Below, one piece after another: positions 1 through 64,000 of a DNA stretch of 64,000 nt. This stretch comes from Candidatus Heimdallarchaeota archaeon (GTDB lineage Archaea; Asgardarchaeota; Heimdallarchaeia; Heimdallarchaeales; Heimdallarchaeaceae), in contig JAEOTE010000007.1 in assembly GCA_016839945.1 (NCBI GenBank), positions 85,959 to 149,958 on the forward strand, written 5' to 3'. A model generated the notes under the pieces. That model was given only the letters and a program-made list of their open reading frames with translations, was not told the DNA's origin and searched no databases. Each line of letters starts with the position of its first letter. Within the stretch, counting starts at the first letter, position 1. The translations under genes were made by a program, and so were the position numbers.

Positions 1-84
1 AATCATTAATAATGGTCTATTCTACATAATCAAAAATATTGTGGAAAAACTCTATTTATGAAATAAAGGAAAAGGTGTAGAGAA

Positions 85-2244
85 TTAATCGCATTTGCTA
101 TATCCACATATTCTACAAGTAAAGCAACCTTCAGCAAACTCCAACATTCCTCCACATTCAGGGCATGCAATTGTTCCATTTGCTCTTACTATCTGTTCAT
201 CGATGAGATATTGTTCTAAAACATGAGAAATCCCATCAGCACACGATAAAATTGTCTTCCCTTGGTAGAAATTGGGACTTGGACATCTAATTCCAGCGAG
301 ATGTTCCGCAATAGAATCTAACTTTACACCTGATCTAAGAGCTAAAGAGATTAACCTTCCTACTGCTTCGCTTTGACTCGTTATACAACCTCCACTCTTT
401 CCAACTTGAACAAAAACTTCACATACTCCTGTTTCATCTTTATTAACAGTAACATAGAGATTCCCACAACCTGAACGAATCTTATGAGTTCTACCTAGTG
501 TTACTTCTGGACGATCTCGAGGTTCTACTTTTTCTGTTGAAACTACTTCAACTTCATGTTTTTGTTCTGGTTTCTTTGTAGTAAGAACTTGGTATTTTCG
601 AGATCCATCTCTATAAACAGTTACTCCCTTACAGCCTTTTTTATATGCTAAAAGATATGCTTTTGCTATATCTTCTCTTGTTGCTGTTGATTCAAAATTG
701 ATGGTTTTTGAGGTTGCATTGTCTATGTGTCTTTGGAAGTTCGCTTGCATCTCAATATGATATTCTGGATTAATATCATGAGCTGTAACAAAAACGTCCT
801 TAATATCTGGAGGAATTTCATCTATCTCTTGAATTGAGTTGGTTGCAGATATTTTCACAATTAACTCTTCAGAATAGATTTTTCTATCCTTTATCATTTT
901 CTCAAATACAGGATTAACATCAAACAGTTTCTTTCCACCTAAAACATTGCGAGTAAAAGCTACTGCATAATAAGGTTCAATTCCACTGGAACATCCAGCT
1001 ATTAGTGATATTGTTCCTGTAGGTGCTATTGTTGTAACTGTTGCGTTTCTCATTGCTTCAAACATGCCCTTCAATCTGCTTTTTTCAAAATTTGGGAAGT
1101 TCCCTCTTTCTTTCCCAAGTTCTAATGATGCTTCTCTTGCAGTTATTTGGATAAAAGTCATTATTTTTTCTGAAATCTTAAGAGCTTCTTCTGAATCATA
1201 TCGAATACCTAATTTTACAAGAAGATCAGCAAAACCCATGATCCCTAAACCAATTTTCCTATTTGCTTTGGTCATCTGTTCGATTTCTGGGAGAATGTAA
1301 TTATTCTTATCAATAACATTATCAAGAAACCTAACACCATGAACAATCGTTTCTCCAAGTAAATCCCAATCAATTTCACCATTCTTAGTGTGGTTAGCAA
1401 GGTTAATAGAACCTAAATTACAGCTCTCATAGCCTAAAAGCGGCTGTTCACCACATGGATTTGTACTTTCTATTTCTCCAATTTGTGGTGTTGGATTATC
1501 TTTGTTTATTCGGTCAATAAATACAATCCCTGGTTCTCCATTTTTCCAAGCCATGTCCACTATTTTATTAAAAACTTCCTTGGCATTTAGTTTTCCAATT
1601 GGTTTCTTTGCTCTAGGATTGATTAAATCGTAATCTTCATTCTTCTCAACAGCTTTCATGAAGGATTCGGTTACTGCAACAGAGATGTTAAAATTAGTTA
1701 ATTTTGTTTGGTCTTCTTTACATGTGATAAACTCCATAACATCAGGGTGATCAACACGCAAGATTCCCATATTAGCACCTCTTCTCCTACCTCCTTGTTT
1801 GATAGTATTTGTAGCTGCATTAAACACTTCCATGAAACTAATTGGACCGCTAGCTATACCCCCTGTTGTTTTAACAACATCATTTTTTGGTCGAAGTTTA
1901 CTAAAAGAAAAACCTGTCCCACCTCCACTTTGATGAATTAGGGCAGCATCCTTTACTGCATTAAAAATTGAAGTCATATCATCCTTTATAGGAAGTACAA
2001 AGCATGCAGACAATTGACCTAGTTTTGTTCCAGCATTCATTAAAGTAGGTGAGTTTGGTAGAAATCTGAAAGTAGTCATTAATTCATAATATATTCTTCT
2101 TTCTTCTTCAGAATCACCAATAAAATTAGCAACTCTCCAGAATAATTCCTCTGGAGTTTCTAATAGTTTCTTATTTGCATCTCTGAGAAGATATCTTTTT
2201 TCTAAAACAGTTTGAGCATTTTTTGAGAGTTCGAGAACTGACAC
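85..2244 (-). CDS. nrdJ: Adenosylcobalamin-dependent (class II) ribonucleoside-diphosphate reductase
   Basis: 719 aa; RNR motifs LPNSPTLMNAG, NPCGEQPLLGYESCNLGSINL, TIAPTGTISLIAGCSSGIEP; C-terminal zinc-finger CPECGG..CRICG. Confidence 0.95.
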   Translation of the reverse strand: MSVLELSKNAQTVLEKRYLLRDANKKLLETPEELFWRVANFIGDSEEERRIYYELMTTFRFLPNSPTLMNAGTKLGQLSACFVLPIKDDMTSIFNAVKDAALIHQSGGGTGFSFSKLRPKNDVVKTTGGIASGPISFMEVFNAATNTIKQGGRRRGANMGILRVDHPDVMEFITCKEDQTKLTNFNISVAVTESFMKAVEKNEDYDLINPRAKKPIGKLNAKEVFNKIVDMAWKNGEPGIVFIDRINKDNPTPQIGEIESTNPCGEQPLLGYESCNLGSINLANHTKNGEIDWDLLGETIVHGVRFLDNVIDKNNYILPEIEQMTKANRKIGLGIMGFADLLVKLGIRYDSEEALKISEKIMTFIQITAREASLELGKERGNFPNFEKSRLKGMFEAMRNATVTTIAPTGTISLIAGCSSGIEPYYAVAFTRNVLGGKKLFDVNPVFEKMIKDRKIYSEELIVKISATNSIQEIDEIPPDIKDVFVTAHDINPEYHIEMQANFQRHIDNATSKTINFESTATREDIAKAYLLAYKKGCKGVTVYRDGSRKYQVLTTKKPEQKHEVEVVSTEKVEPRDRPEVTLGRTHKIRSGCGNLYVTVNKDETGVCEVFVQVGKSGGCITSQSEAVGRLISLALRSGVKLDSIAEHLAGIRCPSPNFYQGKTILSCADGISHVLEQYLIDEQIVRANGTIACPECGGMLEFAEGCFTCRICGYSKCD

Positions 2245-2588
2245 TTATATCCCTTATTTATTTAATCTTGAAATTTGTTATTAAACCCCGAAGAATTCTT
2301 CAACTATGAATAGTAAACTTAAGACACAGTTGAGAAACGCTTTCCTCAGATACCTTGTGTTGACAAAAATGAGAGATATTTAAGGTTTTATAACACTAGT
2401 ATTTTCAAGCTTTAAGCGCTTAAAATAAATCTTAATTCCGACATAATTCCTAACTTCTTTTGAGTATTTATAAATTATTCAAAAATAATATGGCTTAAAT
2501 TTATGCCTTACATATGACTTTTTTTCAAAAAAATCGATATAGAATTTCCGATAAACTTTAATTTAGGAGTAACATTATACAAACATAC

Positions 2589-3446
2589 ATGAAATTCAAA
2601 ATGAATCGAAGAGCTGTATCTCCAGTTGTGGCAATTATCTTAATGTTCATTCTTATAATAGCTGCTATAGGCATTTCACTTGTTTATATGCTGCCTAGTA
2701 TAAGCAGTTTCAAGGATAAAAGCTACAATAATAGCAATAATTTATACTTTCTAGCTCTTGATTCAAGCATTCAAGAGTTGATTAACAATCCACCACCTAT
2801 TAGTAAAGAATTCATATTCTTCCATGAACAAGGAGAACTATATTATGATGAGAGTTGGTTGGTATTGTTTTTAATGCATGAGATATCAGGGACTCGTACT
2901 CACCTTGTGATGCAAGATAACATTACACGTCTTATACATCGAAGCACCTCTATCGCAGATTATGAAAGTGGAGAACATAGATATCTGATAGGTCCTCAAG
3001 ATCAAGATTACGTATTTATTAATGGGAGCAGTACAGTTTATAATGAAATCGCAGTTCTCAATACTTCGAGAACCATATATGAAGCATCTTTTCTTGATCT
3101 TGCACTGTACTATAGATACGTTTTAGCAGTTGATTATGAGACAGCTGGATTAACAGAAATATACAACATGGACATAATACATATTGATTTGGAATTAAAT
3201 GAATCAGCTTTTTACAACCCAACTAGAAAACAACTGTCATTACAACTTACATACGAAGGAACAGAAAAAGAGGATTTAGGAACAATAGATTTCTTAACAG
3301 ACATCTATTCTGATATACGCATAGCTAACCAATTTAATCATATAAACTATGAGAATCCATTGTATTTCCCTGTTAACACTAATTATATATCTCATCAAAT
3401 CAAGATTAATATGATAAGTTTAAAAATTCAAATTTCAATATTCTAA
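2589..3446 (+). CDS. Archaeal type IV pilin-like protein with class III signal peptide
   Basis: N-terminus MNRRAVSPVVAIILMFILIIAAIGIS: typical archaeal pilin H-domain; next to secretion ATPase. Confidence 0.8.
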   Translation: MKFKMNRRAVSPVVAIILMFILIIAAIGISLVYMLPSISSFKDKSYNNSNNLYFLALDSSIQELINNPPPISKEFIFFHEQGELYYDESWLVLFLMHEISGTRTHLVMQDNITRLIHRSTSIADYESGEHRYLIGPQDQDYVFINGSSTVYNEIAVLNTSRTIYEASFLDLALYYRYVLAVDYETAGLTEIYNMDIIHIDLELNESAFYNPTRKQLSLQLTYEGTEKEDLGTIDFLTDIYSDIRIANQFNHINYENPLYFPVNTNYISHQIKINMISLKIQISIF

Positions 3447-3457
3447 GGAGTATAATA

Positions 3458-3919
3458 ATGCCAAGCGAGTATTTAATGTACATGGCCATCTTGTTGGTCG
3501 GAACCCTTGCGATAGGGGCAATTTCAGTTACAATGATTGCTATTAATGGTACAATGGAAGATAGAGCAATTGAAACGAATTTGGAGAATATATCGCAGAA
3601 TCTAGCGGAAATAATTCATGATCTGAAATCTTTCTGTGAGAACCAGATTCAACAAGGAGCTACGAGCTTTACGCATAGTGTGATGTTATCTTTACCAGAT
3701 GAGGTTCATGAAGAATCATACATAATTAAAGTTTCCTCAGATGGTATTAACTATTATTTAGACGCAAGTTTAGTGGAAAATCCTGAATTATCAGTTTCAA
3801 TTAATTTACTTATTCCTGTAGATTCCATCACTATATCAGGTTCTATAGAAAGTTCGGATCCTTCACCAAAAGTAAGCTACACCTTTGATGGAGAAAACAG
3901 TAATATTGTTCTGGAATAG
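3458..3919 (+). CDS. Pilin-like protein
   Basis: Short N-terminus followed by hydrophobic helix (YLMYMAILLVGTLAIGAISVTMIAI); operonic with upstream pilin, 11 nt gap. Confidence 0.6.
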   Translation: MPSEYLMYMAILLVGTLAIGAISVTMIAINGTMEDRAIETNLENISQNLAEIIHDLKSFCENQIQQGATSFTHSVMLSLPDEVHEESYIIKVSSDGINYYLDASLVENPELSVSINLLIPVDSITISGSIESSDPSPKVSYTFDGENSNIVLE

Positions 3920-4036
3920 TTTTTTTATTAAAAATCACTAAATTCACGCTATTTCTTTTCATTTTTCTTCTAAAAAAACAAAAACATAGCTAATATGAAA
4001 AATAACTTTAAAAAGACTAGTTCATAATAATAATTC

Positions 4037-5572
4037 ATGCAAGAAGAAACTGGAGAAGCTTTTACTGATACAGCAGCTGTTCCAATACTTGAGGAAACAT
4101 ATCCTGTAAGTCCTCCGTTTTCTTATGTGTTAATTCAAACGGACCCTGTTTCTAAGCGAACTCAATATATGGTTGTGGAAATTCCACTAGATTCAAAGGA
4201 GCAGGCGATTTACAATAAGATTTTCTCTATAATGGTTGATGAATTGGATGTAGATCTAAGTGTTCTGAAATCATCTGAAAAAGCTGAAGAATTCCTTAAG
4301 AAAAAGATTGTTGATATCATTAAAAGATATAGAATTTCTCTCAATGAATCTCAATTTGAAAAAATCATGTACTACTTAACACGAGATTTAATTGGTTACG
4401 GAAAGATTCAACCTTTTATGCTTGATCCAAATATAGAAGATATCTCAAACGATGGAATAGGGATTCCAATTTACGTATGGCATCGTAAATATGAATCTAT
4501 ATCAACAAACATCTCATTTGATAGTGCAGAAGATTTGGATAGTTTTATCATTAAACTTGCCCAAAGAGCTAATAGGCATATTAGTATTGCAAATCCGCTC
4601 TTGGATGCATCACTACCAGATGGAAGCAGAATCCAACTTACATACGGTAAAGAAGTTACTCAACGTGGTTCAACTTTCACTGTAAGAAAATTCAAAGCAG
4701 ATCCTTTTACAATTACAGATTTAATTCTATACAACACAATAGATTTGGATATTGCAGCTTTCTATTGGTTTACAATGGAACATAATGTTAGTTCCCTAAT
4801 AGCAGGTGGTACTGCAGCTGGAAAAACCACTCTCTTAAATACAATTGCTATGATGATTAAACCTGATCTTAAAGTTGTAACAATTGAAGATACGGCAGAG
4901 CTTAATCTAGCACATGAGAATTGGATTCCAAGCGTTGTTCGATCAGGATTTGGTGAAACAACAGAAACAGGCTATAGAAGAGGACAAATCTCAATGTATG
5001 AATTGTTAAGAGCTGCAATGAGACAACGCCCTGACTATATTATTGTGGGTGAAATTAGAGGAGACGAAGCATATGCAATGTTTCAAGCAATGAGTACAGG
5101 TCACAGAGGTTTAGGAACTATTCACGGTGATTCTGTTGAAGGAGTAATTCACAGGTTAGAAAGTAAACCAATGAACATACCTCGTTCAATGATGAAATCA
5201 TTAGATCTCATTCATGTTATTCGAAAGGTTCGACTACAATCCAAATTCGCTCGTAGAACTCAATCTGTTACTGAGTTGATAGGTTTAGATCCTGTTACTG
5301 AAGAAATCTTAACAAACAAGCTTTACCAATGGAATCCAAAAGATGATACATTCATCTATTTTGGAAGAAGCTATGTTCTTGAAAAAATAATGGAAAACAC
5401 AGGAACAGAGGAACAAGAAATCTTTGATGAACTTGAAAGGAGAAAAACCATTCTTCGATGGATGGTAAAGAAGAGAATTAGATACTTCGAAGATGTTGCT
5501 TCTGTTATTCAAGAATACAATTCAGATCCTGATAGAGCACTAGAAAAGGCAAGGAAAGGATTAAAGGCTTAA
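4037..5572 (+). CDS. Type II/IV secretion system ATPase (archaeal type IV pilus assembly ATPase)
   Basis: Walker A GGTAAGKTTLL, VVTIEDTAEL, RQRPDYIIVGEIRGDEAYAMFQAMSTGHRGLGTIHGDS. Confidence 0.95.
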   Translation: MQEETGEAFTDTAAVPILEETYPVSPPFSYVLIQTDPVSKRTQYMVVEIPLDSKEQAIYNKIFSIMVDELDVDLSVLKSSEKAEEFLKKKIVDIIKRYRISLNESQFEKIMYYLTRDLIGYGKIQPFMLDPNIEDISNDGIGIPIYVWHRKYESISTNISFDSAEDLDSFIIKLAQRANRHISIANPLLDASLPDGSRIQLTYGKEVTQRGSTFTVRKFKADPFTITDLILYNTIDLDIAAFYWFTMEHNVSSLIAGGTAAGKTTLLNTIAMMIKPDLKVVTIEDTAELNLAHENWIPSVVRSGFGETTETGYRRGQISMYELLRAAMRQRPDYIIVGEIRGDEAYAMFQAMSTGHRGLGTIHGDSVEGVIHRLESKPMNIPRSMMKSLDLIHVIRKVRLQSKFARRTQSVTELIGLDPVTEEILTNKLYQWNPKDDTFIYFGRSYVLEKIMENTGTEEQEIFDELERRKTILRWMVKKRIRYFEDVASVIQEYNSDPDRALEKARKGLKA

Positions 5573-5686
5573 ACTAAAACACTCATTCTGGAGGGAGTAA
5601 AGAGATTTTTTTCTCATCAATAATAAGTTAAATAATCGAATTTATATAATGTAATGGCAAATTATTCTTGATATTGAAAAAGTATT

Positions 5687-6319
5687 GTGATACATATGAA
5701 TCCTGATGAAAATGATGATAAGAAAAAGAAGAAAAAACAACCTGATGATTCTTATCCGTTTGATTTCTTCAGCTCTTGGGAAGATTTCAATATAGAGGAA
5801 GCTATGGAGAGATTTTTACCATATTTCAGAGGTTCATCTTTTGGGAAAATGATAGATGAAATGCTAAAGAATTTTATGAAAAACTTAGAAGGAATAGATT
5901 CTGCTGATTTTGAGGATATAACCAAAAATCCGTTTGTTTATGGATTTAAATTCGGAATGGGTCCAGATGGAAAACCACAAATTGACCAGTTTGGAAATGT
6001 AAAATCTAAAACCTATGGTGATATCGAAGCATCTGATGTAAGAGAACCGTTGATTGATGTTTTTAAGGAAAGTGATAAAGTTAGAGTTATTGCAGAGGTT
6101 CCTGGTGTTAACAGGGGAGATATTAAGTTAACAGGCACAGAAAGAACACTAACAATAAAAGCTCATTCGCAAGAAAGAAAGTACGAAAAGTCGGTTAGCC
6201 TTCCAGTTGCAGTAGACATTCAAACTGCAAAAGCTAAGTACAAAAACGGCGTTCTTGAAGTCATAATTGATAGAAAAGAGAAAGAAAAAGAAGAAGATTT
6301 CAAAATAAGTGTTAATTAA
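5687..6319 (+). CDS. Hsp20/alpha-crystallin family small heat shock protein
   Basis: C-terminal ACD pattern DKVRVIAEVPGVNRGDIKLTGTERTLTIKA...YKNGVLEVIIDRK. Confidence 0.85.
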   Translation: MIHMNPDENDDKKKKKKQPDDSYPFDFFSSWEDFNIEEAMERFLPYFRGSSFGKMIDEMLKNFMKNLEGIDSADFEDITKNPFVYGFKFGMGPDGKPQIDQFGNVKSKTYGDIEASDVREPLIDVFKESDKVRVIAEVPGVNRGDIKLTGTERTLTIKAHSQERKYEKSVSLPVAVDIQTAKAKYKNGVLEVIIDRKEKEKEEDFKISVN

Positions 6320-6323
6320 GAAA

Positions 6324-7010
6324 TTATACTTCAAGCCAAAGATATATGTTATGAGGGAGAGTAGCATATACGGTTTGTCCACCAACTAAATCTAGTAAGT
6401 ATCTTCCGTCACCTAGATTACTAACTGGAGTGCTTGGAATAACAGTAACAATTCCATCACTAATCATTGTTTGAATACCGTTTTGGATTTTGTATAAATA
6501 AACATAGTTAGAGGTTCCAGCTATATTGGATATCTCCATATAATAAGCTGTATCAAAAGAATAAACACCGTCATAATATAAATCAGGACTATTTATATGA
6601 ATAGAAATGTTGAATGAGCAGTAGATATATGTGGGATTAACCAGTGTGCTTGTGTTTCCAACCAATAAACTGTCCGTTACATAAGATAGTATTGCAGGCA
6701 GATTATGGTCATCTAAGTATGCTTCGACATGATTTATATTTGTTTGAATGAAGGTTTGAATGTCATTAGCAGAATCACCCATAGAATATTTTGACAAAGA
6801 TATCTCAACCATTTCTTGTAGATTAGATATTGAATTATCAAGATAATTTAACAGTTGCTCCTGGTTGGGAGCTGGATCAATAAATGGACTTTGAGTAATT
6901 CTATATACAGTAGTAGATATTAAGATTAAATAGATTAAGATCACAATTGCTAAGAGGAGGAAGACTTGTCCCTTTTTGTCTTTAAACATCGTTGCTTTCA
7001 TTTTAAACAC
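6324..7010 (-). CDS. Pilin-like membrane-anchored protein
   Basis: N-terminal KKGQVFLLLAIVILIYLILIST; overlaps next pilin-like gene; pilus locus. Confidence 0.55.
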   Translation of the reverse strand: MFKMKATMFKDKKGQVFLLLAIVILIYLILISTTVYRITQSPFIDPAPNQEQLLNYLDNSISNLQEMVEISLSKYSMGDSANDIQTFIQTNINHVEAYLDDHNLPAILSYVTDSLLVGNTSTLVNPTYIYCSFNISIHINSPDLYYDGVYSFDTAYYMEISNIAGTSNYVYLYKIQNGIQTMISDGIVTVIPSTPVSNLGDGRYLLDLVGGQTVYATLPHNIYLWLEV

Positions 7011-7470
7011 CTTTTAGCCAAACATGAAGATGAATGATACAAGGATCATATTCACCCATGATTTCTGTAATCATGTAATCTATACCAATAGCTTCATTTG
7101 ATAAACTTAGATGTTGATTAATCCAACTACTAGTCATAATTTCAGAAGAAGTAACGTTCTGGCAGTGTAATCTAAACTCCCCATTATCTGGAAGAGCACC
7201 ATATAACGCTTGCTGAATAATTGCTTTTTGATTATTAATGTCTATCAAAGAATCTATTTTCAACGCATAAATAAACTCATCAAGAACACCATTATTGTCT
7301 AATGCTTTTATGGTACTGTAGATGTTTTCATGGAAATTCGTCTCGCTAGTTGGTTGTGTAGCTATTTGTACTTCATAGAGAGCTGTGACCATGATTATCA
7401 TAACAGAAACAGCAATGAAAGCTTCTATTATGAAAAGTTGTCCTTTTTTATTTCTAAATAATGCTTTCAT
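7003..7470 (-). CDS. Pilin-like membrane-anchored protein
   Basis: N-terminal NKKGQLFIIEAFIAVSVMIIMVTALYEVQ; pilus locus. Confidence 0.6.
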   Translation of the reverse strand: MKALFRNKKGQLFIIEAFIAVSVMIIMVTALYEVQIATQPTSETNFHENIYSTIKALDNNGVLDEFIYALKIDSLIDINNQKAIIQQALYGALPDNGEFRLHCQNVTSSEIMTSSWINQHLSLSNEAIGIDYMITEIMGEYDPCIIHLHVWLKGV

Positions 7471-7474
7471 TATA

Positions 7475-8632
7475 TCACCAATACCATATTTGACATTTTA
7501 TCAATACATTGCGTAAGAACAAAACTTGTGTTTCAGATATATATCCTTGATTATCAAGATCTGCTGAAGTTCCATAAATCCCACCATTCTTAGAAGAAAG
7601 GAACATTGGGATACCCATAAATCCTCGTCTATGTGTAGTTGTTTCTCTTTCATGTACTAAAATTAATGCTAATCCTTTTGAAGGAATGGGAATGGCCTCA
7701 CGGAGATAAACGTTTCCTTCGTCATTCCCAGTTTTTAACATATCAAATTTATAATAAGAGACATCAATATTCTTAGATGGAAAGAGAGCGAATACAGCAG
7801 CCTCATCACTTAAAGTAGTTCTAAATAAGCTTACATCAATGGAACTATGTAAAGTAACAGTGTTTTCTCTAACAAAGGGATTTAACTCAAAATCTGCTTC
7901 TCCATAATTGATTCCATCTGAGCTTTCAAGGTTTAATGTTGTATAATCCTGATATATTTCTCCTACTTGAGCAAATGCTGCTATACTGTAGAAATTTGTT
8001 ACATTAACCTCAAAAGTGGATTTGAAACTAATAGTATCTGAAATAACTTTGGTTGTTGTGTAGTTTGTATAAACTTCATTATTTCCATTTACTACAAAAA
8101 CCCACACATCAGCATTTTCAAAAGGTGTTTGATGATCTGTAACCTTTCCAGAAATAGTTATATCATCAAAAGCAACTCCCCAATCATCTATTACGATGCT
8201 TATCGGAGAATAAACTCCAATTGCAAAATCTCTCGTAAGCCCATATGATGCCTTTACACCAATATAATTGATATACCAATAATCCGAAATCCCACTTGAT
8301 AGACGGTTGATTTTTGTAAAATCAAGTGTTTCTTTATAATCCAGTAATCCTAAACGAAAATCTGTAAGAGAACTAGTTCCTATGTAACCCCAATTAGAAG
8401 GATTTCCAGTTGAAAGAAAGATATTATTGTATAATTTGTTTAGTTCTTGTTCTTGAGAATATGTTTCCAATTGAACCATTGAAGGGATTAATAGATTTGA
8501 TAAAACGATAATAACTTGACTGAAAGCAATTACAAAGATGAGTAATGCTAGAGCAAAATCTACTCCTCTTATTTGAGCTCTCTTGTTTTTCTTCAATGAC
8601 AATTTTCTATTCCCCTTTCTCTTCAACTTCAT
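7475..8632 (-). CDS. Pilin-like protein with large extracytoplasmic domain
   Basis: Basic N-terminus then RAQIRGVDFALALLIFVIAFSQVIIVLSNLL; adjacent to T2SSF genes. Confidence 0.6.
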   Translation of the reverse strand: MKLKRKGNRKLSLKKNKRAQIRGVDFALALLIFVIAFSQVIIVLSNLLIPSMVQLETYSQEQELNKLYNNIFLSTGNPSNWGYIGTSSLTDFRLGLLDYKETLDFTKINRLSSGISDYWYINYIGVKASYGLTRDFAIGVYSPISIVIDDWGVAFDDITISGKVTDHQTPFENADVWVFVVNGNNEVYTNYTTTKVISDTISFKSTFEVNVTNFYSIAAFAQVGEIYQDYTTLNLESSDGINYGEADFELNPFVRENTVTLHSSIDVSLFRTTLSDEAAVFALFPSKNIDVSYYKFDMLKTGNDEGNVYLREAIPIPSKGLALILVHERETTTHRRGFMGIPMFLSSKNGGIYGTSADLDNQGYISETQVLFLRNVLIKCQIWYW

Positions 8633-9047
8633 CTCCCAATATTCTCTCTTCCAAGAGAGATTTGATCTCAGCTAAAGTAGCTTCTAATTCAACAAGTTCC
8701 ATACCTTTTTCTAGTAAGTTAGAAGCTCGTTCTTGCATTTCATCAGCTTTCTTAATCCTGTCGGACACTAAATTCTCTACTTGTCCTTTCAATTCTGCTA
8801 AATCTTGCTTTGAACCCATAGCATCTTCTATTTTCTCAATTCGGTCTTCTATTGGACCAAGGTCAACTGAAACAGAACCAACAACACCTTCAGCATCAGG
8901 ATCAGAAGAAGGAACAACTCCTTTTTCCAATGTTCCCATAATTCTAACTACATTAAAACTTACTTGATTCAGAATGCGTTTTAGTTCTTCAACTTCATCC
9001 TTTAGAGTCTTAAGGTCGTCTTCAATTTTCCCCATATTTTTCACCAT
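8607..9047 (-). CDS. Coiled-coil protein of the pilus cluster
   Basis: Heptad-rich KIEDDLKTLKDEVEELKRIL...; 26-nt overlap with the downstream pilin-like gene. Confidence 0.6.
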   Translation of the reverse strand: MVKNMGKIEDDLKTLKDEVEELKRILNQVSFNVVRIMGTLEKGVVPSSDPDAEGVVGSVSVDLGPIEDRIEKIEDAMGSKQDLAELKGQVENLVSDRIKKADEMQERASNLLEKGMELVELEATLAEIKSLLEERILGDEVEEKGE

Positions 9048-9055
9048 TATGAATG

Positions 9056-10027
9056 TTATATCGTTATATTGAATAGAGGACTGTCTGGTTGAATCAAAAT
9101 CTTAAAAGCAAACCATCCGATAAACATGAGCACTACAGAGTGCATAAGACCTGCTTTAATTGACATCTTAGACATTTTTCCTGCCACCAATCCAGAAAAG
9201 AATCCTTGAATTGCCAACATGTGCAAGAAGATAATCTCCAATGTATCAAGATTAATATCTAAAAGGAACATTCCTGCAGTTTGTTCTGGACCAATATTAG
9301 CTGAACCAAACGGTATAAAGAAAGTTTGGAACAATACAACAACGACTAGAATGAATATAAGAAAGGATGCGTAAACAATCCAGACATAAGGTTTCATAGC
9401 ACCTTCTCTTTCTTTCTTTAAATCAAGAAGTGTTTGAACATGTTTTTCAGTAGCTTCAAAAATATCTTCTAAATTACCTCCAGATCTCTCAGCTTCTAGT
9501 ATTAGTAAAGCAGCTCTTTGTGCTAAGGGAGTATCGATTGATTCTTGAAAATCTTCCATTGCTTTATTGAAAGGGATACCCCAGGATACCTTGCTGGACA
9601 TCTTTCTCAATTCAGGAGTTAAAGGACCATAATGTCTCTTAGCAGATTCTTGAATAGCTCTTGGCAAACTCATACCAGTTCTCTGAGCACTGCTGATTTC
9701 CCTTAGTAAAAAAGGTAGATTTTCATCAATTCTTCCTTGTCTCCTTTCTTCTCGGTAAATTATAAGAAATGTAGGAACTCCAACCATAACAATAATAGCG
9801 AGAATTATGAAATCGTTAATATCCAAGAAATTAATGAAATCGTTTGTTACAATTTTCTCGCCTGTTACTGGATCCAGTGTAAATTCGTATGCTATAACAT
9901 CTATAATACCTAGAACGACTAAAATTAAAGCTGAAACAGCTGCAATTATCCAATAAATTGTATCTTGAGTTATCTGAAATTCTCTTACTTTTACTTCTAC
10001 TTCATCACTTATTGCCATTTTTTTCAC
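9056..10027 (-). CDS. Type II secretion system F (TadC-like) membrane platform protein
   Basis: LPFLLREISSAQRTGMSLPRAIQESAKRHYGPLTPELRKMSSKVSWGIPFNKAM; TM helices. Confidence 0.85.
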   Translation of the reverse strand: MKKMAISDEVEVKVREFQITQDTIYWIIAAVSALILVVLGIIDVIAYEFTLDPVTGEKIVTNDFINFLDINDFIILAIIVMVGVPTFLIIYREERRQGRIDENLPFLLREISSAQRTGMSLPRAIQESAKRHYGPLTPELRKMSSKVSWGIPFNKAMEDFQESIDTPLAQRAALLILEAERSGGNLEDIFEATEKHVQTLLDLKKEREGAMKPYVWIVYASFLIFILVVVVLFQTFFIPFGSANIGPEQTAGMFLLDINLDTLEIIFLHMLAIQGFFSGLVAGKMSKMSIKAGLMHSVVLMFIGWFAFKILIQPDSPLFNITI

Positions 10028-10894
10028 CTACAACTCCGGTTGTTGAGCGTCTATCAACACTATGATACCCAGCTCTGCTACTGGAATAATTACATATACA
10101 AGAACTGCCATGAGGAGTGTGGAATTTCCTCCTGAACCACCCAACATTGACATCATAGCTAAAATAACTATGAAGAATATTGGAGCAACTACACCAATAA
10201 CCATAAACAATTCTGCCATTACTCCTAGTGAGTCAATAAAATTCTTTTCACTTTGAACCTTATCAGTCATCAAAGTTTCAGTTGAAACTTCAAGATAACG
10301 TTGTAATTCTCCTCCAGAAGTAAACGTTCCAACAATTCCTTCAAGGAAACTTGAATACTTTGGAGAGGGAGATCTTAATGATGCTTCACCTAAAGCATGA
10401 ACAATATCATAACCAAAAACAGAGATATCTCTAGAGATCTTTTTGGCATCTTTAACAATCGCTACTCCTATTGTTTCTTGAGTTAGAGCCCTAAATATCC
10501 TATCTGGTGTTACGCCTGCAGATGCCATAGCTGTCATATAACTAGCAGCTGTTGGAAGGGCTGCTTCAAGTTTTCTTTTTCTTTCTCCAACTAAGTAACT
10601 TGGATATATCCAAGTATATACTATCATGCCTATTAAAACTAACACTGGAAGAAGTATTACTAAGATTATAGAAAGTTGTTCTTTAACTACTATTTTAATC
10701 GCGATTAGGAAAACTAAAGATACTAAAGAAAGTATAGTTGCCCAGAAAATTCTTACGCTTAAATACATTCGAACACTTTGATCAATTCCAGCTTTTCTCA
10801 AAGTTAGTTTAAGTCCTTCAAATTCTGCTAGATGAGGTTCTATTATTCTTCCGATATAAGAATAAGCTATTGATTCAATTATTCTTGAACTCAT
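10028..10894 (-). CDS. Type II secretion system F (TadB-like) membrane platform protein
   Basis: LEAALPTAASYMTAMASAGVTPDRIFRAL...; TM helices; abuts the second T2SSF gene. Confidence 0.85.
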   Translation of the reverse strand: MSSRIIESIAYSYIGRIIEPHLAEFEGLKLTLRKAGIDQSVRMYLSVRIFWATILSLVSLVFLIAIKIVVKEQLSIILVILLPVLVLIGMIVYTWIYPSYLVGERKRKLEAALPTAASYMTAMASAGVTPDRIFRALTQETIGVAIVKDAKKISRDISVFGYDIVHALGEASLRSPSPKYSSFLEGIVGTFTSGGELQRYLEVSTETLMTDKVQSEKNFIDSLGVMAELFMVIGVVAPIFFIVILAMMSMLGGSGGNSTLLMAVLVYVIIPVAELGIIVLIDAQQPEL

Positions 10895-11152
10895 TATTTT
10901 ATCCTCTGTTTTTGAATATGTAAATATATCTACAAAAGTATATTGTAGAATGACTATTTAACATTTGCTCGTAGTTAATAAAAGGTTGTATGAATTAAGA
11001 AAGTTATTCTAGATGCAAGAAGTTTTTTTCCAATTTCTTTAATTATCCTATTCGCAAAAGAGAGCCTTAGGATTGAAAAAACAAAAGAATTGTTATTTTT
11101 TTGTTGAATCTATCGCCAAGTATAAAAATGATTATTAGTTAATTCCTTTTGT

Positions 11153-11857
11153 ATGTCTTTGTATATTATACAATCAACAGGAGAAATGACTGAATGCGAA
11201 AATAAAGAGATTGCACTTTTATCTGAAAATGTTTTGCTTGTTATTTCTCATAATCAAAAGAAAATCTATACATGGATAGGTAGAGCATCATCACCTCACT
11301 CTAAATTTGCTTGTGCAAGAGAAACAGCAAGAATTAGGATGGAATTGGGGTATAAAATAGTTAATTTAGAAGAAGAAGCTACAAATGATGATTTCTTAAG
11401 TGCAATAGATGAAGCGTGTAATATTACAGGAGCTGCAAAGCCAAAGCCAAAACCAAAACCAAAAGCAGAACCAAAACCAAAACCAAAAGCAGAACCAAAA
11501 CCAAAGGCAGAACCTAAAACAAAAGCTACTACTTCAAAAGCTAAAACAGCTGCAAAGCCAAAACCGGAAAAAACAGAAACTAAACGAAGATATGAATCTG
11601 CAGAAGTAAAAACAAAAATTGTAGATGTAGAACACGTGTTAAAGCAACTAGAAATTCTTCAACCAATGGAGAATAATATTAGAGATTATGTTATTATAGG
11701 TGAAACATTATTTATTGCACCCGAAAACCTTGAAAAACCTGATTCAGAATCAAAAGTGAGTCTTCCAGATGGATCCTTTGTTGCAGATGATTATATCCCA
11801 AGAATATTTTTAGAAAATGGAAAAATCATTGCAATAGAATTATGGAGAGAAAACTAG
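11153..11857 (+). CDS. Gelsolin-like domain protein with Lys-Pro-Ala/Glu linker and C-terminal domain
   Basis: VLLVISHNQKKIYTWIGRASSPHSKFACARETARIRMELGYKIVNLEE resembles gelsolin vYvWiGk.ss..ek.aA pattern; KPKPKAEPKPKAEPK linker. Confidence 0.55.
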   Translation: MSLYIIQSTGEMTECENKEIALLSENVLLVISHNQKKIYTWIGRASSPHSKFACARETARIRMELGYKIVNLEEEATNDDFLSAIDEACNITGAAKPKPKPKPKAEPKPKPKAEPKPKAEPKTKATTSKAKTAAKPKPEKTETKRRYESAEVKTKIVDVEHVLKQLEILQPMENNIRDYVIIGETLFIAPENLEKPDSESKVSLPDGSFVADDYIPRIFLENGKIIAIELWREN

Positions 11858-12420
11858 TAACCTTGTTTCTCCATCACTTGTTTAGCAATTATAGAATAAA
11901 TGTCATTTACCCCTTCTCCCAATTTTGCAGAAGATTCAAGAATTGTATAACCTTTAGAACCCCAAACCTCATTTGTTTCTTCTATTGATACTACTCGTTC
12001 ATCATCTAAATCGGTTTTATTTCCAACGATTATTATTGGGATATCTGGGCATTTTTCTTCAACTTCTTCTATCCATTTCTCAATATGATCATGAGACTCT
12101 TTTCGAGTAACATCAAATACAATTACTGCACCATGAGCTCCAGTATAATATCTCTTACGGAGACTGACTAGCTTTTCTTGTCCCACTGTATCAAATAGTA
12201 CAAGTTTAAGAACAGTATCTTCATCAAATTGTATTTTTTTACTGTGAAAATCTACTCCTAAAGTAGGAAGATATGATGAAGAAAAGCGATTTTGAGTATA
12301 ACGAACAGCTAGACTTGTTTTACCTACTGAATAATCTCCTACATTTATTATTTTGATAATGTAAGTAACATCTGGAGTAAGTGACATTAAGATAGAATAA
12401 CTTGAATTGTATTTTAGCAT
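11854..12420 (-). CDS. Ras/Rab-family small GTPase
   Basis: G1 GDYSVGKTS, switch TLGVDF, G3 DTVGQE, G4 NKTD, G5 SSAK. Confidence 0.93.
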   Translation of the reverse strand: MLKYNSSYSILMSLTPDVTYIIKIINVGDYSVGKTSLAVRYTQNRFSSSYLPTLGVDFHSKKIQFDEDTVLKLVLFDTVGQEKLVSLRKRYYTGAHGAVIVFDVTRKESHDHIEKWIEEVEEKCPDIPIIIVGNKTDLDDERVVSIEETNEVWGSKGYTILESSAKLGEGVNDIYSIIAKQVMEKQGY

Positions 12421-12528
12421 TTTGATAATATCAATTCAAAAAAGAAGTCTGTTTATATATCAAATTAGAATAAAGATGGAGTGAGGTTAATATTTTTAAA
12501 TATTCAAACTCAAAAATAGTTATACTAC

Positions 12529-13248
12529 ATGAACTCTCAGAATATAATTAATTCAGATTTTACGATTATAATTCCTACTCTTAATGAAGAGAAATCGATA
12601 GGAATTCTTCTTTCAGAAATTGAGAAATGTGCACCTGAAACTAAAGTTATAGTGTCTGATGATGGTTCAACAGATCGTACATCAGAACTTGTTACTGCAT
12701 TTGATGGGAATTTAGATGTTTTATTTCTGGATAGAAAGAAAGAACAAATACACGGGTTAACTATAAGTGTTTTAGACGCAATAAAAACTTGTAAAACTCC
12801 TTACTTTCTTGTTATGGATGGTGATCTTCAACACCCCCCAGAAGCAATTGTTAATTTTTATAGATCACTAGATGAAAACAACGATTTAGTTGCAGGTAAT
12901 CGAATCAAAGTTGTAGGAAAATGGCCTATACATCGTAAATTAATGTCGTATATTGCTGGATTAATGGGAAAGATGACTTTGGTTCTAAAGAAAAGAAGTT
13001 CAATTAAAGATATCATGACAGGTTTTTTTGGTTCAAAAAGAGAGTTGTGGGAACCAATAATTGATAAAGAAAAGGAAAAATTCACTCTTGAAGGGTACAA
13101 GGTTCTTTTTGATTTTCTGAAAATCTATCCTGAAAAGCTCAAAATTAGTTATGTTGATTATGTTTTTGGGACAAGAGATTTTGGAGAATCAAAAATAACT
13201 TCAAAAATAATATGGTTATACTTCAAATCTTTATTTAAGAAAAGTTGA
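12529..13248 (+). CDS. Family 2 glycosyltransferase (dolichol-phosphate mannosyltransferase-like)
   Basis: FTIIIPTLNEEKSIGILLSEI, VSDDGSTDRT, VMDGDLQHPPE, GNRIK. Confidence 0.9.
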   Translation: MNSQNIINSDFTIIIPTLNEEKSIGILLSEIEKCAPETKVIVSDDGSTDRTSELVTAFDGNLDVLFLDRKKEQIHGLTISVLDAIKTCKTPYFLVMDGDLQHPPEAIVNFYRSLDENNDLVAGNRIKVVGKWPIHRKLMSYIAGLMGKMTLVLKKRSSIKDIMTGFFGSKRELWEPIIDKEKEKFTLEGYKVLFDFLKIYPEKLKISYVDYVFGTRDFGESKITSKIIWLYFKSLFKKS

Positions 13249-13249
13249 A

Positions 13250-13942
13250 TTAAACTCCTCGTAAATATTGCTTGAAATCGTATACTGTTTCTAAGAATTC
13301 TTGCATCATTTCAGGATTCTTTATTCCTGAAATTTTTTCAACTCCAGAATTTATATCTACAGCATTAGGAGAAAGAATCTTAACAATTTTACCAACATTT
13401 GCAGCTTGAAGACCTCCTCCCACTACAAGGGGCTTTGTAATATTTTTCCTAATGTCTTCAACAACAGATATAATTTGTTTCTTTTTCTCTGAAGACTCCC
13501 AGCTAGATCCTAGTGGAAGATTGATATTGATTACATGAACATACTGATCTAGTATTTTTGCTGCTTCTATTGGATTAGAGTCAAGTATGTTGGATTCTAG
13601 TGTTTCCTTATTGAGAAACATAGAACCAATAACTGGTATATAAGCCATTGATTGTACCGCTATTAAGTTGTTAACATCACCAAAAAAATTTCCATTTATC
13701 TGTATCATCTGAGGTTTGCATGTATCCACAATTTCAAAGATCTCATCTATCTCTTCAGGCACTATTTCAGCAATTGTTATACAGTTTTCCACATTAGCAA
13801 AAATACGTCTTGCATCGAATTTACTAACAGTTCTAATCTCGTTGATGTCATCTATTATTGTACCTATTGCAAATTCTGAAGAGACATCAACTGACAATGC
13901 AGCATCAAAATCTGTTACTCCGGATATCTTCGCAATCCACAA
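13250..13942 (-). CDS. trpF: Phosphoribosylanthranilate isomerase-like protein
   Basis: TIM-barrel; KPLVVGGGLQAANVGKIVKILSPNAVDINSGVEKISGIKNPEMMQEFL. Confidence 0.75.
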   Translation of the reverse strand: MWIAKISGVTDFDAALSVDVSSEFAIGTIIDDINEIRTVSKFDARRIFANVENCITIAEIVPEEIDEIFEIVDTCKPQMIQINGNFFGDVNNLIAVQSMAYIPVIGSMFLNKETLESNILDSNPIEAAKILDQYVHVININLPLGSSWESSEKKKQIISVVEDIRKNITKPLVVGGGLQAANVGKIVKILSPNAVDINSGVEKISGIKNPEMMQEFLETVYDFKQYLRGV

Positions 13943-14101
13943 TTTTACGTCCTCAAGTTGTTATTATTAGTTGGATTTTAATACTTTCCGCCTAAATGAA
14001 ATAACTGGATGATATCCCAAATTTATCTGTGACTTGTCATATATAATTTCCAGATATTACAAAAGACCTTATTATATTACTAACATATTATTCTGATTAC
14101 A

Positions 14102-14428
14102 TTGACTACAAAAGACACTTTTCTCAATTACAAATTAGAGAAAGCTATTGCTAGAATAAAAACTCACAGTGGTTATAACAATTCTCCTGTTTTTCTAGAG
14201 GTCTGCAATTGTCCTTCAAAAGGGGGTTCTTTGTATTATGATACAAAAAAGCAGTCATATTTTGGTAAGGGAAGCTGCGATCGGGGATTATTATGTTCGC
14301 AAATTCAAATAGATAAGCACCAGATTCGAATCAGAAAAAAACTTCCATTACAACAATTAACTGAAATTGCAGAGAAAGAAGAACTTAATCAAAAAATCTT
14401 ACAACCTGAGCCTACTATTAGTCTTTAA
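14102..14428 (+). CDS. Hypothetical protein with Cys-rich segment
   Basis: 108-aa ORF, TTG start; EVCNCPSKGG...GSCDRGLLC; directly upstream of GluRS. Confidence 0.5.
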   Translation: MTTKDTFLNYKLEKAIARIKTHSGYNNSPVFLEVCNCPSKGGSLYYDTKKQSYFGKGSCDRGLLCSQIQIDKHQIRIRKKLPLQQLTEIAEKEELNQKILQPEPTISL

Positions 14429-14529
14429 GCTTGAATCTAATTAGTAACTGTTGGAAGAAACCCTCTCTATATTTTATATTGGCTTTAGTTAATAACAAGC
14501 AAATATTTAAGCATGTAAAAACAAAAATT

Positions 14530-16254
14530 ATGAAGATGAGCGACGTGGATGATATTCTCTTTAAAGAATCTCTGATTAATGCTTATAAATATGGAACAGC
14601 TGACAAAAATATTGTTCTAAAAAAAATTATGGCTAATTACCCAAATTTAAGGAGTAAGGTAAAAGAATTAGCACAAAAGTTAGAAAAAGTTGTAAAAGAA
14701 GTTAATTCTTTAACAACAGAAGAAGTAGACAGAATAGCTCATCAGAAGTATGCAGAAGAAATAAAGGAAGAGAAGAAAGAGAGGGAAGTTTTACCTGATT
14801 TACCATTTGCTGAAGAGGGTAAAGTCAAAGTGCGTTATCCTCCTGAACCTTCAAAACATCCACATGTTGGACAGATGCTTTCATTTTGTATAAATGACAT
14901 GTTAGCTGAAAAATATAAAGGAAAAAGAGTTTTAAGGTTTGATGATACAAATCCTGAGAAAGTAAGAGCTGAATACTATGACAGCTTTCGTGAAGTAATT
15001 CATTGGATGAACTTGAAGATAGATGAAGAATCACTAGCCTCTGATTATATGGAAGTTTATTACGAAAAAGCATTGGATTTAATCAAAAATAATTATGCTT
15101 TTGTTTGTTTATGTTCGAGAGAAGAAGTCACAAAACTCAGATCAGAAAAAAAACCTTGCTCTTGCAATTTAGAACATTCAGTAGAAAAAAACACTGAACT
15201 TTTTGAAAAAATGAATGCAGGAAATTTCTCAGCTGGAGAAGCAGTGGTTCGTTTAAAAGGTGACATGAAAGCTGAAAATGCGGCTTTAAGAGATCCAATC
15301 CTACTACGTATTTCGGAGCATGAACATGCTATACAAGGAGATAAATACCATATTTGGCCTATGTATGATTTTGAATCACCAATAATGGAAAATATTACAG
15401 GTGTTACTCATATACTCAGAAGTATTGAATTTGGTAAAATGAGGGAAGAATTACAAAGCTTAGTATCCGAAAAACTTGGGATAACACCTCCACATTTCTT
15501 GGAATATAGTAGATTCAAAGTTATAGGAGCCCCTACTCAAGGTAGAATAATCAGAGAATTGGTAGAAGAGAAAATAGTAACAGGCTGGGATGATTATAGA
15601 TTAGTAACATACCAAGCACTAAAAAGGAGAGGGATACAGCCAGAAGTATTTCCAAAAATAATCGAAAGGGTTGGTGTTACAAAGTCATCAACAAGTATAG
15701 ATTGGTCACTAATTTTCTCAATCAATAGAAAAATAATAGAACCAAAAGTAAAGCATCTATATTTTGTTGACAATCCTATAAAGATTGATATCATCAATCC
15801 AGAACTTAAGAAAATCAAAATTCCCCTTCATCCCTATAATAAGGAATTGGGAGAAAGAACAATAGAAATTAATGATGTATTGTATCTTAGTGGAACTGAT
15901 CAAGATTTGATTAAAGAGAATTCCATAATTCGTATGAAGGATCTATACAACATTAAAATAGTGAAAAAACAATCAGCTGATACATTTTCTGCTGAAATTC
16001 ATAGTCAAGAAATACTAACTGATATTCCAAAAATACAATGGGTTTCTGATCCTATAGAAGTTGAAATAGAAAAGGCAGAAATGTTATATTTAAATAATCG
16101 AATAAACAAAGATAGCTTAAGAAAAGTTCAAGGTTACGGAGAAAAAAAACTGCAAGAATTACAAATTGGAGAAATAATCCAGTTTGAACGGTTTGGATAT
16201 ACAAAAATTAATAATATAGCAGAAAAAGTACAAATGAACTATATTCATGGTTGA
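14530..16254 (+). CDS. gltX: Glutamyl-tRNA synthetase (archaeal type); ORF opens at 14431 but ATG at 14530 more plausible
   Basis: VRYPPEPSKHPHVGQ (HIGH-like), LRFDDTNPEKVRAEYYDS, VTHILRSIEF, YSRFKV; C-terminal beta-barrel. Confidence 0.93.
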   Translation: MKMSDVDDILFKESLINAYKYGTADKNIVLKKIMANYPNLRSKVKELAQKLEKVVKEVNSLTTEEVDRIAHQKYAEEIKEEKKEREVLPDLPFAEEGKVKVRYPPEPSKHPHVGQMLSFCINDMLAEKYKGKRVLRFDDTNPEKVRAEYYDSFREVIHWMNLKIDEESLASDYMEVYYEKALDLIKNNYAFVCLCSREEVTKLRSEKKPCSCNLEHSVEKNTELFEKMNAGNFSAGEAVVRLKGDMKAENAALRDPILLRISEHEHAIQGDKYHIWPMYDFESPIMENITGVTHILRSIEFGKMREELQSLVSEKLGITPPHFLEYSRFKVIGAPTQGRIIRELVEEKIVTGWDDYRLVTYQALKRRGIQPEVFPKIIERVGVTKSSTSIDWSLIFSINRKIIEPKVKHLYFVDNPIKIDIINPELKKIKIPLHPYNKELGERTIEINDVLYLSGTDQDLIKENSIIRMKDLYNIKIVKKQSADTFSAEIHSQEILTDIPKIQWVSDPIEVEIEKAEMLYLNNRINKDSLRKVQGYGEKKLQELQIGEIIQFERFGYTKINNIAEKVQMNYIHG

Positions 16255-17155
16255 TAACATGGTAGAAATTGGACTACTAATATTCCTAGTTTTCATCGCA
16301 ATATCTTTGATAGTGGCAGCCAGAGCAGCGATAAGAAGCCAGAAAAAAGATAAAGCTGCAAAGAAACGTTATCGTCCATACCAACCTTATGGTCAAGAGA
16401 GAACGATAGATACTCCTACTCCATCAGCTCCTAGAACAGCTGTACAAACCACTAGTTCTCCTTCTGAATCTCGAGCAGCTTATGCTAGTGCAGATGAATT
16501 TTTCAGAGCTGGCATGTATGATAGAGCAAAAGAGGAATATCTAAAAACAGGGAGAGTTTTTGGCGCTGCAAAGTCTATAGCTGCAAAAGGGAGAGAATTT
16601 ATTCCTGACTCTTTGGAAATCATTTCTAGATATGCTCCAGAAAGAGAAGAGGAAATGATAAGAAATCTTTCACGATATTTCTTCGATAGTGGAGAAACAG
16701 AAATATCTGCTATAATTTTGTATGATAGTAATTTAACTGATGAAGCTGATGCAGTTTTAGCAACAATTGGTAAAAGCATTGATGATATTTCCCCAACTGG
16801 TGTAGTTGAAGTTAGTGAAATAGAGACTGCAGTTATTTTGGAAGAAGAAAAAAGTTTGGAAGAATTAGAAGCCATCGCATCAGAAGCTAAAAAAGAAAAA
16901 GAAGAAGAAATAGTCATTAAGGAGAAAACTGAAGCCCCAAGGAAGATACAAACACAACCACTTAAAGTTGCTACCTCAGATTTAGAAGATAGATGCAGTG
17001 TATGTTTATCAGTTATAAAAGCTGGAGAAAGTTTTATAAGATGTCCTCATTGTGAAATTCCATCTCACTATTCTCACATAGTCGAATGGATTAAGGTTAA
17101 ACCACAGTGTCCAAATTGTAAGAAAAAACTTGTATCGAAAATGTTTCAATCTTAG
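16247..17155 (+). CDS. Membrane-anchored RING-like zinc-finger protein
   Basis: N-terminal TM IGLLIFLVFIAISLIVAA; TPR-like FFRAGMYDRAKEEYLKTG; C-terminal CSVCLSVIKAGESFIRCPHCEIPSHYSHIVEWIKVKPQCPNC. Confidence 0.75.
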   Translation: MVDNMVEIGLLIFLVFIAISLIVAARAAIRSQKKDKAAKKRYRPYQPYGQERTIDTPTPSAPRTAVQTTSSPSESRAAYASADEFFRAGMYDRAKEEYLKTGRVFGAAKSIAAKGREFIPDSLEIISRYAPEREEEMIRNLSRYFFDSGETEISAIILYDSNLTDEADAVLATIGKSIDDISPTGVVEVSEIETAVILEEEKSLEELEAIASEAKKEKEEEIVIKEKTEAPRKIQTQPLKVATSDLEDRCSVCLSVIKAGESFIRCPHCEIPSHYSHIVEWIKVKPQCPNCKKKLVSKMFQS

Positions 17156-17191
17156 TGAAAGAGTTAAAAAGAATGTTTTAATCAAAAAATT

Positions 17192-17677
17192 ATGGTATTT
17201 CTCACTCCTTTTCCAAATGAAATTATCAAAGAATTCATACATAGTTCTACACAAGAACAGATAGCTGGTTTCGATTTAACTGTAAAAGATATAATGAAAG
17301 TACATAATGGGGGATCTTTAGATTTTGATAACACTAATAGAAAGATTCCAGAACATGAAACATTGGAATCTGAAAATGATATATGGAAATTACAACCTGG
17401 AGGATATTTAGTAAAATACAATGAAATTGTTAATGTTCCATTAGATGCAATTGGAATAGTTTTACCTCGTTCCAGTCTTATGAGATGTGGTGGGACTCTT
17501 TGTTCTGCAGTTTGGGATCCAGGATATAATGGCAGAGGAGTAGGATTACTAATCATATTTACAGAGATGAAAATTCACAAAAATGCAAGAATTGCTCAAA
17601 TAATTTTCATAAAAACACTCGAAAAAACTACAAAAAGTTATTCTGGTGAGTATCAAAACGAAAATATTGAAGAGTAA
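17192..17677 (+). CDS. dCTP deaminase/dUTPase family protein
   Basis: LQPGGYLVKYNEIVNVPLDAIGIVLPRSSLMRCGGTLCSAVWDPGYNGRGVGLL. Confidence 0.88.
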   Translation: MVFLTPFPNEIIKEFIHSSTQEQIAGFDLTVKDIMKVHNGGSLDFDNTNRKIPEHETLESENDIWKLQPGGYLVKYNEIVNVPLDAIGIVLPRSSLMRCGGTLCSAVWDPGYNGRGVGLLIIFTEMKIHKNARIAQIIFIKTLEKTTKSYSGEYQNENIEE

Positions 17678-17769
17678 CTCAAGATTAGGACAAATCTTAT
17701 CAACTAAAAACGTGAGTTTCTTATATATTAAAATCTGATTAATCTAATAGGAATAAAGAAAGTGAAATT

Positions 17770-18885
17770 ATGTCAAAAAAAGAAGAACCACCTAAAACAA
17801 AAAAAGAGAAAACTACTCCAACAAAGACAACAACTCCTAAAAAAGAAAAAGAAAAAGAACCTGAAGATTGGATAGCAGAAATTATTCCTAAAAAAACAAA
17901 ACCAAGAGCATCCAAACCGAAACAAGAGGACATTGTTGATGTAGCTGTAAATCAAATACCAGGAATAGGTCCAGCTGTATCTGAAAAACTGCTGTCGGCA
18001 GGATATATTACTTTAGCAGCTGTTGCTCATGCATCACCTTATGAGCTAGTTGAGCATTGTGAAATAGGAGAGCAAACCGCAAAGAGATTGATTACTGCAG
18101 CTAGAAGTCAAATTGGGATTGGATTCAAGAATGCTAAAGAACTCTTAGTATCACGACAGAAACTTGAAAAAATATCAACAGGGAGTAAAGCATTAGATAC
18201 ACTACTTGCAGGAGGAATAGAAACAAGTTCTCTAACTGAAATGTCAGGTGAGTTTAGAACTGGAAAGACACAAATCTGTTTTCAACTCTGTGTTATAACA
18301 GCTATGAGTAAAAAACTAGGTGGTTTAGAATCAGGTGTAATCTTCATAGATACTGAAGGGACATTTCGACCAGAAAGGATACTGCAAATATGTACTAGGT
18401 TTGGAGCTGATCCAGAAGAAGTACTAAATAGAATCAGTGTAGGAAGGGCATACAACTCAGATCACCAAATGGTACTAGTATTAGAAAGTCCAAGACTGAT
18501 AAAGGATAACAACGTAAAACTGATGATAATCGACTCTCTTACAAGTCATTTTAGAGCCGAGTACACTGGGAGAGGATCTCTTCTCGAAAGACAACAAAAA
18601 CTCAACAAATATCTACACCAATTACTTAGACTTGCAGAGGTTTATGAAATTGCAATAGTAGCAACTAATCAAGTATTATCAAAACCAGATGTTCTCTACG
18701 GTGAAACTATTTTCCCAATTGGAGGTAACATAGTTGCTCATTCTTGCACCACAAGAGTATTTCTTAGGAAAGGAAAAGGAGATAAGAGAATAGCTAGAGT
18801 TATTGATAGTCCGCACATTCCTGAGATAGAAACAGTATTTTGCATAAGCAGTGAAGGCATTGTTGACATTGAAGAAAGTGACTAG
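17770..18885 (+). CDS. radA: RadA DNA repair/recombination ATPase with Lys/Pro/Thr-rich N-terminal tail
   Basis: HhH IPGIGPAVSEKLLSAGY; Walker A GEFRTGKTQ; FIDTEGTFRPERI; LLERQQKLNKYLHQLLRLAE; IAIVATNQV. Confidence 0.96.
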   Translation: MSKKEEPPKTKKEKTTPTKTTTPKKEKEKEPEDWIAEIIPKKTKPRASKPKQEDIVDVAVNQIPGIGPAVSEKLLSAGYITLAAVAHASPYELVEHCEIGEQTAKRLITAARSQIGIGFKNAKELLVSRQKLEKISTGSKALDTLLAGGIETSSLTEMSGEFRTGKTQICFQLCVITAMSKKLGGLESGVIFIDTEGTFRPERILQICTRFGADPEEVLNRISVGRAYNSDHQMVLVLESPRLIKDNNVKLMIIDSLTSHFRAEYTGRGSLLERQQKLNKYLHQLLRLAEVYEIAIVATNQVLSKPDVLYGETIFPIGGNIVAHSCTTRVFLRKGKGDKRIARVIDSPHIPEIETVFCISSEGIVDIEESD

Positions 18886-18942
18886 GAATTTAGCAAAATT
18901 TAAGTAGATTACAAATGATGTGATTGTTAGAAAAAGTAATTC

Positions 18943-19752
18943 TTGAAACACCAGTTGGTGAACAATTTGTCAGGAGAAAATGAAGGTATATCAGTCGGTG
19001 ACGCAATAAAGATTACAGAATTAGAAAACAAAGTACAGACATTGCAAACTAAAATCGATGAGCTTGAAAGTTTGAAGAATGAGTTTGAAGAGAAAAACAG
19101 CAACCTTAATCGAGAGTTAACTGAACATAAAAGCAGACTTGATGCTTTAAGTGATGTTGAAAATCTTAAAACTACTCTAGAGAACGAAGCTTTAACTCTT
19201 AAAGAGGAAAATTCTCAATTAAAAGAAGCCAAAGAAAGCAATGAAAATGAGATTCAACAACTCAAAAATGAAGTTATGAGAAAAGATACTGAAATGGCTA
19301 ATGTTAAAAGAGATTTAGATACAAAGAGTGAAGAGCATCAAGATAAACAAAATACAATCGATAAGCTCAGAGAAAATGTTACAGAAATAGAAAGTGCTAA
19401 AACTGAATTAGAAGCACAAACAGAACAACTAAGGGATGAAAAAGCTACACTTGAGAATAAATATAATGAACTTTTAGCAGATTCCTCAAGACTTGAGCAG
19501 ATTAAGAACGATCTTAGACAAAAAGAAGAAGCTCTAAAAAGATTCCAAATAATAGCTGAATCAGATCCTTCCTATAGTTGGCTTTCAACTCTAGAACAAT
19601 ACAAAGTAATAGAGTTAAAACGTTTAGCAATGTCAACTGGATCATCAACACATGCGATTCTTAGATATGTCCAAATGCTTGAAGCAGCTGGACTTGTTGA
19701 TATTGAAATGCATGGAAAGGATGACCCAAATCCAACAATAAAACTCAAATAA
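18943..19752 (+). CDS. Long coiled-coil protein with C-terminal winged-helix-like domain
   Basis: Heptad repeats through about 190 aa; C-terminal SWLSTLEQYKVIELKRLAMSTGSSTHAILRYVQMLEAAGLVDI; non-ATG (TTG) start. Confidence 0.75.
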   Translation: MKHQLVNNLSGENEGISVGDAIKITELENKVQTLQTKIDELESLKNEFEEKNSNLNRELTEHKSRLDALSDVENLKTTLENEALTLKEENSQLKEAKESNENEIQQLKNEVMRKDTEMANVKRDLDTKSEEHQDKQNTIDKLRENVTEIESAKTELEAQTEQLRDEKATLENKYNELLADSSRLEQIKNDLRQKEEALKRFQIIAESDPSYSWLSTLEQYKVIELKRLAMSTGSSTHAILRYVQMLEAAGLVDIEMHGKDDPNPTIKLK

Positions 19753-19866
19753 ATAAATTATTCAAATCTTTTTTTTCTATTTTTTATGAATACCATTAAT
19801 AGTTTTATTTAATGTATTCTAGATAACTTTATTAGAATCAGTTGTGATAAATTTTTAGCGATTAGA

Positions 19867-20022
19867 ATGGTAAATGAAACTAAAATAAAAGTAAATGGTG
19901 AAGAAGTTCCTTTAAATCAATTTGTTATTAAAATCACATCTAAGCTGGTTTTAGCTATTGTTGAATCACTTAAAGGATTAGAAGAGGATATCAAAGAAGT
20001 TCAAATAAATGTAAAATACTAA
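19867..20022 (+). CDS. Small conserved-looking protein (51 aa) absent from the supplied ORF track
   Basis: Hand translation: MVNETKIKVNGEEVPLNQFVIKITSKLVLAIVESLKGLEEDIKEVQINVKY*. Confidence 0.6.
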   Translation: MVNETKIKVNGEEVPLNQFVIKITSKLVLAIVESLKGLEEDIKEVQINVKY

Positions 20023-20083
20023 GAGTATCTGATTCTTAACCTTGCTAATAAACTTTAAAACTAACTTGTTGATTTCTCTTCCT

Positions 20084-21031
20084 ATGAATTCCAATCAATT
20101 TTCAAGAAAGGAGATTATACTTTCATACATTACAATTCTAAGATTGGTTAATGGTTTAGTTGCAGGTACAGCAGCAGCTTTTGGAATTGTATTGTCTCTA
20201 CCTTTAGGAGTAAAAGTAGATTACCTTACATTAGCCTTAGTTGTTATAGGAACAATATTCGTATCTTCACAAGCTATGATATTTAATGATATTTCAGATA
20301 GAGAAGAAGATAAAATAAATTCTCCACACAGACCATTACCTTCAGGGAAAATTTCTGTAAAAACAGCCAAGATTTATGGAATTATTTTCGTGGTTCTTGC
20401 GTTACTTACAGCTGTAGCGATTGATATAATTAATCCAGAATTATATGGATTAACTGTAATTACTGCAATACTCTTTGGTGGTTCATTAGATCTCTACAAC
20501 ATTAAATTGAAAAAGATGGGATTCTGGGGAAACCTTACTATTGGAATTAATGTAGTAGCTCTTTTTGCATATGGTTCAATTCATACTTTTCTTATTCATA
20601 CAGGAATTGGTTTACCATGGATTCCAATTGTGGTTGGGGCTTGTGCTGGGTCCGGAAATGTTGGTAGGGAAGTAATAAAAGGACTTCCTGATATCGAAGG
20701 AGATAGAGAAGCAGGTGTAAGAACAATTGCTGTTAAGTATGGTCCTAAGGTTACAGCAATAATAGGATCACTTTTTCTTTGGGGTTTAATCTCGGGAGCA
20801 CTAATCGCTGCAATCCTACCAATGTTTGTAGAAACAACACCCCCTCTTTACTTAGCAAGTCAGATAATAGTTTATCTAATCGCCATATTAGCAACATTTC
20901 TAGCTATAGCAATACTATTTAACCAGAAACCCAAGTGGGCTTACACTACTAAGGAGATACTATTGTTTGTTTTCTTAGCTTTCTTACTTGTATTTATCAT
21001 TGATAAGATTGTAAGACTAGCTCTAGGTTAG
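20084..21031 (+). CDS. UbiA-family prenyltransferase (geranylgeranylglycerol-phosphate geranylgeranyltransferase-like)
   Basis: Polytopic; NDISDREEDKINSPHRPLPSG and GLPDIEGDREAGVRTIAVKYG Asp-rich motifs. Confidence 0.9.
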   Translation: MNSNQFSRKEIILSYITILRLVNGLVAGTAAAFGIVLSLPLGVKVDYLTLALVVIGTIFVSSQAMIFNDISDREEDKINSPHRPLPSGKISVKTAKIYGIIFVVLALLTAVAIDIINPELYGLTVITAILFGGSLDLYNIKLKKMGFWGNLTIGINVVALFAYGSIHTFLIHTGIGLPWIPIVVGACAGSGNVGREVIKGLPDIEGDREAGVRTIAVKYGPKVTAIIGSLFLWGLISGALIAAILPMFVETTPPLYLASQIIVYLIAILATFLAIAILFNQKPKWAYTTKEILLFVFLAFLLVFIIDKIVRLALG

Positions 21032-21036
21032 CAAAC

Positions 21037-21315
21037 TTATCTCTTTCTTATAACTTGATATACTAAAGGATTAAATGCATCTGGACACGCATGAGTAGAT
21101 ACATCTTTATCTTCTAACCAAGGAAATTCAGCTCCATAAGCCATTGCAAATACTTTTGGCAAAACTGAATATAGAGCATGTAAACACACTTTCCCTTTAA
21201 TTTCATTAGTGTCAAAATTTAGAACAATTTCGTCACCAACTTTGTGGTCAGCAGCACAGTTTCCTTCTTGACTTATTACTTTCAGAATTATTTCAAATGC
21301 CATGAAATTGCTCAA
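21037..21315 (-). CDS. TIGR04076-like small protein
   Basis: EIILKVISQEGNCAADHKVGDEIVL...GKVCLHALYSVLPKVFAMAYGAEFPW...THACPD. Confidence 0.7.
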   Translation of the reverse strand: MSNFMAFEIILKVISQEGNCAADHKVGDEIVLNFDTNEIKGKVCLHALYSVLPKVFAMAYGAEFPWLEDKDVSTHACPDAFNPLVYQVIRKR

Positions 21316-21354
21316 ACTTCTAAATTTAAATACTTTATTCTTTTATAATAGAAT

Positions 21355-22431
21355 ATGAATGGGAAGTATGTGTATGATATTATCATTGAAGGAAACAATC
21401 TTACAGCTACAACTCTTGCATACTTTCTATCACTTAACTACAAAAACAAATCAATTGCTTTAATACAAAGAGAAGATGTACCAAATCGTTCATTCTTTAC
21501 ACCTAATATAGTTGCACCAGTTTTTGAATTATCTGATGAATTTATGAGTAGTGTTTTCAAAAGTAGTAAAGAAAAGCTAATAGAAGTGCATTCTATTTCA
21601 GGACATTTTGAATACTCTCAACTTTCACTAATTCTATTATACAAAGAATTGGAAACGCAAGAAATAAGAAAAAATCATGAAAAAAAACTAACAAATTCTG
21701 AAATAAAGTATAAGCATTTATCACAAGAAGAGATTTCATCCTATTATCCTTTCATCTCATCAGGAGAAGAGATTAAAATTACAGAAATCTATGAATCTTT
21801 TACCTGTTCAGATGTAAATGATTTAATGGTTGTTTTTCAAAAATTAGCAGAGGAAAATGGAGTAGAAATAATAGGAAATGCGAGTAAGTTAAATTTCTAT
21901 GAGAAAGAAGGTATTTTTGAAACGGAAGATAATGAATTTACTCCAAATGAGTTTTCAATAGTTACATCACCAGGATTTAATAGAATAAAAAGCATTGTTG
22001 ACCAACAAGTTCTAAGAGTCACAACACCAATTCTTGAGAATTTTCCTAGAGTAAATCTTGTAGATGTTAGCACTCATACTCAAATGTGGTTAGAAGAATC
22101 AGGCTATTTCCAAATCTTCAGAGTTTTTAATGAGGTAGAAGAAAAGCAATGTGTTAAACAAATAAAAGATAATTTTAAAAGATTGTTTCCGTTGCTTGGA
22201 GTTTTACAAACAATTGATTCAAACTTCATAAATCTAAAAACAAATACTTCCTTAGAAGATTCTGTAGGAACTTTTGATAAGTCAAAAACATATTATTTTC
22301 ATATTCCTTCTCAAATGGAATTATCAATTATTCCAAGTATAGCAGAAAGGTTTTCGATTTTACAAAAGAAAAATGAAACTGAATTTTTATCTGATATCTC
22401 GTTAAGAAAGATTCTTAGCTCAGAAAAATAA
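21355..22431 (+). CDS. FAD-dependent-oxidoreductase/GDI-like Rossmann protein with degenerate dinucleotide motif
   Basis: YDIIIEGNNLTATTLAYFLSLNYKNKSIALIQRED at N-terminus; later EFSIVTSPGFNRI; overall DAO-like organisation. Confidence 0.5.
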   Translation: MNGKYVYDIIIEGNNLTATTLAYFLSLNYKNKSIALIQREDVPNRSFFTPNIVAPVFELSDEFMSSVFKSSKEKLIEVHSISGHFEYSQLSLILLYKELETQEIRKNHEKKLTNSEIKYKHLSQEEISSYYPFISSGEEIKITEIYESFTCSDVNDLMVVFQKLAEENGVEIIGNASKLNFYEKEGIFETEDNEFTPNEFSIVTSPGFNRIKSIVDQQVLRVTTPILENFPRVNLVDVSTHTQMWLEESGYFQIFRVFNEVEEKQCVKQIKDNFKRLFPLLGVLQTIDSNFINLKTNTSLEDSVGTFDKSKTYYFHIPSQMELSIIPSIAERFSILQKKNETEFLSDISLRKILSSEK

Positions 22432-22440
22432 GTCAAGTTA

Positions 22441-24798
22441 TTATTTTGAGTACTCTACTAGGAATTCATCAAATTTCATTTGTTTATCATGAAAATACCT
22501 CCTTAAAACTCTTGTATGAATCTTAAGAAGTTGTTTTGATAAACTTGAGATTTTCTTATCTTTTGCAGCTGTTTTTATCAATACCAAAATTATTTCAGCA
22601 TTTAATCCTCGAGATTTATTCGCAAAGGTTTTTCTTCCTTCAGCATTTAGTTTTTTCATTTCTTTAATAATGAATTTAGTACTTTCCTGTCCAAGATTAT
22701 TCAGAGCTTTTATTCCTAGTTTATGTTCTTCCTCAACCACTTTTTTAACAGCTTCAGGAACGATAGATGTTTCTCTAGCTAATGAAAGGAGAATTACAAG
22801 TCTATCTTTAGTTTTGGTAGTTTTTATTTTACCATAGTATTTTTTCAGAGGATTAGCAGCATTTTTACCCATGTTTTTAATAACTTGCTGAAGATTGTTA
22901 AACCACCTTTCATCAGCTGTTTTTAATTTAGGAAGTATTATGTCAAGGATTTTGCTATCCATTTGACCAAGAGCTTTTATTGTGGATTTTACTAAGTTTT
23001 GATTAGGAGCTGATAATTTATCTGAAAGTTTTTTCACAATTGGAGCACCAATTTGAACTGCAGCATATACAGCTGCTTCTCTTACCAATATTTTTGGTCT
23101 TCTCATATTATCAATAATAACATCAACGACTCCTGGATCCTTTAACTCACCTAAAGCTCTTGTTGATATTTCAGCAATTGAATCATCATTATCTTTTGCT
23201 GCTCTTATTAATGTCATTAGTGCTCGTTTGTGTTTTATTTTTCTAAGAGATTCAACCGCTTTTCGTCTTAGATTTATATTTGGATCAGATAAAATTGATG
23301 AAAGAATTGGTACGGATTTTGCACCAAATTGGTTAAGAAGTTCACATGCTTTTTCTCTTATTATAGGATCGATTTCTTTCAAAGATTTCTCTAATAGTTG
23401 AAAAAGCTCATCATTTATATCTCTGAATTTACCTTTATGAATAGCGAATGAATGCCCTAAATCTTGTAGTTCTTTTTCTGGATAATAGATGTACAAAATT
23501 GTACCTAACTTAACAACTTGAGGTAAATTAACATCCAATAATCCATCGAGAGCCAGTTCAATGTTCTCATTACCGAAATAATGTAAAACTTCTATTGCGT
23601 TTTTTCTAAGTTGTAAATCATCTTCAGTTAATTCCTCTATTAGAACGCGAATTGAAGGTGTTCCAAGTGTGAGTAAAGCTTGTGTAACTGCTTCGATGAT
23701 TGATGGATTCTTTCCTGCTAATTGTGTAGTTAATAAACGAATTGCCCCTTCATACCCATATTTCTGGCTCATTACTAAAGTTAGACAATGAGCGGCATTT
23801 TTTCTTACATTTTTCTTCCCTTTATGAAGAGCATCCATTAAATAATCATAGCTTTCATCACCAATTCTTTTCATAGTTTCAATAATAAAAGGTACATTTT
23901 TGTCCTCTTCAAGAGCAGTTATTAAATGGGGGAGAACACTCTCTCCAATCAGTGCTAACGATTTAGCAGCATAATATCCTGCTGGGTCACCTTTTTTGAA
24001 TTGTTTAACTAAAATGGTTGTAGCCTTGGGACTCCCTAAATTACCAAGAGCTTCGATTATAGATAGTTGAGTATCTATTGTATCATCAAAGTTAGATAAT
24101 CTGTCAATGAGAATGCTAGAGTTCTTTGGATCATCAACATGCATAAGAGCTAGAGATGCATATTTAACATGCTCTTGCTTATCTGTTTTTGAAACTAAAG
24201 TTCTAAGTTCTTTCACTATTAAATGAGTTAATTCCGGATATTTGGTTAATGTGAGTAAGGTAAGCTCTGGAAAAGTAGGATTGAATTGATTCATTCTAAA
24301 AGCTAATATCTTTTTTATGCTCTTAGGATGCTCTGATATAAAGTTAAAATCTATGAAGGTTTCTTCATAGTTCGAAAAAGAAGAATAACAAGTTCTTGCA
24401 GAAAGTTCAGCTAGAGTTGAAGAAACGGGTGTTACTGAATATGATGCTTTGATTGAATTGAATATATCTCCAGGTTTAAGCGATGTTATAATTTCACAAA
24501 GAATTTCAAAGCTCTCTTCTTTAACTAAGTAATCTGCTAGAAGAGAGATAAAATGATCAAGCTTTTCAATAATCACTTCTCGGATTTGAGGATCAGGTTT
24601 TTTTATGTATGCTTTTAGAATCTTCTCTGTAGGAACATAGGAGGTACTGAAAAGCAGTTTGAGTGCATTTCTTCTAATAATGACATCATTGTCTACTAAA
24701 AAATCAACCAAAATATCATAATCTTTTATATTTTCTAATTTTATTTTTTCAATCTCATCTTCCTCATGGAGAAGAAGTTTCAATTGCTCCTTATTCAA
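22441..24798 (-). CDS. HEAT-repeat (PBS lyase-type) protein, 785 aa
   Basis: Many helical repeats, e.g. LRRKAVESLRKIKHKRALMTLIRAAKDNDDSIAEISTRALGELKDPGVVDVI. Confidence 0.9.
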   Translation of the reverse strand: MNKEQLKLLLHEEDEIEKIKLENIKDYDILVDFLVDNDVIIRRNALKLLFSTSYVPTEKILKAYIKKPDPQIREVIIEKLDHFISLLADYLVKEESFEILCEIITSLKPGDIFNSIKASYSVTPVSSTLAELSARTCYSSFSNYEETFIDFNFISEHPKSIKKILAFRMNQFNPTFPELTLLTLTKYPELTHLIVKELRTLVSKTDKQEHVKYASLALMHVDDPKNSSILIDRLSNFDDTIDTQLSIIEALGNLGSPKATTILVKQFKKGDPAGYYAAKSLALIGESVLPHLITALEEDKNVPFIIETMKRIGDESYDYLMDALHKGKKNVRKNAAHCLTLVMSQKYGYEGAIRLLTTQLAGKNPSIIEAVTQALLTLGTPSIRVLIEELTEDDLQLRKNAIEVLHYFGNENIELALDGLLDVNLPQVVKLGTILYIYYPEKELQDLGHSFAIHKGKFRDINDELFQLLEKSLKEIDPIIREKACELLNQFGAKSVPILSSILSDPNINLRRKAVESLRKIKHKRALMTLIRAAKDNDDSIAEISTRALGELKDPGVVDVIIDNMRRPKILVREAAVYAAVQIGAPIVKKLSDKLSAPNQNLVKSTIKALGQMDSKILDIILPKLKTADERWFNNLQQVIKNMGKNAANPLKKYYGKIKTTKTKDRLVILLSLARETSIVPEAVKKVVEEEHKLGIKALNNLGQESTKFIIKEMKKLNAEGRKTFANKSRGLNAEIILVLIKTAAKDKKISSLSKQLLKIHTRVLRRYFHDKQMKFDEFLVEYSK

Positions 24799-25394
24799 GG
24801 AGTCTTCCCCCTCATATCTTTCCGATATTGCAAGTAATTTATAATCTCAGTTCCTAGTTCCTCAAAAGCATTTTGAACATTTTCCCCAGTTTTGGCAGAA
24901 GTTTCAAAATACTTTACTTTGAATCCTTTGGATCCGTAGCTAGAATTCAGTTCTTCTATGAATTTCATAACTCTCTCACTTACTGATTCCCTTCTACTTT
25001 TTGAAATAAGATCCATTTTATTCCCTAATATGAAGAAAGGTACAATACCTCTTTCAGTTCCCTTTTCAAGTTCTTTAACCCATTTTTCTAATTTCTTTAG
25101 AGTTGTTATCTTGGTTGCATCAAACACCATTAGTGCACCTAATGCTCCTCTATAATACATCATTCTTACTTTCTCAAAGATATCTTGACCGGCTATATCC
25201 CAGATTTGATACAAAATAGAGATGTTGTTTACCGTCTTTGGTAATGATGCAAAATCTGCTCCTATTGTTTCTAAATGATTAGTAATAAAACTCTCGCCAA
25301 GATAAGATCTTCTAAGACTTGTTTTTCCAACTGCTCCTTCTCCCGCAAGAATAACCTTCAAGTAAAGTTTCTGTCCATAACTCACATTATTCAC
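24795..25394 (-). CDS. Ras/Rab-family small GTPase
   Basis: GEGAVGKTS, WDIAGQ, NKMD, ETSAKTG; 4-nt overlaps with neighbours on both sides. Confidence 0.93.
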   Translation of the reverse strand: MNNVSYGQKLYLKVILAGEGAVGKTSLRRSYLGESFITNHLETIGADFASLPKTVNNISILYQIWDIAGQDIFEKVRMMYYRGALGALMVFDATKITTLKKLEKWVKELEKGTERGIVPFFILGNKMDLISKSRRESVSERVMKFIEELNSSYGSKGFKVKYFETSAKTGENVQNAFEELGTEIINYLQYRKDMRGKTP

Positions 25395-27166
25395 GTCTTT
25401 TTATTTGATGCAATATTTCCTTCTTCATTAATTCTACCTAGTTTCTTATTTAAGAATTTAAACATTGAGGAAAGAGGAGAAAAAAGAGTAAAAATTAGTA
25501 CAAAAGAACCTAGTAAAATTGTTAGAAAATAGAGAAATCCACCATTGAGTATCAAGCCTAGATTTGGAGTTATTATCATTCCAACAATGAAATTATTTGC
25601 TACATGTAGGAAAATTGCAGCGTGTAATCCATATTTATAGAATGCATATCCAAAAACCAATCCTGCTACAGCTGCTTGAACTATTTTCCCTTCTAACCAA
25701 TTACCTGGATGATAATGGACATAACCAAAACAAAATGATGAAAATATCAGAAAAACAAAATCAAAGAATTCAAATTTTTTCCATCTTCCAGTTAAATAAA
25801 GAAGAGGATTTTTTAATTCTCTTTCAGTTAGAAATTTTGTTAATTTCGACTTCTGCTTATTCTCTTTTCTTCTTCTTAACATTATAAATTGGACGATTTT
25901 TATACAAACAAAATATAAGCCATTGAGTACAAACAAAGGTAGTCCAAATAAGATCCATCGGTAGGTAATTTCTTCATGAAAACCAGCCCAAAATGCTCTA
26001 GACATTTCAACATAAAGCTGATCAAGATCAATAGAAATTTGTGATATAATTGGAACCCCTAGATTCATTAGAATTGTTATTAAAAGAGTTGAAAGAGCAA
26101 TATTCAAGCAGAGTAAGTTTATAACCGGAATTAAATCACTCTTTTTAGCAGTGGAAATAAGTTTTGAAAATCTACTCCTTTTTGATTCAGGAATTCTTTC
26201 AACAGGGATATATCCTTCATAATTAATTTTTTGATTAAGAATATTGAAAGCTATGTTATCAAGTGAATCTTCTTCCAAAAATTTATCTTCTTTTGATATC
26301 TTTTCCTTTTCTTTTTTATCTTTAGGAAGATAAATTAAAAGAAATAGAATTCCAAAAAGAGCTAAAGACATAAGCGATTGAGCAAGTTTCCAGTCAACTA
26401 TTATTGATTTAGGTAATTCTATAAATTTGAAGAAATCCTGCCTAAAACCTGTAGAAGGATTATAACTATATTCAAAATTTGGGAAAGTAAAAATTAAAGT
26501 TTCAACTCTACTTGATGCAGGAATAGATGGATAGATAATAAAGACAAGTAGATTGGCTAGTAATAGAGATAAGCCAATGAATAACATCATATTATTCCAC
26601 TTGTTTTTAATGGAATATTCAACTTGTCTTACAGCTGATTCTATACCAAGTTCTGGTTTGTCTGGGATTAAAACCTCTTTATAAAAAAGGAGACCAAGGT
26701 GTTTCTCTATCCCGGAATACAGGAATATTCCAACAAGTATACTAAATAGCGATAATTGAATTAATTCTAAGAGGGTGATAGAGATATTTGTCAACACAGA
26801 TATTGTATTGAGAGAGGAGAAATAAATAACTAGAGAGTATGCACCTACTCCAAGATAGAAGGGTAAAAAGAAAAGGAATACACTCTTCAACGGTTGATCT
26901 TTCCTATCGATATCATTCTTAACAAACCATCTTCTAAAGAGCCAACCATAAATTATAAATGTTATAATTGCAAGAAAATATAACAAAATTGTGTAATAGG
27001 ATATTGATGGAAAGTATGCTTTTAGTACAACATTTAAAGTAGTTAAAACACTAACAATTGTTACTATAATTAAAGAATGAAATAAAAAATTCTGAAATCT
27101 CATTAGTACCAATTGTCCTTTTTTAAGTAACGTCTCAATTCTTATCAAGTTATAGGTATTTATCAA
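25391..27166 (-). CDS. CPBP-family intramembrane metalloprotease (Rce1/Abi-like)
   Basis: Polytopic; motifs AFWAGFHEEITYRWILFG, FCFGYVHYHPG, HAAIFLHVANNFIVG. Confidence 0.85.
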   Translation of the reverse strand: MINTYNLIRIETLLKKGQLVLMRFQNFLFHSLIIVTIVSVLTTLNVVLKAYFPSISYYTILLYFLAIITFIIYGWLFRRWFVKNDIDRKDQPLKSVFLFFLPFYLGVGAYSLVIYFSSLNTISVLTNISITLLELIQLSLFSILVGIFLYSGIEKHLGLLFYKEVLIPDKPELGIESAVRQVEYSIKNKWNNMMLFIGLSLLLANLLVFIIYPSIPASSRVETLIFTFPNFEYSYNPSTGFRQDFFKFIELPKSIIVDWKLAQSLMSLALFGILFLLIYLPKDKKEKEKISKEDKFLEEDSLDNIAFNILNQKINYEGYIPVERIPESKRSRFSKLISTAKKSDLIPVINLLCLNIALSTLLITILMNLGVPIISQISIDLDQLYVEMSRAFWAGFHEEITYRWILFGLPLFVLNGLYFVCIKIVQFIMLRRRKENKQKSKLTKFLTERELKNPLLYLTGRWKKFEFFDFVFLIFSSFCFGYVHYHPGNWLEGKIVQAAVAGLVFGYAFYKYGLHAAIFLHVANNFIVGMIITPNLGLILNGGFLYFLTILLGSFVLIFTLFSPLSSMFKFLNKKLGRINEEGNIASNKKT

Positions 27167-27269
27167 TTTTTATTTTTCTCCTCAAACGGAAAAACTTTTA
27201 AAAGTTCTTCATGCAATTTAACAATACTCAATTTACGTACAATTGATAACTGGTTTACAGGTGAAAAAA

Positions 27270-27686
27270 ATGAGTAAAAAAGAAACAGATGAAAAAGTAG
27301 ACGCAAAAGAAGAAGTCGAAGAAGAAGTCGAAGAAGAAGTCAAAGAAGAAGTCAAAGAAGAAAAAAAAGCGACTAAAAAGGCAGCTCCTAGGAAAAAAGA
27401 AGAAAGCCAAATAATCTATATCGGAAAGAAAAATACTATTAGCTATGTGCTTGTAGCAGTAACAATATTAAACAAGAGTGATACTTGCGCTATCCAGGCA
27501 AGAGGAAGACAAATTTCAAAAGCCGTAGATGTCGCAGAAATAACTCGAAGAAAATTCCTACAAGATATGGTTGAAGTATCAAAGGTTGAAATAGGTTCCG
27601 AAGAGCTCATGAGTGATAGGGAAGGGGAAGAGCCAACTACTAAAACTGTGTCTACAGTAGAAATAGTCCTGAAGAAAAAGAAATAG
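27270..27686 (+). CDS. Alba-family DNA/RNA-binding protein with charged N-terminal tail (ORF opens at 27243)
   Basis: IIYIGKKNTISYVLVAVTILNKSDTCAIQARGRQISKAVDVAEITRRKFL; tail (EEVE/EEVK)n KKATKKAAPRKKEE. Confidence 0.88.
   Translation: MSKKETDEKVDAKEEVEEEVEEEVKEEVKEEKKATKKAAPRKKEESQIIYIGKKNTISYVLVAVTILNKSDTCAIQARGRQISKAVDVAEITRRKFLQDMVEVSKVEIGSEELMSDREGEEPTTKTVSTVEIVLKKKK
27309..27362 (+). repeat. In-frame 12-bp tandem repeat GAAGAAGTC(G/A)AA, about 4.5 copies
   Basis: Directly read; encodes EEV(E/K) repeats in the Alba tail. Confidence 0.9.
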
Positions 27687-27755
27687 TTCTTTAACTTGAG
27701 TAAAAAAACTTTTTCTTTAATTTTTTACATTTTATACTTTATAATGTATATTATA

Positions 27756-29165
27756 TTAGATGAAATCTCCAGTCTCAATTTTCTGAGGAAGATAGAAATT
27801 TGTTATATACTGTGGATCTCTAGCATTTAGTGCTTGTATTTCTGCTTTGTAACCACTTGAAATTAAGATTTGTAGTTGTTCTTTCCATCGGGGTTTTCTT
27901 TTAACAAATTCCTCTTCTAACATAAGTTTCGATCTATGAATATCCTTGGCTGTCATTTTCAGTAAAGTACTTTGAGGAATATCAAAACCGCTTTCTTGGG
28001 ACAAATCACTAGGGAGTAGACCTAACCATTTGATATTAGGTACTGCAAGATGACTCGATTCAAAACTCAAAGCTTTACTTCCAACACTATAGACTCTCAT
28101 GATTTCAAAACCATATGGATCAGCGTCCATAAGTGAGAATATAGGAAGGTTCAGCTCATCATTAATCTTCTTTAGGAACTGCCTTGTTGCCACATCAGGT
28201 TGTCCTTTAGCTGTAATTAAAATACTTGGAACATAATCATAGAAGTGATCTTCAGCTAATCTATTGAAAACCGCGTCTTTTTCTATAACTAGAACCATTT
28301 CCGCATCTGTATCTAAGTCTTCTATATCATCAATATTAGGAGATATTGCTTTTCCTGCACCAATAGCTCTACAATCAATAAAATCTCCCTTTTCTTTGAA
28401 ACTAATTCTTCCAACAACAATACCTTTTGATGATGCGCTAATATTAAGTGAAGTACGAGTAACTTGAAGCATTGCACTTAAATCTTCTAATAGTGAATCT
28501 GAAACTGTTTGTTTTTCAAATGAATTTACATCCATGTAAAAAACATCTCTTTTTGTGCTGTGAATATCCCTAGAAAGTAAATCATGAATTAATCTCATTA
28601 TTATCGTCATTTGTTCAACTGAACTTACAGAAGCTAAGTTTCGAAATTGACGTTCTATCATTTGTCTTCCAATTAGAACCAATTCTTGTTCTTCATCAAA
28701 ACCTACATTCGTTCCACTCCTTGAAGGGATGTAGAAGGAAGCTTCAGATGGGTTGGATATGGCTTGCTGAATGAAATCAAGAGAATATTCAACTAACAGA
28801 TTATTAGTCTCTTCAGATGTTTTTGTTTCTACGTGAGTTACTCCATAAGGCATGAAAAATTCTGTTCTATCAACAAGATCTCTTCTTACATCTTGTACTT
28901 TCTGAAGAGAGATATTATTTTTGACGCTCACACGCATGGCATCTTTCTGAAGAGGATATCTTGAAAGTTTTCTAGAAGGTTCTAATCTATGCCATTTCTT
29001 CCCACTTCGAAGGAAAAGAATGTAAGTTCCTCTTTTTATATTAAAAGCTTCTTTCGTCCAATTATACATTTCTCTAACTAATATTTCTTTATCAAAACTA
29101 ACTTGTTTTTCTATTGCTGGTAAGATTGTTGAATTTCTAAAAATAAAATGATAATCAGGAGACAT
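27756..29165 (-). CDS. top6A: DNA topoisomerase VI subunit A (Spo11-like)
   Basis: KRDVFYMDV, MVLVIEKDAVFNRLAEDHFYD, LPIFSLMDADPYGFEIMRVYSVGS. Confidence 0.95.
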   Translation of the reverse strand: MSPDYHFIFRNSTILPAIEKQVSFDKEILVREMYNWTKEAFNIKRGTYILFLRSGKKWHRLEPSRKLSRYPLQKDAMRVSVKNNISLQKVQDVRRDLVDRTEFFMPYGVTHVETKTSEETNNLLVEYSLDFIQQAISNPSEASFYIPSRSGTNVGFDEEQELVLIGRQMIERQFRNLASVSSVEQMTIIMRLIHDLLSRDIHSTKRDVFYMDVNSFEKQTVSDSLLEDLSAMLQVTRTSLNISASSKGIVVGRISFKEKGDFIDCRAIGAGKAISPNIDDIEDLDTDAEMVLVIEKDAVFNRLAEDHFYDYVPSILITAKGQPDVATRQFLKKINDELNLPIFSLMDADPYGFEIMRVYSVGSKALSFESSHLAVPNIKWLGLLPSDLSQESGFDIPQSTLLKMTAKDIHRSKLMLEEEFVKRKPRWKEQLQILISSGYKAEIQALNARDPQYITNFYLPQKIETGDFI

Positions 29166-29166
29166 T

Positions 29167-32100
29167 TTATTTTACCTCCTTATTTTTGTTTTGAGATGTT
29201 GATTTAGAAGTATTGCTCTTCGAGTTTTTTTGAGAAACATCAAGCAATGTTGTTTGTTTTCCTTTTGTTGCTTTAGGTATAGTTGCAGTTTGTTTAATTA
29301 CTACTTTTGGCTTAGTTACTGTCTTAGATTTAGTTGCAGTTGATGATTTTGAAGGTGTTTTTGCAGCTGTTTTAACAGGTTTCTTCTTCTTTGGCTTGAG
29401 TTTTGCCTTGGGTAATCTATTCTTAAGATTTTTTATTGAAAGATAGCTAAGGTTTGTTTTCTCATCCATGTTTGTTGATGGATAGACAACAAACTCCTTG
29501 ATGGTTTTGACTCCCAACACTGTTATTTGATTTCTCGCTTCTGACTCCACTTCAAGATTTCTTAATGGTTTTTCTAAGAACTCTTTTAGGTCTTTTACAC
29601 CTTGTTCTTCAAGCAGAGGATTCTTTACTATACTAGGTTCTGGAAATACTAATTGTTGTATTGTTTTTATCCCAGCTTTGTTCAGCTGAGTTATTAATTC
29701 TTCACTCAGGAAAGGATGAGTTTTTCTTATTAAAACAACCTCTTTTTCTGCATCCTTTATGGAATCCTGTGTAAAGTTTGAGAAGTAAGTTCTCAATTGA
29801 CTTACCTGAATCCCAGTTATTTTGGAAAGACTTTGTGCAGTTTGTGCAAAAATATCCCAAAGTGTATGAATATTGTTCTTATGAAGTTCAGCTACACTTT
29901 GTGGATTGTCACTAATTATATCACTTAGATAATAAAATGGTAAATCTAGATTTCGTTTTATCCTTGAAACCTGAATACTATTCAACTTTGAGGTTTTCAC
30001 AATCAGTTCTTCGGAAACATTCAAATGTGCTATAGTTGTATATCCCGATTTGATTAACAGTTTTCTAATATTAGCATCAAATAATCCTATTTTCTTGACA
30101 CTGTAACTCTTACTCTTCAATGTTTCATTGACTAACTGGCTATTCATCTTATCTTGAAGAGACTTTACAATTGCTTGCTCTTGTTCAGTTAGACTTACGC
30201 TTATCGCTTTTCTTATATCTGGAATTGAAACAAAATCAATAACTTGGATTATACCTTCGTTATGGAATTTTTCCAAAAGTCTTGGTTGATTAATGAATAT
30301 AAGCATTGGAGCTCTTAACTTCTCGATAATTTTCACAATTTCAGAAGAATAGTCTTTAGGATCTTTGCTTTCAATATATTCAAGTAAAATTCCTATAGTT
30401 CGAATATCTTCTTTGCGTAGGAATGATAGTATTTCTTTGTCCTTTATGAACGAACTAAGTCTCTTCTGTTCAGAAGACATCATCCTTTCCACTCTTGTAG
30501 AGGAAAGTTTAGGTAGAAGAGATGTACATGTTGTTTCATATTCTATTTCACTTAATGATTTACAGTAAATTAAGAAATCAAAAACAGTCTGAAGCTTCAT
30601 CTTATTCATTAAGTCATAAATCTTCTTATTTTCTCTAACAGGTGGAAGAGAAAAAAGATCAGTTTCTACCATGTTCTTTAATGAATCTGAGGTCTTCCAA
30701 ACACTGCTTGTTTTTGATTTAGCTTGTTTATTGAATACAAGCGCTTCTTCAACTGATAGGATAAAACCTTTCTTAAGGATGGAAATATTGCTTCCTGAAA
30801 GTAAATCTTTAGGTATGCTTGTTAGGCTTCCTTCCAACTCCTTCAAAGTAATTAATGAGATATTCCTTAGATTTCTTAGGAAAACTGGATCAGGGATTTG
30901 GCTCTTAATCTTATTATAATCCTCTAACAATAATTCGTCTATACTCCTATAGGGAAGTTTTGAGATGATATCAACTTTCAACCTGTTTGGTTGAAGTAGG
31001 ATTATTGTTCTTTTTAGATGATATGAGAGTTCATTATACTTCTTGCTTATCTTAGAATGAAGCTTTGAAATTGTTTTATTATAGAGTTCTTTTTCATGTT
31101 TTTGCAATAACAAAAGGTATTCTATTGAGGAATCTGACATATCAAGTTTTTGATCTTTTGATTCAAGATTTAATACTTGCATCAGAGTTATACCTTTATT
31201 GAAAATAGAATTAATGGCATTTTGAATATCTTCTCTTTGTTTTTTGGTTACACTTATCTTATTGAGATTCATTGATAAATATGCTAAATCTAGTAGATTG
31301 AGAGAATATTCAGTTTTTGATACTAAATCCTTAAGCACTAACTTTTCAAATACTTTTATTTTATCAAGTAAATAATTAGGAATCTTATCTAATGATACTT
31401 CTTCATCAAAAAGATCGGAGTAATACTTGATACTTCTCTGATTTAGAATCGCTATATCCTTTGCAGAGAATATCTTACTTTCTTTTATCACTGGATGGCT
31501 TCCAAAATTACTGCTTGTTAAAGAGTATCTTATTTTTTCAACTTCTGCTTGTTTTAATAAGAGAATTGAAGCAAGTTCTTTGTTAGTTAATAGATAAAAT
31601 TCTTCTAAATTCTTAACATAGTTCTGTATGTTTTTCCAACTCTTAATTGTAACATCAGGAAGGAGTAAAAGCTCAATGGGTAGTTTTAGAATTCTCTTTA
31701 TTTTGTTTGCCAGAGATTTGGAAAATGTGAACGTTTCTTTGTTTAAAGCAAAAATCAAATCATCCATTGTTGAATAATGTTTCTGAATTTCTTTCTTTGT
31801 TTCAGAATCGAAAATTTTCACTCTGCTTAACTGTACTTTCTTCTTAACATCTGTTTCAATTTTCTTGTAAGTTAGTGAAGAGGTAATTTCTAGGATTTTA
31901 TCTTTCAATTTAGCAGGGGACAATATCATCCAAGAAGAGATGGGTTTTATTATGAGATCTCCTATAGTGTAAATACTCTTATCTTCTAAAATCTGTAGAT
32001 CTGCCTTTGTTAGAACAGCGAGTGAGGAAATGGGTTTGGAGAATGTTTGTTCAATTTTGAGACCCAAATCCGATAGTGAATCCTCTTTTTGATATAGTGT

Positions 32101-35100
32101 TGTTATTAAATCCAATATACTCTTAATTTTTGTTGTTTTTGTTTTCTTTGTGAACAATTCTTTAACATCGCTTTCCTCTATGTATTGATCTTTGGATATA
32201 TAATTAGCTATTATACCTTCTTTTGATGCTAAGTAGTCTCCTAAGAATCCAACAATATTTGCTTTTTCTGTAGCATCACTTGTTTTCATTAAATCTCGAA
32301 AAGTTACTATTCCAGAATCTAAATAGTTGCTTTTTATTTCATTTAGATTCTTTTGATTGATTTTTGGATAATAAAGGACAGAAGTGTTATAGACTTCTTC
32401 TGCTTTATTTTGAATTTGTTTAATCTTTTTCTCTGAAACTAACCAGTCGTAAATTGTGTTATTCATTAAATCCTCGAGATTGTAAATTCCTATAGATTTC
32501 AGATAATTTCTGTCTTGAGCTGATAGGAAGAAAATTTCTTTCAAGTTTTGTTCTGCAACGGAATCTATTCGTTGAACAATCGAATCTACTTTGAAATTCT
32601 TAATAGTATTTTGAATAGTTGTGACTTTTACTTTTGAAGTAGTTGCAATAACTTTAGGAGATAGATAGAAGATATCTGCAATAATATTAACACCTGCAGA
32701 TTTCATTTTCTCTAAATCTTTAGGATCAAAATCTAGAAAGCGTAGATTCGCCAATAAATATGGAGTAATTTTCTTGAAAATGACTTCATCATCTTTGAAT
32801 GTAGGTGATGTCAATATTGATTTGTATGAAGAATATCCTTTGTTTGATAAATCAACTTCTAATTCGGATAATGGTTCTTTAAATCCCTCTTCTTTTATAC
32901 CTTTTATTAACGAGAGAGAGAGAATAATTTCATCTTGAATATTCTTTGGTAATTTATTAAGGAATATCAAATGCTCAATGATGGTTGTGAACCCTTTTTC
33001 ATAACAATAATCTAGTGACTCTTTTGTTATTGAGGATAAATAGCTGATATTATTGGATAATTGACTTCTGTAGTCATCAACTTCTTTTCCTTTTACTTTA
33101 CTATTAGTTACGATATGACTAACAGGAACGAAGAAAAGATGCTCAACTGTTGTTATACCTATTTGAAGGAGAGAAGTTGCTGTCTTCTTTGGTAATCCCA
33201 ACATTTCAATTGAGATACCAAACTTATCAATTTTCTTCAGGTTTTTAACAAGATAATCTGGTTCTTCTTTCTGTTTTGTAATAAGCTTACTAAAACTTGC
33301 TGGCCAATTCTTCTGAGGTATAGCTAACAAATCGTTATATGTTGTTATATTACTATTTAACAAGTCTTTAATTTCTGTATCTTTCAGCTTTAATGATTTT
33401 CCAATTAACGTTATTGGGGTTAATAAAATAGAGATGAGTTTTACAAGATTTTTCTTTTCCTCAATAGGTATTGGTATTAAATCAAGATTAAGCTCTGATG
33501 CTTGAACTAGAGATACACAACCATACTCGGAAAGAATGGTTTTGGTTTCCTTTGTTATTTCAGAGAATAGGCTTAAATCAAGACCTATTAATTTTACATT
33601 TTCTTCTAATGATTTAATATCAATAGTTGTTTTAATGGTCCTTATTTTTTCTTCTGCAACATTGATTAGTTTGGCTAAGAGTGGAGCTGGAATGAGAAGG
33701 AATTGGTAAAGGTTTCGAATGCCATTGTGTTTTAGTTTTTCTATTTGTTTGGAAGTTAGGTTACCTATATAGGATAATGGAATACTTTTTAGTGATAGAA
33801 GTAGAGGGCAAACTTCTGAGAGTAATTCTCTTTTTTCTACAATCTTACTATCTAGTGATAAAAGCTCATCTAGATAGAGTATTTTTTCATCCTTTAATCT
33901 CTTAATAAGAGCTGAATCTGAAACAATCTTAATATCAGAGAGTTTGATCGCCCATTCTGGAGGGCTTATCTGTATAACTATACTATTAAGAACCTCTACT
34001 ATTTTAGAATGCAGATCATGATTTTCCTCTTTCTCTGATAAACATAATAATCCTGATACAATGTTGTTACAATCGCTTTGAGACAAAATATTCAATTGTG
34101 CAATGTTAAGCTCAACGTTAGAAATGAGCCATGAAATTGGCTTAAACATATTTGAAGTGATTATTCTGATTAATGATTTCTCGATATCTCCAAAATCAAA
34201 AACTGGGTGAGGTATGAAATCTACTAATAATAGAGCACTTGATAATCCATATTTCATAAATTGTTCTTCTGCTTTATTTGGAAAGGAGAGAGCATGATCA
34301 ATATAGTATGAAAATGTTTCTGACATTCTTGTACTCAAATTAAATTCTCTTTGGAATATTCTTATTTGCTTTGCTACAGCTTTTGGTATACCAATTATTG
34401 TGTTGACATTTGTTGAGAGAAGTTCAATAACATGTTTAATACCATTATTCCATAGAACTCCTTTAGAAGAAATATCAAAACCTGGTAATGCAAGAACATT
34501 CAAACACAGAAAGCTAACTAATTGTTCAATAAATGCTATGCTTGAGATTTTTTCTATTCTTTCAGATTCTGATAGTTGTAGCAGTGCATCTGGGATAAAA
34601 CCAAATATATCTTCTACAGCTTTTTTTGTTGGATCGAATTCAAGAGATTTAAGCAAGTTGATTATAGGTTCGTTAAGGGTTAATGTTCTACCTTTTGAAA
34701 GTGTGAAAGTGCCTTTCCTAGCTGAACTTATGGTTTTTGGAATTGAACCATTCAAGGCTCGTTTCAAATCCTTATCTGAACAATTAAAGAGATCAATCAA
34801 CCTCAGAATTCCTTCACTAGTTAAGTTTAGTTTCTCCTCTGAAGATAACTCTGAAATTCGGTAAATTGAGATGTGACACGCGTTTAGAAAATCTCTCATA
34901 TAGTCCCCAGAGACACTCAATGTAGGATATGCTTGATAATTTGAACTATACAAATCTTGAACATGTATTTTTCCAGATTTAAGTAGAGAATTAATTTTTC
35001 CCTTTGATAAAACAAAGAAGTTTACTAACTCGACACCTTTTCGTTTAACTTCTTTCATCAAATTAGAAGGAGTGATTTTGTCCAAGTATGTTTGCACTTT

Positions 35101-38100
35101 TTTCTCTGACATGTTTAGTAAAAGAGAGATTGTAGAAACATCCTCTGTAATAAAGGAGAGGATATCACCTACACCTGAATATATAAGCTTCATTACATGA
35201 TGATTATCTAAACCAATAAAAGCTACAGAAGAGCGATATAGTTGCACTTCTCTAAAGATATCTAATCGAACTAGAGCAGGACGAGATTCTCTTATTTCTT
35301 CCATTCTTGATATAAAGTCTTGTACGGAGTTGATACCTATATCTAGTAGTTTTTCGAGATAATCTTCCTCAATTGAAGGACAAACAGTAAGAGGTATAGC
35401 AGAACTAATTCTTCTTTCTGATAACTCATCGAATGATATGAGATCTAGTGCATGAAACTCTTTGTATATTGGATTTTGCGTAATTGTAAATAACTCATCT
35501 CTATTCAATAAAGCAAGATCTATAACGGAATTTATTTCATGATACTCCAGACGTTTAATTTCATCATAAGATAGAAAGCCTATGAATCGGATTGAGCCAG
35601 ATAAGAGTTCTTTTGCTTTCTTATATACGTCAACTTGAAGTATTTCAGAGATACCTAACAAAGATGCTGAATAGAAGAGAGTTTCAATATCTGTAATCCC
35701 TAAATCTTTTAGCTCATCTAGTTTTTTCTCTGGTATTAGTTCTGATGGTCTTATTAAGTGAGATTGTGATAAACGGAAGGACACAATATCGGTGTAGGTT
35801 AGACCTTCTTTTATTTCTCTTATTTGTTTCTGGGAAAAACCAGAGATTTCTGAGAGTTGCTTTTCTGGAAGTGAGAAGAAATCAATCAATGTATTAATTG
35901 AAGATTTGCTCAACTTGAGAGTAAGTTCTCTTGGAAGCCCCATGGAAGCTATTGGGATTGCTAATTCCATTATTAGTTTATTAAGAGAGTCAGTCTCCAT
36001 TAAACTTGAGAAGAAAGGCGAGAGGGCAGAATGTTCCTCCAGATTTATTTCAAATACATCACCAATTATGACGTTTTTGTATTCTTCTCTACGAGCTTTT
36101 CTGATCTTAGTGAAGAAGGGTGTGATTCTAAGAGGTAACTCTAAAATTGATCGAATTAATGTTAGATTATAATGATCTGTAAGGTATTGTTTGTCTTTAC
36201 CAGTTAAGTCTTTTATAACTTTTGGATCAGTAATAACATCTGATAACGTTTTATTTTCTACTTCTTGAATAACCCTGTTGAAATATGATGAATTATATAC
36301 AGATGCAGGTAGTTTAGCGAAGTAATGGAAAGCTTGCATTACTATTATTTTTGAAGAATATGTAGAAACAACTCTGTAAAGCACTGGGTCTTTAAGATCT
36401 ATATCAGGAATGAAAAGTAATTGGTAAACATAATGGATATCATTTTGTTCTAAAACCTCTAATGAAAATTCTGAAATCTCTGTAAAAATCTTCAAAGGTA
36501 AGGTGAGGTATTTCTTAACAGCTGATATCTTTATCCACAATTCTGGATTAGAGAAATAATACTGTTCTTCTATAGTATAGAATATTTCTTGAATTGTTTG
36601 GAATCTTTCAAAGTGGAATATTGAATCTTTACTCAATAATCTTTGTTCAAGTTTATCAAACAATTGAGTTTCAAAAGCAAAAATACCCTTTTGTTCATAC
36701 ATTGCTTGAATGCTTGAGGATGTCAGAGAAGTTATTATACTTTCAGCATCCTTTGGAGAGATTTTTATGAGTTTGCTTAGTTTTTGAGATGATGCAAGAA
36801 TAAACTCAGATATTGTTTTTATTCCATTTTCTCTTAGAATTTCTGTTTGACTAAATGAGAGCGATGGTAAGAAATAAACAGGTAGTGAGAAGTAGCCAAA
36901 TATATCTGAAAAGTCTAAAGCACTTTTTATTGTTTCAAATCTTTCATCTGGTATTCCTGTTTTTTCCATCAGAACTTCAGGAGAGGATAACATAAAACCA
37001 AGTAAAGTCCTTATTTTTGCTTTTTCTAATAGTTCTATGATTTCAGGATCTAGCATATCAGAAATATGATCCAAAGATAGATTCAAGATAGCTTTAAAGG
37101 ATTCAATAACATCCCATGGTAAAATTTCCTCATTCCACTTATCTTTTGAAGTTGAGAAGTATAAATCCTCAATTGTCATTATGTTATTTTCATCCAACAC
37201 TCTGACAATTCTAGGTTCTAATATTCCTAATTCAGAAAGGTCAATTCCAGTATCACTTATTCTAACATTCCTTTGAAGAAGTATAGCTTCTTCATTATCT
37301 ACTCCTAAGAAAGAAGCAATATCTTCAGATTTACTTACTAGTAAATCAATAATTTTAGTGATTCCATTATTTCTCAAAATGTTGAGTTGTTGGGTTGTCA
37401 AGGTTCTAGTTTGGACCTCTTCTATTTCTTGTGTTTCTTCGGATTCTTCAACTTGAACAGTTTTCTTGATGATTTTCTCCCATGTTACTAGTGTTAAAGG
37501 AGACCTCAGTAGCTTTCTGAACTTATCAATGACATTCCAGTTAACTACTGCTGAAGAAAAAGTGAGAGGGTGGGCTAAGTAAAAAATCTTATCCACTGTA
37601 TCATAGCCAGAAAGTATTAGTGATACAATTTCGTGTGAAGAAAATCTCTCTGATTCTTCGTATTCAAATGATATTAGAGAAGTATATTTATTTCCTGATT
37701 TTTCAAAGAAATGAGTACCTTTTTTCTCAATTGCGAAAACATCTATTAATTGCTGGGTTTCTTGAGTAGACCTTACTAAAGTAGCTGCTAACTCATCAAT
37801 AGTATATTCAAATAATTGATGAATAGCTGTTATCCCTCTGTTCCTTAATTTATCAAAATCTTCAAGAGTTAACTTACTTATTCTAGAAATTGGTAAACCT
37901 AGAGTTTGAACGAATTCATCATATTCACTAATTAGTAAGATTTCCTTACTAAATTGATCAGTTTCTGAAAATGTTCTATTCTTGATATTATTGTGAAGCT
38001 CAATAACAAGTTTTCTTTCTTTAGCAGTGTTTAACTCAGATTCAATAATTTCTGGAATAAGATCTAAAAATTGTCTTACTGTTACAATATTTCTTAATTT

Positions 38101-41100
38101 CAAACGAAGAAGAGCTTCTGTAAGCAGAGATAAATCCTTGAATTTGTCTGGATATAGTTGAGTAAGTTCGATTATTTCCATATTCGCTAATTGATTTAAA
38201 TGTCGAATATTTTCCCAAAAACCTGTATTCAATGTTGGTTTTTCAGTAGGGTAAACACTGTATAGATCTTGGATTGTTAGGTTATGTTTTTCTATGAATT
38301 GAACTAATCTTGGATATTGGTTACTAAGTAAACTCAAACTCTTTCCAAATTCTGTTCTATTCTTTTTTACTTCTTCTTCACTTATTGATTGTTTTAAATC
38401 CTTTACCCTTTCTTCTGATATGTTTAATACATCAGATAAATCAGAATTAGACCAGATTGAGAACCTGCCAATACAGTTTATTCCTATTTCTTGCAATAAA
38501 TATGATTGCCTTCTTAATGAAGGAAATGCAAAAGATATAGGAGTTAATAAAAGATTTGCAGTTTCTAGATATGTTCTTTTTGCTTCTCCTGTTAGATTGT
38601 AAGCTTCAGGAGGATTGTAAAAAATTTCCTCAATAGATACTATTCCTGCAGTTTTTAGTGTTTCTTGATGTTTTATCCATTTGAATATTGGAGTTCCAAG
38701 ACTCTTTTTTATTCTCTCAACATCTTTTTTTCTCAAACCTAACTTTCTTAATTGAGGTGATGGAAATGCTAAGAATGCAGTAGTTGTAAAAATTTGAAGA
38801 TTAACTAATTGTTGCTCAATATCCTTTGGTATTACTTTAACGTGAGACAAATCTTTATCTTTCTTTGACTCTCGAATGTGAGATATTAATTTGTGTTTTG
38901 ATTCCTTGAGTAGTAGATCACCTATCAATTTGTAATCTCTTTTCAAAATTGATGCTGTGGGTAAAGAGATTAGGTTAGTAAGAGTCTTTATACCTTTTTG
39001 AGATAGAACCTTTATGGCTTCTGTTTCCTCTTCCCTAAGTATTTCATCAGAAATTAACTCAAATTTAGATAGTTCAATAGATTCTGAGGATTTGACTAGA
39101 GTATCTAGAAAGGTATTGTACAAATTCCTCTCTAGTTCCTTTATTACAACAAGATCATCTAGTTTAGCATTAATTAAATCCTCAATTGTTTTTATTTTTC
39201 TTCTATGAAAAGCGTTCTTAGTATAAGCATCTGTCCAATCAGGTTTCATCTTAGTTACATTGGTCTTAGAAAATGTAGGAAACTTATCACATAGTTGAGA
39301 AAAAATATTTTGCAGGTAATTAACTAAAACAGCTGTTACTTCTGTTTGATAGTTTACTGAATATGGTAATTTTGTTTGGTAAAGAAATTCTTCAATGGTT
39401 GTATCTTGAGATATCAAACCTTTAGAATTATCTTTTAGATACTCAAAAGTTGGAAATAGTGTATCTATTTTTATGTCATCAACTTTGGTGAGTGAAGCCA
39501 GAAGTTGTTTTCTTTTTTCTGATTTAGCTTTACTTGTTTTATCCTTGGTTAGTAAGTACTGATGAAGGAGCTGTTCTTTTTTATTTTCGAAAAGTTTCTC
39601 TAGTAATCCAGTAACTGTTTGTAGTTTGTTAAAATCTGTAGCGAAATAATGGTAACTGTTTTGTATCCATCTTCGATATAAAGCCTCTTTTAATGTGATT
39701 ATAGTTTTTTCATTTTGAGTAAATCTTCTTTCTATAGTTCTACTTACAAAGAGTTTAGGATCAAAACTAGGGCTCATTCCCTCTCTATCAAGTTCAGATA
39801 TCGTTCTAAGTTTGATATTGTAGATATCTTGTTTAGTAAGTTCTAACAGTTTTGCTATATTATCAGATGGTGTTATGAGAAAATCAGAAATAGATTCAAT
39901 ATTGTTTGTTCGAAGAACTGATTGAATTCTTGATGGACACCATACATTAGCACCAAATAATCTTCTTCCCAAAGGCATGAAGAGCTTAACTTTTTTTGTT
40001 GCACCATGAGCCAAGGCCGCAGCAATTCTGTCAGTTTCTAACCTAAAATCAGTATAATTAACTGCTTCATCTTCTAAAATTTTTGTTAGATTATCTATGA
40101 TTATTGGTGCAGATCTTACAAAGCGTGATAATCTTGCATGCTCTCTTCTTCTTCTTTTAGCTCTGCTTAAAAATGTCTTTAGTCTTCTCCCCAACTGCAT
40201 TAATGCTAATCGTATCTCTTCCTCAATCTCAGGAACAATGGATATATATTCTTTACTTGTTTCTGGAAAAGGAATCTTAGTACTTACTACTGATACAGCT
40301 ACAGCTAGAGGATCAGATTGCCTTGTTAACCCATATTCATTCCATCTTATTGAAGAAACAGTATGAGAAATAACATCGTTCCCTGCTCCAAATATGAGTG
40401 GGATACGATTTGCGTACCTATAAATTATTTTATTATCTTGAACGGTAGCTCCCTTTACTTGCGAAGCTTCATTTACTCCCCCTCCATAACCTATTGCTAC
40501 TTCTACAACAAAGGGATGACCAGAATAAGCTTTAGGAGCTCTTGTTACAGCTTCTACAAATTTAGGTTCCAGTTCTTTTTCTAAACCCCTCCTTAATCTA
40601 TTCGATCCTAATGGTGATAAAGCAGTACCTTTTGGATCATCAAACTGAAATATTCTATCTCTTTTTCTTTTAACATCTTTCGCTTCTTGGTAAGCTTTTA
40701 CAAAACCTTCATGAACTATTCTTCTGATTTCGTGAGAGGTAATATCTTTTGGAGATTTGTTTGGATCAATCTCTAAAAGTTGGAAGAAACCTTCTGCTAT
40801 TTCCTCATTTACTCCCATGAATTGTGTTGCTAGAAATTGCTTGAGTGTTTTGCTTTGACTTGCAGTTAATTCTGCCTTGAACTGAGTAATATCACACCCC
40901 CATGGATGAATTTTAACTGGTTGAGGAGGGGGAGGCATATCATCTACAACACTAAGAAAGTCCAGATCTTCATATTCACCTTCTTTATCTGCAGGAACTT
41001 TGATTTTAAAACTGGAATAAGGGGTAATAATTGCTAATTGCTTAAAATATTCTTTTACGCTATTCTTAGCAAGCCTCCATGCTCCTGTAAAAGTGATTGA

Positions 41101-41679
41101 TATTTCTGTTCCAGGTTCTTCAAGATAGTTTGGATCTCCTGGTAGGTACTCACGTTGTTCCATGATTACAGGTTCGTTCTTTTCAAGATTTATCATTAAA
41201 TGAAGCTCATGGGTAATATCATCCATAAAGTATCTGCTTCGTATTTTTGCAGGTAAGTCAACAGATGACATAGAGTATAGCAAACACATTTTTGCTCCTA
41301 AACCAAAACGACCTCGTGTTTGAATTACTCCGTATTTTGTTCCAGTCAATACTCTCCCAAAAAGTTCAGCAATCTGGTGTCCAGGAACTCCTATCCCATT
41401 ATCTTTACAGGTTAGTTGTAGAAAATCTAGATGCTTTTCTAATTTTCTGTATTGCGTAACATCAAGCAATTCATTTATTTCTCTGCTGGAAAGTTTTCTT
41501 AAGTCTAAATCAATAACAGGATTAATTCCTCTTTTTTCTGCTGCATCTAGTCCATTCTCAACTAACTCTCTGATACTTGTGAAAACAGCTCTCATTGAAT
41601 TACCAAAACCAGCAATGGCTCTGTTTTCATTAAAGAAAGCAGCAGCTGACATTTTTTTTGTAACTGTATCTTCTGACAC
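29167..41679 (-). CDS. top6B: Giant DNA topoisomerase VI subunit B (4170 aa): GHKL/H2TH/transducer core plus very large HhH-like repeat extension
   Basis: SIRELVENGLDAAE, CKDNGIGVPGHQIAELFGRVLTGTKYGVIQTRGRFGLGAKMCLLYS, RAPKAYSGHPFVVEVAIGYGG, YANRIPLIFGAGNDVISHTV; the rest is recurring L..GI.TI.DL......L.....I.....I...K pattern. Confidence 0.96.
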   Translation of the reverse strand: MSEDTVTKKMSAAAFFNENRAIAGFGNSMRAVFTSIRELVENGLDAAEKRGINPVIDLDLRKLSSREINELLDVTQYRKLEKHLDFLQLTCKDNGIGVPGHQIAELFGRVLTGTKYGVIQTRGRFGLGAKMCLLYSMSSVDLPAKIRSRYFMDDITHELHLMINLEKNEPVIMEQREYLPGDPNYLEEPGTEISITFTGAWRLAKNSVKEYFKQLAIITPYSSFKIKVPADKEGEYEDLDFLSVVDDMPPPPQPVKIHPWGCDITQFKAELTASQSKTLKQFLATQFMGVNEEIAEGFFQLLEIDPNKSPKDITSHEIRRIVHEGFVKAYQEAKDVKRKRDRIFQFDDPKGTALSPLGSNRLRRGLEKELEPKFVEAVTRAPKAYSGHPFVVEVAIGYGGGVNEASQVKGATVQDNKIIYRYANRIPLIFGAGNDVISHTVSSIRWNEYGLTRQSDPLAVAVSVVSTKIPFPETSKEYISIVPEIEEEIRLALMQLGRRLKTFLSRAKRRRREHARLSRFVRSAPIIIDNLTKILEDEAVNYTDFRLETDRIAAALAHGATKKVKLFMPLGRRLFGANVWCPSRIQSVLRTNNIESISDFLITPSDNIAKLLELTKQDIYNIKLRTISELDREGMSPSFDPKLFVSRTIERRFTQNEKTIITLKEALYRRWIQNSYHYFATDFNKLQTVTGLLEKLFENKKEQLLHQYLLTKDKTSKAKSEKRKQLLASLTKVDDIKIDTLFPTFEYLKDNSKGLISQDTTIEEFLYQTKLPYSVNYQTEVTAVLVNYLQNIFSQLCDKFPTFSKTNVTKMKPDWTDAYTKNAFHRRKIKTIEDLINAKLDDLVVIKELERNLYNTFLDTLVKSSESIELSKFELISDEILREEETEAIKVLSQKGIKTLTNLISLPTASILKRDYKLIGDLLLKESKHKLISHIRESKKDKDLSHVKVIPKDIEQQLVNLQIFTTTAFLAFPSPQLRKLGLRKKDVERIKKSLGTPIFKWIKHQETLKTAGIVSIEEIFYNPPEAYNLTGEAKRTYLETANLLLTPISFAFPSLRRQSYLLQEIGINCIGRFSIWSNSDLSDVLNISEERVKDLKQSISEEEVKKNRTEFGKSLSLLSNQYPRLVQFIEKHNLTIQDLYSVYPTEKPTLNTGFWENIRHLNQLANMEIIELTQLYPDKFKDLSLLTEALLRLKLRNIVTVRQFLDLIPEIIESELNTAKERKLVIELHNNIKNRTFSETDQFSKEILLISEYDEFVQTLGLPISRISKLTLEDFDKLRNRGITAIHQLFEYTIDELAATLVRSTQETQQLIDVFAIEKKGTHFFEKSGNKYTSLISFEYEESERFSSHEIVSLILSGYDTVDKIFYLAHPLTFSSAVVNWNVIDKFRKLLRSPLTLVTWEKIIKKTVQVEESEETQEIEEVQTRTLTTQQLNILRNNGITKIIDLLVSKSEDIASFLGVDNEEAILLQRNVRISDTGIDLSELGILEPRIVRVLDENNIMTIEDLYFSTSKDKWNEEILPWDVIESFKAILNLSLDHISDMLDPEIIELLEKAKIRTLLGFMLSSPEVLMEKTGIPDERFETIKSALDFSDIFGYFSLPVYFLPSLSFSQTEILRENGIKTISEFILASSQKLSKLIKISPKDAESIITSLTSSSIQAMYEQKGIFAFETQLFDKLEQRLLSKDSIFHFERFQTIQEIFYTIEEQYYFSNPELWIKISAVKKYLTLPLKIFTEISEFSLEVLEQNDIHYVYQLLFIPDIDLKDPVLYRVVSTYSSKIIVMQAFHYFAKLPASVYNSSYFNRVIQEVENKTLSDVITDPKVIKDLTGKDKQYLTDHYNLTLIRSILELPLRITPFFTKIRKARREEYKNVIIGDVFEINLEEHSALSPFFSSLMETDSLNKLIMELAIPIASMGLPRELTLKLSKSSINTLIDFFSLPEKQLSEISGFSQKQIREIKEGLTYTDIVSFRLSQSHLIRPSELIPEKKLDELKDLGITDIETLFYSASLLGISEILQVDVYKKAKELLSGSIRFIGFLSYDEIKRLEYHEINSVIDLALLNRDELFTITQNPIYKEFHALDLISFDELSERRISSAIPLTVCPSIEEDYLEKLLDIGINSVQDFISRMEEIRESRPALVRLDIFREVQLYRSSVAFIGLDNHHVMKLIYSGVGDILSFITEDVSTISLLLNMSEKKVQTYLDKITPSNLMKEVKRKGVELVNFFVLSKGKINSLLKSGKIHVQDLYSSNYQAYPTLSVSGDYMRDFLNACHISIYRISELSSEEKLNLTSEGILRLIDLFNCSDKDLKRALNGSIPKTISSARKGTFTLSKGRTLTLNEPIINLLKSLEFDPTKKAVEDIFGFIPDALLQLSESERIEKISSIAFIEQLVSFLCLNVLALPGFDISSKGVLWNNGIKHVIELLSTNVNTIIGIPKAVAKQIRIFQREFNLSTRMSETFSYYIDHALSFPNKAEEQFMKYGLSSALLLVDFIPHPVFDFGDIEKSLIRIITSNMFKPISWLISNVELNIAQLNILSQSDCNNIVSGLLCLSEKEENHDLHSKIVEVLNSIVIQISPPEWAIKLSDIKIVSDSALIKRLKDEKILYLDELLSLDSKIVEKRELLSEVCPLLLSLKSIPLSYIGNLTSKQIEKLKHNGIRNLYQFLLIPAPLLAKLINVAEEKIRTIKTTIDIKSLEENVKLIGLDLSLFSEITKETKTILSEYGCVSLVQASELNLDLIPIPIEEKKNLVKLISILLTPITLIGKSLKLKDTEIKDLLNSNITTYNDLLAIPQKNWPASFSKLITKQKEEPDYLVKNLKKIDKFGISIEMLGLPKKTATSLLQIGITTVEHLFFVPVSHIVTNSKVKGKEVDDYRSQLSNNISYLSSITKESLDYCYEKGFTTIIEHLIFLNKLPKNIQDEIILSLSLIKGIKEEGFKEPLSELEVDLSNKGYSSYKSILTSPTFKDDEVIFKKITPYLLANLRFLDFDPKDLEKMKSAGVNIIADIFYLSPKVIATTSKVKVTTIQNTIKNFKVDSIVQRIDSVAEQNLKEIFFLSAQDRNYLKSIGIYNLEDLMNNTIYDWLVSEKKIKQIQNKAEEVYNTSVLYYPKINQKNLNEIKSNYLDSGIVTFRDLMKTSDATEKANIVGFLGDYLASKEGIIANYISKDQYIEESDVKELFTKKTKTTKIKSILDLITTLYQKEDSLSDLGLKIEQTFSKPISSLAVLTKADLQILEDKSIYTIGDLIIKPISSWMILSPAKLKDKILEITSSLTYKKIETDVKKKVQLSRVKIFDSETKKEIQKHYSTMDDLIFALNKETFTFSKSLANKIKRILKLPIELLLLPDVTIKSWKNIQNYVKNLEEFYLLTNKELASILLLKQAEVEKIRYSLTSSNFGSHPVIKESKIFSAKDIAILNQRSIKYYSDLFDEEVSLDKIPNYLLDKIKVFEKLVLKDLVSKTEYSLNLLDLAYLSMNLNKISVTKKQREDIQNAINSIFNKGITLMQVLNLESKDQKLDMSDSSIEYLLLLQKHEKELYNKTISKLHSKISKKYNELSYHLKRTIILLQPNRLKVDIISKLPYRSIDELLLEDYNKIKSQIPDPVFLRNLRNISLITLKELEGSLTSIPKDLLSGSNISILKKGFILSVEEALVFNKQAKSKTSSVWKTSDSLKNMVETDLFSLPPVRENKKIYDLMNKMKLQTVFDFLIYCKSLSEIEYETTCTSLLPKLSSTRVERMMSSEQKRLSSFIKDKEILSFLRKEDIRTIGILLEYIESKDPKDYSSEIVKIIEKLRAPMLIFINQPRLLEKFHNEGIIQVIDFVSIPDIRKAISVSLTEQEQAIVKSLQDKMNSQLVNETLKSKSYSVKKIGLFDANIRKLLIKSGYTTIAHLNVSEELIVKTSKLNSIQVSRIKRNLDLPFYYLSDIISDNPQSVAELHKNNIHTLWDIFAQTAQSLSKITGIQVSQLRTYFSNFTQDSIKDAEKEVVLIRKTHPFLSEELITQLNKAGIKTIQQLVFPEPSIVKNPLLEEQGVKDLKEFLEKPLRNLEVESEARNQITVLGVKTIKEFVVYPSTNMDEKTNLSYLSIKNLKNRLPKAKLKPKKKKPVKTAAKTPSKSSTATKSKTVTKPKVVIKQTATIPKATKGKQTTLLDVSQKNSKSNTSKSTSQNKNKEVK
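29410..39940 (-). repeat. Degenerate HhH/DUF4332-like protein repeats within top6B
   Basis: By eye: LRTNNIESISDFLITPSDNIAKLLELTKQDIYNIK; LRENGIKTISEFILASSQKLSKLIKISPKDAESI; LIKSGYTTIAHLNVSEELIVKTSKLNSIQVSRIKRNL and many others. Confidence 0.8.
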
Positions 41680-41843
41680 GATTGCTACACCTTACATTAA
41701 ACCTTAAATTAGTTTCTACTATTTTATGATATATGTTATTTATAACTAGTATGTTTATATTAAACGTATTAGTATTTAAAGATAAATTTTACCGGCAAAA
41801 ACTCTGAAAAGGAGGAAAGAGGTAAAAAGAAAAATAGAAAAAG

Positions 41844-44800
41844 TTATTTCTTTTTCAATTTAAATTCTGGAGAAGTTCTATGAAGTACAACTGAAGTTAT
41901 AGCAAAACCTATTGTAACAAAGAATAATGCACCAAAAGCTCCTATAGTTCTTGAAGTATCAACTTTATCTATTTCATCCAAGAATTGACCTTTTATGTCA
42001 TCATAATATACTTCAGTAGCTATAGTTCTGTCATACTGCCAGAATAGACTACTCATGTCACCAGCAAAACCTGGATTTCCTTGATGCCATGTAGGATATT
42101 GATGAACTTTATCAACATGCATTGGATTACTGCCATATTTTGATGGATTTAGGAGTGAGAACATTTCTACGTGTTGTTCAGCTCTAGAGTTATAGTCTAA
42201 TCTGTCCTTTCTATCAACAACAGTTCCAGTTTCTCCTTCTACTAGCATTTCAAGCTTGTGTTGAGGATCAGTAGTTCTTCCAGGTAAGGAGTTTGTTAAA
42301 TGCACATCAGAAGGTTTCAAACCCATATTATGCATTTGATCCCAAATACCTGTGTAGATAAAGGTTGTATTAATAAAATTAGCTGCGGTCATCCAATAGG
42401 TTTGTTCATTGTATGTTTCTTTTACTGGAAAATCAGATTGACAGAAGTAATAAAACACTACTTCATCATAGTACAAAGCGTAATCGTTTGCTAGATAAAC
42501 AAAAGGTCTAAAGAAAGATTCAAACCATTGATTTCGTTCTCCTCCTTCTATTTGAGGATAACCTATGAATGAATCATATGTTGAATTGTAAACTGCTTCT
42601 TCTTGTAAATAAGGCCAATATTCAAATTGAACTTTCGAATGGGCATACCAACATTCTAAGTATGTATGAAGCTCATCTTTATTTTCGAGAGTGAATGTTT
42701 CTGATACTGGTTCTATTTGGTAGTGGATTAAACCTTCAGAATAATCTGCTAGGTAAAGTTCATTTCCATCTGCATAAACTCCATAAGCTTTTCCTAGGTG
42801 ATCAGATCCATTAAGTCGATAAAGCTCCGATGGAGAGCTTTTTGATGACACATTAACTACTGTGAGCCCATCTTCTCCTTGTGTTAGGAAAACTTTGGTT
42901 GAATCAATGTAGAGATTATTGTAATATGATTCACTTGGATCGAAACCATACTTCCCTTCTAGTGTAAGGTCAGCTCCAATACTGAATATAAGTAATCCTT
43001 CTACTTCATCAAGTACATAGAGATATGAACCTTCAACCTTTAAATCAAGGATATTATTAAGTTCAGTGAAGTTTGCTGAATCATAATGCTGATACAGTTC
43101 ATCAGGTTCGAAAGTCAGGCTGTCTAATCGGACGATATCTATTCCATCAGTCCCCAAACCAACATAAGCATTTGTTCCACTTACAGCAATAGATAATGCA
43201 TCTCCTGAAGTTTCATTAAATGTAGAAAATGTGTTACTTAGCGTACCATCATCTGAAATCCCTACAGATGTAATACCATACTCCCCATTGGCAATATAAA
43301 GATAATAAGTAGGACTAGTGGTGCCAAATAAACCATAATCAATATCGTGCATATCAGCTCTTCCATAGTTAGTCCATTGTTCCAATTCTTCGATGAATAC
43401 AGGTTCAGTTGCATTCAGGACTTCTAAACCTCGTTCTCCTTCAGTTGCATAAATAATAGAGTCAATAACTGTAAGTGAAGTTACTTCTCCTGAATAGTCT
43501 CCATATTGTCCTACTGCTAAGAAAAGTGGATGAGTTGTATTTACAATTTTAATATCATTTTTACCTTCAATTACATATGCCATTCCGTCTTTAACAAAAA
43601 CATCCATTGATTTTGATCTCTCAAAAGAAGGAATATTGCCAATTGCCAAGATTTTACCTACATCTTGAATATTATTTACTCCAGTTCTATGAGCATAATA
43701 AAGATCGTTGTTCCAATCGACATCTGTTGATTCAAGAGTTTGATTAACAATCAGTGGAAACTTTTTATTTCCTAGAAGGACATCTTCAACACCAGTTAAC
43801 CATTCTAGTGTTGTTCTTCTACAAACGTATGAGATTTGATTTTCAAATAACCAGTTGAGTGAAGGTTTTCCTAAGAGGAAATTCATATATTCAGCAAATG
43901 ATTTTGCATGAGTTTTTTCAATTTCAGTGTCAATACCATATATATCTGTTAATAATTGCTCTACATCAACTATTAAATCATCAACAGCTGTATAATCCAA
44001 CCCTCTAACTAGATCTAAGAAGAATTTAGCAGATCCTTTATCACCAGTTAAAATTGAATAATCTTTACCATTATATGTAGCATTGTATAAGATCCTGTAA
44101 CTTGTTGCTCTGTCAAAATCTAAATCTGGAAAAGCAGGACGAACACTAATCCAATTGTGTGGTATGTAAGTTCCTATATCTATTAAATTTTCTTCGTTTG
44201 CAAAGGTTTGGTTTAATACAATAGAAGCTAAATCTTGATCGCTATAACCAAAACTATCTTTAAAACCAAGTAGTTCTTGTTGCAGAAGATAAGAAGCAAC
44301 ATAAGCTTGGAAACCGTATTCGGTTCCATTTCCAAGATGTTCTAGATAATAAGGCCACATATAATTGAAATTTAAAACATATTCGTTTCCAGTTAATTCT
44401 GATGAATCTTGGTTTAAGATATATTGTTTTCTTTTAGTAAAAACAACATAATCATCTTGTCCCTCTACTGAACTAAATTCTTTAACGGTTTTGTTAATAA
44501 TAACATCGAATGTTAAATCTCCTTGAACCGTTATGTATCCTATACGAGCATTATAGTCTACAAATGCTTCCCTATCACTCACATTATAAAAAGTAAAAGT
44601 AGCTGTATTATAATATCTTGATTCATTGTTTTGAACTCCCATATACATCCAATCTGAAAAATCGTCGGATCCTGTATAGGGTACAATATCATCTTCACTA
44701 ATTATTCCATAAGCAAAAATTCTTTCAGTAATCTCTGCCATGCTGATTTTTGATCTTAAAGGTAGTAAGATACCCATTGCTATTGAAGATCCTAATGTTA

Positions 44801-44846
44801 CAATAATAATCATTGCTCCTAATGCGGTTCTTAATCTAGCTTGCAT
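41844..44846 (-). CDS. Double-TM surface protein: CD36/LIMP-2-like flanks with inserted LVIVD-like beta-propeller
   Basis: N-terminal TM LGAMIIIVTLGSSIAMGILLPL, C-terminal TM TIGAFGALFFVTIGFAITSVVL; propeller repeats DVFVKDGMAYVIEGKNDIKIVNTTHP / LTVIDSIIYATEGERGLEVLNATEP / DGNELYLADYSEGLIHY. Confidence 0.7.
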   Translation of the reverse strand: MQARLRTALGAMIIIVTLGSSIAMGILLPLRSKISMAEITERIFAYGIISEDDIVPYTGSDDFSDWMYMGVQNNESRYYNTATFTFYNVSDREAFVDYNARIGYITVQGDLTFDVIINKTVKEFSSVEGQDDYVVFTKRKQYILNQDSSELTGNEYVLNFNYMWPYYLEHLGNGTEYGFQAYVASYLLQQELLGFKDSFGYSDQDLASIVLNQTFANEENLIDIGTYIPHNWISVRPAFPDLDFDRATSYRILYNATYNGKDYSILTGDKGSAKFFLDLVRGLDYTAVDDLIVDVEQLLTDIYGIDTEIEKTHAKSFAEYMNFLLGKPSLNWLFENQISYVCRRTTLEWLTGVEDVLLGNKKFPLIVNQTLESTDVDWNNDLYYAHRTGVNNIQDVGKILAIGNIPSFERSKSMDVFVKDGMAYVIEGKNDIKIVNTTHPLFLAVGQYGDYSGEVTSLTVIDSIIYATEGERGLEVLNATEPVFIEELEQWTNYGRADMHDIDYGLFGTTSPTYYLYIANGEYGITSVGISDDGTLSNTFSTFNETSGDALSIAVSGTNAYVGLGTDGIDIVRLDSLTFEPDELYQHYDSANFTELNNILDLKVEGSYLYVLDEVEGLLIFSIGADLTLEGKYGFDPSESYYNNLYIDSTKVFLTQGEDGLTVVNVSSKSSPSELYRLNGSDHLGKAYGVYADGNELYLADYSEGLIHYQIEPVSETFTLENKDELHTYLECWYAHSKVQFEYWPYLQEEAVYNSTYDSFIGYPQIEGGERNQWFESFFRPFVYLANDYALYYDEVVFYYFCQSDFPVKETYNEQTYWMTAANFINTTFIYTGIWDQMHNMGLKPSDVHLTNSLPGRTTDPQHKLEMLVEGETGTVVDRKDRLDYNSRAEQHVEMFSLLNPSKYGSNPMHVDKVHQYPTWHQGNPGFAGDMSSLFWQYDRTIATEVYYDDIKGQFLDEIDKVDTSRTIGAFGALFFVTIGFAITSVVLHRTSPEFKLKKK

Positions 44847-44978
44847 ACTTTATCACGATATCGTCTAATTTATTGTTTCGTCTCACAAGATATATTTAAA
44901 GGTAATGACTAGAGCATTACTTCTGAGACTGAATTGAAAGAAGGAAGATTTGTGCTATTATATATTTTGTGCAATGTA

Positions 44979-46235
44979 TTAATTTTCGCTATTTTCTGCT
45001 CTTACTTTAATAAGATAGTTAGGTTTTTCCCATATAACATCCAAATCTGAAAGGTCTATGGTTCCCATACTCTCCTCATTTTCACCATAAATTTCTACAA
45101 AAATCTTCGAAAACAAATCATATTTACCCAAGATTTGATTTGGTAACATGTTACTTGTGAAAATTCCTCTAATAAGCGCACCATTTGTTCTCTTAGGAAG
45201 GATTGAGAACATTACATCAAGGTTCGAGTAATTTCTTCTAATCTTCTGATATTCCTTTGTAATTAATCCTTGGTTACCTGGCTGGATTACTAGGAAACCT
45301 CTAGTGGATTGATCCTCTGTTATGAAGTTCCAAGCAAGTTTATTATTTTCTATTAACTTCGATAATACAGGATTATTGTCATAAACATCGACTGAATATA
45401 TTAAGCAAGGTCCTTTTGTTTCGTTGAAGATTCTTAGAAAATTACTTAAATCTATATGGTAGAACTCTGAGGGTGTTTGTGATGCAATAAGAAGATCTGA
45501 AATAATATGAGCCTCTCTATCATATAGTTTAGATTTCAAGATATCTAAATCTACATTCGTATTGGCTTTTATTAAGCTATTTTCATCATACAAAATAAAG
45601 GGTACATCAATATCTGTTGATTCTTTCATTAACCTATGAATGGTTGTAAGAACATTGAATTCTTGGATTATCTCTATCTCATGTGGTGGAATATGAAAAG
45701 ACAAGATAGGCTGAAGGTTTTTTTCTTTTAGGTATTCAACTATTTTAGTTATTAACCCAATAGTAAAAGCATCGTTTTCTACAAATATGAAAATAAGAGA
45801 GGTATCTTTAAATTGTTTGTTTAATTCTTGTGTTACTTTTTCTTTATTCTCCTCAAACCATGCAATTCCTCTTGAAAAAGTATTTTCCAACAATTTCAAT
45901 GTAGGAGTCTCAAGAAAAGGAATGTTAGCACCTAAATCTTGTGATAGGTTTGAACGAGAAATCAAAAGTGAGGACGGAAACTTATCTTTAATTTGATTAT
46001 TCATCGCTTTAAGAATCTCAAACCCATAATTTTCAGTAAATATTAAACCAGAGGAGATTTTATTAATCTCAGCTTCTACAAAAAGTGTGTCTGATGATTC
46101 GCTTCCAGATAATTGTTTATCTGTCGTTTTGCTTTGTTTTATTATTGATTCAAAATTAAAACTATAAAGTGCATTATATTTTTCAGGAGGATCTCCCTCT
46201 ATTTTTTTTCCTTTTTTTCTGAATAGCGCTTTCAT
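44979..46235 (-). CDS. Putative nucleotide-binding-deficient tubulin/FtsZ-superfamily-like protein
   Basis: Collinear similarity with the 49184-50323 product (VPFILYDENSLIK / CPVILFDNEKLLN; FYHIDLSNFLRIF / EYNANLKDFFSSF; GALIRGIFTS / FLTIRGILTG) but lacks GGGTGS loop. Confidence 0.45.
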   Translation of the reverse strand: MKALFRKKGKKIEGDPPEKYNALYSFNFESIIKQSKTTDKQLSGSESSDTLFVEAEINKISSGLIFTENYGFEILKAMNNQIKDKFPSSLLISRSNLSQDLGANIPFLETPTLKLLENTFSRGIAWFEENKEKVTQELNKQFKDTSLIFIFVENDAFTIGLITKIVEYLKEKNLQPILSFHIPPHEIEIIQEFNVLTTIHRLMKESTDIDVPFILYDENSLIKANTNVDLDILKSKLYDREAHIISDLLIASQTPSEFYHIDLSNFLRIFNETKGPCLIYSVDVYDNNPVLSKLIENNKLAWNFITEDQSTRGFLVIQPGNQGLITKEYQKIRRNYSNLDVMFSILPKRTNGALIRGIFTSNMLPNQILGKYDLFSKIFVEIYGENEESMGTIDLSDLDVIWEKPNYLIKVRAENSEN

Positions 46236-46322
46236 TTTACATCACTTTTTCAAATACAGATATTTCACCTTTCTTTTAAGACTTTTTCATTGATGATTTG
46301 GATAAATTGTTTATTCATTAAA

Positions 46323-47747
46323 TTAATGTTTCCCAGCTAATGTTTCTTGAACATTGAGAATTTGTATAGTGTTAGTTTTACCAGCTAAACCAACTATGGA
46401 ACCTGCAACAAGAACAACATTATCTTCAGGATTAATTAATTCTTCAGATTGAAGTTTGTGAATAGAGCTATATACAAGTTGTTCATATTCAGTTTCATAA
46501 TGATGCAAGATAGGCTTAACTCCCCATAATAACCTTGTAGATCTCAAAGTTGTTTGAGCTGGAGTTACTACATATATTGGAATTGGAATTCTATTTCTTG
46601 AAACCATTCTTGCTGAATAACCTGTTTGAGTTAGTGCGATTATTGCTTTGGCAGACATTCTCTTTCCTAAATTCACAGCAGCTTGGCCTGTTTCAAAACC
46701 AATTGGATTCTCTTCACTTATCAAATCTGGAACTGTACAATTGAAGTTCTTTTCTGCTTCATTAATAATATCTTTCATTACTCTTACTACTTGAAGAGGG
46801 TATTTTCCTGTTGCCGTTTCTGAAGACAGCATGAGAGCATCAGCTCCATCAAAGACAGCATGTGCAACATCACTAGCTTCTGCTCTTGTTGGTATTGATT
46901 CTTTGGTCATAGATTCAAGCATCTGAGTAGCAACTATTACAGGTTTGGCATAAGACATTCCTAGATTAATCAGATTTTTCTGAACAACAGGAACTTTAGC
47001 AGGACCAACCTCAATAGCTAAATCACCTCGAGCCACCATTAATCCATTACTATATTTTAAGATCTCTTTGATATTTGTCAATGCATCTTGATGTTCAATT
47101 TTTGCAATAAGTGGAATTGGTTTCTTTAATGATGTTTCAACAATTTCATTCACTTTCTTCAAGTCATCAATACATCGTACAAAAGAAACAAAAAGGAAAT
47201 CAGTTTCCAAACTGCATGCTTTTTCTATATCTAAGAGATCTTTTTCAGTTGGTACATGAATAGATAAATCAGCATCGGGAACGTTAATTCCCTTATGAGA
47301 AGAAATTTCCCCACCATCAATAACAACACAATCGATTAGATTATTTTCTATTGATTGGACTTTTAGTTTTATAAAACCATCATTTATGAAGATGAATGAA
47401 CCTTTCTTAACCTCTTCTGGAAGTGATGGATAATTAACTGGAAGAAGTGTTTTTGTACCAACAATTTTATCTGAAGTTAGTTGAATTCTATCATTTTCAA
47501 CAAGGTCAAATTTTTCTTCTAATTTACCAAGACGGATTTTGGGACCACTTATATCAATAGCTATAGCTAAAGAATCACTTAGTTCTCTTAATTTGTTAAA
47601 AACTGTTTCATGAGTATTATGGTCACCATGCGAGAAATTTAATCTTGCAATATCCATCCCCTCAGAAATCAATTGCTGAAGTGTATCTTCTGAACTAGAA
47701 GAAGGCCCTATTGTGCAAACTATTTTTGTTAATCTCAAATCTATCAA
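46323..47747 (-). CDS. pyk: Pyruvate kinase
   Basis: TKIVCTIGPSSSSEDTL, ARLNFSHGDH, IAKIEHQDAL, GLMVARGDLAIEVG, KPVIVATQMLESM, RAEASDVAHAVFDGADALMLSSETATGKYP. Confidence 0.97.
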   Translation of the reverse strand: MIDLRLTKIVCTIGPSSSSEDTLQQLISEGMDIARLNFSHGDHNTHETVFNKLRELSDSLAIAIDISGPKIRLGKLEEKFDLVENDRIQLTSDKIVGTKTLLPVNYPSLPEEVKKGSFIFINDGFIKLKVQSIENNLIDCVVIDGGEISSHKGINVPDADLSIHVPTEKDLLDIEKACSLETDFLFVSFVRCIDDLKKVNEIVETSLKKPIPLIAKIEHQDALTNIKEILKYSNGLMVARGDLAIEVGPAKVPVVQKNLINLGMSYAKPVIVATQMLESMTKESIPTRAEASDVAHAVFDGADALMLSSETATGKYPLQVVRVMKDIINEAEKNFNCTVPDLISEENPIGFETGQAAVNLGKRMSAKAIIALTQTGYSARMVSRNRIPIPIYVVTPAQTTLRSTRLLWGVKPILHHYETEYEQLVYSSIHKLQSEELINPEDNVVLVAGSIVGLAGKTNTIQILNVQETLAGKH

Positions 47748-47830
47748 AATAAAGTTCTCAATTAGTAATAAAATTCTTCCGCAAAAAGATAGAAAGCATT
47801 AAAAATAAGCGAGTGCTATATTTTTTTGTT

Positions 47831-49183
47831 ATGGACTCCAATTCTTCAAAACCTGTTTCTGTTAAAGCAAATTATGTTGTTCCAGATGACGTTGAACTCC
47901 CCAATTTTGATTTCGAGAACCTTATAATAGAGCACTATAAGAAATATCCTAGAACAGCTGCTCTAGTGGAGAATCCCACATATGTTAAAGCTATAATGCA
48001 ACCTTTTAGAAAGTTTTACTTGGTCCCTTTAGCTTTATTTAAACTAAAACTAAACACAATTCTTTCCTTGAGATGGAAAGAATATCTCAAGTTATGGATA
48101 TATGTTGTAATAATGTTTATACCAACATTACTTTTTACAATCATACCTTTAGAAAAAGCTTTTGAAGGTTTTTCAACAAGTAGATGGATTGCTGATATAC
48201 TTTTTAATGTAGGAATACCTATACTTATTGCTATTCTACTCTCATTGTTTTATTTGAAATACACACATGATGGATTTTTGGGATTAACTTTGGCAAAAAG
48301 AATTGAATGGCTAGAGAAACCTGTAAGGGAATATTATACAAAATATTATGATCGAAAACTTCCTAAGAACCCATTTATTATTTTAGCATCTCTTGCTACA
48401 GGAATTGGAATACAAATTCCATTGATACAGTTTTCAAATGCAAATGGGTATAATGCAGCTGCGGCTTTTGGAATCATTGCTTGTATCTTTAACCCTGTAC
48501 TATTCTATATTTTCTTCGTAGCCTCTTATTATATGATTATCAACACAAGATTGTATTCAAAAGTTCTCAAACCTATTAAGGATAGAATTAAAACATATAT
48601 GAAAGAATATGGAACTCTATTGAACAGAGAAAATTATGACATTATTTGGTCTTTGGGAGACAAATGGAGTAAAGGTCGTTCAATTCGTCAACTAGAAAAC
48701 ATTCCAACAGCAGGTATTCTATCTACTTTGATAATAATAATAGCTATGGGGATGGGTAATGCAAATGAACTAATTTATGCCTTAGCTGGTGAAATGCCTT
48801 TAGTTAATTTTGAATTTCTTTTCATCCATGTGGGGCAACCTGTAACAGTACTAGTAGTAACGATTTCAGCGCTTGTAGCTGCATTAATGGTATTAGTCGT
48901 TTTGTTACCTCTAATTATATTTCATTCTAGAATGAAGAAATTCAAAATCAAAGCTTTAATGGAACTTGATAATTATATTTTCGCAAATGTTGTTGAGTTT
49001 GAAATAAGGTATGCTGAAGTGGCTAAGCAAGAAAATGTAACAATGTTTCAGCTTCGTGAATACATAGCTTCAATGCGAACGTTTCCTATTTCAACTTCAA
49101 AGTTGTTTAGAACAATAATGGCGGTAATTATCTGGATCTTGAATATGTTGAAGATTATCAGATCAGTAGGAGGAGGATTATAG
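47831..49183 (+). CDS. Polytopic membrane protein immediately upstream of tubulin-like gene
   Basis: Several TM helices; stop codon abuts next ATG at 49184; ORF opens at 47813, ATG at 47831 preferred. Confidence 0.75.
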   Translation: MDSNSSKPVSVKANYVVPDDVELPNFDFENLIIEHYKKYPRTAALVENPTYVKAIMQPFRKFYLVPLALFKLKLNTILSLRWKEYLKLWIYVVIMFIPTLLFTIIPLEKAFEGFSTSRWIADILFNVGIPILIAILLSLFYLKYTHDGFLGLTLAKRIEWLEKPVREYYTKYYDRKLPKNPFIILASLATGIGIQIPLIQFSNANGYNAAAAFGIIACIFNPVLFYIFFVASYYMIINTRLYSKVLKPIKDRIKTYMKEYGTLLNRENYDIIWSLGDKWSKGRSIRQLENIPTAGILSTLIIIIAMGMGNANELIYALAGEMPLVNFEFLFIHVGQPVTVLVVTISALVAALMVLVVLLPLIIFHSRMKKFKIKALMELDNYIFANVVEFEIRYAEVAKQENVTMFQLREYIASMRTFPISTSKLFRTIMAVIIWILNMLKIIRSVGGGL

Positions 49184-50323
49184 ATGTCTTGGTTAAAACG
49201 CAAACTTTTCAAGAAGAAGATTTCTGTAGCTATTATTGGAGTAGGTAATGCTGGATGTAGAATAGGAGAACAAATTATTCATCACCTTAGGGAGAGCAAA
49301 ATCACAGTAAAATCATTAGCTATAAATCATGAAGATAATTTTCATCCAAAAATCAATAATTATTCAGATGAATTCTGGTTTGGATCAAAGAAGAATCTAT
49401 CATCAAACTATGAGTTAGAAGATGCAATGAGTGATTTGAAGAAAAAGGAAATAGATTTACGAGACAAACTTGAGAAAGTTGTTTTTTACAAACGAGATGA
49501 TAGAAGAAGTGATGATGATTTAGCTTTGCATCTTATTGTAGGAAGTGGAGGAGGTACTGGTAGTGCAGGATCTATGATTGCTAGTAATCTAATTACTGAT
49601 ATAGTAGGTGATCCCCCCACTGTAATCTTTGTAGTTCCTGAAAAAGATGAACCATCACTAGTTCAATATAACGCTGCAAAAGCTCTCTTCCACTTAGGAT
49701 TCGACTTAAAAGGTCCTTATTGCCCAGTAATTCTCTTTGATAATGAAAAACTATTGAATTTTTATTCAGATGAACAGATTGAGCAAGCTCTTGAAAAGAG
49801 TAATGAAATACTAGCAGAGACTTTAACAACTACAATTCTTGCTGCTTTACAAGAAAGCACTCATGAAGAGTATAATGCTAATCTCAAAGATTTCTTTAGC
49901 TCCTTCACAAGAGAAGCTAGAGGATTAGGAGTGATTGTTTCTCTTGACAAAGAATTTGAAACTTTAGAAATAGCTCAAAATATCAGATTTTCTGATCTTT
50001 TCTTCGGTGAATTAGATGAAAATTCAAGCTTGACAGCTGATGTAACAAGGGCAAAACTTGGATATTTAACAATTTCAACACCAACAACTTATCAATCAAC
50101 GTTCGAAACAAGAAAAATAGTAAAGAAATTTGAAAGAGGAGATATTAAAGCAGCTCTCAACTCGATAGATGAACCATTTCTTACAATTAGAGGAATCTTA
50201 ACAGGTATTCATCCGGATTATGTTGATCGGTTCTGGGAAATACTGGAAAAGGGAAGAGATAGCAGAAAAAATATTCTAGAAATTGAATCAAAAATAAGAG
50301 AATCCTATATAAGTTTAACATAG
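49184..50323 (+). CDS. Divergent tubulin/FtsZ-superfamily protein
   Basis: VAIIGVGNAGCRIGEQIIHHL (FtsZ GxGGxGxN-like) and LIVGSGGGTGSAGSMIASNL (tubulin/FtsZ G-box GGGTGSG/GGGTGTG). Confidence 0.85.
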   Translation: MSWLKRKLFKKKISVAIIGVGNAGCRIGEQIIHHLRESKITVKSLAINHEDNFHPKINNYSDEFWFGSKKNLSSNYELEDAMSDLKKKEIDLRDKLEKVVFYKRDDRRSDDDLALHLIVGSGGGTGSAGSMIASNLITDIVGDPPTVIFVVPEKDEPSLVQYNAAKALFHLGFDLKGPYCPVILFDNEKLLNFYSDEQIEQALEKSNEILAETLTTTILAALQESTHEEYNANLKDFFSSFTREARGLGVIVSLDKEFETLEIAQNIRFSDLFFGELDENSSLTADVTRAKLGYLTISTPTTYQSTFETRKIVKKFERGDIKAALNSIDEPFLTIRGILTGIHPDYVDRFWEILEKGRDSRKNILEIESKIRESYISLT

Positions 50324-50365
50324 ACGAAAAGGAAATCTCTTATAAACCACTTTGATGATAGAAAA

Positions 50366-51349
50366 TTGAACATAATGAGTGATAAGAGTATTTGCCCTAG
50401 TTGTAATAGGGAAATTAAACCTACATCAAAATTTTGTAAATTCTGTGGAGTAACACTGAAATCTTGCCCTTCATGTAATGAGTTTAATAAGGTGGAAGAT
50501 GCTTTTTGTGGGTCATGTGGAGAAGATATTAGCAAATTGATTATACCCATACCTCATAGAAAGGAAAGTGAAGATTCAGCTTATGCGCCAATAATTGAAG
50601 AAATAGAAGAAGGTGAAAAAAGACCAAAATTAGTAGTTTGGCCACCACAATATGCAGAGGCTAGACCACAAATACAACCAAAACCTACTCCTGAATTATT
50701 TGAAGAGGGAACCCAATATGAACCTACAAAAGTTCAATATCAGTATAGTAAAGTTAAACCAATTGGATTTTTAGGAGGACCATTACCAACTTCGAATGTT
50801 CTAAGTGTAACACTTGAAGCTTTTGGACTAGCGTTAGCTCTTGTGGCAGCTGGAATTGTGATTGTAAGCATTGGTTTTGCATTCTTCGAGTATCTAGTGT
50901 TTCCAGTAATAACTGGAATTTTGGGAGGAGCTCTACTCTTATCCGCACCATTTTTTGGAATCTATTATGTGAGTTCTAACTGGCTTTACAAAGCTTTTCA
51001 AATCAAGAGACCTGTAAAAATAAGAACAGTAATCCTGAATTATACATTAGGAACATTGTTATTTGCCATATTTGGTATGATGTTAGCACCAATCTTTATA
51101 CAAGGAGGAGCACTAGCTATTACTTTTTCAGTAGTAGGTGGAATAGTATATCTTATGGGATTAATAGTAATTCCATTAAAAGCATATCTTGCTGATTTGG
51201 TTTATGTTAAAGCTGCAATGAAGCATAGAGATAAAGAAGAGGAAGATAAAGCACAAGAAGAAAAAGACGTTGAAGAAATAGAGAAAAAAGAAGAGAAGGG
51301 AAAAAAGGAAGTTAAAACTTCTAAGAAGAAAAAGGAGAAGAAAAAGTAG
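50366..51349 (+). CDS. Double zinc-ribbon membrane protein with Lys/Glu-rich C-terminal tail
   Basis: CPSCNREIKPTSKFCKFCG..LKSCPSCNEFNKVEDAFCGSCGED; TM helices; KEEEDKAQEEKDVEEIEKKEEKGKK tail. Confidence 0.8.
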   Translation: MNIMSDKSICPSCNREIKPTSKFCKFCGVTLKSCPSCNEFNKVEDAFCGSCGEDISKLIIPIPHRKESEDSAYAPIIEEIEEGEKRPKLVVWPPQYAEARPQIQPKPTPELFEEGTQYEPTKVQYQYSKVKPIGFLGGPLPTSNVLSVTLEAFGLALALVAAGIVIVSIGFAFFEYLVFPVITGILGGALLLSAPFFGIYYVSSNWLYKAFQIKRPVKIRTVILNYTLGTLLFAIFGMMLAPIFIQGGALAITFSVVGGIVYLMGLIVIPLKAYLADLVYVKAAMKHRDKEEEDKAQEEKDVEEIEKKEEKGKKEVKTSKKKKEKKK

Positions 51350-51416
51350 AATATCATAATAGTCATATTCATCGAAAAAAATAAATAGGTTTTACCTTTG
51401 AATGGAGTGAGTAAAA

Positions 51417-51986
51417 ATGAGTGAAAACACTTCTGATGCAATTTATAAAATAATTAAAGAAAGAAGAAGTATTAGATCCTTTAAGGATCAAGAAATTCCT
51501 GAAAGTAACATCAAAAAAATCTTAGAAGCGGGTTGGATGGCTCCTAGTGCAGGAAATAGACAACCTGTGGAATTAATTATTGTGAAAGATAAAGCAACAA
51601 AACAAAAATTATCAGCACAAAGATTTGTAGATGAATCTCCTTTACTAATTGCTGTAGTTGTTAATCTGGAACGAACAAAGTCTAGATATGGTGAAAGAGG
51701 ACAAAGGATGTATATTTATCATGATTCAGGAGCTGCAATTCAGAACATGTTACTTATGAGTAAATCATTAGGTTTAGGATCATGTTGGATAGGAGCTTTT
51801 AATGACGAAAGAGTATCAAGGTTTCTTGAATTACCTGAACATGTTTTACCTATGGCCTTGATTACTATTGGTTATCCAAACGAAGATCCAGATCTTCCTA
51901 GAAAGATACCTTTAGACAAAATAACACATGAAGAAAAATATGAGGAGCAAAAAATCAAAGATTATCTAATGTCTCTTGTTGATTAG
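51417..51986 (+). CDS. Nitroreductase family protein
   Basis: IIKERRSIRSFKDQEIPESNIKKILEAGWMAPSAGNRQPVELI; GLGSCWIGAF. Confidence 0.92.
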   Translation: MSENTSDAIYKIIKERRSIRSFKDQEIPESNIKKILEAGWMAPSAGNRQPVELIIVKDKATKQKLSAQRFVDESPLLIAVVVNLERTKSRYGERGQRMYIYHDSGAAIQNMLLMSKSLGLGSCWIGAFNDERVSRFLELPEHVLPMALITIGYPNEDPDLPRKIPLDKITHEEKYEEQKIKDYLMSLVD

Positions 51987-51998
51987 CTTTGAGTTTTT

Positions 51999-52583
51999 TT
52001 ACCCTATTTTTTGCAAAAGTTTTACTTTCTGAGCGGAATCATCAGTTTCCACAATTCCATTATTGCGTAAATCATGCAAAGCTCTGATGATAGCTGCAGG
52101 GGTAAAACCTGTTGTTTTAACTAGTTCATCTCGTGTCCATTCTTCTTTATCAGCAACACCTTGAAGGAGAAGGAGAATTTTAGTATGAGGATTTGCAGCA
52201 AAAACTTTCTCAAATAGAATTGTATAAATTGCTAATAACTCTTGGAGATCTATTTCTTGTGCTCTTTCTTGAGTCATTTCTTCATACATTTTTCTAAGAC
52301 CTGACATCTGCTCTTCAACGCTTTGTAGCTGTGCTTTATATTCTGCTGCTTCTTTTTGTAACCCTGTTACTTTACCGTCTTTTGAATTGTATTCATCTTG
52401 AAGTTGTGTAAACTTATTATCGATTTCCTTTAGTCTATTTTTTAAATCAGCATTTTCTTTTACTATGTCGTCAGAGAAATTTGATAGTTTTGAGAGAACT
52501 GAAGGTAATTTTTCAAACTTATCTTTGATTTGTGAATAAAGCTCAATGAATTCTTCTAGAGGAGTTTTACCAGTTGCTTCCAT
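51999..52583 (-). CDS. Coiled-coil protein with C-terminal winged-helix-like domain
   Basis: Heptads KNRLKEIDNKFTQLQDEY...; WTRDELVKTTGFTPAAIIRALHDLRNNGIVETDD. Confidence 0.75.
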   Translation of the reverse strand: MEATGKTPLEEFIELYSQIKDKFEKLPSVLSKLSNFSDDIVKENADLKNRLKEIDNKFTQLQDEYNSKDGKVTGLQKEAAEYKAQLQSVEEQMSGLRKMYEEMTQERAQEIDLQELLAIYTILFEKVFAANPHTKILLLLQGVADKEEWTRDELVKTTGFTPAAIIRALHDLRNNGIVETDDSAQKVKLLQKIG

Positions 52584-52684
52584 AATGGTTACTTATTTCA
52601 TAAAACACTATTTTAACTTTATGTCCGTTTAATGGATTCTCACATGCGAAAATTTATTATAGAATCTTTTTTAGCAGTTGAGAT

Positions 52685-53389
52685 ATGGATACAATTATTC
52701 TTTGTGGGGGTCTAGGCACACGAATCAGAACTATAACAAAAGATAGTCTACCTAAAGCTATGATTCAATTATCAGGTAAAACGATTTTAGAATGGGAACT
52801 CAATTGGCTGAGAAAGAATAATATTCAGCATGCAATTTTAGCTGTTAGGCACCTTGCTGCATATATAGAAGAGCAATTTGGTAGAGTATATGAAACTGAA
52901 TATGGTGAGATAGAGATTAGTTATAGTATAGAAAGGGAGAAATTGGGATCAGGAGGAGCAGTTCTTTTAGCTAATCAATTTGTCTCAAGCAAAAATGCAA
53001 TCATAATGAATGGAGATATAATTACAAATTTTGATCTTTCTGAGATGATAACGATGCACATTACTAGTGAAATTGAAGGAACTATTGCAGTTGTAAAAAT
53101 GCGAAGTCCTTATGGCATCGTTGAAATAGAAGATAAGAAAAAAATATCGGAATTTAGAGAAAAGCCTATTCTTGATCATTGGATTCATGCAGGGGTGGAT
53201 GTTTTTGCCAAAGATGTTCTTGAATCATTCCCAGAGAAAGGTCAAATGGAAGAGACTATTTTTGTAGAAATGGCTGAAAAGAAGGAACTTATTGCTTATA
53301 GAGTAAACCCAGAATATTATTGGAGAAGTATAGATAATCCAAAAGATCTGCAAGAAGCAGAGAAAGAGTGGAAAGGATTAGATGGATAA
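52685..53389 (+). CDS. Sugar nucleotidyltransferase (NTP_transferase family)
   Basis: MDTIILCGGLGTRIRTITKDSLPKAMIQLSGKTILEW; MNGDIITNFD. Confidence 0.93.
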   Translation: MDTIILCGGLGTRIRTITKDSLPKAMIQLSGKTILEWELNWLRKNNIQHAILAVRHLAAYIEEQFGRVYETEYGEIEISYSIEREKLGSGGAVLLANQFVSSKNAIIMNGDIITNFDLSEMITMHITSEIEGTIAVVKMRSPYGIVEIEDKKKISEFREKPILDHWIHAGVDVFAKDVLESFPEKGQMEETIFVEMAEKKELIAYRVNPEYYWRSIDNPKDLQEAEKEWKGLDG

Positions 53390-54211
53390 TAACGGACTAT
53401 TTTGAGATGGATCCCAATCAAACCTTTTTTGATAAAAAGAGTTCTTAAATCCTAAATTTTGATAGAGTTTTTCAGCTCCACTTCCCCTTTGAACCTGCAA
53501 ACAGAAATTTGCTGAAGGATTATCATCTATTACTGATTTCATATAGTTGGACATCATAATCTTAGCATACCCTCTTCTACGATAGCGGTGTCTAGTACCA
53601 ACACCATAAAAACCGTGAAATGGGAGATTTTTATGTGTACAAAAGCATCCAACATCTTTTCCATCAACATATCCTATGTAGAATTCTACTTGGTTTTCAA
53701 TTTGAGTTGTAACCATTTGCGAAATATATTTTCGAAGATGTTTTGGATAACTAAAAGAATCAAAAAAAACATCAACCCATTTACTCAATTTCTTGGAAGA
53801 GAGTAATTCTAATTCCAACAGATTATTAGGGATTAGGAATGAATTCTCATCACTTTTCCAAGTCATCAGAGAGATGTCTTGATAAAACGCTATGAATTTT
53901 TTCTGACGAAGTATCTTCGAATTAGTCTGAAATAAATCATCAACATAGTGCTTAATTATAAAATATTCCTTACCATCAGAAAAGAATGAAAAAGAGAAAT
54001 TAAGGAATTCTGAGAAGTTCTTTTCTCCATATAATGTAGGAGTTACATAACTGTAAGTTTCAATTGATTTATTCTTGATAAAATAGCCTAATTCATTTTT
54101 TACACTTTCAGAGTCTGGCATGAAGTAATAGAACTCATATTCATTTAAATCAAGAAACATCCTATCTTCATTTAAGTTTTCATTATTTTTCATTCTTCTA
54201 ATCTTTATCAT
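53378..54211 (-). CDS. GNAT-family N-acetyltransferase
   Basis: GFYGVGTRHRYRRRGYAKIMMSNYMKSV...CLQVQRGSGAEKLYQNLGFKN. Confidence 0.85.
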   Translation of the reverse strand: MIKIRRMKNNENLNEDRMFLDLNEYEFYYFMPDSESVKNELGYFIKNKSIETYSYVTPTLYGEKNFSEFLNFSFSFFSDGKEYFIIKHYVDDLFQTNSKILRQKKFIAFYQDISLMTWKSDENSFLIPNNLLELELLSSKKLSKWVDVFFDSFSYPKHLRKYISQMVTTQIENQVEFYIGYVDGKDVGCFCTHKNLPFHGFYGVGTRHRYRRRGYAKIMMSNYMKSVIDDNPSANFCLQVQRGSGAEKLYQNLGFKNSFYQKRFDWDPSQNSPLLSI

Positions 54212-54311
54212 TTTCTGGAAAAATAAATGTATCCTTTCATTTCAAATTAGAAGTTTTTTTCATTTAGCAAAAAACATTTAAAGCAACAAATTCTTTGCAG
54301 TTTGAAATCGT

Positions 54312-54611
54312 ATGAGTTCTAAATGGAAAGAAGAAACCAGAAAGGATTTCATTAAAAACACTGTTCGTGGTGTCATAGGAGTTTTAATTCTAGTTATTCT
54401 ATTGGTTATTAAATTAACTTGGGAAGGAATATATAATTGGTTTTATACAAAAGTAGCTCCAGGTGCAAACACATCAGGGGGAATGTGGCAAGATCCACTC
54501 TTATTATTTAGTCTATTACTACTTATTCCTGTTTTAGCCTGTGGAGTGGCTTTAACTATAAGTGGAGGATGGAAGGCATATAGATTAGCTGTTCCACCAA
54601 AAGAAGAATAA
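54312..54611 (+). CDS. Small membrane protein (two TM)
   Basis: 99 aa, hydrophobic segments VIGVLILVILLVIKL and LLLFSLLLLIPVLACGVALTI. Confidence 0.6.
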   Translation: MSSKWKEETRKDFIKNTVRGVIGVLILVILLVIKLTWEGIYNWFYTKVAPGANTSGGMWQDPLLLFSLLLLIPVLACGVALTISGGWKAYRLAVPPKEE

Positions 54612-54678
54612 ACTTACTTTAGGTTTTAAATCTATTTCATACAGAAAAGTAATTATTTTTGATTTTTTAGCATCAAGT

Positions 54679-55128
54679 ATGGAAAGAATAGATAAGAATC
54701 TGGAGTATAATGAATTCTGCTTTGGTTGCGGAGAAGACAACCCAATAGGTGCAAAACTTGATTTTTTCAAAATTTCTGATGATAGTGTAAAATCTAATTT
54801 TCTTGTTCCAGATACTTGGTGTGGTTGGGGAAAAATTATTCACGGTGGTTTACAGACCGTCTTACTAGACGAAGTATCTGCATGGGTTATTGTAGCATTA
54901 CTTAAAGAACAAGGATTAACAATTAAGGCTCAAATAGAGTTTTTCAAACCTTTATATGTGGAAGAAGAAGTGGAAATTCTAGGTAAGGTTGAAAAAGTAG
55001 ATGAGCGAGACATAACAATAACTAGTGTATTAAAAAACAAAACTGGAGAAACATGTACTAAAGGGACATTTGTTTATAGAAAAGTTGAGATGGATAAAAT
55101 CAAAAAAGTTGCTAAGATCCCGCTTTAG
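54679..55128 (+). CDS. PaaI-type hotdog thioesterase
   Basis: CFGCGEDNPIGAKLDF...GWGKIIHGGLQTVLLDEVSAWV. Confidence 0.88.
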   Translation: MERIDKNLEYNEFCFGCGEDNPIGAKLDFFKISDDSVKSNFLVPDTWCGWGKIIHGGLQTVLLDEVSAWVIVALLKEQGLTIKAQIEFFKPLYVEEEVEILGKVEKVDERDITITSVLKNKTGETCTKGTFVYRKVEMDKIKKVAKIPL

Positions 55129-55337
55129 CAACTATCATGAAATATAGCTACAGTTGGACAGGATGTTACACATGCGCAACATTCTATACAATCATCTACG
55201 TTATCTGCATAGGATTTACCATCCTTAATAACAAATACATCTGAAGGACAAACATCCACACAATCAGCAGCTCCTGTGCATTTATCAAAATCGATTTTTA
55301 TTACCCAATCATCTGAAACAAATTCTTTAACTGACAT
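55125..55337 (-). CDS. 4Fe-4S ferredoxin
   Basis: CTGAADCVDVCPSDVF...CIECCACVTSCPTVAI. Confidence 0.9.
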   Translation of the reverse strand: MSVKEFVSDDWVIKIDFDKCTGAADCVDVCPSDVFVIKDGKSYADNVDDCIECCACVTSCPTVAIFHDSC

Positions 55338-55397
55338 AATTATCAGAATGTGTTCTGTTTCCTTGCTTTTATATTTTCCTCCATGTCGTATAGATTT

Positions 55398-55817
55398 CTA
55401 GCAAAGACCGCAAGGAACTAGTGTAGGTACTGTTGCTGCAAGAATGGTGAAAATTATCTGTAGAATAGAAATTACAAGTAAACTGTAAAGCAAAATCTTA
55501 GAAATAGGTAAAGTGAATTCTTCATTTCCTTTCTTAATAAAATATGTATGTATTGAAAAAGCGAATATACCTCCTAGTGATAAAACAAAGGAGAATATTG
55601 CACCAATTACACTTGCTAGATAGAATTCTATCATTCCATATAAGATCAAAGCAAGCATTGGAATGTGGATAATAACAAAGAGAGTAATTCCTCCTTTCAT
55701 TTTGAATAATTCCCACTCTTTCCAATATGCTGATTCAATCTCATGACAGATTAATAATATTGCATTAACGAAATATAACCAAAAAGCAATTATCAGGGCA
55801 ATTTCTGAAAAAACCAT
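55398..55817 (-). CDS. Four-TM membrane protein
   Basis: Hydrophobic helices; CHEIESAYWKEWELF motif between TM1 and TM2. Confidence 0.6.
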   Translation of the reverse strand: MVFSEIALIIAFWLYFVNAILLICHEIESAYWKEWELFKMKGGITLFVIIHIPMLALILYGMIEFYLASVIGAIFSFVLSLGGIFAFSIHTYFIKKGNEEFTLPISKILLYSLLVISILQIIFTILAATVPTLVPCGLC

Positions 55818-55899
55818 AATATAAGATAACTTTACTAAAAAATAAGTTTTACTTAAAAATGCGCAAAGTATTTGATATCATACATAATATGTTATATTT

Positions 55900-56652
55900 A
55901 TGAGATTTGAAGATAAAAAAGTAATAATAACTGGGGCTAGTTCAGGAATAGGAAGAGCAACAGCAATCAAATTTAGGAAAGAAGGTGCAGAAGTTCTCCT
56001 AGTTGCAAGATCAGAAGATGTATTGAAGGATTTAGCATCAGAGTTAAATTCTATGTCTCTAGCAATGGATCTTACAGCAAACAAAGCCGCGGAATTGATT
56101 ATTGGTGAAGCAACTCTCCTTTGGGGTAAAATTGATGTTTTAGTTAATGCTGCAGGAATTATTAAATCTGGAACAATTCTTGATACAACCATTGAAGATT
56201 TTGACTATATGATGAATTTAAATCTCCGTTCAATTTTCCATTTAATGCAAACTGCTATCCCTTTTCTTAAAGAAACAAAGGGGAATATTGTGAATATATC
56301 TAGTGTAACTGGAATCAGAGCTTTTCCAAACATATTAGCTTACTGTGTTAGTAAAGCCGCTTTAGATCATCTTACAAGATGTTCAGCATTAGAACTAGCT
56401 CAGTTTGGAGTCAGAGTTAATGCAGTAAATCCTGGAGTTGTAATAACTAATTTGCACAAAGCAAGTGGAATGTCTGTAGAAGATTATGCGAAATTTTTAG
56501 TACATAGTGAAACAACCCACCCACTTGGAAGAGCAGGGACAGCTGAAGAAATAGCAGATTTGATTCTGTTTTTAGCATCAAATAAGGCTAGTTGGATTAC
56601 TGGAGAAACAGTTAGTATAGATGGAGGAAGATTCCTTACTTGTTTACGTTAG
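55900..56652 (+). CDS. Short-chain dehydrogenase/reductase
   Basis: VIITGASSGIGRATAIKF; NAAG; NISSVTGIRAFPNILAYCVSKAALDHLT; SIDGGRF. Confidence 0.95.
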   Translation: MRFEDKKVIITGASSGIGRATAIKFRKEGAEVLLVARSEDVLKDLASELNSMSLAMDLTANKAAELIIGEATLLWGKIDVLVNAAGIIKSGTILDTTIEDFDYMMNLNLRSIFHLMQTAIPFLKETKGNIVNISSVTGIRAFPNILAYCVSKAALDHLTRCSALELAQFGVRVNAVNPGVVITNLHKASGMSVEDYAKFLVHSETTHPLGRAGTAEEIADLILFLASNKASWITGETVSIDGGRFLTCLR

Positions 56653-58100
56653 CTTAAACTAAACTTTACTCCTAAGCCTTTTTGTATTACATCAGAATGA
56701 AATGAATTGAATTCATCAGGCTTTTCAGTATGTATAGGCATAACATATTTAGGATTAATTTTCTGAATCATTTCCTTAATATCATAACCAGAAGCATGTC
56801 CTGAACAATGAACTTGTTCATAAGGATGCATTCCAAAGAACATCAACCAGTTTATAGCTTTTTTAAGGTCTAACTCCATTTCTTCATCGACAGGTTCAGT
56901 TACAGATCGAATGAAAATGGATCCTTCTTGAGGATTAATGTCAAACAAATTTTTTAATTCAAAGAAATCACATCTATATACGAAATCCTTAGGATTTTTA
57001 CTTATATCATCAGCTGTGACACTATTTGTTCTATCAATAAGCTTATTTTCCCAATACAGGTAATCTCTCATTTGTATCTCTACAGGATAATTAATATCGT
57101 TTAGAATACCCCATCTCTTTTTAGGTATAAAGATACTAATTTCATCAATAGTTGGCATATTTTTTACACCATTCTCCTCAAGAACTCCTAATGTGTAAGC
57201 TTGTTTTAGATTAACAACTAAGGATCTATCAGCATGTTTAGCTGCTTCAATAAATGAACGCATACGATCCATATCTCGAACAGGAAAATTGACTGTTATT
57301 AATCCAGGAACATTTTCCACTAATGAAAATAGTTTTTGTTGAAGATCCATTTCACCGAAAGAAGTTGGTTCTTCAATATTAGTTCCTTCACTAATGATTA
57401 GAACAGGATCAAAGGATTTAGCTTTTTCTACAAAAAAGTCACTTTCAGTACCTCTACGTCCATGAAAACGGATATCCCCTGTATAAACAATAGCTCCTTC
57501 ACTGGTTTCAATAATAAAAGAATTAGCTCCAGGTACAGAATGATCAACAGGATAAGTATGAATAGTAAAATCATCAATTTTTGTCGTTGTTTCAAGGATA
57601 TTAAATTCCCTTTTTATCCTAGAATCTTTATCTTTAACTAGTTTCGAAGAATCTCTTTTACTAGGTCTGAGTTTGAAAGCTTCTTTGATAAAAGTATATT
57701 CATGAAAACCAAAAGCAGTTTCCTCAAGTGCTTGAAGAATAGCTTTACAGCCTATAGAACAGAAAACAGGAATATCAGGTCTGATGAATGATAGAAAACC
57801 TGCATGATCTAAATGAGGATGCGAAAGAACAATTCCATCAAATTTAGGTTCTTTTGAACTTTCTCGCAAACGTCTTTCATAGTCTGGCCGATATAAACCA
57901 TCTAAATCAGGTAACAAACCTAATTTTAGAAAATCACTAATATAATTCCATTTTCGTGGTTGAAGATAGGGTGTAAAAAAATCTCCCCATCGTCCAAAAC
58001 TTAAACCAAAATCAAAGAAGATTCTGGTATCTCCATCTTCTATTAGAATCTTATTTCCACCAATTTCTCCTACTGCACCATGAAGTGTTATTTGTGTCAT
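56649..58100 (-). CDS. Metallo-beta-lactamase fold hydrolase (RNase J/beta-CASP-like); ORF opens at 58262 but start at 58100 preferred
   Basis: MTQITLHGAVGEIGGNKILIEDG; VLSHPHLDHAGFL; HSVPGANSFIIETSEGAIVYTGDIRFHG; CSGHASGYDIKEM; MPIHTEKP. Confidence 0.88.
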   Translation of the reverse strand: MTQITLHGAVGEIGGNKILIEDGDTRIFFDFGLSFGRWGDFFTPYLQPRKWNYISDFLKLGLLPDLDGLYRPDYERRLRESSKEPKFDGIVLSHPHLDHAGFLSFIRPDIPVFCSIGCKAILQALEETAFGFHEYTFIKEAFKLRPSKRDSSKLVKDKDSRIKREFNILETTTKIDDFTIHTYPVDHSVPGANSFIIETSEGAIVYTGDIRFHGRRGTESDFFVEKAKSFDPVLIISEGTNIEEPTSFGEMDLQQKLFSLVENVPGLITVNFPVRDMDRMRSFIEAAKHADRSLVVNLKQAYTLGVLEENGVKNMPTIDEISIFIPKKRWGILNDINYPVEIQMRDYLYWENKLIDRTNSVTADDISKNPKDFVYRCDFFELKNLFDINPQEGSIFIRSVTEPVDEEMELDLKKAINWLMFFGMHPYEQVHCSGHASGYDIKEMIQKINPKYVMPIHTEKPDEFNSFHSDVIQKGLGVKFSLS

Positions 58101-58191
58101 CAGTAATATATAAATTAAGTAAATATAAAAAATATAGCTAGAAGAAGGATTCCAAAAAGTTCTAATATAATCCATACTTAAAAGGACTAGA

Positions 58192-58440
58192 ATGAAAGGA
58201 AGAAAAAAATCTATTGAAGATTTTTGGAAAAGAAATAGAAAACATATTGTTATGGCATTCATAATCCTTCTAGGTATTATGCTCAGTCTTTCAATTTTTG
58301 GTATTATTTTTACAATTACAAGAAGGCATGAACTCTCTGATATTGATGTTATAGCAAATTTGGTGATTTATACAGGGAATGCAATTGTAATGAGTATTCT
58401 TCTCTTTGCAACCTTCAGATTTAGAATTCGTGGAATATAA
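58192..58440 (+). CDS. Small two-TM membrane protein
   Basis: 82 aa; KRNRKHIVMAFIILLGIMLSLSIFGIIF; second TM VIYTGNAIVMSILLFATF. Confidence 0.55.
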   Translation: MKGRKKSIEDFWKRNRKHIVMAFIILLGIMLSLSIFGIIFTITRRHELSDIDVIANLVIYTGNAIVMSILLFATFRFRIRGI

Positions 58441-58499
58441 AATTATCTAGATTTTTGGAAATTCTCAAAATTTTAATAGACTAAAACAAGTGTTTTCAT

Positions 58500-58787
58500 A
58501 TGAGAATGCTAAAATGTCCAAATTGTAATACTTTGCTTGATATATATGTTGGAGCACTTCGACCTATGGAAGCAGTAGCTGCAGAAATGTTACAGAAAGG
58601 TGTAATACTTCATTGTCCTAGTTGTCATTCACGTAATTTTGATATTTCAGAGATAGCATGTCCTCAATGCAATGAAAATAAACTTCAATCTTCTATGTTA
58701 GAACAAACTGTTACTGCACAAATTCCTCAAAAATTAGAAGGAAGAATCCACTGCACTAACTGTGAGTTTAAGATACATGTTTGGTAA
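58500..58787 (+). CDS. Zinc-ribbon protein
   Basis: CPNCNTLLD...CPSCHSRNFD...CPQCNENK...CTNCEF. Confidence 0.7.
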   Translation: MRMLKCPNCNTLLDIYVGALRPMEAVAAEMLQKGVILHCPSCHSRNFDISEIACPQCNENKLQSSMLEQTVTAQIPQKLEGRIHCTNCEFKIHVW

Positions 58788-58832
58788 AAAAAATCAATCC
58801 TGAAAAAGGATTGAAATCTGAATTTTTTACTG

Positions 58833-59816
58833 CTATCTTTTTTCAACAATGATTTCTACAACATCAGTATCATTAAGTTCATGATCTAAGCCAACTTGTT
58901 GTCCTTCAAATTCAGCGGAAGGTCCCCAAACTCGGGCATATTTGAATCTTTCAACAAAACTACTATGAATTTTCCTTGTAACATCTAATACAGTTGAACC
59001 TTCTGCTAGAACAAAAGGTTGTTCAAGATCAGCTTTTTGTCCAGGTTTCTTTGTGTAAACCCGAACCATCTCAAGTTGTTCAACAAGTGCTTTTTTAAGA
59101 TTTTCCAGTGAGTCTACATGCATAATCGATATAGGGATTATTGGAAAAGGGCTAATTTCCTGAACTATCTTGAAATTCTCTTCAGTCCCAGGTAAATCTC
59201 CTTTAGTAGCGATAATCACAAACTTATATTGAGACTCACCATCTACAAGTAATTTGGAATCTTCAAGTTGCTTGATAAGAAAATCATACTGCCTTTGAAT
59301 ATCCATAGATAAATCTATGACTAGCATTATAGCATCACTAGTTCTGGCTACTCGAACAATTTGTCGATTGATATTCCAATCTTCTCTCCAGTCAAGAAAT
59401 CCAGGGACATCAACTATCTGTATTCTCAAATCTTCATACTCAAGTGTGCCAGCATGAGCAATGCGAGTTGTGTGGAGATATGCACCTACTTTGACATCTG
59501 TATTTGTTATAGCATTCATCAGAGTACTTTTACCAACATTAGATAAACCAAAAAGTGCGATTCGACCATCTCCAGAGGAGGGAATGTGAAATGGATCATA
59601 TATCCTGCCTTTTTGTTTAGGTTTCTCTTTAATTTCAGCAATCATTCCTTCTAGTTCTCGAAGTTGAAGTTTGAATACACCCATCTTGTCTAATTTCTTA
59701 TTGTAAATATCTTCGATAATGTCCTCTAATTCAGCAATGAGAGCTTCTCCTTCAAGATTCCTTATCCTTCTGGCTATATTGAATCTATACCACTTTATTT
59801 TGGTGTAATTACTCAT
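58833..59816 (-). CDS. DRG/OBG-family GTPase with C-terminal TGS-like domain
   Basis: RIALFGLSNVGKSTLMNAITNTDVKVGAYLHTTRIAHAGTLEYEDLRIQIVDVPGF; ATKGD; C-terminal VLDVTRKIHSSFVERFKYARVWGPSAEFEGQQVGLDHELNDTDVVEI. Confidence 0.93.
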   Translation of the reverse strand: MSNYTKIKWYRFNIARRIRNLEGEALIAELEDIIEDIYNKKLDKMGVFKLQLRELEGMIAEIKEKPKQKGRIYDPFHIPSSGDGRIALFGLSNVGKSTLMNAITNTDVKVGAYLHTTRIAHAGTLEYEDLRIQIVDVPGFLDWREDWNINRQIVRVARTSDAIMLVIDLSMDIQRQYDFLIKQLEDSKLLVDGESQYKFVIIATKGDLPGTEENFKIVQEISPFPIIPISIMHVDSLENLKKALVEQLEMVRVYTKKPGQKADLEQPFVLAEGSTVLDVTRKIHSSFVERFKYARVWGPSAEFEGQQVGLDHELNDTDVVEIIVEKR

Positions 59817-59967
59817 TATACCACCTCATATTTTCTTTTTTTATTACTTCAATTTTACGCAAATCAGCGATTCATTTTTTGATTACGATATATTTTCGAA
59901 AACTAGCAGCAAGTTTGTTAAAATGAATTTAATAGAAAGAAATTAAGACTTTCTCGAAAAATCATCA

Positions 59968-60072
59968 ATAACAATGTAGACTACTCGCTACTAATCTTAG
60001 TACAAACATGATTAGAGCGCGAGATCCCCTCGCATGAAGTCATACACAAAGTACAGGGATTGACATTGTTAT
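59968..60072. ncRNA. Candidate structured RNA (strand uncertain)
   Basis: Perfect 10-bp inverted repeat ATAACAATGT (59968-59977) / ACATTGTTAT (60063-60072) enclosing hairpin GCGAG-atccc-CTCGC (60019-60033); locally GC-richer than surrounding intergenic DNA. Confidence 0.3.
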
Positions 60073-60202
60073 CAGGATAGGATAAATTAATACAATTAAA
60101 AAACTTTTGACATGAAATAGTGTTTGAAAAATTATTTAAAATTTAAAAATGCTAAAATGTATTTTAAGGATTTAGATATAGAAATTGAAGAAAAAGAGAG
60201 AA

Positions 60203-60436
60203 TTATTGATCTACACAGATCATTGTCATTGTAGAACGAACTTTCTCCAACACTCTGAGGTTTTCAGTAACGATTTTCTTCAAAGAATCAGTATCTTCAG
60301 CTTCAATTTTGGCTATCAAATCGTAAACACCATAAACGATGTGAACCTCTACTACATTGGGCATGGTTTTAAGTTGTTCCATAACGCTGCTTTCCTCTCC
60401 AATCTCACAATTTATTAAAATGTAAGCTGATGCCAC
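60203..60436 (-). CDS. Stand-alone Lrp/AsnC ligand-binding (RAM) domain protein
   Basis: ASAYILINCEIGEESSVMEQLKTMPNVVEVHIVYGVYDLIAKIEAEDTDSLKKIVTENLRVLEKVRSTMTMI; no HTH. Confidence 0.88.
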   Translation of the reverse strand: MASAYILINCEIGEESSVMEQLKTMPNVVEVHIVYGVYDLIAKIEAEDTDSLKKIVTENLRVLEKVRSTMTMICVDQ

Positions 60437-60543
60437 TTTTATTTCACCGGGCTGAAAATGATTAAAGGTTTATAAAAAGATTCCGCATTTTGTTTAGTTT
60501 AAAGAGATTTGTTATCATACAGAAGAAATAAGGTGTGTATAGA

Positions 60544-61260
60544 CTATTTTTCTACAAGTTCCTTTAGTTTTTTAGCTGATTTGATATTATGTTCTAAATC
60601 ACTAGGATTAGGAACCATTCCATCCCAACCAGATTTTTCTACAAACGTTTCGAAATGTTCATACAATTCTTCAGCAGTAAATTTTGCTATCTTTGTTGGA
60701 GTGTCAAAACCAGCAGAATGGTATAATTTAGCCAATTTTGATTTTACATATCCAATTCTAGTGATATCTGAAAGTTCTACCAATTCTAAAATACCTTTTT
60801 CTGGAATATCTAATTGTTTTGCTAGCTCTTTTCTTTGTTTTATTGTTTTTCCTACTTCAAGCATTTGTTCTACATTTTTAATACCAATACTTGCTAGTTT
60901 TCTAACATATTCCAGGTTTACTTGATAGAAATTTTTGAGAGGAAAAATCCTTCTGGATTTCTTAGTTCTTACTTCTCTAAGTTTTGCGGTATGACTCAAT
61001 AGTTCTCTGTTTTCAATAAATTTGAAATAATTCATTAAAACATATAAAGATCCTTTCGCTGAAGTTTTCAGGACTTTTTCAATTTTCTCTACATATAAAT
61101 CGATATCAGTTTTGTTTATATCAACTAGTCCCTTTTCCATTTCTTCCTTCAGGAAATTTGCGAATTTATTAACAGCTGCAACATTCCTGTCAATAACTTC
61201 ATCCTTTTTTCCTTTCCTCTTAAGAAATTTCCTAAACTCCGCTTCATTCAATAAAAGCAC
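60544..61260 (-). CDS. SAM-like N-terminal domain plus DUF4332/HhH-like domain protein
   Basis: YVRKLASIGIKNVEQMLEVGKTIKQRKELAKQLDIPEKGILELVELSDITRI. Confidence 0.65.
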   Translation of the reverse strand: MLLLNEAEFRKFLKRKGKKDEVIDRNVAAVNKFANFLKEEMEKGLVDINKTDIDLYVEKIEKVLKTSAKGSLYVLMNYFKFIENRELLSHTAKLREVRTKKSRRIFPLKNFYQVNLEYVRKLASIGIKNVEQMLEVGKTIKQRKELAKQLDIPEKGILELVELSDITRIGYVKSKLAKLYHSAGFDTPTKIAKFTAEELYEHFETFVEKSGWDGMVPNPSDLEHNIKSAKKLKELVEK

Positions 61261-61272
61261 CCTATTCTTTAT

Positions 61273-62172
61273 TTACTGCTTTTTCTTCAAAAATCTATGC
61301 CATCGAGTTATTTCATTTTCCAACCAATTACCTTCAGGTCTGCAACTGAAGGACCAATTTGTAGAGCCAATATCAAAATACTTAGGTAAATCTTCATCTT
61401 TCAATATTTTACTAATCGATATTTTTTGTTTGATTTTTGTTTTCAAAAAGCTGATTAAAGAATCATAATATAATCTGACAGATTGTATATAGTCTTTCTT
61501 AACTGGATTACCATGACCAGGGATGAACAGATCAATATCCATATTTTCCCAAGTTTTGTACATTTCTGGAGTATCATAGGAAGTTCGTGTTAGTTGTGGA
61601 TATGTTACAAGTAGATTATCCCCAGTGCACATTATTTTTTCTCCGGGAATAAGAACAATAGCTGATTCAGCTGTATGATTACCTATAACTTTGAATATAA
61701 TTTTACGTTCTTCTTCTCCAATTTCTAATTCATCTTTTACGGTGATATTGGGGATAAACAAATCTGCGTTTTCTATATCTTCTGCTATCTCAGAATCTTC
61801 TTCCCTATAGTCTTTTGCTCTTTCCTTTCTTTCCTTTGTGCTTAAATAACCCGAATAGCTTCTTTTTAGACCTGTTATTCCCCTCTTAGCAATCACAACA
61901 TCCACATCTTTGAAAACTTTCATAGCTAGAATATGATCCCAATGGATGTGTGTTAGCAATAGATAACTAGTTTTTCTTTGAAAATGCTCTTCCATTTGTT
62001 TTCGGAATTCCATAATAGCTTTACTATATACTCCGCAATCAACAAAAATGAGCTGATCTGGTAAAGCGATACAAGTAATAGTAACTGTTTGAGGAGCGTC
62101 ATTTACTATGCTTCTTTTTTTGTCTAAGAAATTAGCAATGAAGATGTTGTCAGTTATTTTCTGAACTTGCAT
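61273..62172 (-). CDS. Metallo-beta-lactamase fold hydrolase
   Basis: YLLLTHIHWDHILAMKVF; VIGNHTAESAIVLIPGEKIMCTGDNLL; DLFIPGHGNPV. Confidence 0.92.
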   Translation of the reverse strand: MQVQKITDNIFIANFLDKKRSIVNDAPQTVTITCIALPDQLIFVDCGVYSKAIMEFRKQMEEHFQRKTSYLLLTHIHWDHILAMKVFKDVDVVIAKRGITGLKRSYSGYLSTKERKERAKDYREEDSEIAEDIENADLFIPNITVKDELEIGEEERKIIFKVIGNHTAESAIVLIPGEKIMCTGDNLLVTYPQLTRTSYDTPEMYKTWENMDIDLFIPGHGNPVKKDYIQSVRLYYDSLISFLKTKIKQKISISKILKDEDLPKYFDIGSTNWSFSCRPEGNWLENEITRWHRFLKKKQ

Positions 62173-62262
62173 AGTAGATACAAGTAATAAGAACTAATAA
62201 GCATTAGGTCTAGAAGTTCAAAACTACGAAACAAAAATAAAGGGTTAATTCGAAAAGAAGAT

Positions 62263-63441
62263 ATGGTAGAATTCTCTCTTAATCATGTTAATCAATTCAT
62301 TCTTAGAAAACAGCATTTTACCAATGAAACGAAAACAGACGATATATTAGCTATAGCTAAGGACATTGGTGGATTACATAGCACCAGTCAAACTTCACCT
62401 TACCTATCTTTGTACAGCCGGACTAATAATTTTACAAAAAACCAATTAGATGAAGAAGCATACAAAAAGAAGAATCTGGGAAAGGTTCGATGCGTAAGAA
62501 AAACTATATTCATACTACACAAAGATGTTTTGCCATGGGTAATTAATGCAACAAAAAAACAGCATGCTAAACGTCATATAGACTATCTAGCAAATCTTGG
62601 AGTAAAAGAGGAGAAATATCAGAAGATAGTTGATGATATGCTAAACGTTCTCAAAGGAAGAAATCTATCGGTTTCTGAAATAAAGGAAGAGCTCAATAGT
62701 CAAGAAAATATCTCTGCTATGGTGAACCTTGCGTGTGATAAATTTCAGATTATTAGAAACAAACCCATCAAAAGTTGGAGAGATAGAAGACACACTTACT
62801 CATCTTTTGAAGAGTATTTTCCAAATATGAATCTAAAACAATATAGTGAAGAGGAAAGCAGAAAATTACTTGTTAAGTACTATCTAGAAAGTTTTGGTCC
62901 TGTAACAGAAAACGATATTGTTTGGTGGACTGGTTTTAATAAAACTGAAACAAGAAAAGCTTTAGCAGAATTAGAAGGAAGTATTACTGAAATCTCTATA
63001 TCAAATGATGATAAAGTGTATATTATACTTCAATCCAATCTAGAGAAATTACAAAAAATGAGTGTAACAGATGAACTAACCCTAAGCATTCTACCTGATT
63101 TAGATCCTTATACTATGGGATACAAAGATAGAGACAGATACATCGATGAAAATTATTATGATTATATTTATGATCGTTCTGGAAATGCAACGACAACAAT
63201 ATTAGCAGATGGTAAAGTTATAGGAGTTTGGGATTTCGTAGGAACAAAAATACCAATGATTAAGTTTCACTTTTTTGAACAACAAAAGAAAGAAACCTAT
63301 GAGAAAATAAAATCACAATTAAAAAAAGTTGGATCTTTTATTTTCGATACAGAAGTTCCTCTAAAGGAGTGTAAGGAAATGGATCCATTGAAAACTAGAA
63401 CTCCAGGTGAAGTACAAACTCCTCTTAAACACTGTAAATAG
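62263..63441 (+). CDS. Winged-helix DNA-binding domain protein (HTH_42/YcaQ-like)
   Basis: GGLHSTSQTSPYLSLYSRTNNFTKNQLDEEAYKKKNLGKVRCVRKTIFILHKDVLPW; LVKYYLESFGPVTENDIVWWTGF. Confidence 0.8.
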   Translation: MVEFSLNHVNQFILRKQHFTNETKTDDILAIAKDIGGLHSTSQTSPYLSLYSRTNNFTKNQLDEEAYKKKNLGKVRCVRKTIFILHKDVLPWVINATKKQHAKRHIDYLANLGVKEEKYQKIVDDMLNVLKGRNLSVSEIKEELNSQENISAMVNLACDKFQIIRNKPIKSWRDRRHTYSSFEEYFPNMNLKQYSEEESRKLLVKYYLESFGPVTENDIVWWTGFNKTETRKALAELEGSITEISISNDDKVYIILQSNLEKLQKMSVTDELTLSILPDLDPYTMGYKDRDRYIDENYYDYIYDRSGNATTTILADGKVIGVWDFVGTKIPMIKFHFFEQQKKETYEKIKSQLKKVGSFIFDTEVPLKECKEMDPLKTRTPGEVQTPLKHCK

Positions 63442-63531
63442 ATCCAGAATATTGAGAACTCTTCCAAAAAAATAAATATGTTAAACTCCCTTATAGTTAT
63501 TGAAGTCTTTCAGCACAATGGTGAAGGGGTT

Positions 63532-64000
63532 ATGAAAAAAAAGACAATATATTTTGGATTTACAATAGTTGTTTTTATTTTGTTAACAAACACAGTCTCT
63601 AGAGCTGGTTCGCTACAATATGTAGGCGTAAAAGTTGGGGACACGTTCAAATACAAGATCACGGATGGACATATTTTAACAAAATTTAATGATACTGTTT
63701 ATCTAAATGACAGTGATTTAAACATTCAGGGAAAGAAAGTGGACATTCGAATTACAGCAATAGGTGAGATTCTATTAGAATCATTCTTTGGGTACCCAAT
63801 GGAAGAAATAATAGTAAATGTAACAGAAACAATTGATGGAGAAGAATATGAAGGTTATACACTCTTAGATGAATGGTATCAGATGTTCTCAGTAATTTTC
63901 TTATCTTATATTGGAATTACTCTTTCTTTTGATCCTGAATACTATGAATTTCATCCTCCAGATTCCAGTACAACAGATGTTGAGGAGTTCTTGATGTTAC
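63532..64000 (+). CDS. Secreted/surface protein, N-terminal fragment running off the window
   Basis: Hand translation from ATG 63532: MKKKTIYFGFTIVVFILLTNTVSRAGSLQYVGVKVGDTFKYKIT..., open to window end. Confidence 0.6.
   Translation, partial: MKKKTIYFGFTIVVFILLTNTVSRAGSLQYVGVKVGDTFKYKITDGHILTKFNDTVYLNDSDLNIQGKKVDIRITAIGEILLESFFGYPMEEIIVNVTETIDGEEYEGYTLLDEWYQMFSVIFLSYIGITLSFDPEYYEFHPPDSSTTDVEEFLML

Follow-up and report, generated by a model that had tools for sequence, protein, structure and literature searches.

Organization of the trio locus and identity of its products

Three minus-strand open reading frames (ORFs) were located at 25391-27166, 24795-25394 and 22441-24798 of the window (the whole 64,000-nucleotide stretch of DNA analysed), in agreement with the first-pass annotation. 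The trio itself spans 22441-27103 (-) and encodes a multi-transmembrane (TM) protein whose C-terminal domain is CPBP (Rce1-like), a Rab-like small GTPase and a 785-aa HEAT-repeat protein. Orthologues and a conserved ATG placed the start of the CPBP gene (25391..27103) at ATG 27103, so that its product has 570 aa and not 591 aa, the annotated start being 63 nt too far upstream; residues of this protein are numbered here on the 591-aa ORF starting at 27166. The genes had been described as joined by 4-nt overlaps. This held for the GTPase and HEAT genes (TTGA), whereas the overlap between the CPBP and GTPase genes is uncertain: the GTPase could start at GTG 25394, giving a 4-nt GTGA overlap, or at GTG 25385, the start that the orthologues pointed to, giving a 5-nt gap after the CPBP gene. 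On mechanically called starts, the spacers in 21 measured loci ranged from −14 to +39 nt between the CPBP and GTPase genes and from −4 to +1 nt between the GTPase and HEAT genes, and the recurrence of such short same-strand spacers argues that the tight spacing of the trio is not due to chance.

The GTPase (24795..25394, 199 aa, or from GTG 25385) matched the Ras family PF00071 in Pfam (E 1.9e-38, 132 bits) and carries all of the G1-G5 motifs, namely the P-loop GEGAVGKT (25320..25343), TIGADF, WDIAGQ, NKMD and TSAKT, which bore out the proposed Ras/Rab-like identity. Residue Q70 was invariant in all 20 trio orthologues aligned, Rab7/Ypt7 were the closest solved structures by sequence, and a tree that included paralogues grouped the trio GTPases as a single clade (UFBoot 100). 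The C-terminus, YRKDMRGKTP, had been noted to lack Cys; the results showed that the prenylatable C-terminal Cys of eukaryotic Rab is absent in every trio orthologue. Within this genome, strong Ras-family and HEAT_2 matches lie close together at the trio locus only.

The HEAT-repeat protein (22441..24798) matched HEAT_2 PF13646 in Pfam (E 1.8e-36), and its all-helical model (mean pLDDT 89) agreed with this assignment, as first annotated. An entropy scan revealed two conserved regions: residues 331-420 (23539..23808), the most conserved and with invariant columns, which form a candidate partner-binding surface, and residues 505-560 (23119..23286). Among the Foldseek matches listed, karyopherins, CAND1, SF3B1 and mTOR gave TMq values of ~0.14-0.27, which represent generic HEAT similarity. 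The scaffold or effector role suggested for the protein in the first-pass annotation is plausible.

A whole-protein hmmscan gave no CPBP match for the third product, whereas its CPBP core alone matched PF02517 (37.9 bits vs a cut-off of 22.4; 39 bits in a genome-level search), which supported the earlier assignment to the Rce1/Abi-like (CPBP) family. Averaged hydropathy suggested that ~6 TM segments at the N-terminus are joined to the CPBP core by a linker of ~70 aa, predicted from its charge to be cytosolic. One linker segment (DNIAFNIL...GYIPVERI, residues 303-325, 26192..26260) was recognisable in orthologues of the genus, both those of active type and those lacking the active-site His residues (described below), and was weaker in L024; it is a candidate docking motif, the rest of the linker being variable. 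When the CPBP alignment was searched against PDB sequences, nothing matched at E <= 1, and Foldseek with the CPBP model (mean pLDDT 74) gave no match at E <= 0.001. The catalytic motif residues E398, E399 and R403 (motif 1, EExxxR; E398 at 25973..25975), H484 (motif 2, FGYVH; 25715..25717), H521 and N525 or D525 (motif 3, HxxxN/D; 25592..25606) were intact in the window protein and 12 other full-length orthologues (13/19 aligned), so most CPBP orthologues, the window's included, could be active proteases.

Conservation and distribution of the trio

Comparison of synteny across Asgard genomes, which the first-pass annotation had proposed as a check of the operon, revealed that the order, strand and tight spacing of the trio are kept in every one of the 22 Heimdallarchaeaceae genomes covering the locus. 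The three genes are thus a conserved unit, and the locus is confined to this single family: at E <= 1e-20, the HEAT orthologue turned up in 22 of the 23 family genomes and 205 other Asgard genomes gave no match, and the same 205 genomes held no near-full-length CPBP matches, only partial distant homologues. The named matches came from MAGs labelled Candidatus Heimdallarchaeota or Asgard group and from the complete genome of Heimdallarchaeum endolithica. The trio was not found in the 23rd family genome (G009), where the region is probably unassembled, because TopoVI-A, its neighbour in other genomes of the genus, is missing there as well; elsewhere a contig end cuts the trio GTPase (G008) or the CPBP gene is split across two contigs (G021). 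No report of this GTPase–HEAT–CPBP operon was found in the literature searched.

The flanking genes, encoding Alba, an FAD protein, a TIGR04076 protein and UbiA, were also syntenic in all three genera, and gene order and linkage alone are therefore non-specific evidence of shared function. The convergent FAD/DAO-like gene (21355-22431, +), a weak Pfam match, showed family-wide synteny yet only 28-43% identity in most orthologues. Further along the window, a 4170-aa ORF (29167-41679, -) continues past its TopoVI-B transducer domain (349-514) into a very long extension that matches RAD51D_N and helix-hairpin-helix, and TopoVI-A lies directly downstream of the ORF; its orthologues in other genomes of the genus reach at least 1850 aa within the stretches fetched. 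Alba in L024 (G022, C1 ~3010001-3017500) does not have the TopoVI genes upstream, unlike in genus g1.

Related genes were also inspected outside the family. In family f6, the CPBP homologues (L078-L084) have other GTPases nearby but form no same-strand trio; those of L078-L083 are large (588-640 aa), stand two genes from small GTPases with differing strands, and some start with Cys-rich CxxC segments. A trio in families f3/f4 was rejected, since the best GTPase matches there adjoin TatD or EutA genes and not HEAT or CPBP genes. The Rab-like GTPase genes of L025, L026, L029, L030 and L046 in these families adjoin genes for TatD-type DNases, with 4-nt overlaps in L026 and L046, and an EutA-like gene adjoins the GTPase gene in two members of the order (L027 and L032).

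Absence of CaaX substrates and protein prenyltransferase

Membership of the CPBP core in PF02517 raises the explanation that the protein processes prenylated GTPases like eukaryotic Rce1. The first-pass annotation had considered classical CaaX processing of the trio GTPase unlikely and suggested a genome search for CaaX-bearing substrates. No CaaX end was found among the ~30 Ras-family proteins of this genome that were inspected, some weaker loci being represented by a neighbouring ORF; the one Cys found within six residues of a C-terminus, at position −2 of a single locus, does not make a CaaX box. In none of the 23 family genomes did a PPTA match exceed the cut-off, and PF00432 matches did so in only 4 of them. 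Among the Ras-family ends and PPTA searches examined, we thus found neither the CaaX substrate nor the protein prenyltransferase that would accompany a CaaX-processing Rce1. Together with the Cys-less C-terminus of every trio orthologue, these results led us to reject CaaX maturation, which is very improbable. Asgard Rabs in general lack geranylgeranylation cysteines, and how they target membranes is an open question (PMC10933270).

Loss of the active-site His residues in one subclade

Alignment of the 19 full-length CPBP proteins revealed that six of them (L017, L020, L040, L042, L043 and L044) carry Gln in place of H484, Asn in place of H521, and Glu or Ser at position 525, whereas E398, E399 and R403 are kept in all aligned orthologues, these six included. 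The CPBP tree and the HEAT+GTPase tree each united the six genomes as a clade (UFBoot 100), whose stem measured 0.83 in the former vs 0.17 in the latter. Because six separate MAGs share the His changes, sequencing error is argued against; because intact motifs are seen both in the sister group of the clade and in its outgroup, the intact active site is ancestral. The L040 core missed the PF02517 cut-off (18.1 bits), and that of G005 was marginally over it (25.9 bits). Other CPBP genes are present in five of the six His-less genomes, and none was found in G017 (80% complete).

In the His-less genomes the operon is complete, and the CPBP protein retains both the 6-TM domain and the motif in its cytosolic linker. 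Pairwise dN/dS, computed with a Nei-Gojobori-style script, was ~0.19-0.27 within the His-less clade vs ~0.10-0.21 in intact pairs with estimable dS, which indicated that purifying selection persists on these CPBP proteins, slightly weaker than on the intact ones. Y73 G74 W75, Q137, E154 and W259 K260 in the 6-TM domain and P321 in the linker stayed invariant through the His loss. This monophyletic six-genome subclade, which lacks H484, H521 and N525 and retains the operon, is new here: the active-site His residues are dispensable for operon retention in one lineage, and proteolysis is therefore dispensable there. The third protein had been taken for a membrane processing enzyme; as a general description, this was not supported, given this subclade.

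These results bear on the explanation that the GTPase-HEAT pair gates the CPBP enzyme, cleavage of a membrane substrate sends the signal, and a secondary change of function took place in the His-less subclade. The intact motifs in 13 of the 19 proteins and their ancestral state are in line with it, but six genomes retain the whole operon without both His residues, and the locus has no linked substrate gene. We consider such gating rather unlikely; it may hold in species of the active type.

A GTPase-HEAT pair in a neighbouring family

In G023 (family f2), a GTPase gene is followed after 91 nt by a related HEAT gene, and the 6.3-kb contig of the pair carries no CPBP gene. The G023 HEAT protein aligned with the trio HEAT protein at an hhalign probability of 97.3% (E 1.9e-11; 20% identity); it led the decoys on a non-HEAT segment only, repeat-rich HEAT proteins outscoring it elsewhere, and its score in the phylum search is circular, the profile having been trained on it. 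From these comparisons, the G023 HEAT protein is probably an orthologue of the trio HEAT protein, and the two genes are a probable GTPase-HEAT pair without an adjacent CPBP gene.

Such a pair would fit an explanation in which an older GTPase-HEAT unit shares one transcript, within a generally syntenic block, with a co-expressed but physically unlinked CPBP gene, and the synteny of the flanking genes points the same way. On the other side, each of the three genera keeps the CPBP gene beside the pair, also where the His residues have been lost, and the short G023 contig means that a CPBP gene could sit elsewhere in that genome. This explanation therefore appears unlikely to us.

Proposed role of the trio and comparison with known systems

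The trio may instead be a membrane signalling module in which the CPBP protein serves as receptor or anchor for the unlipidated GTPase and its HEAT partner, a reading that we favour tentatively, at somewhat less than even confidence. The Rab-like GTPase, having no lipid anchor, would work with a dedicated HEAT partner that acts as scaffold, effector or exchange factor. The multi-TM CPBP protein would be the membrane receptor, with its cytosolic linker and its loops docking both; proteolysis would be an ancestral, regulatory or auxiliary extra that was lost in one subclade. Physical binding, membrane recruitment and the direction of signalling are all steps that we infer. The receptor or scaffold role is suggested by the retention of the operon where the active-site His residues are dispensable. 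It is favoured by the presence of the operon in all 22 covering genomes, with short spacers and invariant GTPase motifs lacking Cys; by the purifying selection on CPBP in the His-less clade, with invariant 6-TM and linker residues; and by the lack of a PPTA match in 23 genomes, alongside Asgard Rabs without geranylgeranylation cysteines (PMC10933270). It is weakened by the synteny of the flanks, the catalytic motifs kept in most orthologues, the slightly higher dN/dS of the His-less pairs and the G023 pair without an adjacent CPBP gene. A broader proposal, that Asgard unlipidated Rab-like GTPases reach membranes via dedicated multi-TM receptors, the one in Heimdallarchaeaceae being a repurposed intramembrane protease and in one lineage a pure pseudoprotease, is rather doubtful.

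Asgard archaea are relatives of our own cells, in which Rab-like switch proteins direct traffic on membranes. It is an open question by what means, and with which partners, the Rab-like GTPases of these archaea reach membranes in the absence of prenylation (PMC10933270), and the operon gives two candidate partners for one such GTPase. The trio GTPase resembles Thor-Rab and other Asgard Rab-like GTPases (PMC10933270) in being Rab-like without a C-terminal Cys, and differs from them in sitting in an operon with candidate partners. The window CPBP protein shares the PF02517 core and the EExxxR, FxxxH and HxxxN motifs with the CPBP glutamic intramembrane proteases Rce1/MmRce1 and myxosortase (MrtX is 239 aa; PMC11980579), but adds the N-terminal domain of ~6 TM segments and the ~70-aa predicted cytosolic linker; in addition, no CaaX GTPase substrate was found for the trio protein, and one subclade is His-less. 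The loss of catalytic residues with retention of the operon offers a natural experiment for telling docking and proteolytic roles apart. Eukaryotic Rag-Ragulator/mTORC1 and importin-Ran also combine a small GTPase and a HEAT protein, one of the two at a membrane; the likeness to the trio is a works-like analogy, the assemblies not being homologous. iRhoms and other pseudoproteases are protease-family membrane proteins kept after their catalytic residues were lost, and the His-less CPBP proteins, although of a different protease family, have likewise been retained without their active-site His residues.
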